Shown: one piece after another, positions 1 through 34,856 of the stretch
Layout of the letters: each line of letters begins with the position of its first letter
Numbering within the stretch: position 1 is the stretch's first letter
Assembly (NCBI GenBank): GCA_017380615.1
Contig: JAFODQ010000019.1
Coordinates: 1 to 34,856 of the forward strand
Length of the DNA stretch: 34,856 nucleotides
From: Clostridia bacterium
Lineage (GTDB): Bacteria > Bacillota > Clostridia > Oscillospirales > Acutalibacteraceae
Reading direction: 5' to 3'
The notes under the pieces: model-generated
Databases searched by the model: none
Told to the model about the DNA's origin: nothing
What the model saw: the letters and a program-made list of their open reading frames with translations, nothing else
Made by a program: the position numbers and the translations under genes

Positions 1-209
1 AGCCTATCTTCGCCCTCAACGCCAAAAATCCAATGAAAATCTTTTGCTTTTAGGTCGAAGATTTTATACAGTGCGGATTTTTGGTCAGCCAAGGCAAAAA
101 CGCAGTTAATCCTTTCGGATTGGCGAGTATTTTAACACAGGCTGAACGGAAATCCGCCTGTAGAAAACACGGTTCGGATAATTCCTTTCACCCTAAGCCA
201 AACAGCAGC
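1..209. other. Non-coding left edge, hairpin-rich
   Basis: No convincing gene lies in this stretch downstream of pilB. It holds several inverted repeats: AAAATCTT at 36-43 with AAGATTTT at 58-65, and AATCC at 108-112 with GGATT at 117-121. The minus strand has a short open frame of about 45 codons with no obvious start, ending near 55. It resembles short orphan frames I have an impression of seeing repeatedly in Clostridia, which would suit a dispersed intergenic element. That impression cannot be checked here. No clear U-tract terminator for the pil operon is visible. Confidence 0.3.
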
Positions 210-1913
210 TTATACAAGAACACGAAGAACTTCCTCAATAGAAGTTGTGCCTTCAAGAATTTTATCAATACCCTCCTGACGGAGTGTATGCATGCCCTGT
301 GATATTGCAAGCTCTTTAATTTCCTGAACGCCTGAGCGCTTAAGGATGAGCTGTTTGATTTCGTTTGTTACCTGAAGGAATTCAAATACACCCTGACGAC
401 CTTTATAGCCTGTGTTTGAACAAGCAATACAGCCCTTTGGCTCATAAATTTCTGTTGTGTCATCAAGTGTTTTTCCTTCCGGAATCGGGAAGTCCTCAAT
501 GCTATTTCGGATTTCACGATATGTGAGAGCTACCTTTTCCTTACAACGAGGGCAAAGCACACGAATAAGACGCTGTGCAAGAACGCCAACAAGTGATGAT
601 GCTGTAAGGAATGGCTCAACACCCATTTCATCAAGACGGGTGATAGCCGATGGAGCATCGTTAGTGTGAAGTGTTGAGAAAACCATATGTCCGGTAAGAG
701 CTGATTCAACAGCAATCTTTGCAGTCTCACCGTCTCGAATTTCACCGACCATGACGATATCAGGGTCAGCACGGAGAACGGAACGAAGAGCTGCTGCGAA
801 GGTCATACCTGCACGGTTGTTCATCTGTACCTGACAGATACCTGCCATACGACGCTCAACAGGGTCTTCAAGAGTGATAACATGCTTTGAAACGTCTGAA
901 ACCTCTGCAAGTGTTGCATAAAGTGTTGTTGATTTACCTGAACCGGTAGGTCCTGTAACAAGAAGGAAGCCATATGGCATAAAGATTGTTTTTGTGAATC
1001 TATCTACCTGATCCTTTGAGAATTTAATATCCTTAAGCTGAACAGACTTTGCACCACGTTCAAGAAGACGCATAACAATTTTTTCGCCATACACTGAAGG
1101 AAGCACAGCAATACGGATATCGAATGTTCTGTCATCAACCTTAACTGTTGTACGACCGTCCTGAGGAATACGTCTTTCGGCAATATCCATACCACCGATA
1201 ACCTTAACACGGGATGCAACTGAGCTGTGAAGCTTAATCGGGTTCTGAAGAACCTCATGAAGAACACCGTCAATACGAAGACGGATTCTCATTGTCTTTT
1301 CCATTGGCTCAATGTGAATATCCGATGCGCCAGACTTAACAGCATTTGTAATAACCTGGTTAACAAGCTGAACAGCAGGCTTTTCGTCGGCAGCAAGCTC
1401 ATCAAGAGCAGAAAGCTCTTCTTCCTGAGCCGCCTCTTCATCCTCATATGTGTCGATATTATTGGCGTTATTAACAATTGTATCAATAGCCGCATTGAGC
1501 TCTGATTCTGTTGAAATAAGCGGAACAATTTCAAGACCGCCCGTTCTTACAGACAAGTTATCACGCACACCAAGATCATTAGGGTTGCGCATAACAACGA
1601 ATAATTTCTTTTCATCCTGATAAAGAGGTAATATTTTTCTTTTAGCAATAAGCTCCGGAGGAATAATGTTTGCAATAGCAAAATTTATGCCCACCTCTTC
1701 AATTGAAACAAGCTTGTAGCCTGTTTTCTTTTCCATTGCTCGAGCAACATCAAGCTCACTGCAGTATCCAAGGTTTACGAGCTCTGAGGTAACCTCATTT
1801 TTACTGTCCTGAGCAATAAGCTGTGCTTCTCTTACCTGATCCTCGGTAACCTTTCCTTCCTTGATCAGGAAAAATTCAACACTACCGGGAATAATAACAT
1901 TAATATCTGCCAA
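210..1913 (-). CDS. pilB: Type IV pilus extension ATPase PilB
   Basis: This is a GspE/PilB-family hexameric ATPase that powers pilus assembly from the cytoplasmic face of the membrane. The 567 residues begin with an MshEN-like N-terminal domain (about 1-150) and an acidic linker (about 155-178). The ATPase core has Walker A GPTGSGKST at 321-329, an Asp box LEDPVE at 348-353, a Walker B region DPDIVMVGEIRD at 383-394 and a His box TGHMVFSTLHTN at 407-418. Two CxxC pairs, C454/C457 and C495/C498, form the zinc knuckle that distinguishes PilB from PilT. Length is normal. The start codon is TTG, preceded by AAAGGGG, and an in-frame TAG upstream excludes an ATG start. It is the last visible gene of the pil operon. 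Confidence 0.96.
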   Translation of the reverse strand: MADINVIIPGSVEFFLIKEGKVTEDQVREAQLIAQDSKNEVTSELVNLGYCSELDVARAMEKKTGYKLVSIEEVGINFAIANIIPPELIAKRKILPLYQDEKKLFVVMRNPNDLGVRDNLSVRTGGLEIVPLISTESELNAAIDTIVNNANNIDTYEDEEAAQEEELSALDELAADEKPAVQLVNQVITNAVKSGASDIHIEPMEKTMRIRLRIDGVLHEVLQNPIKLHSSVASRVKVIGGMDIAERRIPQDGRTTVKVDDRTFDIRIAVLPSVYGEKIVMRLLERGAKSVQLKDIKFSKDQVDRFTKTIFMPYGFLLVTGPTGSGKSTTLYATLAEVSDVSKHVITLEDPVERRMAGICQVQMNNRAGMTFAAALRSVLRADPDIVMVGEIRDGETAKIAVESALTGHMVFSTLHTNDAPSAITRLDEMGVEPFLTASSLVGVLAQRLIRVLCPRCKEKVALTYREIRNSIEDFPIPEGKTLDDTTEIYEPKGCIACSNTGYKGRQGVFEFLQVTNEIKQLILKRSGVQEIKELAISQGMHTLRQEGIDKILEGTTSIEEVLRVLV

Positions 1914-1967
1914 AGTGATAACCCCTTTATATTTATCTACCTATGATTGCGTTAACACGCATCATTC

Positions 1968-2564
1968 TCAGGAAGCTGCGTCCTGAATTGCACCATCAAC
2001 AACGGCGCTTACTGCACCCTCTGCACCCTGCTCTGAAAGGAATGCCAGTGCCAATGTTACACTGTATGTTCCGTCTGCATTTCTTGAGAGGCTGATGGAA
2101 TCAAACCTGTGAACCTGCTCAAGGTTTGAATAATAGTTCATAAAGTCATAAATGTTTCTGTATGAACCGTTTGCAACTATTGTGAACACTACCTCTTGTG
2201 TTTCGTTAACTGCAACTGTCTGATCAATTGAAGTAACACTCAAGCCGAAGCTTTTGCACTTGCCGAGCACATCCTCCTCAAGAAGGAAAACATCCCCCAG
2301 ACTATCGGGAAGAATATTCTTACAAGCTTCAAGCTGCTGCTCTGCAGCCTCACTCTTTACTTTAAGCTCCTCAAGCAATGCAACCTCGCGGACATTCTGC
2401 TCATACATTACACGAGCATCAACAATCTCATTTTTTGTTTTATCAATATCGAGCATAACAAAAACTATGCCAACAATAATGAGGATGCAAACAAATGACA
2501 TAATACCGATAACAAAGAATGGAGAGCTTGTTATATCTTTTAGTTCAATTTTCTTGCCTTTCAT
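1968..2564 (-). CDS. pilO: PilO-like T4P alignment protein
   Basis: This bitopic inner-membrane protein probably pairs with PilN to link cytoplasmic PilM to the outer parts of the pilus machine. The 198 residues show a short cytoplasmic start, one transmembrane segment at about 17-38, a predicted coiled coil at about 42-85, and a compact alpha/beta domain to the end, which is the PilO layout. PilO sequences diverge strongly, so the call rests mainly on topology and on position directly after pilM and pilN and before pilB. A GAAAGGAGAG ribosome site precedes the ATG, and the gap to pilN is 16 bases. Confidence 0.8.
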   Translation of the reverse strand: MKGKKIELKDITSSPFFVIGIMSFVCILIIVGIVFVMLDIDKTKNEIVDARVMYEQNVREVALLEELKVKSEAAEQQLEACKNILPDSLGDVFLLEEDVLGKCKSFGLSVTSIDQTVAVNETQEVVFTIVANGSYRNIYDFMNYYSNLEQVHRFDSISLSRNADGTYSVTLALAFLSEQGAEGAVSAVVDGAIQDAAS

Positions 2565-2580
2565 GACTCTCTCTCCTTTC

Positions 2581-3207
2581 TTATTCCACTGCTAACTCAT
2601 CGGAAGCAGCTGTTGTGCTTGTGGCAGCTGTTGTTTCCTCAACAATAGGTGCAGCTCCACCCTCACAGGTGATTGCTACAACGAATGTTGCAACAGGCTC
2701 ACCATCAGTAACTGAAACTGTGTAGCTTGTGCAAACGGCACTTTTGACGCCCTGCATATTCTCAAGCTCTGACATATATTCTGTGAATGCAGTTCTTGAG
2801 GTTGCTGTGCCTGTGAGTGTGCACAATCTTGTGGTTTTCCACTCAACACAATCCATCTTGGTTACAGAAATACCGGGACGGTTAACATTACCGATACGAG
2901 CCACAAAATTGTAAAGCTGGGGTTCGTTCACCTGAATATCGTTAATAAGCTTAAGCTTTGACTGAAGATTATTATTGATATCTCTGTACTGCTGAAGGGC
3001 TGATACCTTCTGCTCATATTCACTGTTTTTTGCCTGAATTTCTGAAAGCTTTGCATCTGCAGCTACCTTACCGACAATGGTAACAAGAAGTGCTGCAAGA
3101 AGAACAAGCATAACAACGTTCGCAACGCCTCTGCCCTTTTCTGCTTTCTTTTTGCCGATTATTCGCTTTCTGTTTCTCTCAGGAAGCAAGCTAACTCTAT
3201 ATTTCAT
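2581..3207 (-). CDS. pilN: PilN-like T4P alignment protein
   Basis: This is a bitopic membrane protein of the T4P alignment complex. The N-terminus carries SLLPERNRK at residues 6-14. It matches the conserved NLLP-type motif with which PilN tails dock into the groove of PilM. A basic stretch, a transmembrane segment at about 29-49, a coiled coil at about 52-85 and an alpha/beta domain follow. A Thr/Ala/Glu-rich C-terminal tail (about 190-208) looks disordered. At 208 residues the length is typical. Its ribosome site GGAGG is embedded in the last codons of pilM, suggesting translational coupling. Confidence 0.87.
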   Translation of the reverse strand: MKYRVSLLPERNRKRIIGKKKAEKGRGVANVVMLVLLAALLVTIVGKVAADAKLSEIQAKNSEYEQKVSALQQYRDINNNLQSKLKLINDIQVNEPQLYNFVARIGNVNRPGISVTKMDCVEWKTTRLCTLTGTATSRTAFTEYMSELENMQGVKSAVCTSYTVSVTDGEPVATFVVAITCEGGAAPIVEETTAATSTTAASDELAVE

Positions 3208-3212
3208 TGTTA

Positions 3213-4184
3213 TTATGCCTCCAATCCGATCTGTGCAAGGCTTATACAGCCTGCATATTCTTTAGGTGAAAAGCTTGCATTTGCGTAATTTTCATAGAAG
3301 GATGGAACTGTAAGAGGAACATAAATTCTCTCTGCAAGCTGTGTTGCAAGCTCTCCCTCAAGAGCAGATGCTGTTGTGAACAACACTGATTCAATAATCA
3401 TATTTGTCTGCATCTGGAAATAGTTCATTGATGATGTAAGCTCAGACTGAAGAAGCTCAATAACAGTTTCCATTTCCAGTGATGTGAGCTCTTCCGGAGA
3501 ATGGAATGCCTTCTTTACCTCAATCAACGCTCTGTCAGGAATATTGATTGAACGGACCATCTTGATATCCTTATCAACAATAGCAACGAAATTAAGAACA
3601 TCGTCTGTGAGCGAAAGGTATGCAAAGGTTGAAGTTTCAGGCGCCTCGTCAATAGCAGCTCTGCACCATGCAAGGAAGGAGCTGTCTATATCCACAACCT
3701 CACACTTTGCTGCTTCAAAATTCTGAAGAAGATTTGTGAGCATTGTGTTTCGTGCACCAACAAGAATCATATTAAGTGCAGGCTGGTCATCATCATCGGT
3801 GGTTTCATCAACAACAACGAAGTCAAGACCAAGCTCTGAAACGGGAACGGGAATGAAATCCTGTGCCTGCATTGTCACAACACTTCTTAATTTATCCTGT
3901 GGAACCTTTGGAAATGTTGCATAACGCATAATAACATTTTCATTGTTAACACCAACAACAATCGGTGAATCCTTCTTAAAGTCACCCTGCTCGAACAAAT
4001 CTCCAAGAGCTGCTGTGAAAAGTGAGCTATCAGCTATGATACCCTCACTGATAACACCCTCCTGTAATCTGGTGCTTGCAGAACTGGTAACCTCAATTTT
4101 GCCCTCTGCTGTTTTAGTAAGCTCAACTGCCTTGATTTCGTATGAATTATACTCAATGCCGACAGCACTGTTAACTTTTGCCAT
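3213..4184 (-). CDS. pilM: PilM, actin-like T4P assembly ATPase
   Basis: This is a cytoplasmic actin/FtsA-fold protein that binds the PilN tail and connects the PilB/PilT motors to the membrane complex. The N-terminal phosphate-1-like segment VGIEYNSYEIKAVEL (residues 8-22) is of the kind seen in PilM and FtsA, followed by the PilM-type region around FPKVPQDKLRSVV. The 323 residues are slightly short of typical PilM (about 350). The subdomain after about residue 190 is less conserved to the eye. It lies between pilC and pilN, and a GGGAG ribosome site precedes the ATG. The identification is strong because the PilN neighbour keeps the docking motif. Confidence 0.88.
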   Translation of the reverse strand: MAKVNSAVGIEYNSYEIKAVELTKTAEGKIEVTSSASTRLQEGVISEGIIADSSLFTAALGDLFEQGDFKKDSPIVVGVNNENVIMRYATFPKVPQDKLRSVVTMQAQDFIPVPVSELGLDFVVVDETTDDDDQPALNMILVGARNTMLTNLLQNFEAAKCEVVDIDSSFLAWCRAAIDEAPETSTFAYLSLTDDVLNFVAIVDKDIKMVRSINIPDRALIEVKKAFHSPEELTSLEMETVIELLQSELTSSMNYFQMQTNMIIESVLFTTASALEGELATQLAERIYVPLTVPSFYENYANASFSPKEYAGCISLAQIGLEA

Positions 4185-4233
4185 TTATACCATTCTCCCT
4201 TGCGAAGGAATATATTTAGTGTATTTTTTAAAC

Positions 4234-5430
4234 TTATGCCTGATAAGATGTTGTTGCCTGGAAAACAGGAAGGTAAAGTGCGACGATAAGGAAACCAACA
4301 ACAGAACCAAGCAAAACAAGCATGATAGGCTCAAGAACTGAACCAAGGTTCTTTGCAATCGCATCAACGTCTTCCTCATAGAACTCTGCAACCTTATCAA
4401 GCATGGTGGGAAGTGAACCTGCTTCTTCTCCGATGGCTATCATACTTATAACCATTGGTGGGAATACCTTTGATTCATCCAATGCTTCGTGAATTGTTCT
4501 ACCGTTTTCAACATCCTCAATCGCCTTGTTAACAGCATCCTCAACAAGCTTGGAGCCCGATGTGGGACCTGCTGTTTCCAGGGCTTTAACTGCTGTAACA
4601 CCACCTGCAACAAGTGTTGCGAAGATACGGCAGAAACGGGCGAAAATCGTCTTTGAAATAAGCTCACCCACAATTGGTGTGTTCATCTTGTGATTTTCCC
4701 AAAAGTGCTGTACCGGTGGGGATTTGATAACCTGAACAATGATAAAAATTATTGCCACAATAGCGGGAATAACAATATACCACTTTGTTCTCAAGGCATC
4801 TGACATATTATAAATGAGCTGTGTAATGGGGTTGATATCTCCGGCACCCTCTGTCATGCCCTGGAAGGTAGGTACCATGAAAATAAGCATGAAGATAACA
4901 ATGACAATAGCAAGGCCACCAACCATTTTGGGGTATGAGGTTGCAGACTTAACAGAGTCCTTGAGCTGCTTGTCTTTATGTAACTGGTTAGACATAGCAA
5001 GGAGTGTCTTATCAAGCATACCACCCATTTCACCGGCAGCAATCATTGAACAGAACAGGTCGCTGAAAACTGGCTTCTGCGCGCTGAAAGCATCTGAAAG
5101 TGCAGCACCACCCTCAACATCTGATGCAATTTCCTTGATTGAATTTGCAAGTGTTGGGTTTGTGGTCTGAGCAACAAGAGTGCTCATCGCTTGGGTAACA
5201 GGAATACCTGCACCAATCATGGCAGCAAGCTGACGGGAAAACAAGGACATGTCAGCAAGTGTAACCTTTTTACCACCCTTTTTCTTTTTGGTTGCAGCAT
5301 TCTCTTTAAGGCTTGTAACAACAACGCCCGCTTCACGGAGCTTTTCATAAGCCTCTGATGTGGAGTTAGCGACAACCTTACCGGTTATGGATTCACCTTG
5401 TCGGTTAAGGGCTTCGTATGTAAAATCCAA
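4234..5430 (-). CDS. pilC: T4P inner-membrane platform protein PilC
   Basis: This polytopic GspF/PilC-family protein forms the membrane platform between the motor ATPases and the pilus. From the chosen start it has 398 residues, with two repeated T2SSF domains (about 61-183 and 263-385). These carry the paired motifs GEMGG (133-137) and GEEAG (334-338). Transmembrane segments lie at about 169-189, 218-235 and 367-390. I chose the TTG at 5428-5430: AAGGGGGA sits just upstream and the protein then starts LDFTYEALNRQGE, as family members do. The open frame continues 31 codons to an ATG at 5523, but that extension only reads through the AT-rich tandem repeat and is Tyr/Ile-rich junk. Confidence 0.93.
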   Translation of the reverse strand: MDFTYEALNRQGESITGKVVANSTSEAYEKLREAGVVVTSLKENAATKKKKGGKKVTLADMSLFSRQLAAMIGAGIPVTQAMSTLVAQTTNPTLANSIKEIASDVEGGAALSDAFSAQKPVFSDLFCSMIAAGEMGGMLDKTLLAMSNQLHKDKQLKDSVKSATSYPKMVGGLAIVIVIFMLIFMVPTFQGMTEGAGDINPITQLIYNMSDALRTKWYIVIPAIVAIIFIIVQVIKSPPVQHFWENHKMNTPIVGELISKTIFARFCRIFATLVAGGVTAVKALETAGPTSGSKLVEDAVNKAIEDVENGRTIHEALDESKVFPPMVISMIAIGEEAGSLPTMLDKVAEFYEEDVDAIAKNLGSVLEPIMLVLLGSVVGFLIVALYLPVFQATTSYQA

Positions 5431-5461
5431 AGAGTTATCCCCCTTTTGAGAATATATATAA

Positions 5462-5521
5462 TATATATAATATGTATAGCGAAAGCCACGCAATATATAA
5501 TATGTATAGCGAAAGCTACGC
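5462..5521 (-). repeat. Two 30-bp tandem repeats with a small hairpin, pilT-pilC gap
   Basis: Units 5462-5491 and 5492-5521 differ at only two positions. Each includes ATGTATAGCGAAAGC followed by YACGC, and the flanks are runs of AT. In the operon-sense RNA each unit can fold a short stem: GUAGC or GUGGC, loop UUUC, then GCUA. The one substitution inside the stem converts an A-U pair to a G-U wobble, so pairing is retained. The surrounding 169-bp gap (5431-5599) is otherwise AT-rich. It also contains an imperfect inverted repeat with GGCTT near 5592 and AAGCC near 5550. Confidence 0.8.
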
Positions 5522-5599
5522 AATATATATATAAATAGTATAGTAAGGCTTTTATCTTTTCATTTTATGTAAATAACAGATAAGCCGTCTGTTCGCAAA

Positions 5600-6688
5600 T
5601 TAATACATCTGCATTTGACGAAGAATCTCAGCTCTTTCAACACAGTTTTCAAGAACTGATTCTCTCGAAATTTTCTGCTCTCTGAGAAGCTTCAGAAGAG
5701 CCTGGTCCATTGTCTGCATACCTTCCTTCTGGGCGGTCTGCATTGTGGAATATATCTGGTGATCCTTACCCTCACGAATCATGTTACGGATAGCCGGAGT
5801 GTCAACCATATATTCAACAGCTGATACACGGCCTCCGCCCAATCTCGGAAGAAGCTGCTGTGAAATAACTGCACGCAGTGTGTTTGAAAGCTGGCTTCGC
5901 ACCTGATTCTGCTGTTCACTCGGGAAAGAGTCAATAATACGGGCAATTGTCAGAGGCGCCGTCTGTGTGTGAAGTGTGGAAAGCACCAAGTGACCGGTTT
6001 CAGCCGCTGTAAGAGCAATACTGATACTTTCAGCATCACGCATCTCACCGATCATAATAACATCAGGGTCGTGACGAAGAACTGTTCTCAAAGCATTGTT
6101 AAAGCTGAGAGTGTCACCACCAAGCTCACGCTGTCTGATAATTGAGCGCTTGTGAGAATGAAGGAATTCTATCGGGTCTTCAATGGTAACCATGTTGTAC
6201 TCAAAATTTGTGTTCATATGGTTCAGCATTGCCGCAAGAGTTGTTGACTTACCTGAACCCGTTGGTCCCGTAACAAGAATAAGACCACGAGGAAGGGTGC
6301 ATAATCTTCTCACGTCCGCAGGAAGACCGAGTTTATCAAGAGTAGGGATTTCAAATGGAATCGCTCTGAAAACTGCAGCAAGCGTGCCTCTCTGCACAAT
6401 CACATTTCCTCTGAAACGAGCACATTGTGGCACTGCATAGGAAAGGTCAAGCTCAAGATTATCGTGAAGGTCCTTCTTGTTCTTTTCAGACATAATCTGC
6501 ATAAGCATATTTTCGACATCGGCGGGTTTCATAGGGGGAAAATCCTGTTTAACGATGTCACCATCTATACGGATACAAGGAGGCATACCGACAACGATAT
6601 GAAGGTCAGAGCCTTTCTTTTCAACCGTAAGCCTGAGCAGCTGCTCAAGCGTTACGGGATATTCACTTGGTTGATTGAGGAATTCCAT
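5600..6688 (-). CDS. pilT: Type IV pilus retraction ATPase PilT
   Basis: This hexameric ATPase depolymerises pili, giving twitching or DNA pulling. The 362 residues contain the PilT N-terminal domain, Walker A GPTGSGKST at 141-149, an Asp box TIEDPIEF at 168-175, Walker B DPDVIMIGEMRD at 207-218 and a His box TGHLVLSTLHTQ at 231-242. The signature AIRNMIREGK at 299-308 corresponds to the AIRNLIRE motif required for retraction in PilT. There are no zinc-knuckle CxxC pairs, separating it from PilB. A CGGAG ribosome site precedes the ATG. It sits between the secretin-N protein and pilC, with a repeat-bearing 169-bp gap before pilC. Confidence 0.96.
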   Translation of the reverse strand: MEFLNQPSEYPVTLEQLLRLTVEKKGSDLHIVVGMPPCIRIDGDIVKQDFPPMKPADVENMLMQIMSEKNKKDLHDNLELDLSYAVPQCARFRGNVIVQRGTLAAVFRAIPFEIPTLDKLGLPADVRRLCTLPRGLILVTGPTGSGKSTTLAAMLNHMNTNFEYNMVTIEDPIEFLHSHKRSIIRQRELGGDTLSFNNALRTVLRHDPDVIMIGEMRDAESISIALTAAETGHLVLSTLHTQTAPLTIARIIDSFPSEQQNQVRSQLSNTLRAVISQQLLPRLGGGRVSAVEYMVDTPAIRNMIREGKDHQIYSTMQTAQKEGMQTMDQALLKLLREQKISRESVLENCVERAEILRQMQMY

Positions 6689-6712
6689 TCAAATCACTCC
6701 GGTTAGTTTAAT

Positions 6713-8416
6713 TTAGATTCTTGACCACATATCAAGGATAAGGTCAATATTTTCAGGTGATTCAAGTACATAGAGAACATGCTTGATACCTTCATCCGAT
6801 GGATCAAGGTCGCCTGAAAGCTCAAATGATGCAACTGAAACAGATGGGCTGTTGATAAGCTTAACAACAAGCTCTTCCTTAGCTGCAAGCACAAGAAGCT
6901 CTGAGGATTCTGTGATTGTTGCGATTGGATAATACATATCGCCCATATTGTTATCGAGAGAAGCAATGATTTCCTTTACTTCCTCAACCTTATTGGTTGC
7001 ACAGTAAACCATGATTGACTTTGTGAGCTGAGGATATGAGCCGAAATAGAACTCAACATCTTCAATATCAATAAAGCCGATTTTGCTCTGAAGCTCTGAA
7101 GCAACGATGTTCTTAAGCTCGTAAACAAAGAATGTTCTGTCTGTATTGTTATCTGCTGTGTCGTTTTCCTTAATGCGTTCAACAGCAGCATTTACCTCGT
7201 CTGTTTCACCCTGGATCCAGATTCTCTTTTCATAGAGATCAAGACCAAGAACCTCAACCTTGTAGCCGAAGGTGCTGATGATTGACTGAGCTGCTTCCTT
7301 GTTGATGTAAGCAAGGTCAACCTTTACAAGAGATGTATTACCATCCGAAATAACCACATCACTTGTTGTGCCGTCTGATGTACCACTGTTGGTGTCATCA
7401 CTTGTATTATCGCCTTCACCATCGGTAGCGCCGCCTGCTGCACCACCATCGGTCTGAGCATTCGGATCGTAATAGTCAACAAGCTTCTTGATGTTCATAA
7501 TGTCGTTGTAAGCATCGCCTGTTGCATAAACATAAAGCACCATTGGGTGAGATGTTGTTGTGATACCTGTGTGAAGACCAAGAGCACCAAGCAATGAGCT
7601 GAACTCAGCAGCTGTGATATGCTCAAGCTCAATAGCTGTAAGGTTTGTGCTGATGCTTGCACTACCAACTGTGATATTTTTCTTATTATCGAGTGTTTCA
7701 ATAAGCTCTGCCATTTTAGCAAGCTGCATAGGGTAGCCGCTTACCCAGAACTCACGGAGGTTAATGTCAACCTTTACAATCTGAACACTGATGCCCAATG
7801 TTGAAAGCTGTGATGTAAGTGTATCGGTTGATATGTACTTAAGTGAGAACTTTGTGAGAGCCTTGTTATCAATAAAGTTACCGTTAAGTGTTTCCGCTGT
7901 GCCCACATAGAGGAGATTATCGTTCTTGATGTATGTCATATCAACCATACGAAGAACATAATCAATAGCTGTGATCGGAGTAACGTTTTCAAGAGAAATT
8001 GCAGGAACTGATGCTGCAGAACCCTTATAAATCATTCGGTAGCCTGTGTGTGCAAGAATTGTTTCAAGAACACCAACAAGGTCTGATCCATCTTCAAATT
8101 CAATTGAGATTGAGCTTGATGAGCCGAAGACTGTTGTTGAGTCATCTTCAACTGAAGCGGCACCGGGAATAAGAAGCTTCTGACCCTTCTGGAGAGCTGC
8201 TGAAGCTGAGATGCCGTTGCAATCAACAATGCTTGCCACTGTTACACCGTGTGCAGCTGCGATGGATGAAATTGTATCGCCGTCCTTAACAGTGTAGGTT
8301 CCCATAAGGTCATCTGATGAGCCTGCTGCTGTAAGCGGAAGAACCATGCTTGTGAGCAACACGAACACGAGGGCAAATATGCCTATTGACCTCATTCTGC
8401 TGTTTTTTGTTTTCAT
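6713..8416 (-). CDS. Secreted LysM protein with secretin N-domains, no barrel (PilQ-like)
   Basis: The 567 residues start with a signal peptide (hydrophobic 10-30, ending LTAAGS) and then a LysM peptidoglycan-binding domain at about 40-84 (YTVKDGDTISSIA). An STN/secretin N0-like domain spans about 103-172, with SISIEFEDGSDLVGVLETIL and a following beta-alpha-beta pattern. Four N1/KH-like secretin_N repeats follow at about 186-246, 257-318, 361-417 and 427-488, and a weaker fifth copy at 496-566. A Gly/Asp/Thr/Ser linker (about 321-358) separates repeats two and three. The secretin barrel domain is absent. PilQ proteins have AMIN or N0/N1 domains plus a barrel, so this resembles the periplasmic half only. 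It lies between the PilP-like gene and pilT. I infer a wall-bound ring or sleeve for the pilus. Domain family is fairly sure; function is inference. Confidence 0.72.
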   Translation of the reverse strand: MKTKNSRMRSIGIFALVFVLLTSMVLPLTAAGSSDDLMGTYTVKDGDTISSIAAAHGVTVASIVDCNGISASAALQKGQKLLIPGAASVEDDSTTVFGSSSSISIEFEDGSDLVGVLETILAHTGYRMIYKGSAASVPAISLENVTPITAIDYVLRMVDMTYIKNDNLLYVGTAETLNGNFIDNKALTKFSLKYISTDTLTSQLSTLGISVQIVKVDINLREFWVSGYPMQLAKMAELIETLDNKKNITVGSASISTNLTAIELEHITAAEFSSLLGALGLHTGITTTSHPMVLYVYATGDAYNDIMNIKKLVDYYDPNAQTDGGAAGGATDGEGDNTSDDTNSGTSDGTTSDVVISDGNTSLVKVDLAYINKEAAQSIISTFGYKVEVLGLDLYEKRIWIQGETDEVNAAVERIKENDTADNNTDRTFFVYELKNIVASELQSKIGFIDIEDVEFYFGSYPQLTKSIMVYCATNKVEEVKEIIASLDNNMGDMYYPIATITESSELLVLAAKEELVVKLINSPSVSVASFELSGDLDPSDEGIKHVLYVLESPENIDLILDMWSRI

Positions 8417-8478
8417 TGGAAAATCCCCCTAAATTATGTAAAGTACATAAATTATTTTCAAAATTAGTTCAGCGAAAA

Positions 8479-9000
8479 TCACTTACTGATTTTCTTTGTT
8501 ACCTCTCCGGCTTTGAAAAGAACATAGTCGGATGTGATTTCTATAAGCTCCCAGCTGCCGACTGTTTCACCCTTTGCAAGAGTGAGGGTGTCACCTGCTG
8601 AGCCGATTTGGATTAATGCAGTCTTAAGACCACTGCTGCCCTTAACATAGCCTTTATACTTTGCAGAAGCAAGAATGTCTTCTGAAAGCGGATCCTGATC
8701 GATAAGCTCAACAATCTCTTTATCCTTGAGGTTGTTATTATCCGGCAGAACCTGAACCTGATTCTGGTTAACATTTATGTCGTTGGGATCAGGAACATTA
8801 TCACCTGTGAGCACCCCGTCACTGAGAATCAGGAAAAGAAGTATTCCCACAAGAATCAGAAAGAGCACCACCGGGATTATAATTTTCATTATGGGGTTCT
8901 TATCAAAGAAATCCATAATCTTGAGAACGAAATCGTTTTTCTGAACTGACGCTTTCGCTGCCTTATCTTTTTTGCCGAATTTTGGTAATTCGAGAGCCAT
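8479..9000 (-). CDS. PilP/GspC HR-like membrane protein
   Basis: The 173 residues have a basic cytoplasmic segment (1-36), one transmembrane helix at about 38-60, a polar Asn/Asp-rich linker (about 66-100) and a small C-terminal beta domain (about 106-170). The terminal pattern runs KYKGYVKGSSGLKTALIQIG, then a glycine-led segment, a VGSWELIEI strand and DYVLFKAGEV. This matches the homology-region fold of PilP and GspC, which bridges PilN/PilO to secretin N-domains. I chose the ATG at 9000, with GGAGG eight bases upstream, rather than the in-frame ATG at 9063, which would add 21 poorly supported codons. It is the first gene of the pil operon and immediately precedes the secretin-N protein. 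The PilP assignment is by pattern and position, not by strong identity. Confidence 0.65.
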   Translation of the reverse strand: MALELPKFGKKDKAAKASVQKNDFVLKIMDFFDKNPIMKIIIPVVLFLILVGILLFLILSDGVLTGDNVPDPNDINVNQNQVQVLPDNNNLKDKEIVELIDQDPLSEDILASAKYKGYVKGSSGLKTALIQIGSAGDTLTLAKGETVGSWELIEITSDYVLFKAGEVTKKISK

Positions 9001-9054
9001 GTAAACAACCTCCAGATATTCATATGCTGAACATAAATTTAATTTTTTGAAGCT

Positions 9055-9068
9055 GCGATTCACATCGC
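9055..9068 (-). promoter_or_regulatory. Small GNRA hairpin in pil leader
   Basis: In the operon-sense RNA, GCGAU and AUCGC pair perfectly around a GUGA tetraloop, a GNRA loop. It lies about 55-68 bases upstream of the pilP-like ATG. No known riboswitch consensus was recognised around it. Confidence 0.45.
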
Positions 9069-9088
9069 AAAAATAGTCAATTTTCTAA

Positions 9089-9111
9089 AAATGGGTATAA
9101 TGCACCCATTT
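9089..9111 (-). promoter_or_regulatory. 23-bp perfect inverted repeat at start of pil transcript
   Basis: AAATGGGT and ACCCATTT are separated by seven bases. The element falls roughly at +11 to +33 relative to the predicted start site. It could be an operator overlapping early transcription or a 5' stabilising hairpin. It is not followed by a U-tract in either direction that would make a strong terminator. Confidence 0.6.
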
Positions 9112-9129
9112 AGATTATTACACATTATT

Positions 9130-9158
9130 AATATACAATATATATGCAAATTTTTCAA
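9130..9158 (-). promoter_or_regulatory. Predicted sigma-A promoter of the pil operon
   Basis: On the minus strand TTGAAA (9153-9158) and TATATT (9130-9135) are separated by 17 bases. This places the transcription start near 9122 and gives a leader of about 120 bases before the pilP-like ATG. It is the best promoter between leuS and the pil genes. Confidence 0.6.
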
Positions 9159-9162
9159 TAGT

Positions 9163-9205
9163 TTTTAACCAATTATATCCACTAAATCCACTAAATTTTA
9201 ACCAA
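9163..9205 (-). promoter_or_regulatory. Phased direct repeats upstream of pil promoter
   Basis: TTTTAACCAA occurs at 9163-9172 and again at 9196-9205, a 33-bp period of about three helical turns. Between them, TCCACTAAA is tandemly duplicated at 9178-9186 and 9187-9195. The inner copy of the 10-mer ends four bases from the predicted -35 box. The layout looks like a binding site for an activator, but the regulator is unknown. Confidence 0.5.
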
Positions 9206-9241
9206 ATTTACGCCCCATATTTTGTTATTTCTATCAACAAC

Positions 9242-9280
9242 AAAAGCGCCCTGTCCAAAACATACGGAACAGAGCGCTTT
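9242..9280 (-). terminator. Rho-independent terminator after leuS
   Basis: A long stem of about 14 pairs, AAAGCGCTCTGTTCC against GGACAGGGCGCTTT with G-U wobbles, has a short loop and is followed on the minus strand by TTTTGTTG. It begins about 15 bases after the leuS stop and separates the leuS operon from the pil promoter region. Confidence 0.85.
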
Positions 9281-9294
9281 AAATCTTTTATTTT

Positions 9295-11700
9295 TTATTT
9301 TGCAACAATGTTTATGATTTTGCCGGGAACATAGATTTCCTTGATAATTGCTTTACCATCAAGGAATTCCTGTACTCTCTCGTCAGCTTTAGCTGCTGCA
9401 ATAGCATCCTCTGCTGTTGCATCCTTGGCAATCATAATGATTGCACGGACCTTACCGCAAACCTGAACAGGAACTTCAATTGTTGCATCAACCGTTTTAG
9501 CCTCGTCAAATGATGGCCATTCTGCAAGAGCAATGAGGCCCTCGCCACCGATTGTCTCCCAGATTTCTTCTGCAACATGAGGTGCAAACGGAGCAAGAAG
9601 CTTTGCATAAGCCTTAAGCTCACATTTTGTGATTTCACCTGCATCGTAAATCTCGTTGAGCAACGCCATAAGAGCAGCAATCGCAGTGTTGAACTTCATA
9701 TTTTCAATGTCCTCAGACACCTTCTTTATTGTCTTGTGGAAGGCTGTTTCAAGCTTTGCAGAATAGCCCTCACCATCGCCGAGAATGTCAAGAAGATTCC
9801 ATGATCTGTCAACAAATCTCTTGCAGCCCTTGACGCTGCTTTCGCTCCATGGAGCAGCCTTCTCATAGTCACCCATAAAGAGCACATATGTACGAAGAAC
9901 ATCTGCACCAAGCGAGTCAACAACCTCGTTAGGATCAACAACATTACCCTTTGATTTACTCATCTTTTCACCATCAGGACCAAGAATAAGACCCTGAGCA
10001 GTTCTCTTTTTATATGGCTCATCAAATGGAACTTCACCGATATCATAAAGGAATTTGTGCCAGAAGCGTGAGTAGATAAGGTGGCGTGTAACATGCTCCA
10101 TACCACCATTGTACCAGTCAATAGGACCCCAATAATTGAGCTTCTCCTTATCAGCAAAAGCCTCGCAGTTGTGAGGATCAATATATCTGAGGAAATACCA
10201 TGAGGAGCCTGCCCACTGAGGCATTGTGTCTGTCTCTCTCTTTGCAGGCGCACCACATTCAGGACATGTGCAATTCACAAAGCTGTCAATCTTCGCAAGG
10301 GGGCTTTCACCATCTGAACCCGGCTGGAAATTATCCACCTCAGGAAGACGGAGAGGAAGCTCACTGTACGGTACGGGAACAATTCCGCACTTTTCACAGT
10401 GAACAATCGGAATTGGCTCACCCCAATATCTCTGACGGTTGAATGCCCAGTCCTTCATCTTGTACTGAACGCCCTTTTCACCGATACCCTTTTCAGCAAG
10501 GAAATCAATCATCTTTTCAATAGATGCAGCCTTTTTATCCATTCCGTTAAGGAAATCAGAGTTAACCATTTCACCATCACCGGTATATGCTTCAACACCG
10601 ATGTCTCCACCCTTGATAACCTCAATGATATCAATGCCGAATTTCTTTGCAAACTCATAGTCACGCTGGTCGTGTGCAGGTACAGCCATGATTGCACCTG
10701 TACCGTAACCCATCATAACATAGTCTGAAATGTAAATAGGAATCTCCTTGCCGTTAACCGGGTTAACAGCCACAAGACCATCTATGCAAACGCCTGTTTT
10801 ATCCTTAACAAGCTGTGTTCTTTCAAACTCAGTCTTCTTAGCACACTCTGCACGATATGCTTCAATGTCAGCCATATTGCCGATTTTATCAGCATATTTG
10901 TCAATAAGAGGGTGCTCCGGTGCCATAACCATAAAGGTTACACCGAAGAGAGTATCGGGACGTGTTGTATAAATCTTCATCATTTCATCAGTGCCGCTGA
11001 TGTTGAAGTTAACAAATGCACCTGTTGATTTACCAATCCAGTTCACCTGCTGAAGCTTGATATTAGGAAGATAATCAACCTTCTCAAGACCCTGAAGAAG
11101 CTTATCTGCATATTCAGTAATACGAAGATACCATACATCCTTTGATTTCTGCACAATATCGCTGTGGCAGATATCGCACTTACCACCCTGAGAGTCCTCA
11201 TTTGAAAGAACAACCTTACAGGATGGGCAGTAGTTAACAAGTGTCTTATCACGGAATACAAGACCATTTTCGAACATCTTAAGGAAAATCCACTGAGTCC
11301 ACTTGTAGTAGTCCTCCTCTGTTGTATCAACAACTCTATCCCAATCGAAAGAAAAGCCTACCTTTTTAAGCTGTGAGGAGAACTTTTCGATATTCATATC
11401 TGTTACCTTACGGGGATGAATACCTGTCTTGATAGCGTAGTTTTCTGTTGGAAGACCATAAGCATCGAATCCAATCGGGAAAAGAACATTATAGCCCTGC
11501 ATTCTCCTTTTTCTTGAAATTACCTCAAGGCCTGAGTATGCCTTGATGTGACCAACATGCATACCTGCACCACTTGGGTATGGGAACTCAACAAGAGCAT
11601 AGAATTTCGGCTTATCCGAACCATCCTCTGCACGGAAAACCCCTGCATCCTCCCACTTTTTCTGCCATTTTTTCTCAACGGCTGAAAAATCATACTTCAT
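9295..11700 (-). CDS. leuS: Leucyl-tRNA synthetase
   Basis: This class I aminoacyl-tRNA synthetase charges tRNA-Leu with leucine in the cytoplasm. The HIGH motif appears as HVGH at residues 48-51 in PYPSGAGMHVGHIKAYSG. The KMSKS motif (GEKMSKSKGN) lies near residue 580, and the editing CP1 insertion separates them (TTRPDTLFGVTF, GYGTGAIMAVPAHDQRD). Paired cysteines in CPSCKVVLSN and CDICHSD resemble a zinc module. From the ATG at 11700 it has 801 residues, normal for bacterial LeuRS. An ATG three codons upstream lies one base after the AGAAAGG ribosome site and is too close, so the second ATG is preferred. It is the last gene before a terminator. The 40-base gap from rsfS leaves no room for a T-box. 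Confidence 0.98.
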   Translation of the reverse strand: MKYDFSAVEKKWQKKWEDAGVFRAEDGSDKPKFYALVEFPYPSGAGMHVGHIKAYSGLEVISRKRRMQGYNVLFPIGFDAYGLPTENYAIKTGIHPRKVTDMNIEKFSSQLKKVGFSFDWDRVVDTTEEDYYKWTQWIFLKMFENGLVFRDKTLVNYCPSCKVVLSNEDSQGGKCDICHSDIVQKSKDVWYLRITEYADKLLQGLEKVDYLPNIKLQQVNWIGKSTGAFVNFNISGTDEMMKIYTTRPDTLFGVTFMVMAPEHPLIDKYADKIGNMADIEAYRAECAKKTEFERTQLVKDKTGVCIDGLVAVNPVNGKEIPIYISDYVMMGYGTGAIMAVPAHDQRDYEFAKKFGIDIIEVIKGGDIGVEAYTGDGEMVNSDFLNGMDKKAASIEKMIDFLAEKGIGEKGVQYKMKDWAFNRQRYWGEPIPIVHCEKCGIVPVPYSELPLRLPEVDNFQPGSDGESPLAKIDSFVNCTCPECGAPAKRETDTMPQWAGSSWYFLRYIDPHNCEAFADKEKLNYWGPIDWYNGGMEHVTRHLIYSRFWHKFLYDIGEVPFDEPYKKRTAQGLILGPDGEKMSKSKGNVVDPNEVVDSLGADVLRTYVLFMGDYEKAAPWSESSVKGCKRFVDRSWNLLDILGDGEGYSAKLETAFHKTIKKVSEDIENMKFNTAIAALMALLNEIYDAGEITKCELKAYAKLLAPFAPHVAEEIWETIGGEGLIALAEWPSFDEAKTVDATIEVPVQVCGKVRAIIMIAKDATAEDAIAAAKADERVQEFLDGKAIIKEIYVPGKIINIVAK

Positions 11701-11740
11701 ATTTATCATACCTTTCTGAAAAGAAAAATCATTAACAAAA

Positions 11741-12088
11741 TTAATCTAAAAGCTCACTGATATCAAGCTTTGTGCCATCTTCCCACAAACGCTCAATATT
11801 ATAATAATTCCTTGTTTCTTCAAGGAAAATGTGCACTATTACACCCTGATATTCAAGGAGCATCCAGCCTGTTGCCTTGCCCTCAACATGATCCGCCTTA
11901 ATGCCTGCTTCCTCAAGCTGATATTCCACCTCATCTGCAAGAGCTCTCACGTGAGTGGTGGAATTACCTGTGGCAATAACAAAATAATCGGCAACAATTG
12001 TAAGACCCTCAATCCTGATAACCTGGATATCATTACCAATCTTGTCATCAAGAGCTTTTACTATCTTTTTTACAATGTCTAAACTCAT
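11741..12088 (-). CDS. rsfS: Ribosomal silencing factor RsfS
   Basis: RsfS (Iojap/YbeB family, DUF143) binds ribosomal protein uL14 on the 50S subunit and blocks subunit joining when nutrients are scarce. The 115 residues show the family core: VIATGNSTTHVRALADEVEYQL (about 37-58), then ATGWMLLEYQGVIVHIF and the YYNIERLWEDG end. The ATG overlaps the yqeK stop as ATGA, so translation is likely coupled. The nadD-yqeK-rsfS-leuS order is common in Firmicutes and supports the call. Confidence 0.96.
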   Translation of the reverse strand: MSLDIVKKIVKALDDKIGNDIQVIRIEGLTIVADYFVIATGNSTTHVRALADEVEYQLEEAGIKADHVEGKATGWMLLEYQGVIVHIFLEETRNYYNIERLWEDGTKLDISELLD

Positions 12089-12669
12089 TTTATTTCTCCT
12101 GTTTGTATTTTAGAAACGGCGTCATTATACGCATCGATTGTATCGGGATGCACCACTCTCTCACGATCAACAAGATCCTTGATAGTGAAGCCAAGACCCT
12201 CAACAATGGCTTCGTCCAATGAACGCGCAGCCTTTTCCCGCATTATCTCAACGCCATTATAATCTCTTTCTGCGCTTATGAAATCTGCAATAAAAACAAC
12301 CTTTTCAAGCAGACTCATACTCTTTCTTCCTGTGGTGTGATATCTGATTGAATTGAGCAAATCCTCATCCTCAATACCAAACTCCTTCTGAGCAAAAACC
12401 TTACCACACATGGCGTGATACAGCTTTGGCGTATTGATCTCAATATCAGAAAGCTCCACACCATTTTCAAGCATATATGACAGCTGAAGACCTGCAGGTG
12501 TATCCTTGCAGGAATCGTGAATGAGACCCGCTGTAAACGCCTTTTCTTCATCTGCACCATATTGTTTTGCGAGCTCACGGGCAGACTCAGCCACATTAAG
12601 AGAATGGATATATCTTTTCTCCGTAAGACGCTTTTGCAGAATTTCCTTAAATTCTTCGTTTCTGCTCAT
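12085..12669 (-). CDS. yqeK: YqeK-type HD phosphohydrolase (Ap4A hydrolase family)
   Basis: YqeK proteins are HD-domain enzymes; B. subtilis-type members symmetrically hydrolyse diadenosine tetraphosphate. The 194 residues carry HSLNVAESARELA with His22, the HD pair in LIHDSCKD (His51-Asp52), a downstream histidine in PKLYHAMCG and SIRYHTTGR, and a later Asp in VVFIADFISAERD, as expected for metal ligands. The start overlaps the nadD stop and the stop overlaps the rsfS start, both as ATGA, so the three genes form a coupled unit. Confidence 0.93.
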   Translation of the reverse strand: MSRNEEFKEILQKRLTEKRYIHSLNVAESARELAKQYGADEEKAFTAGLIHDSCKDTPAGLQLSYMLENGVELSDIEINTPKLYHAMCGKVFAQKEFGIEDEDLLNSIRYHTTGRKSMSLLEKVVFIADFISAERDYNGVEIMREKAARSLDEAIVEGLGFTIKDLVDRERVVHPDTIDAYNDAVSKIQTGEIK

Positions 12670-13256
12670 TTATAAAGCCCCCTTGCTCGTATATATTCAC
12701 AAACGCTTTCCTCCAGGCCAAAAAACTCACCTTGTCTGAGATGCTCTCTCACCTGGGTCGAGCTGACCTCAACAGGAACACTGGTACAAATTCTCACTTT
12801 ATCTGTACCAAGCCTTGCTTGTACATAATCGCGCATTTCCTGAAGCTTATCAAGCTTTTCCGTCCTGCAGGCTGCAACAACGGTACAAAGGGAGAGAATC
12901 TCCTCATAGCAATACCATCTGTCAAGGGAAAGGAGCATATCATCACCCATAAAAAGATATAAATCACTTTCGGGATAAAGCTTCTTCACCTGTCTGAGAG
13001 TATCCACTGTGTAGCTTTTTCCGCCACGGGAAATTTCAACATCACTGACCTCAAACAAGGGTGAATTGAAAGCGAGCTCACACATACTGAGCCTGTCCTC
13101 CGGTGAAGCACCACTGCTCTGCTTGAAGGGTGACATTGCCGTAGGGATTATCAAAACCTTCTCTGCTCCGCAAAAATCCGCAAGATTATCGGCAAGAAGC
13201 CTATGCCCCTTGTGTGGTGGATCAAAGGAGCCACCATAAACAGCAATTTTCATCAT
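12666..13256 (-). CDS. nadD: Nicotinate-nucleotide adenylyltransferase
   Basis: NadD transfers AMP from ATP to nicotinate mononucleotide, the penultimate step of NAD synthesis. The nucleotidyltransferase motif GGSFDPPHKGH is at residues 8-18, and the C-terminal SSTQVREHL matches the ISSTxIR motif. At 196 residues the length is normal. The start is one of two adjacent ATGs just after the fucosidase stop, with no clear ribosome site, so it may rely on coupling. Proximity to the upstream FAD/NAD oxidoreductase genes is suggestive but probably incidental. Confidence 0.96.
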   Translation of the reverse strand: MMKIAVYGGSFDPPHKGHRLLADNLADFCGAEKVLIIPTAMSPFKQSSGASPEDRLSMCELAFNSPLFEVSDVEISRGGKSYTVDTLRQVKKLYPESDLYLFMGDDMLLSLDRWYCYEEILSLCTVVAACRTEKLDKLQEMRDYVQARLGTDKVRICTSVPVEVSSTQVREHLRQGEFFGLEESVCEYIRARGLYK

Positions 13257-13257
13257 A

Positions 13258-14676
13258 TCAGTACATTACAACAGAGGTCATTTCAAGCTCTCCTCTGTAT
13301 GATGTTATCTTGATTTTAACAGCCTTTACCTCTGTTGGGGTGATTTTATGTATCCTCTTATAGCCCACAATACCACCGGTGGAAACCTTCTCGAATTTAC
13401 CGTCACCCTCTTTATCGAGATAAATCTCATAGCTTTCAATATGCTGACCATTTGCAATGTTTTCCTGCATAACAATTCTGTCAAACATATCTTTCTCCGA
13501 GAGAGTAATTATCAACTCCGGCTGTGCATCATCCTTTGAGGGACGCCATGTAAGCACCTCATCATCCTCAAAAAGATTTGCCACGGAATAGTTATCACTC
13601 AAGGTGCTTGAAGCTTCAATTGTGCCTATCTGTGAAACCTTGTAGCTGTACATTCTCTTCAAATCTGTGCCAAGCGCTTTGAGAATCTGTGTGTCCATTT
13701 CGGAGAATTTACCATTCTTCATCGGAGGAACACCGAGCATAAAGCCACAGTTCGCACCAACCGTCTGCAAATACAGCTTATGAAGCTTATCCTTTGTTTT
13801 TGCAGTATATTCATCATCCTTATGGTAATACCATCTGTCTCTTATAGAAATAGAAACCTCGCAGGGATACCAGATGAATTCACTTTCTTTCTTGATTGCT
13901 TTTCTCGAGCCCAGATCAAGCTCATACTGCTTCTGTTTCTTGAAAAATCTCCTCTTCTCGGGCTGCTTGCTTCGCTCAAATGCACTGTAAATGCTGTGTC
14001 TTTCAGGCACAACACTCCACTCGTTTTCACGAATTACGCCCCATTCGTTACCATACCAACGCACATCGGGACCCACAAGTGCAATTACAGCACCGGGTTG
14101 ACATTCTCTTACAACCTCATAGTAGCCTTCCCAGTCATACTCCTGCTCAGCACCATCCTTAGCAGGCTCATTTGCACCGTCAAAGCGTACATAAAAAATA
14201 TCGCCATATGAGGTGAGCACCTCACGAAGAAGACCCTTGAAATATTCATTATACATTTCACCTGAGCCAAAGAGCTTGGAATTCCTGTCAAGAGGTGAAA
14301 TTGCAATACCAAACTTCAGCCCCTGCTTGGCACACTCCTCCGAGAGCATACCAACAATATCTCTGTCTTCAACCTCCCAATCGATGGAGCTTTTTACACA
14401 ATAATCAGTTTTTTCCGAGCACCACAGACAGAAGCCATCATGATGCTTTACATTAAGCACCATTCCCTTGAAGCCTGCATCCTTGAAGAAGGACACCCAC
14501 TCCTCTGCACTGAATTCATCGGGATTGAAATTGAGAGGGCTTATTGTGCCATCTGTCCATTCACTGTTCATTACTGTGGGAAGACCAAAGTTTATAAAGC
14601 CATAAAACTCGGTTTTCTGCCAATTTATCTGTCTTTCGCAGGGCTTTACCCCTGCAGCTATTTCATGTGGATTCAT
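13258..14676 (-). CDS. GH29 alpha-L-fucosidase, cytoplasmic
   Basis: GH29 enzymes release L-fucose from glycans by a retaining mechanism. The 472 residues have the family signature KHHDGFCLW at 77-85 and a probable nucleophile Asp166 in VRFDGANEP. The catalytic barrel extends to about 340, followed by a C-terminal beta-sandwich (about 345-472) of the F5/8 discoidin kind (SSTLSDNYSVANLFEDDEVLTW). No signal peptide is present, so it probably acts on imported oligosaccharides. It follows the DUF1667 gene by 18 bases and precedes nadD by one base, so it sits inside a redox/cofactor operon rather than a sugar locus. The acid/base residue cannot be assigned by eye. Confidence 0.9.
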   Translation of the reverse strand: MNPHEIAAGVKPCERQINWQKTEFYGFINFGLPTVMNSEWTDGTISPLNFNPDEFSAEEWVSFFKDAGFKGMVLNVKHHDGFCLWCSEKTDYCVKSSIDWEVEDRDIVGMLSEECAKQGLKFGIAISPLDRNSKLFGSGEMYNEYFKGLLREVLTSYGDIFYVRFDGANEPAKDGAEQEYDWEGYYEVVRECQPGAVIALVGPDVRWYGNEWGVIRENEWSVVPERHSIYSAFERSKQPEKRRFFKKQKQYELDLGSRKAIKKESEFIWYPCEVSISIRDRWYYHKDDEYTAKTKDKLHKLYLQTVGANCGFMLGVPPMKNGKFSEMDTQILKALGTDLKRMYSYKVSQIGTIEASSTLSDNYSVANLFEDDEVLTWRPSKDDAQPELIITLSEKDMFDRIVMQENIANGQHIESYEIYLDKEGDGKFEKVSTGGIVGYKRIHKITPTEVKAVKIKITSYRGELEMTSVVMY

Positions 14677-14694
14677 ATATTACCCTTTCAGAGA

Positions 14695-15057
14695 TTATTT
14701 TCCGCTGTCACAATTTGTTGCAACAATATCAACACCCAGACCGAGGATGTTTTCGATAACAACATCACCGATTTTAACAGGTGCCTTAACAGATGTCTGA
14801 TTGATAACACCCATACACTCAAACATCTTTCCCTTAGGGATTGGAGCCGATGACTTCACAGGCACAACGGGATGCACACCACCTTCAACCTTAACGCTTG
14901 TGGTAAGGCTTCTCATAGGGTTTGTGATTTCTGTGCGTGCATAGGCATCTCCACGCTTGCAGGTGTTACCTGTAACGGAGATAACCTCACCATTTTCCAT
15001 TTCAATTTCAATGGGACAACCGAGAGGGCAAGCCACACAAATAAGACTTTTTTTCAT
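14695..15057 (-). CDS. DUF1667 cysteine-rich redox partner protein
   Basis: This small protein (120 residues from the chosen start) has CVACPLGC at 7-14 and a further cysteine in NTCKRG (C33), with a terminal NCDSGK. The cysteine pattern suggests Fe-S binding. DUF1667 proteins typically accompany a GlpA-like and a GlpB-like flavoprotein, as here, and probably carry electrons between them. I chose the ATG at 15057 with GGAGG eight bases upstream; an ATG 14 codons earlier starts inside the preceding gene and lacks support. Thirteen bases separate it from the upstream gene. Confidence 0.85.
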   Translation of the reverse strand: MKKSLICVACPLGCPIEIEMENGEVISVTGNTCKRGDAYARTEITNPMRSLTTSVKVEGGVHPVVPVKSSAPIPKGKMFECMGVINQTSVKAPVKIGDVVIENILGLGVDIVATNCDSGK

Positions 15058-15070
15058 TTCTGCACCCTCC

Positions 15071-16324
15071 TTATTGCTCAATTCTGACAATGATTTCACT
15101 GTCTTTTGTCATATTCTCAAGCATCTCAGGTGTAATTGTGACATTTTCCATCTCACCGGGTGCCAGCTTAACTTTTTTTCTTGAAGAAAGGATGTTTCCA
15201 TCACATTCAACAACAACCTTTGCACCCTTGAACACCTGACCAACACGGAAATAGAGCTTAAGATTCTCTTTGCCTTCAATATTTACTCTCTGAGGCACGA
15301 TATAACGCACACCATCAACACCCTTGGTGTTAATGTATGTGCCGCCCTTTTTCTTGCCGAAAATGTAGTCGGCAGCACCCTTACCTGCAATCTGACTTTC
15401 CTCGGTAACATAGTCAACAAGGTCATGAACCTGAAGCACATTACCACAAGCAAAGATGCCTGGCTGAAGTGTTTCTCTGTATTCATCAACAACAGGACCA
15501 TTCGTCACTCTGTCGAGCTCAACGCCCACATCCTTTGAAAGCTCATTTTCAGGAATGAGACCAACCGAGAGCAGAAGAGTATCGCACTCAATATATTCCT
15601 CTGTACCCGGAATGGGCTGAAGCCTCTCATCAACATTTGCAATGGTGACACCCTCGAGTCTGTCCTTACCATGTGTCTTCACAACTGTGCAGCTAAGACG
15701 AAGAGGAATGCCGAAATCATCAAGACACTGAACGATATTTCTCTGCAAACCACCTGAATATGACATAAGCTCACAAACAACCTTAACCTCTGCACCCTCA
15801 AGTGTCATACGACGAGCCATAATAAGACCGATATCACCGGATCCGAGGATAACAACCTTCTTACCGGGCATATATCCGTCAATGTTAACATATTTCTGTG
15901 CAGTGCCGGCTGTCATTATGCCTGCAGGGCGCGAGCCTGCAATGGATAATGCACCGCGAGGTCTTTCACGGCAGCCCATAGCAAGCACCACAGCAATTGC
16001 CTTGAATTGCATAAGACCTTCACTGTTGTTCACAGCAGTGACAACATTGTCCTCGGATATATTGAGAACCATTGTGTCTGTGTAAACATCGATATCAGTA
16101 GCTTCAACCTGCTCAATGAATCTGCCTGCATATTCGGGACCTGAAAGCTCCTCACCGAAATAGTGAAGACCAAAGCCTGTGTGAATACACTGCTCAAGAA
16201 TACCACCGAGAGTCTCGGCTCTTTCAAGAATAACAATTTTCTCAACGCCCTCTTCTCTTGCCTTGAGGGCTGCAGCCATACCGGCAGGACCACCGCCGAC
16301 TACAACTAAATCATAATCAAACAT
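15071..16324 (-). CDS. FAD/NAD(P)-dependent oxidoreductase (electron-transfer subunit)
   Basis: The 417 residues form a two-dinucleotide-binding-domain flavoprotein. VVGGGPAGMAAAL at about 8-20 binds FAD, a second Rossmann motif VVILGSGDIGLIMARR around residues 157-172 binds NAD(P), and a terminal FAD motif is visible in GIFACGNVL. A beta-rich tail follows (about 335-417). It lacks the redox-active CxxC of thioredoxin reductases. Next to the GlpA-like protein and DUF1667 it probably passes electrons from the dehydrogenase to NAD(P) or another acceptor, but the natural acceptor is unknown. A GGAGG site precedes the ATG. Confidence 0.85.
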   Translation of the reverse strand: MFDYDLVVVGGGPAGMAAALKAREEGVEKIVILERAETLGGILEQCIHTGFGLHYFGEELSGPEYAGRFIEQVEATDIDVYTDTMVLNISEDNVVTAVNNSEGLMQFKAIAVVLAMGCRERPRGALSIAGSRPAGIMTAGTAQKYVNIDGYMPGKKVVILGSGDIGLIMARRMTLEGAEVKVVCELMSYSGGLQRNIVQCLDDFGIPLRLSCTVVKTHGKDRLEGVTIANVDERLQPIPGTEEYIECDTLLLSVGLIPENELSKDVGVELDRVTNGPVVDEYRETLQPGIFACGNVLQVHDLVDYVTEESQIAGKGAADYIFGKKKGGTYINTKGVDGVRYIVPQRVNIEGKENLKLYFRVGQVFKGAKVVVECDGNILSSRKKVKLAPGEMENVTITPEMLENMTKDSEIIVRIEQ

Positions 16325-16336
16325 TTTCCTGCCTCC

Positions 16337-17770
16337 TTATTTTGTCTTGTGATACATAATCTTCGACTCGCCGCCGAATTTTGTAATTTCGTTCATCGGA
16401 ACACCAAGCTCACGGGCAAGAATCTCAACAACCTTGCTTCCACAGAAGCCTCCCTGACATCTGCCCATACCTGCTCTTGTTCTTCTCTTTACTCCATCAA
16501 CATCTCTTGCACCTGCAGGAGCATGAATAGCATCTATAATTTCACCCTCTGTGATTGTTTCACAGCGGCAAACAATTCTTCCGTATGCCTTATTTTCCTC
16601 AATGAGCTTTGCTCTTTCCTCTGTGGACATATGTCTGAAGCGCACCGGCTCAGGTCTCACAGGATTGTAATCTGACTTTTTTTCAAGACCACCTGTAAGC
16701 TCAAGCATAATGCACTCCACCATTTCTGCAATGGCAGGAGCAGAAGAAAGACCCGGAGACTCAATACCGGCGGCATTGATGAAATTTTTATTCACAGCGG
16801 ATGGTCCGATAATAAAATCATCGCTCGTGGGATGTGCTCTGTTACCGCTGAAGGATGTGATTGCATTCCTTAAAGAAACAGCAGGAACACTCTTGATTGC
16901 ATTGGTGTAAATCTTGTCAAGACCCACAGTTGTTGTGGCAACATCATCACCATTATCGATATCCTCGGCAGACGGGCCGACAATAAGGTTGCCATCAACA
17001 GTGGGAGAAACAAGAACACCCTTACCCATCTTTGTGGGGCACTGGAATATCGTGTGAGAAACAAGTGAGCCCTGTGACTTATCAAGAAGATAGTAATCAC
17101 CATGACGCACCACAATTTCTATTGAATCATCACCAATGAGTGATGCAATTTTACCCGAATGAACACCTGCGGCGTTGATGACATACTTTGCTGTTATCTC
17201 GCCTTGTGTTGTAGAGAGAACAAACTCACCATCCTTGTGTTCAATTTTCTCAACAGCACAGTTTCTTATGAACTCTGCACCGTTTGTTACTGCGTTTTCC
17301 ACACCTGCAATTGTGAGCTCGTAAGGGCACACGATTGATGATGTGGGAGCAACAAGTGCACCGACAGCTGTTTCACCAATATTAGGCTCCATGGCACGAA
17401 GCTCATCTCTGCCCACGACCTTAAGCTCAGGCACTCCGTTTGCTTCGCCTCTCCTGAGAAGCTCATCAAGATGTGGCATTTCCTCCTCAGAAAAAGCAAC
17501 CACAAGTGCACCGTTATTCTGAAGAGGAACATTAAGCTCCTTACAGAACCTTTTCATAAGCTCAACTCCGCGTACATTGAGCTTTGCCTTAAGTGAGCCG
17601 GGCTTTGCGTCAAAGCCGGCGTGAACAATTGCGCTGTTAGCCTTTGTGGCGCCCATTGCACAGTCGTTGTGTCTCTCAAGAAGAGCAATTTTGATGTCAT
17701 ACTTTGAAAGCTCTCTTGTTATCAATGAACCAACAACACCGGCACCGATAACGGCAACATCGAATTTCAT
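16337..17770 (-). CDS. GlpA-like FAD dehydrogenase with BFD-type [2Fe-2S] tail
   Basis: The 477 residues have an N-terminal FAD motif VIGAGVVGSLITREL (8-22) and a DAO-type body. The C-terminal BFD-like domain has C401, C403, C438 and C443 (CRC ... CQGGFC), likely holding a [2Fe-2S] cluster. Such proteins are usually annotated as anaerobic glycerol-3-phosphate dehydrogenases, but relatives oxidise other 2-hydroxy acids or amino acids, so the substrate is not certain. It is the first gene of the operon, 13 bases before the FAD/NAD partner. AAGGAG lies eight bases before the ATG, and a strong promoter lies about 60 bases upstream. Confidence 0.82.
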   Translation of the reverse strand: MKFDVAVIGAGVVGSLITRELSKYDIKIALLERHNDCAMGATKANSAIVHAGFDAKPGSLKAKLNVRGVELMKRFCKELNVPLQNNGALVVAFSEEEMPHLDELLRRGEANGVPELKVVGRDELRAMEPNIGETAVGALVAPTSSIVCPYELTIAGVENAVTNGAEFIRNCAVEKIEHKDGEFVLSTTQGEITAKYVINAAGVHSGKIASLIGDDSIEIVVRHGDYYLLDKSQGSLVSHTIFQCPTKMGKGVLVSPTVDGNLIVGPSAEDIDNGDDVATTTVGLDKIYTNAIKSVPAVSLRNAITSFSGNRAHPTSDDFIIGPSAVNKNFINAAGIESPGLSSAPAIAEMVECIMLELTGGLEKKSDYNPVRPEPVRFRHMSTEERAKLIEENKAYGRIVCRCETITEGEIIDAIHAPAGARDVDGVKRRTRAGMGRCQGGFCGSKVVEILARELGVPMNEITKFGGESKIMYHKTK

Positions 17771-17828
17771 TTTAACATCTCCTTAATCCAAAAGCTGCGA
17801 TGAAATCATCATAGAAAATAACTCATGT

Positions 17829-17858
17829 ATTATACCATATCATACAATAAAAAATCAA
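17829..17858 (-). promoter_or_regulatory. Sigma-A promoter for the glpA-like to leuS operon
   Basis: On the minus strand TTGATT (17853-17858) and TATAAT (17829-17834) are 18 bases apart, and a TG at the extended -10 position strengthens it. The leader of about 50 bases includes a small GATG/CATC stem. Confidence 0.72.
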
Positions 17859-17892
17859 GTATATATAATTATATTTCATTACATATTATATC

Positions 17893-17921
17893 TTGTTTTT
17901 TTGGTGATTTTGGTGTATTAT
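17893..17921 (+). promoter_or_regulatory. Sigma-A promoter for the U32 operon
   Basis: TTGTTT (17893-17898) and TATTAT (17916-17921) are 17 bases apart, 32 bases before the TrhP-like ATG. It is back-to-back with the divergent glpA-like promoter in a 183-bp AT-rich spacer. Confidence 0.55.
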
Positions 17922-17953
17922 ATTTTGTTGTAATATTTTCGTGAGGTAAATAT

Positions 17954-19174
17954 ATGAAAAAACCTGAATTACTTGCCCCTGCAGGGGATATGAATTGTCT
18001 TAAAACAGCTGCTCGCTTCGGTGCAGACGCCGTGTATATCGGTGGTCCTCTTCTTCAGCTCAGAGCAGAAAAATCTGCTTTCACAGAGGAGAATATAGAT
18101 GTAGCAGCAAAATATCTCCACTCTCTTGACAAAAAGCTTTATGTTACAGTTAACAGCTTCACAAAAAACCATGAAATTGAGCCTCTCAAGGACTATGCAA
18201 GGTCACTTTACTCCTTGGGTGTGGACGCTGCAATTGTTGCCGATTTAGGTGCGCTTCGCACTATAAAGCAAGCAGAGCCACGCCTTGAGGTGCACATCAG
18301 CACTCAGGCAAACTGCTGCAACTACGCTTCTGCAATGGCTTACTACGAATTAGGAGCTTCAAGAATTGTTGTTGCCCGTGAAATGACCATTGATGAAATC
18401 GCTGAAATGCATGAGAAAATCCCCGAGGAGCTTGAAATTGAAGCCTTCGTGCATGGCGCAATGTGCATGGCATATTCGGGCAGATGTCTCATTTCATCAT
18501 ACATGAACGGAAGAAGCGGCAACAGAGGCGAATGCACACAGCCATGCCGCTGGGAATATTATCTCGTTGAAAGAAACAGACCAAACGAATATCTCAAGGT
18601 CGAGGAATATGATGACCACTCTGCACTTCTCTCCTCTCACGATATGAAGGCAATCGGCTTCCTTGATAAATTATCTGCAGCAGGAGTGGATTCATTCAAA
18701 ATTGAGGGCAGAATGAAAACAGAATATTACGTTGCCCATGTGGTGAATGCATACAGGCATGCCATCGACAAAACTGCTCCCATGGAGCTTCTTGAGGATG
18801 AGCTTAATGCAATCAGCCATCGCCCCTACAACAGTGGCTTCTATTTCGGAAACCTTGTTCACGACCACAAGAACGATGGTCTTTATCATTGGGATTGCAC
18901 CTTCGCAGGTGTCGCTCTTGAGGATTGTCGTGACGGAATGCTCAGAATCCAACAAAGGAACTTTTTCAAGCTTGGTGATACACTTGAGGTGCTTTCACCG
19001 GACTCCGTCGGAATGAAGTTCACCTGCAGTGAAATTATAAACGAAAACGGTGAAAGCTGTGAAACAGCCTGTCATCCTCAGGAAATACTCACTCTTAAAT
19101 GCGATGCAGATGTCAAACAAGGCGATATTTTAAGAGTAAGAACGCAGAAGGAAAAAATTATAACAAATATTTGA
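17954..19174 (+). CDS. U32-family tRNA hydroxylation protein, TrhP-like
   Basis: TrhP proteins (formerly 'peptidase U32') install 5-hydroxyuridine at tRNA position 34, using prephenate-derived chemistry in bacteria. The 406 residues begin with ELLAPAGDMNCLKTAARFGADAVYIG. Four cysteines, C171, C178, C194 and C198, occur in the segment with SGNRGECTQPCRW and fit the known [4Fe-4S] site. A small C-terminal beta-barrel (about 320-406) matches the U32 C-terminal domain. GAGGT precedes the ATG. Only seven bases separate it from the second U32 gene. Protease activity is not expected. Confidence 0.82.
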   Translation: MKKPELLAPAGDMNCLKTAARFGADAVYIGGPLLQLRAEKSAFTEENIDVAAKYLHSLDKKLYVTVNSFTKNHEIEPLKDYARSLYSLGVDAAIVADLGALRTIKQAEPRLEVHISTQANCCNYASAMAYYELGASRIVVAREMTIDEIAEMHEKIPEELEIEAFVHGAMCMAYSGRCLISSYMNGRSGNRGECTQPCRWEYYLVERNRPNEYLKVEEYDDHSALLSSHDMKAIGFLDKLSAAGVDSFKIEGRMKTEYYVAHVVNAYRHAIDKTAPMELLEDELNAISHRPYNSGFYFGNLVHDHKNDGLYHWDCTFAGVALEDCRDGMLRIQQRNFFKLGDTLEVLSPDSVGMKFTCSEIINENGESCETACHPQEILTLKCDADVKQGDILRVRTQKEKIITNI

Positions 19175-19181
19175 TTCATCT

Positions 19182-21227
19182 ATGAAAAAACACGAAATCC
19201 TTGCACCTGTCGGTGCCTATGAGCAATTACTTGCCGCAGTGAGATGCGGCGCAGATGCTGTTTATCTCGGCACAGGAAACTTCAACGCACGCCGAAATGC
19301 AGATAATTTCAACGAAGATTCCCTCAAGAATGCTGTTGATTACTGCCATCTGAGAAATGTAAAGGTTTATGTGACACTGAATACACTCGTTTTTGATAAA
19401 GAACTGCAAAACCTTTATGAAACAATTGAATACATTGCCCGAAGTGGTGCTGACGCTGTAATTGTTCAGGATTTTGCTGTTGCAAAGGCTGTGAGAAGCA
19501 TCTGTCCCACCCTGCCTCTTCACGCCTCCACACAGATGGCAGTTCACAACACAAGTGGTGCCTTACTCCTTCAGGAGCAGGGCTTCTCAAGGGTGGTTCT
19601 TGCAAGAGAGCTGTCTCTTCAGGAAATCAAAGCAATCCGCGAAGCTGTGAGTGTTGAGCTTGAGGTTTTTGTTCACGGGGCACACTGCATGGGTGCCTCG
19701 GGTAACTGCTACCTTTCTGCGATGCTCGGTGAAAGAAGCGGTAACAGGGGTCTTTGCGCGCAAGGCTGCAGACTCAATTGGGTTTCCCGCAACGGAAGAG
19801 AATATGCACTTTCTCTCAAAGATATGTCATATCTTGATTCCATAGACAAGCTGATAGAAATCGGAGTTGAATCCTTCAAAATAGAGGGAAGAATGAAGCG
19901 ACCTGAATATGTTGCAGCTGCTGTTTCAAGCCTGAAAAAGGCGGTTAACGGCGAAAGCTACGACAAGGAAACGCTTCGCAATGTTTTCTCACGAAACGGC
20001 TTCACAGATGGTTATCTCAAGGAAGAAAGAACTCTTGAAATGTTCGGACACAGAGGAAAAGACGATGTCACATCTGCATCGGGTGTACTCAAAAATCTTT
20101 CTGCTCTATATAAGGACGATATTCACCCGACAGCCATTCAAGCCACACTGACGCTTCGGAAAAACGAGTCCTCCTGCCTTGATTTAAACTGCAAAGGCAA
20201 ATTTGTAACAGTATATGGTGATGTGGGAGAAATCCCGAGAAATGCACCACTTTCTGCCGAGCTTGCATTGAGAAATATTGCAAAGCTGGGAGACACTCCA
20301 TTCCACATGGAGGCCTTCACCTTTGAAAACAAGGACAATCTCACTCTGAGTGCTTCTTCAATCAATGCAATGCGAAGAGAGGCCACTCGTCTGCTTGAAA
20401 AAAAACTCACCGAGATAAACAGAGAGACAACACATATTTCCTGTTTAAGAATCATGCCCTACCACCCGGAAGCTGCTCTCAGATACAGAGCACGGCTACA
20501 GAAAATTTCTCAATACTCCCACGCAATGAATGAGGCTGAATTCATAATTCTTCCTATCGAGGAGATAATTGAAAATAAAGACCTTGCAGGTCAGATCAAG
20601 CCCGAAATCATTGCAGAGCTCCCACAGCTGATTTACCCTCTTGGAGAAGAAAAAGCAAAGGCTATGCTCCGAGAGATCAGAGATATGGGTATAACACGAA
20701 TCAGCACAGGCAACATCGGTGGAATAAAGCTCGCTTCAGAGCAGGGCTTTGCAATTCACGGAGCACACGGCTTCAACATCACAAACACTGTTTCCCTTGA
20801 TTATTATGAATCTTTAAGTCTTGCAGATACTACGCTCTCCTTTGAATTGACAGAGGGGGCAATGCAGGGTCTTGGTGGCAGACTTAAAAGAGGTGCATAT
20901 ATTTATGGCCATCTTCCTCTCATGCTTCTTCGCGCCTGCCCTCAGAAAACAGAAAAGGGCTGTGACGGCTGCAACGGAACGACAACCCTAACGGACAGAA
21001 AGGGAATTGATTTTTCGTTTCTTTGTCACAAAAAGACCTATGGTACACTTCACAACAGCGTACCACTTTACATAGGTGACAAAAATCTTTCAATGCTGGA
21101 TTTTGCCACTCTTTATTTCACAACAGAAAGCAAGGCAGATTGTGCATCAATTTTTGAAAAAGCTATAAATCGTGAAAATATCCCGGGCAAAAAAACAAAC
21201 GGGCTCTATACACGAGCATTACTTTAA
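19182..21227 (+). CDS. U32-family protein, RlhA-like 23S rRNA hydroxylation
   Basis: RlhA hydroxylates C2501 of 23S rRNA in E. coli. The 681 residues match its architecture: a U32 core starting [27 protein letters not shown], an [4Fe-4S] set C169, C176, C192 and C196 ([15 protein letters not shown]), a DUF3656-like middle (about 330-440), and a second U32-like region (about 440-600). An additional C-terminal cluster in [14 protein letters not shown] plus a later cysteine may bind another metal. RlhA is about 650 residues, so length fits. It could instead be a second tRNA hydroxylase, since Firmicutes U32 paralogues are often confused. No ribosome site is obvious, but it is likely coupled to the upstream gene. 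Confidence 0.78.
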
Positions 21228-21240
21228 AAGGAGATTACCC

Positions 21241-22788
21241 ATGGCTAAAAGAACTGCTCTTATAATCGGTGCAGGACCTGCAGGACTCACTGCAGCCTAC
21301 GAGCTTTTAAAAACAACAGATATCACTCCCATGATTCTGGAGGAAAGTGAATTTATCGGTGGTATATCGCGTACAGCCACACACAACGGTAACAGAATGG
21401 ATATCGGTGGTCACAGATTTTTTTCGAAGATAAACCGTGTGAATGAAATCTGGCAGGAGCTCATGCCCTTACAGGGTGCTCCATCCTATGATGATATAAA
21501 AACAGACACAGAAAAGGAGCTTGCCGTTAATGGACCCGACCCCGAAAAGGACGAAAGAGTTCTGCTCCTGAGAAACAGAGTCTCAAGGATTTTTTATTTA
21601 AGAAAATTCTTTGATTACCCCATTTCTCTAAAGCCTGAAACCTTCATAAACATGGGCTTCAAGCGTACAATGCAGGCCGGCTTCGGATATCTTCATTCCT
21701 GCTTTTTCAAGCTGGATGAAAGCTCCTTGAGAAACTTTTACATCAACCGTTTCGGAAAACCGTTATATGAAATGTTTTTTGAGGACTACACAGAGAAGCT
21801 GTGGGGTATAAATCCTTCGGAAATCTCTGCGGATTGGGGCGCACAGAGAGTAAAGGGTCTTTCTCTTACAAAGGCTGTGCTCAACATTATCACAAAGCCC
21901 TTCAAGAAGAATTCTGCTGTGGAGACATCTCTTATTGAGCAGTTCCATTATCCCAAAAAGGGACCTGGCCAGCTGTGGGAGACAATGGCAGATGAAATCG
22001 TTAAAATGGGTGGTATAATTCTCAAAAACAACCACGTTATCAAGATAAACACAAGCGAAAAAAGCATCACCTCAATTATTGCCAGGACACCTGACGGCGA
22101 TCAGGAATATTCAGCTGATTATTATATTTCCACAATGCCCGTTAAAGACCTGATTGAAGCAATGGGTAATGCTGTTCCCGAAAGCATAAGCAGTGTTGCA
22201 AAGGCTCTTCCCTACCGTGATTTCATTACCGTGGGTCTTCTTGTTGACAAGCTTCTTCTCGAAAATAAAACAAGCCACAAAACCCTTGGAAATATTGTTC
22301 CCGATTGCTGGATTTACATTCAGGAAAGGGATGTGAAAATCGGCAGACTTCAGATTTTCAACAACTGGTCTCCATATATGGTCAAAGACCCCGACAACAC
22401 CGTATGGATTGGTCTTGAATATTTCTGCACCGAGGGAGATTCAATGTGGGAGATGAGTGACCAACAGTTCATCGATTTTGCCATAGATGAGCTTGATAAA
22501 ATCAATGTTATCAGCAAAGCTGATGTCAAGGATTCCGTGAGAATCAAGGTTAAAAAAGCCTATCCTGCATATTTCGGTGCTTACAAGGATTTCCCTGTTG
22601 TGAGAGAATATCTTGACACAACCGAAAACCTCTTCTGCATCGGCAGAAACGGTATGCACAGATATAACAATATGGACCATTCAATGCTCACTGCCATTGA
22701 AGCTGTCAAATGCATCAGAGAGGGCTCGTTGAACAAAACAGATATATGGAACGTGAATACTGAGCAGGAGTACCACGAAGAAAAATAA
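21241..22788 (+). CDS. FAD oxidoreductase, UDP-galactopyranose mutase/HemY-like superfamily
   Basis: The 515 residues show an N-terminal FAD motif [17 protein letters not shown] (8-24), [10 protein letters not shown] and GGHRFFSK (56-63), and a C-terminal FAD motif [18 protein letters not shown]. That layout is shared by UDP-galactopyranose mutases and related flavin amine-oxidase-like proteins. These relatives often act on nucleotide sugars in cell-surface glycan synthesis, but neither substrate nor reaction can be assigned here. The ATG at 21241 with AAGGAG seven bases upstream is clear. An in-frame ATG inside the U32 gene is rejected. It is co-transcribed with the two U32 genes and followed by a strong terminator. 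Confidence 0.72.
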
Positions 22789-22792
22789 AGGG

Positions 22793-22823
22793 GATGGATG
22801 TGCAGGTCACATCCATCTTTTTT
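22793..22823 (+). terminator. Rho-independent terminator of the U32/FAD operon
   Basis: A perfect 10-bp stem, GATGGATGTG with CACATCCATC, has a five-base loop and six Ts. It lies four bases after the stop. Confidence 0.92.
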
Positions 22824-22909
22824 CATAAAAAACATTAACAAACTTTTTGTTAGTCGGTTGTAGAAAACCCTTCCGAGCTATTTTCACTGTTGCAATACGC
22901 CAGCATTTC

Positions 22910-22928
22910 ATTGTGCATTATACACAAA
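22910..22928. promoter_or_regulatory. Palindromic operator-like site, copy 1
   Basis: The half-sites ATTGTGCA and TACACAAA flank TTA. This is an 8-3-8 palindrome closely matching copy 2 at 22989-23007, with centres 79 bp apart. It lies upstream of the small gene's promoter. Confidence 0.55.
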
Positions 22929-22988
22929 AATAACCAACTATTTTTTAGCATTATGTTCAATGACTTGAAAAATATAAACACAAGGACA

Positions 22989-23007
22989 TTTGTGCAGATT
23001 GCACAAA
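22989..23007. promoter_or_regulatory. Palindromic operator-like site, copy 2
   Basis: The half-sites TTTGTGCA and TGCACAAA around GAT form a perfect 8-3-8 palindrome whose centre is 39 bp upstream of the -35 box of the next promoter. A possible third half-site, TGCAC, is at 23026-23030. The binding protein is unknown. Confidence 0.6.
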
Positions 23008-23036
23008 CTCAAGATGTTTCTTTTATGCACTTTCAC

Positions 23037-23065
23037 TTGACTTTTGAGGATCTATCATATATACT
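23037..23065 (+). promoter_or_regulatory. Strong sigma-A promoter for the 41-codon gene
   Basis: TTGACT (23037-23042) and TATACT (23060-23065) are separated by exactly 17 bases, a near-consensus promoter. It sits 35 bases before the small gene's ATG. The rest of the 312-base gap since the FAD gene (22789-23100) holds the terminator and the two palindromes. Confidence 0.75.
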
Positions 23066-23100
23066 ATATTCATAAATTAAAGGAAAGGAGTCCACAGATT

Positions 23101-23226
23101 ATGGTAGACTGCAAAGAACTCAGAAATCAGCTTCTCAAGGAAATCGAAGAAGAAAAGGGCTTTTCCTGGAGCAAGCTTGTAAAGATCATTAAACTCAACA
23201 GTCTTTACAACAACGAAGGAATATAA
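23101..23226 (+). CDS. Small 41-residue protein, function unknown
   Basis: I do not recognise this protein. The ATG follows AAAGGAG by ten bases and a near-consensus promoter by 35 bases. The product is hydrophilic and probably helical, with an acidic stretch KEIEEEKGFSWSKLVKIIKL and no signal peptide or membrane segment. The transcript would run about 300 bases to the terminator at 23341-23380, so more than a third of it is 3' untranslated and structured. It may be a small regulatory or binding protein, or a short frame within a mainly regulatory RNA. The strength of the signals favours real translation. Confidence 0.55.
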   Translation: MVDCKELRNQLLKEIEEEKGFSWSKLVKIIKLNSLYNNEGI

Positions 23227-23262
23227 GAAACAAAATATATCCTTCACCCTTTTGGTATAACT

Positions 23263-23314
23263 CTTAAAAGCTTATTAACTTACCCCTGACAAGCGCTGAG
23301 TTAACACTTTTAAG
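23263..23314 (+). ncRNA. Structured 3' region of the small-gene transcript
   Basis: CTTAAAAG (23263-23270) pairs with CTTTTAAG (23307-23314), and TTAACT (23275-23280) with AGTTAA (23299-23304). The two helices are separated by a small internal loop and capped by an 18-base loop containing AGCGCT. It lies between the small gene's stop and its terminator, so it could be a 3' UTR element or part of a small RNA. Confidence 0.4.
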
Positions 23315-23340
23315 ATTTACATAGATAGTTTCATAAAGCC

Positions 23341-23380
23341 AAAACGAAGACACCTCATTGCGAGGTGTCTTCGTTTTTTT
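23341..23380 (+). terminator. Strong Rho-independent terminator
   Basis: A perfect stem of up to 16 pairs (AAAACGAAGACACCTC with GAGGTGTCTTCGTTTT) has a five-base loop and ends in seven Ts. It closes the small-gene transcript. Confidence 0.95.
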
Positions 23381-23426
23381 GTAATTTTCACCATTTTATA
23401 ATATGTTTATTTGTCTTTTCTATGCA

Positions 23427-23455
23427 TTGAATTATTATAATTATTACATTATAAT
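23427..23455 (+). promoter_or_regulatory. Sigma-A promoter for the sugar transporter operon
   Basis: TTGAAT (23427-23432) and TATAAT (23450-23455) are 17 bases apart. The -10 box ends 31 bases before the transporter ATG. Confidence 0.7.
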
Positions 23456-23486
23456 TATTTTATCAATTCAGAGGAATGGTGATAAA

Positions 23487-24986
23487 ATGGCAAAACAAAA
23501 ACCATTGAAGCCGGGCTATGTTGTTCCCGGTAAAGAAAAAACATCCTATGCATTCGGCGCTATGGGACAGGGTATGATTTACGCCATGATGTCAAGCTAC
23601 ATCAGTGACTATTACACCAATGTCCTTAAGCTTCCCCTCATATTCGTGCTTCTGCTTATGCTTGGAGCCCGTGTCTGGGACGCAATCAATGATCCTCTTA
23701 TGGGCATGCTCTCAGACAAGCGCACAACAAAGCTTGGTAAGCTCAAGGGCTACATCGTGTATGCAACACCACTCATTGCAATTCTCACAATTGCAATGTA
23801 CACAAATCCCGGTCTTTCCAAAACAGGAACAATGATTTACGCTGCCATCACATATATTTGTTGGGGCATGGCTTACACCATGGCAGATGTTCCTTTCTGG
23901 AGCATTCCCAATGTTATGACCGGTCACGCAGAAGAAAGAGGTCAGGTCGTTTCCTTTGCAAAGACTCTCAACGGTATCGGCACAGCTGTGCCTGAGGTGC
24001 TTCTTATTCTTGCGCCAACCCTTATCCCCCTTCTCTTCCCCAATGCAGAGTACTACGAAGCAACATATATGTCCATGGCGGTTATCTGCGTTGTTATCGG
24101 TTCAACAATGTATCTGAGCTCCTACAAAGGCATCACAGAAAGATACATTCCAAAGCCAAAGGAGAGAGCGCCCGGTGAGCCATCCACCCTCAAGAGAGTC
24201 TTCACCTGCAAGCCACTTATGCTTGTTGTGGCAATGGGTGTGCTTTCAAGTGGTCGCTATATGATTCAGGCAGCTGCAATCCACGTTGCAAGATATGCCT
24301 TTTACATCGGACCTGAGCTTACACCTGATATGGACCCTGCCCTCAAGGAGCAGTACATAAATGCAAGTGTAACATCAGTTAAAACTGTTTTTCAGGTTTG
24401 CGCAATAGTTGGTATGTTCGGTGCAATGCTTCTCATGCCATATCTTATGAAGAAGTTTGACTACAAGAAGCTTCTCATCACAACCTGCCTTGCAGGCTTT
24501 GTGGCAAGTATTTTCACAACCATCATCGGTTGGACAACAGCAAACTTCTACATCTGCACACCTTTCATTCTCATCTCCTGTATTCCACTTGGTGTTATCA
24601 ACGTTATTTCAAACGCAATGATTTACGATTGCCTGGACTACATTGAGCTGAAAACAGGCTTCAGAGACAATGGTCTCGGCTCTGCCTGTCAGGGCTTCAT
24701 CAACAAAATCGGTAATGCTTTTGCAACCTGCGGCATCATTCTTATGTATATGTTCATTGACATCAACCCTGAGAATATGCTTGCAAACCACGCAGTTGTT
24801 GCTGCGACAGAGCTCACAAGAATCCAGAATTTCGGTATGTTCTCACTTGTTTCAATCGTACCGGGTCTTAGCATGCTCCTTTGCTCAATCCCAATGTTCT
24901 TCTACAAGATTTCGGGCAAAGAAAAGCAGAAAATCATGGATGAGCTTCAGGCAAAGCGTGAGGCTGAAGGCATTATTGTGAAATAA
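23487..24986 (+). CDS. GPH-family sugar:cation symporter (MFS)
   Basis: This 499-residue membrane protein belongs to the glycoside-pentoside-hexuronide:cation symporters (MelB/LacS/XynB-like). The N-terminus YAFGAMGQGMIYAMMSSYISDYYTNVL and the loop ARVWDAINDPLMGMLSDK are the family hallmark. About 12 hydrophobic segments are visible and there is no fused EIIA domain. GAGGA lies upstream of the chosen ATG; an in-frame ATG 28 codons earlier lies upstream of the promoter and is rejected. The substrate cannot be read from sequence. No sugar enzyme is in this operon, but an intracellular fucosidase is encoded 9 kb away. Confidence 0.9.
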   Translation: MAKQKPLKPGYVVPGKEKTSYAFGAMGQGMIYAMMSSYISDYYTNVLKLPLIFVLLLMLGARVWDAINDPLMGMLSDKRTTKLGKLKGYIVYATPLIAILTIAMYTNPGLSKTGTMIYAAITYICWGMAYTMADVPFWSIPNVMTGHAEERGQVVSFAKTLNGIGTAVPEVLLILAPTLIPLLFPNAEYYEATYMSMAVICVVIGSTMYLSSYKGITERYIPKPKERAPGEPSTLKRVFTCKPLMLVVAMGVLSSGRYMIQAAAIHVARYAFYIGPELTPDMDPALKEQYINASVTSVKTVFQVCAIVGMFGAMLLMPYLMKKFDYKKLLITTCLAGFVASIFTTIIGWTTANFYICTPFILISCIPLGVINVISNAMIYDCLDYIELKTGFRDNGLGSACQGFINKIGNAFATCGIILMYMFIDINPENMLANHAVVAATELTRIQNFGMFSLVSIVPGLSMLLCSIPMFFYKISGKEKQKIMDELQAKREAEGIIVK

Positions 24987-25004
24987 TCCACGGAGGTCGT
25001 TTTT

Positions 25005-25343
25005 ATGGATTGCATTTTTTGTAAAATAGCAAACGGAGAAATCCCCGCAACAAAGGTGTATGAGGATGAGACCGTTGTTGCTTTCAATGATTTAGAGCCT
25101 CAGGCTCCCACACACATTCTTGTTATTCCCAAACAGCACATAACATCTGCTGCAGATATTTCTGCAGAAAACAGTGCAGTTATTGCACACATCTTCGAGG
25201 TTATCGCACAGCTTTCAAAAGAGCTTGACATGAAGGATGGCTTCCGTGTTGTCAACAACTGTGGCGACAGCGCAGGGCAGACAGTAAAGCACATCCATTT
25301 CCACCTGATGTCGGGAAGAGCTTTTACCTGGCCTGCAGGCTGA
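25005..25343 (+). CDS. hinT: HIT-family nucleotide hydrolase (HinT-like)
   Basis: HinT-type proteins hydrolyse adenosine phosphoramidates and similar AMP conjugates. The 112 residues open with CIFCKIANGEIPATKVYED and carry the HIT motif HIHFHLM at 96-102 with the nucleophilic histidine His98. The two N-terminal cysteines C3 and C6 form the common CxxC. GGAGGT precedes the ATG. It lies between the transporter and comEC, a common Firmicutes neighbour relation of no clear functional link. Confidence 0.95.
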   Translation: MDCIFCKIANGEIPATKVYEDETVVAFNDLEPQAPTHILVIPKQHITSAADISAENSAVIAHIFEVIAQLSKELDMKDGFRVVNNCGDSAGQTVKHIHFHLMSGRAFTWPAG

Positions 25344-25368
25344 TTACCAATTAGGACGGTTATTTAAA

Positions 25369-27555
25369 ATGAAAAGACCAATGCTGATTTTCGGCATAAC
25401 ATCCACTATCATCTGTGCACTTCTTATTTTGAATGTGCCTGAGGCTGTGATGTTATCCCTTGCTGCATTGGTCTTCTTTTTCTGGCTTTTTATAAAAAAG
25501 ATGAGAAAGCACATTATAATTCCCACAGTCTGCATTGCAGCTGTAATAATCACACTGTGCTTTACCATATTCAATACATTTACAATTACTCCACAGCTTA
25601 AATATGACAACACTCGAAATGATATTTATGGTAAGGTGATAACCACACCCCGCAAGGAGAATAACACGGTCTCTTTTACAATCAAAGCCGACAAAATCGG
25701 TGAAGTTCAAGAGGATATGTATATCTCCGTGGAATTCTGTGGAGACACAGCACGGGGTGTTGAGCTTTATGACTATGTGCTCATTTCCGATGCCATGCTC
25801 AACATTCCACGAAAAGCAGACAACTCCTTTGACCTTTCCAAGGCTTCGGATAACACCCTGCTTACTGCGCAGGAAGGCAAATGTTTTTTCTTATGGGATT
25901 GCAATAAAACACCATATTATTATTGTCTCAGATTAAGAGCCTCAGTTTGCGAGAAAATTGATTATCTTCTTGGTCAGAGTGTAGGTGGCCTCCTCAAGGG
26001 TATGCTTTTCGGTGAGAACAGCACCACACCTGCTCAAATTCTGAAAAACTTCAGAGGAAGTGGTCTTTCTCATCTGCTTGCTGTTTCAGGACTTCACACA
26101 TCGCTGTGGTGTGGTTTACTTATCACATTATTAAGGCTGATTGGTGTACCGGAAAAGCCAAGAAATATTATCTGCCTTGTTTTCCTTGTGTTTTTCTGCA
26201 TTATCTCTGCCTTCACACCATCTGTTTTACGCGCCTGCCTTATGACAGGAATTGTGCTTATAGCCCCATTCTTCAAGCGCTCACCTGATGCCCTGAATTC
26301 ACTGGGCATTGCAGCTTCATTGCTGTTACTTCTCAACCCCTACAACATTCTGAGCATCAGCTTTCAGCTGTCTGTAACAGCAACACTCGGGGTGCTTATA
26401 TCAAGTGCACACACAGAGAAAATTTCTGAGAAGCTCTCCCATAAATTACCCAAGAGGCTTGGAAGGGTCATAGAATTTATTATTTCCTCATTTCTCATAA
26501 GCCTTGCCTCAAGCCTTTTCACAGCACCCGTTTGTGCTCACCATTTCGGAATAATAAGCATTGCTTCACCTATCAGCAACATTATTTGTGTTCAGCTTTC
26601 TTTTTACGGTATGATTCTGGGCATGGTTTGTGTTGCACTTTCATTTATTCCTTTAACTTTTGTTTCCCATATAATTATTCTTCCCTTGAGAATATCAGAA
26701 TTTCTCATAAACCTTGTTATATCCCTGGCAGCAGCCTTGGGTAACATGAAATTCTCCACAATACCCATAAGCGCATCATTCTTCATTATGGGCTTGATTA
26801 TCGGTGCTGCACTTCTGCTCGCAGGAATTCGCATAAGCCGAAAAACCAAGCTTTGTTTCCCCACAAGGCTTTGTGCTGCATTATCAGCAACAGCACTTAT
26901 TGTGAGCATTGTGCTTCCCATGACACACAGCAACCTGAAAAACAGTATAACCATAGTTAACAGTGGCTCAAATATTCAGCTTGTTATCAAATCGGGCACA
27001 AAATATGCTTATATTGAAAACACCACCGAAAGATTGGACTATAACACTTACAGCGCCCTTCCGAAAGCCACCTGTGAAAAGCTTTTATATTATATCCCCA
27101 CATATCTGTCCTACGATTCCATTTACAACATAAAAGCAGTAAGCGAAAGCCTTGCTCCGGAGAACATTATAATCACCAGGGAGATACACAGAGTGGCAAA
27201 CAAGGTCAATCTGCCTCTTCCCCACAACACAATCATTAAATCAAGCAATAATTATACCTTATCCAAGGAAATAACCTTCCAAATCGTTGACACAACCCCT
27301 GCCGATTATGTTATAATAAGAGATAATGATAAATCTGTGTTTGTCCATCTTCACGGAAGCACAGACATCAAAAGCTATGTTGATGAGGACTTTGATGTTA
27401 TCATATTCAACGGCACTCTTCCCACAGAGCTTCCATCTTCTGCAGAAGAAATAATTCTGTGTGCAGACGAAAGCTTTGATTACGCAGCCTCCGGCGTGTT
27501 CACACGAGGCGTACGATCAACATACCACGAGGGTAATATTACAATTAAACTATAA
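25369..27555 (+). CDS. comEC: ComEC/Rec2-family DNA uptake channel, degenerate C-terminal domain
   Basis: ComEC forms the inner-membrane channel for incoming single-stranded DNA. The 728 residues have N-terminal transmembrane segments, an OB-like DUF4131 region (about 70-180), and the Competence domain with the signature SGLSHLLAVSGLHTS and many transmembrane helices (about 200-500). The C-terminal part (about 520-728) occupies the place of the metallo-beta-lactamase domain. Where HxHxDH is expected after the LLYYIP strand, residues 578-584 read TYLSYDS, so the metal ligands are missing. The protein is not truncated. Channel function may remain while nuclease activity is probably lost. It is directly upstream of holA, a usual Firmicutes order. 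Confidence 0.9.
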   Translation: MKRPMLIFGITSTIICALLILNVPEAVMLSLAALVFFFWLFIKKMRKHIIIPTVCIAAVIITLCFTIFNTFTITPQLKYDNTRNDIYGKVITTPRKENNTVSFTIKADKIGEVQEDMYISVEFCGDTARGVELYDYVLISDAMLNIPRKADNSFDLSKASDNTLLTAQEGKCFFLWDCNKTPYYYCLRLRASVCEKIDYLLGQSVGGLLKGMLFGENSTTPAQILKNFRGSGLSHLLAVSGLHTSLWCGLLITLLRLIGVPEKPRNIICLVFLVFFCIISAFTPSVLRACLMTGIVLIAPFFKRSPDALNSLGIAASLLLLLNPYNILSISFQLSVTATLGVLISSAHTEKISEKLSHKLPKRLGRVIEFIISSFLISLASSLFTAPVCAHHFGIISIASPISNIICVQLSFYGMILGMVCVALSFIPLTFVSHIIILPLRISEFLINLVISLAAALGNMKFSTIPISASFFIMGLIIGAALLLAGIRISRKTKLCFPTRLCAALSATALIVSIVLPMTHSNLKNSITIVNSGSNIQLVIKSGTKYAYIENTTERLDYNTYSALPKATCEKLLYYIPTYLSYDSIYNIKAVSESLAPENIIITREIHRVANKVNLPLPHNTIIKSSNNYTLSKEITFQIVDTTPADYVIIRDNDKSVFVHLHGSTDIKSYVDEDFDVIIFNGTLPTELPSSAEEIILCADESFDYAASGVFTRGVRSTYHEGNITIKL

Positions 27556-27564
27556 GGAGCAGCA

Positions 27565-28611
27565 ATGGCACAATTCAACGAAGATGCTTTAAAGAAGCAA
27601 ATCAAATCAGGTGAATTTTCCCGTATATACCTCATATACGGAAACGAGGGCTACCTTAAACAGCACTATGCAAACTTAATCTGCGACAAGACTGTATCTC
27701 CTGATTTTGCTGATTTCAACCTGAAAAAGCTTGATGGTAAGGACACCGGTCTCAACGAAATATATGATTGCATATCATCATTTCCAATGATGGGTGAATA
27801 CACCTGCACCCTTGTAAAGGACTACCCTCTCACAGAGTTCATCGGTGAGCGTTCAAAGGTTGATGAAGAGTTCCAGTCTGTTATTGATGATATTCCCGAA
27901 ACCTCTGTTCTTGTTTTCTGGATGGACACAATCGAGGTTGATGAGAAAGCAACCAAGTGGTCAAAGGTCTTAAAGCTTATAGATTCTGTGGGTGTTTGCG
28001 CCAGAATCGACAAGCGCACTCGCAGTGCTCTTGAAAAGCTTATTATGGCATCTGCCTCAAAGAAGGATTGTGTTCTTTCAAGAGAATGTGCTTCATATAT
28101 GGTAAGTCTCGTTGGCGAGGATATGTCCACCCTTCAGAACGAGCTAAACAAGGTATGCGCCTTCGTTGGCTCAGGAAATATCACAAAAGCGCACATAGAT
28201 GCAACAGTAATTGTATCAATTGAAGCAAAGATTTTCCAGCTTTCCAAAATGGTTATCCGTGGCGAGGCAGACAAGGCATACGAAAACCTGCAGAATCTTT
28301 TCAAGCTCCGTGAAGAGCCTGTTGTGATACTCAGTGTTCTCTCAAAGGCGTTTGTTGATATGTATAGGGTCAAGGCTGCAAAGGAAGCCGGAGTGTCAAA
28401 CGCAGATCTTGCAGATGCATTTGCCGGTAACATTTATAAAACAAAAATGTTCACATTAGATAACGCTGCTGCCGATTGCTCAAAATACACCCTTACACAG
28501 CTCAAGGAGTCTCTTGAAATCCTCTCCGATGCTGACAGAAGACTTAAATCCACAGGCGAAGACAACAGAATTGTTCTTGAAGAAGTTATTTTAAGGTTAT
28601 TGAGATTATAA
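27565..28611 (+). CDS. holA: DNA polymerase III subunit delta
   Basis: HolA opens and loads the sliding clamp as part of the clamp-loader complex. The 348 residues show the typical start IYLIYGNEGYLKQHYANLI, the DVxxF-like middle and the helical C-terminal domain (EPVVILSVLSKAFVDMYRVKAAKEAG and RRLKSTGEDNRIVLEEVILRLL). Length is normal. AAGGAG lies just upstream of the ATG, after the comEC stop, and its stop overlaps the next start by one base. The comEC-holA order is conserved in many Firmicutes. Confidence 0.95.
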   Translation: MAQFNEDALKKQIKSGEFSRIYLIYGNEGYLKQHYANLICDKTVSPDFADFNLKKLDGKDTGLNEIYDCISSFPMMGEYTCTLVKDYPLTEFIGERSKVDEEFQSVIDDIPETSVLVFWMDTIEVDEKATKWSKVLKLIDSVGVCARIDKRTRSALEKLIMASASKKDCVLSRECASYMVSLVGEDMSTLQNELNKVCAFVGSGNITKAHIDATVIVSIEAKIFQLSKMVIRGEADKAYENLQNLFKLREEPVVILSVLSKAFVDMYRVKAAKEAGVSNADLADAFAGNIYKTKMFTLDNAAADCSKYTLTQLKESLEILSDADRRLKSTGEDNRIVLEEVILRLLRL

Positions 28612-29213
28612 TGATAAAGATTGATAAGGTTGTTATTGTTGAAGGGCGATATGATAAAATCAAGCTATCCTCCGTGCTTGATGCTGTTATTATTGAAACA
28701 GATGGCTTTGGCATATTCAACGATAAAGAGAAGCAGCTGCTTATTCGCAGACTTGCTGAAACAAAGGGTATTTTAATTCTCACCGACAGCGACTCAGCAG
28801 GCTTTAAAATCCGTTCCTTCATCAGGGGAATGGTACCTGCAGAGCAAATTGTGAATGCATATATTCCTGATATTTTCGGCAAGGAAAAACGAAAAACACA
28901 ACCCTCCAAGGAGGGAAAACTTGGTGTTGAGGGTGTAAAACCCGAGGTAATACTTGAAGCATTGGAGAAGGCAGGTGTTTTCTGCGAGGAGACACCCGAC
29001 ACCACAATAAGAAAAATCACCAAATTAGATTTATTTGAGGATGGCCTTTCAGGTGGTGCCAACAGCAAGGAATTAAGACTTGCATTAGCCAGACACCTCC
29101 GGCTTCCGGAGAGGCTTACATCCAATTCTCTTTTGGAAATACTGAACACATTTTTATCCTTTGAGGATTATAAGAAAGCAATAGAGTTGGTAAAATATGG
29201 TAAACAAGAATGA
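28611..29213 (+). CDS. rnmV: Ribonuclease M5-family Toprim protein
   Basis: RNase M5 makes the final cuts in 5S rRNA maturation in low-GC Gram-positives. The 200 residues carry a Toprim domain with VVIVEGRYD (7-15) and the metal motif ILTDSDSAG (D59 and D61). The family segment GKLGVEGVKPEVILEALEKAG and a C-terminal DUF4093-like region follow. Length matches the usual 180-200. It overlaps the holA stop by one base and the next start by 17 bases. Toprim paralogues exist, but this arrangement is that of RnmV. Confidence 0.9.
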   Translation: MIKIDKVVIVEGRYDKIKLSSVLDAVIIETDGFGIFNDKEKQLLIRRLAETKGILILTDSDSAGFKIRSFIRGMVPAEQIVNAYIPDIFGKEKRKTQPSKEGKLGVEGVKPEVILEALEKAGVFCEETPDTTIRKITKLDLFEDGLSGGANSKELRLALARHLRLPERLTSNSLLEILNTFLSFEDYKKAIELVKYGKQE

Positions 29214-30555
29214 TGAATTCAAACTGAACATCACAGGCTACACCTCCGAGGGTGGTGGCGTGGGCAAATTCGACGGACAAGCAATTTTCGTTGAAAACAC
29301 TGCTGTGGGTGATGAAATTCTTTGCCACATCATCAAGGCAAAAAAGAGCTATGCTATTGGCAAAATCGCAAAAATCCTCAAGCCCTCAAAGCACAGAATT
29401 GAGCCTCAATGCTCTTGCTTCAAGACTTGTGGTGGCTGCTCATTCGGTCACATTTCCTACGAAGAGGAGCTTCGCCTCAAGGCACAAAAGGTGCAGGATG
29501 CTTTTGCAAGAATCGGTGGTATCTCCCCCGAATTCAAGCCCATCATCCCATCGCCACAAACTACTCGATACAGAAACAAAGCCCAATATCCTGTAAGGCG
29601 TGAAAACGGCATCCTTCAAATCGGCTTTTACGCAAAAAAAAGCCACAGAGTAATTGACTGCGAGGATTGTCTTTTGCAGCCGCAGGAATTCTCAACAATA
29701 ACAGAGCTTTTCAGAAAGTGGATTAACGATAACAATATTACAGTTTATAGTGAAGAAATCGGAATGGGACTCATTCGTCACCTTTATCTTCGTAAAGCCT
29801 TCGGCACAGGAGAAATCATGGTGTGCGTTGTCATCAACGGAGCTGCACTTCCTCATGCAGATTCACTTATCGAGTCCTTAAAAGGCGTTTCCGGCTTCAA
29901 ATCACTCATTGTGAACATTAACCGTCAGAAAACTAATGTGGTACTTGGAGAGACCTCTGAAGCCATTTACGGAGAAGATTTCATCACAGATATACTTTGT
30001 GGTATCAGGGTTAAGATTTCACACCTTTCATTTTATCAGGTTAATCACGATGGGGCAGAGCTTCTTTACAACAAGGCTGCAGAGTATGCATCACCCACCG
30101 GTAAAGAGGATATTCTTGACCTTTATTGTGGTGCGGGCACAATCGGACTCTCCATAGCAGACAAGGCTGCATCCGTAACCGGTGTGGAGATTATTCCCGA
30201 GGCGATTGAAAACGCAATTGAAAACGCAAAGCTTAACAACATAACAAATGCAAGATTTATTTGTGCAGATGCCTTTAAGGGTGCCGATGCACTCCGTGAG
30301 GAAGGCATAAAGCCACAAACAATCATTGTTGACCCTCCCCGTAAGGGCTGCTCCATGGATGCCCTGAAAACCGTCAGCCACTTTAACCCCGAAAGAATTG
30401 TTTATGTTTCCTGCGACCCTGCTACCCTTGCCCGTGACGCAAAGCTTCTTGAGGAAATGGGCTACAAGGCAGTTGAGGTTACTCCCGTTGATATGTTTCC
30501 TCGCACAGCCCATGTTGAAGGTGTATGTTTATTTCATAAGCACACAGAAATATAA
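29197..30555 (+). CDS. rlmCD: 23S rRNA (uracil-5-)-methyltransferase, RlmCD type
   Basis: This SAM-dependent enzyme makes m5U in 23S rRNA. The 452 residues have an N-terminal TRAM domain (about 5-65), an Fe-S site with C72/C74, C78 and C81 in CSCFKTCGGC plus a later cysteine in DCEDC, SAM motifs DLYCGAGTIGLSIA and IVDPPRKGCS, and the catalytic cysteine in YVSCDPATLARD. It overlaps the rnmV stop by 17 bases, with only a weak ribosome site, so translation may be coupled. It is the last gene of the operon, before a shared terminator. Confidence 0.93.
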   Translation: MVNKNDEFKLNITGYTSEGGGVGKFDGQAIFVENTAVGDEILCHIIKAKKSYAIGKIAKILKPSKHRIEPQCSCFKTCGGCSFGHISYEEELRLKAQKVQDAFARIGGISPEFKPIIPSPQTTRYRNKAQYPVRRENGILQIGFYAKKSHRVIDCEDCLLQPQEFSTITELFRKWINDNNITVYSEEIGMGLIRHLYLRKAFGTGEIMVCVVINGAALPHADSLIESLKGVSGFKSLIVNINRQKTNVVLGETSEAIYGEDFITDILCGIRVKISHLSFYQVNHDGAELLYNKAAEYASPTGKEDILDLYCGAGTIGLSIADKAASVTGVEIIPEAIENAIENAKLNNITNARFICADAFKGADALREEGIKPQTIIVDPPRKGCSMDALKTVSHFNPERIVYVSCDPATLARDAKLLEEMGYKAVEVTPVDMFPRTAHVEGVCLFHKHTEI

Positions 30556-30580
30556 ATCACCCTGATTCATAATACAAATA

Positions 30581-30612
30581 AAAGACTCAACTCCGTGTGG
30601 AGTTGAGTCTTT
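30581..30612. terminator. Bidirectional terminator between rlmCD and wzc-like gene
   Basis: A perfect 14-bp stem, AAAGACTCAACTCC with GGAGTTGAGTCTTT, has a four-base loop. It is followed by ACTTTTTT on the plus strand and by a TTTATTTG stretch on the minus strand. It lies between two convergent stops and can serve both transcripts. Confidence 0.9.
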
Positions 30613-30628
30613 ACTTTTTTCAAAGAAA

Positions 30629-32161
30629 TTATTTTCTTCTGTGTCTGTGGTGCTTTCTTCCTGAGCTACCGTAGTAATAGCTGCTGTTATGGCTGCCATA
30701 GTAGTAAGAAGAACCATAGTAGCTGCCATATCTGCCTGAGAAATAACCACCGGCCTTAGCAGAGCTCATTCTGAGTGTGCCTGCACCTGCACGGTTATAA
30801 ATACAACCAAGAAGGTCTGCCTTTGTTGTCATGATGTCACTAAGAGCATATTCAATCTGACGAAGAGCAACTCTTTCCTCTGCAGCAACGAAAATCATTG
30901 TGTCTGTGTAGTTAGCAACGATAGCTGCGTCAGCAACAACACCTGCAGGAGGACAGTCGATAATAACATAATCAAAGTTAGCCTTTGCTGTTTCAACAAT
31001 CTTTGCCATACCTGCTGAAGCAAGTGTTTCTGATGGATCTGCAACAGCTGCAGAAGCAACAAGGAGATAAAGGTTATATCTTTCAATGTACTTAACAGAC
31101 TCTTCAAAGGTCTTGTTACCGTTAACGATATCGTAAATACCCTTTTCGTCTTCAAGAGAGATACCAAGTGTTTTACAAACAGCAGGCTTTCTCAAGTCAG
31201 CATCGATAAGAAGGACAGACTTGCCACTCTTTGCAAGAGAAAGAGCAATGTTTGAAGAGCAGGTTGTTTTACCTTCACTCTCAGTGGAGCTTGTGATAGC
31301 AAAAACAGTGAAGCCCTTCTTGTGATTTGCGTTCTCAATCTTTGTTCTGATAAGCTTGAAGGTTTCAATGAACGGAAGACCAACGTTTCTGTCTGTGATA
31401 AGAAGGCGTGTACGGTCATTCTTATTCTTTGTCTTGATGTCGGAAACAGTTGCAAGAATATCAACATTGAAGTTGTTCTTGATATCATCCGTTGAAAGAA
31501 GCTTGTTCTGAATCTTATCTGTGATAAGAATGATAACAACAGCAAGAGCTGCACCTAAAATGAAGCCGATGGCTGTGTAAACGAGTGCAGAAGAGTCTGA
31601 AGCAAGCTCAGCCTGAGTTGCACTGTCAGCAACAGTGATGTTAGCTGTTGGGAATGCTTTGTTAACAATATCAAGGTAAACACTCTGAATAGCAGTTGCA
31701 ATAGCGTATGCTGTTTCCTGATCAGGGCTGTTCACAGAAACTGTGAGAAGAGTTGTATCCTGACCGATTTCAACACCAACCATGCTTCTGATTTCTTCCT
31801 TTGTAAACTCCATGCCGGTTGTTGCCTTAACGGTGTTTGCAATTTTATTTGCAAAGTCATTACCAATCTGGAGAAGCACCTTAAAGTTATTTGCAATGTA
31901 GGTTGAAGCCTGAGCGTCACTGGCAGTAACATACTTAGCAGCATCACCGGCAATCTCTCTGTCCTTGTTTGAACAGTTGAAGATTATTGTTGATGTGTAG
32001 CTTTCCTGGTATGTTGCCTTTGCAATAGCAAAGCCGGAAACTGAGAAAATTGCCACAAAAATAAGGATGAGCCACCACTTCGAGATAATCTGACGCATGA
32101 ATTTGAATATAAACTCAAGGCCGATTTCTTCTTCGGTGTTTCTTTTTTCTTCGTATGCCAT
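30629..32161 (-). CDS. Fused Wzc-type chain-length regulator and BY tyrosine kinase
   Basis: The 510 residues join a Wzz/CpsC-type N-terminus, with transmembrane segments at about 29-48 and 193-214, to a cytoplasmic bacterial tyrosine kinase. The kinase has a Walker A segment STESEGKTT at 292-300, Walker A' LLIDADLRKP at 317-326 and Walker B YVIIDCPP at 398-405. The tail 473-497 holds ten tyrosines in a Gly/Ser context, the autophosphorylation cluster, then a His/Arg/Lys-rich end. In Firmicutes this is usually split into CpsC and CpsD, whereas here both are on one chain, with a shorter extracytoplasmic part than Gram-negative Wzc. It regulates polymer export or synthesis at the membrane. It has its own promoter. 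Confidence 0.92.
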   Translation of the reverse strand: MAYEEKRNTEEEIGLEFIFKFMRQIISKWWLILIFVAIFSVSGFAIAKATYQESYTSTIIFNCSNKDREIAGDAAKYVTASDAQASTYIANNFKVLLQIGNDFANKIANTVKATTGMEFTKEEIRSMVGVEIGQDTTLLTVSVNSPDQETAYAIATAIQSVYLDIVNKAFPTANITVADSATQAELASDSSALVYTAIGFILGAALAVVIILITDKIQNKLLSTDDIKNNFNVDILATVSDIKTKNKNDRTRLLITDRNVGLPFIETFKLIRTKIENANHKKGFTVFAITSSTESEGKTTCSSNIALSLAKSGKSVLLIDADLRKPAVCKTLGISLEDEKGIYDIVNGNKTFEESVKYIERYNLYLLVASAAVADPSETLASAGMAKIVETAKANFDYVIIDCPPAGVVADAAIVANYTDTMIFVAAEERVALRQIEYALSDIMTTKADLLGCIYNRAGAGTLRMSSAKAGGYFSGRYGSYYGSSYYYGSHNSSYYYGSSGRKHHRHRRK

Positions 32162-32204
32162 TTGTATTCTCCTTTTAATTATTTATATATTCATAGACTG
32201 TTTG

Positions 32205-32233
32205 ATTATATCACAACGAACAAATTACTACAA
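32205..32233 (-). promoter_or_regulatory. Extended -10 promoter of the kinase gene
   Basis: On the minus strand TTGTAG (32228-32233) and TATAAT (32205-32210) are 17 bases apart, with TG at the extended -10 position. AAGGAG lies just before the ATG. The gene can thus be expressed separately from the upstream pilin cluster. Confidence 0.72.
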
Positions 32234-32247
32234 TACTTTTTTAGAAT

Positions 32248-33423
32248 TTAAAGACCGTTTTTTTGCATAAAAGCCTTAAATTCTTCCTTTTGCTCCTGTG
32301 AAACAGAAGAAGCATTGTTAATTTCAGATGAAATATCTTTTTTGCCGAAAATTGCAGCAAAAATTCTCACAACCCAAAGCAAGGGCAAAAGGAACGGATA
32401 TTTTTTCAAAACAGGATATCTGTCCTGCATTTTGCTTTTCTGAGGAAAAAGTCTGCTGATAAGATAGGAGGACTTTTTATCACCATAGTCCCCTCTTAAG
32501 ATTCCACCCATATAGTGGTTTGTTTCATTACCGAAAACTCCACTGAGCATGATGTAATCAGCCATATCCTGCACGTCATCAGAAAACTCCCCATCTTCAA
32601 ACCAGCATTCACACAGCTTGTCAAGGCGCTGTGCAAAAAGACCGAGTCCCGTGGCATCAAGTGAGCTTTCCAGCACAGCCTGATCACAGAGAGGCTTCAG
32701 GTGTTTTTTCAGGTAATAATGATCAAGCACATTTCTTATTCCTGTGCCTGCAGTTTCAAAGTGGTGGGCAGAGTGAGAGACAATATAAACATAAAAATCT
32801 TCCTTTGTCATATTAAGCTCGCAGGTATCATCATCTGCTGCCAATCTGCCAAAAGCGCCCTTGTAAAACTCATAGCCCTTGTCATAATCATATTTAAGCT
32901 CCTTGTGAAGCTCAATGTTAAGAAATGGCTTTTTAATGAAGCTGATATCCTTGTCATCCTCAAATGAGTTTTTCTCATAGCCACGCTCAAGGAGAATTTC
33001 CTGAGCCTTAATAAGCTTACCCTCTTCAACCCACACATCCATATCAAGCATAAAGCGCTGTTCGGGATTTTTGTAATATTGCGAAAGCTTAAAGCCCTTG
33101 AGAAAGCAATGCTTAATACCGTTTTCACTGAACATGTGTGTGAGCTCCCGCTTCTCTTTAAGCTGTGCTTCATAGCGAAGAGAAACCCTGAAAAGCTCTT
33201 TCTTAAAAAGCGATTTCACCTCTTCAGGCACACCGTCACACCTCAGCACAGCCGGTGCAATAAGAGGCACGACCCTGTGCATATCAGCAAGTCTGTGGAG
33301 CTTCTTAAAATCAACATCAGCAGGCACCATATAAACGGTGTCTGCTAAATCTACTTTAATCATCTCAATTATAATCCTGCCCACAGAAAGGATTTCCTGC
33401 GAGGGCACATGCTTTTCACTCAT
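32248..33423 (-). CDS. NTP_transf_5-family nucleotidyltransferase-like protein
   Basis: The 391 residues fit the uncharacterised nucleotidyltransferase family PF14907. Its core reads CFLKGFKLSQYYKNPEQRFMLDMDVWV, with G110 and the acidic pair D127/D129 as probable metal ligands, followed by IELHKEL and a helical C-terminal half. A hydrophobic segment near 345-360 may touch the membrane. Relatives occur in surface polysaccharide clusters and in some lasso-peptide clusters. The substrate is unknown. The start overlaps the upstream peptidase-like gene as ATGA, so translation is coupled. Confidence 0.8.
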   Translation of the reverse strand: MSEKHVPSQEILSVGRIIIEMIKVDLADTVYMVPADVDFKKLHRLADMHRVVPLIAPAVLRCDGVPEEVKSLFKKELFRVSLRYEAQLKEKRELTHMFSENGIKHCFLKGFKLSQYYKNPEQRFMLDMDVWVEEGKLIKAQEILLERGYEKNSFEDDKDISFIKKPFLNIELHKELKYDYDKGYEFYKGAFGRLAADDDTCELNMTKEDFYVYIVSHSAHHFETAGTGIRNVLDHYYLKKHLKPLCDQAVLESSLDATGLGLFAQRLDKLCECWFEDGEFSDDVQDMADYIMLSGVFGNETNHYMGGILRGDYGDKKSSYLISRLFPQKSKMQDRYPVLKKYPFLLPLLWVVRIFAAIFGKKDISSEINNASSVSQEQKEEFKAFMQKNGL

Positions 33424-33875
33424 TTTATCAACCTGCTTAAATTATATCTGAGTCTTCTAAGTGGATATCTTTTCCCCACGTTTTTTACATATTTTTCCTT
33501 ATGCCTGAGATACTGTGCATCGTTTACGCTGATGAGCTTACCGTCAATGCTCATTTCACTCACAACTCCGATTACATTCTCATCCGTAATACCAAGCTCC
33601 AGAATAAATTGGTTATCGCCACACATTACATATCCACTTTCGTTTTTATCTACAACTCTGTGGAGAACGAAATCACCATTTTCTCTTCTGTAAAGAGGAA
33701 TATCACCGATTTCAAGAGGGAGCGATGGCTTTTTTATAAGCACAAAATCCCGCTTCTCATAAAGAAGTGGGTTCATGCTTGTGCCCGTAATGGGTATCTT
33801 AAATGTGGTGTCTCTGCTGAACGCCTCCTCAATTGCAGGAAGAAGCAGCTCAAGCTGAATCTTTGGCTTACTCAT
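33420..33875 (-). CDS. S24/S26-like serine peptidase, Ser/His type, soluble
   Basis: The 151 residues carry GTSMNPLL at 31-38 with the probable nucleophile Ser33. LHRVV at 71-75 carries His72 in place of the usual lysine, as in the archaeal/ER (SipW-like) signal peptidase subgroup. GDN at 86-88 is also conserved. There is no signal peptide or transmembrane anchor, which is odd for a true signal peptidase. Comparable soluble versions accompany PqqD-like and NTP_transf_5 genes. A TGAGGA site precedes the ATG. Its target is unknown; the neighbouring pilin is one candidate. Confidence 0.78.
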   Translation of the reverse strand: MSKPKIQLELLLPAIEEAFSRDTTFKIPITGTSMNPLLYEKRDFVLIKKPSLPLEIGDIPLYRRENGDFVLHRVVDKNESGYVMCGDNQFILELGITDENVIGVVSEMSIDGKLISVNDAQYLRHKEKYVKNVGKRYPLRRLRYNLSRLIK

Positions 33876-33881
33876 AAGTCC

Positions 33882-34148
33882 TCACTCTTCAAGGATTCCG
33901 AGCCTTTTAAGCTTTCCGAGGAATGTCTCAAGATCGGATTTAAGAAGCTCCTCGGGAGCATCATATTTCGCTTTGAGGGTGGAAAGAATCTCAGCGCAAT
34001 TCTCACCCTTTTCAAGACCCTGCCAGATAACCTCTGCAGGTCCGTTGAGTGTAATCATTCCGTTAATGGCTTTAACAGCATCGCCCACAGGCACCACAAC
34101 AGGTGAACCTGCAATTGTTTTCAGAATAAAGTTTTCATTTAATTTCAT
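33882..34148 (-). CDS. PqqD-family (RRE-like) small protein
   Basis: The 88 residues match the PqqD/RiPP recognition element fold. An N-terminal beta part (ILKTIAGSPVVVPVGDAVKAINGMITLNG) is followed by AEVIWQGLEKGENCAEILSTLKAKY and a third helix, the usual small winged-helix arrangement. Such proteins bind leader peptides of precursor peptides. AAGGTGAAAAT precedes the ATG, and it lies 15 bases after the pilin stop. No radical-SAM enzyme or obvious short precursor gene is in the window, so its ligand may be another protein. Confidence 0.8.
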   Translation of the reverse strand: MKLNENFILKTIAGSPVVVPVGDAVKAINGMITLNGPAEVIWQGLEKGENCAEILSTLKAKYDAPEELLKSDLETFLGKLKRLGILEE

Positions 34149-34163
34149 ATTTTCACCTTGATT

Positions 34164-34808
34164 TTATTCGTGACAGTCCGGACAGGAGCAAAGAATTGTT
34201 CCATCCTCAAAAATATAGTAATAATGTGGATTTCCATCGTCATCAGGAGAAAGAGGACAAACAGGAATCTCTGCATTTGCAAGATATGTGTAGAACTTAA
34301 CATCCTTTAATTTTTCCTTTTTCAGGTATGTGCCTGCCTTGCAGCCTTCTGTGTACTCCTGATTCTTGTTCTGTCTGTATCCACCTCTCAGATCTCCGAG
34401 AGTAAAGGCAATTTTCCCGGGAATCTGCTGATCCTTAATAAGAACAAAGCACGCCTTGCCATCATAAGTATCGTCACCGTTGCCGTTAATATCATCTGCC
34501 TCATATACGGTCTTATGATCATCCTGCACCCTTGAAAAATCAATATAAACCTGCTTCGGCTCAATGATATTCAGTGCGCTGTCTCTTTTATATTGTGCCA
34601 TTCCGTTATCAATCATACCGTACATGGCTTCTCTGACCTGGGCTTCCAGAACCTCGCGCTGATTTGCACAGTCCTCAACCTGCTTGTTTCTGTATGCCCC
34701 GGTAAAAAGTGGCACAGCCACAGCAGTGAGAATTGCCATAATCACAACAACCGTGAGAAGCTCGACGGCTGTGAAGCCTTTTTTGGATTTCAGTAATTTA
34801 AATAGCAT
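34164..34808 (-). CDS. Type IV prepilin-like protein, cysteine-rich
   Basis: The 214 residues have a class III-type leader, KKG|FTAVELLTVVVIMAILTAVAVPLF, cut by a prepilin peptidase after Gly11. Phe is at +1 and Glu16 is the +5 glutamate, and a hydrophobic assembly helix follows. The head domain contains seven cysteines (47, 120, 156, 184, 207, 209, 212), three of them in the terminal CSCPDCHE. An Asp/Asn/Gly loop (DINGNGDDTYDG, 106-117) resembles calcium loops of pseudopilins. It is much larger than a typical major pilin head and may be a minor pilin or pseudopilin. GAGGTGAT precedes the ATG. Confidence 0.88.
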   Translation of the reverse strand: MLFKLLKSKKGFTAVELLTVVVIMAILTAVAVPLFTGAYRNKQVEDCANQREVLEAQVREAMYGMIDNGMAQYKRDSALNIIEPKQVYIDFSRVQDDHKTVYEADDINGNGDDTYDGKACFVLIKDQQIPGKIAFTLGDLRGGYRQNKNQEYTEGCKAGTYLKKEKLKDVKFYTYLANAEIPVCPLSPDDDGNPHYYYIFEDGTILCSCPDCHE

Positions 34809-34831
34809 AATATCACCTCATACTATATGTA

Positions 34832-34837
34832 ATTATA
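34832..34837 (-). promoter_or_regulatory. Partial promoter of the pilin cluster (-10 box)
   Basis: A minus-strand TATAAT lies 23 bases upstream of the pilin ATG. The matching -35 box would lie at or beyond the window edge. It suggests that the pilin, PqqD-like, peptidase-like and NTP_transf_5 genes form their own transcript. Confidence 0.5.
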
Positions 34838-34856
34838 GATTACCACAAAAATGCTG

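Follow-up and report, generated by a model that had tools for sequence, protein, structure and literature searches.

Why would a bacterium of a single-membrane lineage carry, within a type IV pilus operon, a secretin homologue that lacks the barrel? The question is raised by a gene, here called Q, on contig JAFODQ010000019.1 of the Clostridia bacterium assembly GCA_017380615.1, of which we analysed positions 1 to 34,856 (the window, 34,856 nucleotides). Our answer, which we consider probable, is that Q represents a secretin's periplasmic half, kept as a pilus scaffold or collar together with the neighbouring protein P, and that it is tied to the wall by a LysM domain. Handles below denote families (f), genera (g), genomes (G) and loci (L).

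The open reading frame that a preliminary description had placed at 6713..8416 is real but lies on the minus strand (8416..6713), and its reported position between a PilP-like gene and pilT agrees with the gene order. Read on the minus strand, the type IV pilus operon runs P, Q, pilT, pilC, pilM, pilN, pilO, pilB, and the locus beyond pilB is lost at the window edge.

8479..9000, minus strand: P, PilP/GspC-like protein of 173 aa (start set by relatives)
6713..8416, minus strand: Q, barrel-less secretin homologue of 567 aa with signal peptide, LysM, N0 and N1-type repeats
5600..6688, minus strand: pilT (TIGR01420, 475 bits, over cut-off)
4234..5523, minus strand: pilC, platform protein (T2SSF, E 1.1e-59)
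3213..4184, minus strand: pilM (PilM_2, E 1.3e-14)
2581..3207, minus strand: pilN (weak PF05137 match, E 0.023, and place in the operon)
1968..2564, minus strand: pilO, short form of 198 aa (PF04350, E 4.4e-7, over cut-off)
210..1913, minus strand: pilB, extension ATPase with MshEN (T2SSE, E 9e-134; MshEN, E 9e-11)

With PilB, PilT, PilC, PilM, PilN and PilO encoded in one locus, the predicted machine is of type IVa, and the MshEN domain of PilB suggests that extension is under c-di-GMP control. A lone type IV pilin-like ORF was noticed by eye near the opposite edge of the window (34164-34808). Also in the window is a BY-kinase/Wzz-type gene (30629-32161) whose relatives are the immediate upstream neighbours of P in 10 of 12 loci of the genus; since leuS rather than this gene precedes P here, the window may reflect a rearrangement or an assembly effect. 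Several f32 loci have peptidase-like genes upstream of P (by eye). Rfam gave no match in the window, and its promoter-like sites (24 versus 16.4 in shuffles, sd 4.4) and terminator-like sites (7 versus 5.6, sd 2.8) were not used.

Domain make-up of Q and P

The domains of Q and P are positioned as follows, all on the minus strand.

8324..8416, minus strand: signal peptide of Q, residues about 1-31 (by eye from sequence)
8165..8296, minus strand: LysM domain of Q, residues 41-84 (Pfam PF01476, E 9.6e-14)
7883..8113, minus strand: N0/STN domain of Q, residues 102-178 (hhalign, and match to PilQ in the PDB with the family profile)
7679..7864, minus strand: N1-type repeat R1, residues 185-246 (Secretin_N under cut-off; hhalign 96.4%)
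7466..7654, minus strand: N1-type repeat R2, residues 255-317 (hhalign 86.6% to secretin N1, 98.2% to R1)
7343..7465, minus strand: variable Gly/Ser/Thr/Asp-rich linker between R2 and R3, residues 318-358
7157..7339, minus strand: N1-type repeat R3, residues 360-420 (hhalign 94.2%)
6947..7141, minus strand: N1-type repeat R4, residues 426-490 (hhalign 77.8% to secretin N1, 95-96% to R3)
6716..6946, minus strand: C-terminal domain R5, residues 491-567 (no barrel; relation to N1 in doubt)
8485-8691, minus strand: C-terminal HR-type domain of P (hhalign to PilP-place proteins)

The LysM domain was evident in a Pfam search with Q alone (51.5 bits against a PF01476 cut-off of 20.9). The families that make up PilQ are STN (PF07660, N0), Secretin_N (PF03958) and the barrel (PF00263). 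Searched singly, Q matched Secretin_N below its cut-off (residues 190-244, E 2.9e-5, 24.6 bits against 28.2) and the NCBIfam PilQ model TIGR02515 weakly (residues 102-185, E 0.016), and STN gave no Pfam match. When the 13 members of an alignment of Q proteins that includes the window's own (A3) were scanned with Pfam at a loose threshold of E 10, Secretin_N matched all 13 (best 1.3e-16), STN matched nine (best 8e-9) and LysM matched 12, the exception (L047) being a sequence that starts inside the gene. Among solved structures, the A3 profile picked out PilQ (E about 2e-5, profile positions 102-176) and the N0 of GspD (E 0.0039). Profile-profile comparison by hhalign aligned the N0 of Q with that of real Bacillota secretins at 99.1% (P 1.3e-18) and R1 to R4 with secretin N1 at the values listed above, while five decoy families reached 3.4% or less in the same comparison. 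These scores establish an N0 and four N1-type domains and leave a fifth doubtful: R5 scored 5.8% against secretin N1 and 0.1% against the barrel set, and its comparison with R3 gave 43.1% one way and 55.5% the other. The secretin N-terminal domains and the LysM that the preliminary description had read by pattern are thus borne out, and its "four to five" N1-like repeats come down to four with R5 in doubt. The linker between R2 and R3 has the lowest identity in A3 among the regions measured (0.35). In a search of 30 ORFs drawn from loci of the phylum that encode secretins, 21 matched the Q profile with E values of 1e-5 or lower, led by L117 (88.4 bits, model positions 12-298); the nine that did not match include at least one ORF picked in error.

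The barrel, whose absence had also been proposed, is indeed missing. PF00263 has no match in the window's genome (91% complete), N0 and R1 to R5 score at most 0.3% against the barrel set, and no barrel was present in any Q read across several families of the class. A 95.7% match of the Q LysM to the "barrel" set is to the C-terminal LysM of diderm secretins and not to the barrel; with lax filters, the barrel model gave weak matches on other Q proteins, mostly in its first ~50 positions, which correspond to the tail of the N1 domain. TsaP combines LysM with an FlgT-type C-terminal domain, and SpoIIIAG-type proteins carry the ring-building motif of the sporulation channel; among the matches listed for Q and the A3 members there is no FlgT-type family (Pfam) and no SpoIIIA-type family (Pfam and NCBIfam).

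P has a single N-terminal hydrophobic segment that is a putative membrane anchor (by eye). Pfam gave no PilP or GspC family match and the PDB none for P, PF04351 had no single-sequence match in 10 P proteins scanned, and the P of one relative matched GspC weakly (E 0.0057), so the assignment of P as a relative of PilP was decided by profile-profile comparison only. That comparison aligned P with the PilP-place proteins of diderm Bacillota at 97.6% (P 3.7e-12, 64 columns), as against 2.0% or less for four unrelated families and 0.1% or less for ten column shuffles. The proteins at the PilN, PilO and PilP places of these diderm loci, like many neighbours, owe their names to position or to inspection by eye. 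Of the 14 secretin loci read in the phylum, 10 have a PilM recognised by score, then three small ORFs at these places, then the secretin; two more (L134, which is cut, and L139, with one extra ORF) come close to this order, and L137 and L138 do not. With a predicted anchor, an HR-type domain and a gene just ahead of Q, P of the window is a PilP homologue.

Distribution of Q and the two kinds of pilus machine

Within the genus, Q accompanies the retraction motor. Q was found in 12 of 22 genomes, the window's own included, and all 12 have a PilT over cut-off; nine of the 10 genomes that lack Q have no PilT over cut-off (four with weaker matches), and the tenth (G010) has a partial PilT that exceeds it. 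Many weak matches of the Q search in the genus cover only the LysM and are ordinary LysM proteins. Across the order, Q occurs in 9 of 197 genomes, own included; a tenth candidate (G231/L038) was rejected by eye as another protein family. In the class, Q is present in 19 of 391 genomes from several families, whereas PilT is over cut-off in 187, which indicates that most clostridial pili manage without Q. The class PilT list at E 1e-80 includes 18 of the 19 Q genomes, with G409 absent. A Secretin_N search of the class found 12 of the 391 genomes, all of them in the Q list, and missed, at its threshold, seven of the 19, including the window's own. The relatives met in one scan of 12 loci are metagenome-assembled genomes labelled Clostridia, Oscillospiraceae, Ruminococcaceae, Clostridiales DTU089 and Firmicutes ADurb.Bin300, several of them, by their titles, from ruminant gut.

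Gene order likewise places Q in a pilus operon in most genomes read, in line with what the preliminary description had read in the window. In 11 of 12 loci of the genus and 14 of 17 of the class, pilT follows Q, the other four being cut by the contig end, and the remaining pil genes come after pilT where the contig extends. A separate P precedes Q in nine of the 12 loci of the genus. Two more are truncated within Q, and for L046 a P-like ORF could be picked out, by eye, only in L011, which appears to be a copy of it. Among the 17 class loci, P is separate in 13 and fused to Q in two, and the remaining two have an unrecognised ORF of the same size. Two f7 loci have P-Q-pilC without pilT, with pilM next in one of them, and PilT is over cut-off in neither genome. 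Three f32 operons (L089, L090 and L092) have an extra protein of 233-235 aa between pilC and pilM.

Genomes with Q bear no mark of an outer membrane among the markers searched. No Omp85 turned up among the 29 Q genomes tested, and all three secretin-bearing Bacillota tested (G916, G778 and G630) have it. Among 20 genomes with Q and 10 congeners that lack it, none has a secretin over cut-off, and the sole PF00263 match below cut-off, L060, is a permease by eye. Of 398 genomes of the phylum searched with PF00263, 102 gave a match, 99 of them over cut-off. None of the 102 carries the label of the window's class, and at least 15 class members in that draw gave no match.

In the PilT tree, the 19 Q operons fall on one side of a branch with full support (100/100) and a long stem. 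They are apart from 30 Q-minus PilTs of the class (94/95), which are the 30 best-scoring loci and not a random draw from the 187 genomes, and from 16 PilTs of secretin genomes, relative to which the tree does not settle the joining point of the Q group. Some genomes have more than one PilT (e.g., G541). Neither P nor Q was found within about 1.5 kb of the 30 Q-minus PilT genes, nor in the 16 of these loci that were read more widely, 14 of which have the order pilB-pilT-pilC-pilin (L201 and L206 differ). Where PilO was recognised, it is of the short form in 17 Q loci (173-211 aa); of 10 Q-minus loci, four encode a PilO of 399-462 aa and six one of 181-269 aa. A role at the wall has been speculated for the large PilO of monoderms in the part seen of a 2019 review (PMC6916266). 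The best reading of these data is that clostridia have a second, diderm-like pilus machine with PilP and the periplasmic half of PilQ. The fuller proposition is about evenly balanced: that there are two clostridial machines, the known one without PilP and PilQ, and a diderm-like one, distinct in its PilT, whose PilP and membrane-proximal PilQ collar, wall-bound by LysM in several lineages, would guide the pilus through a thick wall as a remnant of an outer-membrane era.

Possible roles of Q

By what mechanism might Q serve the pilus? We propose that Q is the N0 and N1-type half of a secretin, kept after, or without, the outer-membrane barrel. P, the PilP homologue in the cytoplasmic membrane, would grip the N0 of Q, and the N1-type domains would extend outward from it in a stack, for which a ring or collar atop a base of PilM, PilN, PilO and PilC is the likeliest form. 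Such a collar may steady the pilus as PilB pushes it out and PilT pulls it in, and in the window's genus the N-terminal LysM would tie the collar to peptidoglycan. PilP is described, in the portion of the source available, as binding PilQ and the PilMNO complex (PMC10191384), which makes an outward order of membrane, P, N0 and N1 stack likely. A natural fusion of P and Q in two genomes of one genus, g169, supports the same geometry since it puts the HR domain beside N0: in L095 (P at 4-157 with 120.9 bits, Q from 176 with 259.8 bits) and in L102 (P with 120.9 bits, Q with 103.9 bits), P is joined straight to N0, without a signal peptide or LysM between them. The contig edge truncates L102 within Q, and in L095 stops interrupt the frame beyond R4, close to where the contig ends; the P-Q joint is internal in both.

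An alternative mechanism is that Q is a force-bearing tether and not a ring, joining membrane-bound P to the wall through LysM and holding the motor during retraction, with the N1-type domains acting as a flexible strut. LysM is present in the window's genus, f7, f37, f64 g240, f83 and two f18 genomes, G110 and G164 (f83 and L099 by eye), the R2-R3 linker in the window's genus is long and variable, and the f83 Q (L100, 8283-9050) is little beyond LysM, N0 and one N1-type domain, its 255 aa ending after R1; a long N1 stack is thus not universal. The P beside this short Q looks like a lipoprotein in one genome, with a lipobox-like FISGC (by eye). The difficulty for a tether is that LysM is absent from f32, three f64 g184 loci and the P-Q fusion, which nonetheless keep N1-type domains, and that such domains build rings in known secretins; we regard this alternative as possible but unlikely. 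LysM is also absent from f18 g33 and g68. The absences in f32 and g184 were read by eye, Pfam having been run among these sequences only on L086 and L095. As the fusion does without LysM, the domain is optional, and its absence from f32, the g184 loci and the fusion means that wall attachment cannot be the core function of Q. The proposal that a periplasmic half was kept and attached to the wall accordingly stands in part: the N0 and N1 half lies beside a PilP homologue in genomes where no Omp85 was found, and attachment through LysM is plausible for the window's genus but is not general.

It is also conceivable, although decidedly unlikely, that P and Q form a stand-alone envelope module with a non-pilus task that was recruited into some pilus operons. 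Four f18 genomes (97, 92, 93 and 75% complete; loci L052, L053, L054 and L059) retain P-Q with no match to PilT, PilB or the platform protein (T2SSF), and the motor-less Q is under purifying selection (pN/pS 0.06 and 0.38). Five of six f18 loci have ricT-like and often holB- and alr-like genes in the vicinity of P-Q and no recognised pilus gene, these gene names and most of the P proteins being assigned by eye. The f18 Q proteins (396-465 aa) are, however, the most divergent among the order members compared (19-22% identity to the window), one f18 genome (G094) has a PilT ~31 kb away on the same contig, and elsewhere Q goes with PilT within the genus and is followed by pilT in the genus and class loci that run past it. 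That Q is instead a decaying leftover of a diderm ancestor, devoid of present function, is highly improbable. P stands ahead of Q as in diderm Bacillota, no outer-membrane marker was found, the Q gene at L087 (3479-4906, G331) is split by an in-frame TAA, and the Q of L095 runs into stops close to its contig end; against this, frames are open across several families, the pN/pS of the window's Q is 0.31 against a close relative, the domains are conserved, and a fused form exists.

The collar remains our preferred explanation, weakened by the 187 PilT genomes set against 19 with Q in the class, by the four f18 genomes with P-Q in which no motor was found, and by f7 without pilT, the short f83 Q, the many members without LysM, and G409. 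The conserved pair of PilP and barrel-less PilQ offers a named and testable candidate for the way in which pili are held in, and guided through, a thick wall, and suitable strains can be selected by genome. It places the inner half of a secretin, a protein thought to be exclusive to bacteria with two membranes, in some gut and anaerobic bacteria with one. If the collar explanation is correct, the pair would show which part of a secretin is useful alone once the outer membrane is gone, and would bear on the descent of monoderm Bacillota from diderms.

Comparison with known systems

How pili pass through the wall is a live question in streptococci, according to the part seen of a recent source (PMC13192262). 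A 2019 review, as far as its available text goes, describes monoderm pili as working without a secretin and considers PilP, absent in S. sanguinis, to be logically absent (PMC6916266), and secretins are described as lost in monoderm systems in the portion seen of another (PMC6668835). PilQ homologues were reported in Gram-positive pil operons of D. reducens, P. thermopropionicum and H. orenii, and these operons cluster with Gram-negative ones (PMC3244431); the main text of that paper mentions neither PilP nor LysM. The open-licence literature searched, which lacks most subscription papers, yielded no account of a monoderm form that is without a barrel, bears LysM or is fused to PilP.

RcpC of Tad pili, in the text available, is a twelve-copy periplasmic conduit with a transmembrane-helix anchor, and it offers a model of how Q might work, a membrane-anchored ring that guides the pilus below the outer membrane; by its description it is set apart from Q by other domains (D1 and D2) and by joining a real secretin (PMC12307814). 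TsaP, described at PilQ in the part seen of one source (PMC7545093), offers a parallel to the putative role of Q in that it binds peptidoglycan next to a secretin ring. A further comparison is with PilQ of type IVa pili. Q shares with PilQ the N0 and N1-type domains and a gene that follows a PilP-like gene. LysM is also carried by TsaP, which is a separate protein, whereas Q has its LysM in the same chain. Q carries this wall-binding module ahead of N0, as many PilQ proteins carry AMIN according to the portion consulted (PMC7545093). Q differs from PilQ in having no barrel, LysM in place of AMIN, and four N1-type domains with a doubtful fifth, and its gene adjoins pilT, whereas the PilQ gene ends pilMNOPQ. 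The secretins of diderm Bacillota have in common with Q several N1-type repeats and the joining of LysM to a secretin. L114 and L117 have an N0, three Secretin_N stretches and a barrel, and L104 has four Secretin_N stretches, a barrel and two C-terminal LysM domains; two LysM domains were likewise observed behind the barrel in L105 and L107. These diderm secretins keep the barrel and bear LysM behind it, whereas Q bears its LysM ahead of N0.
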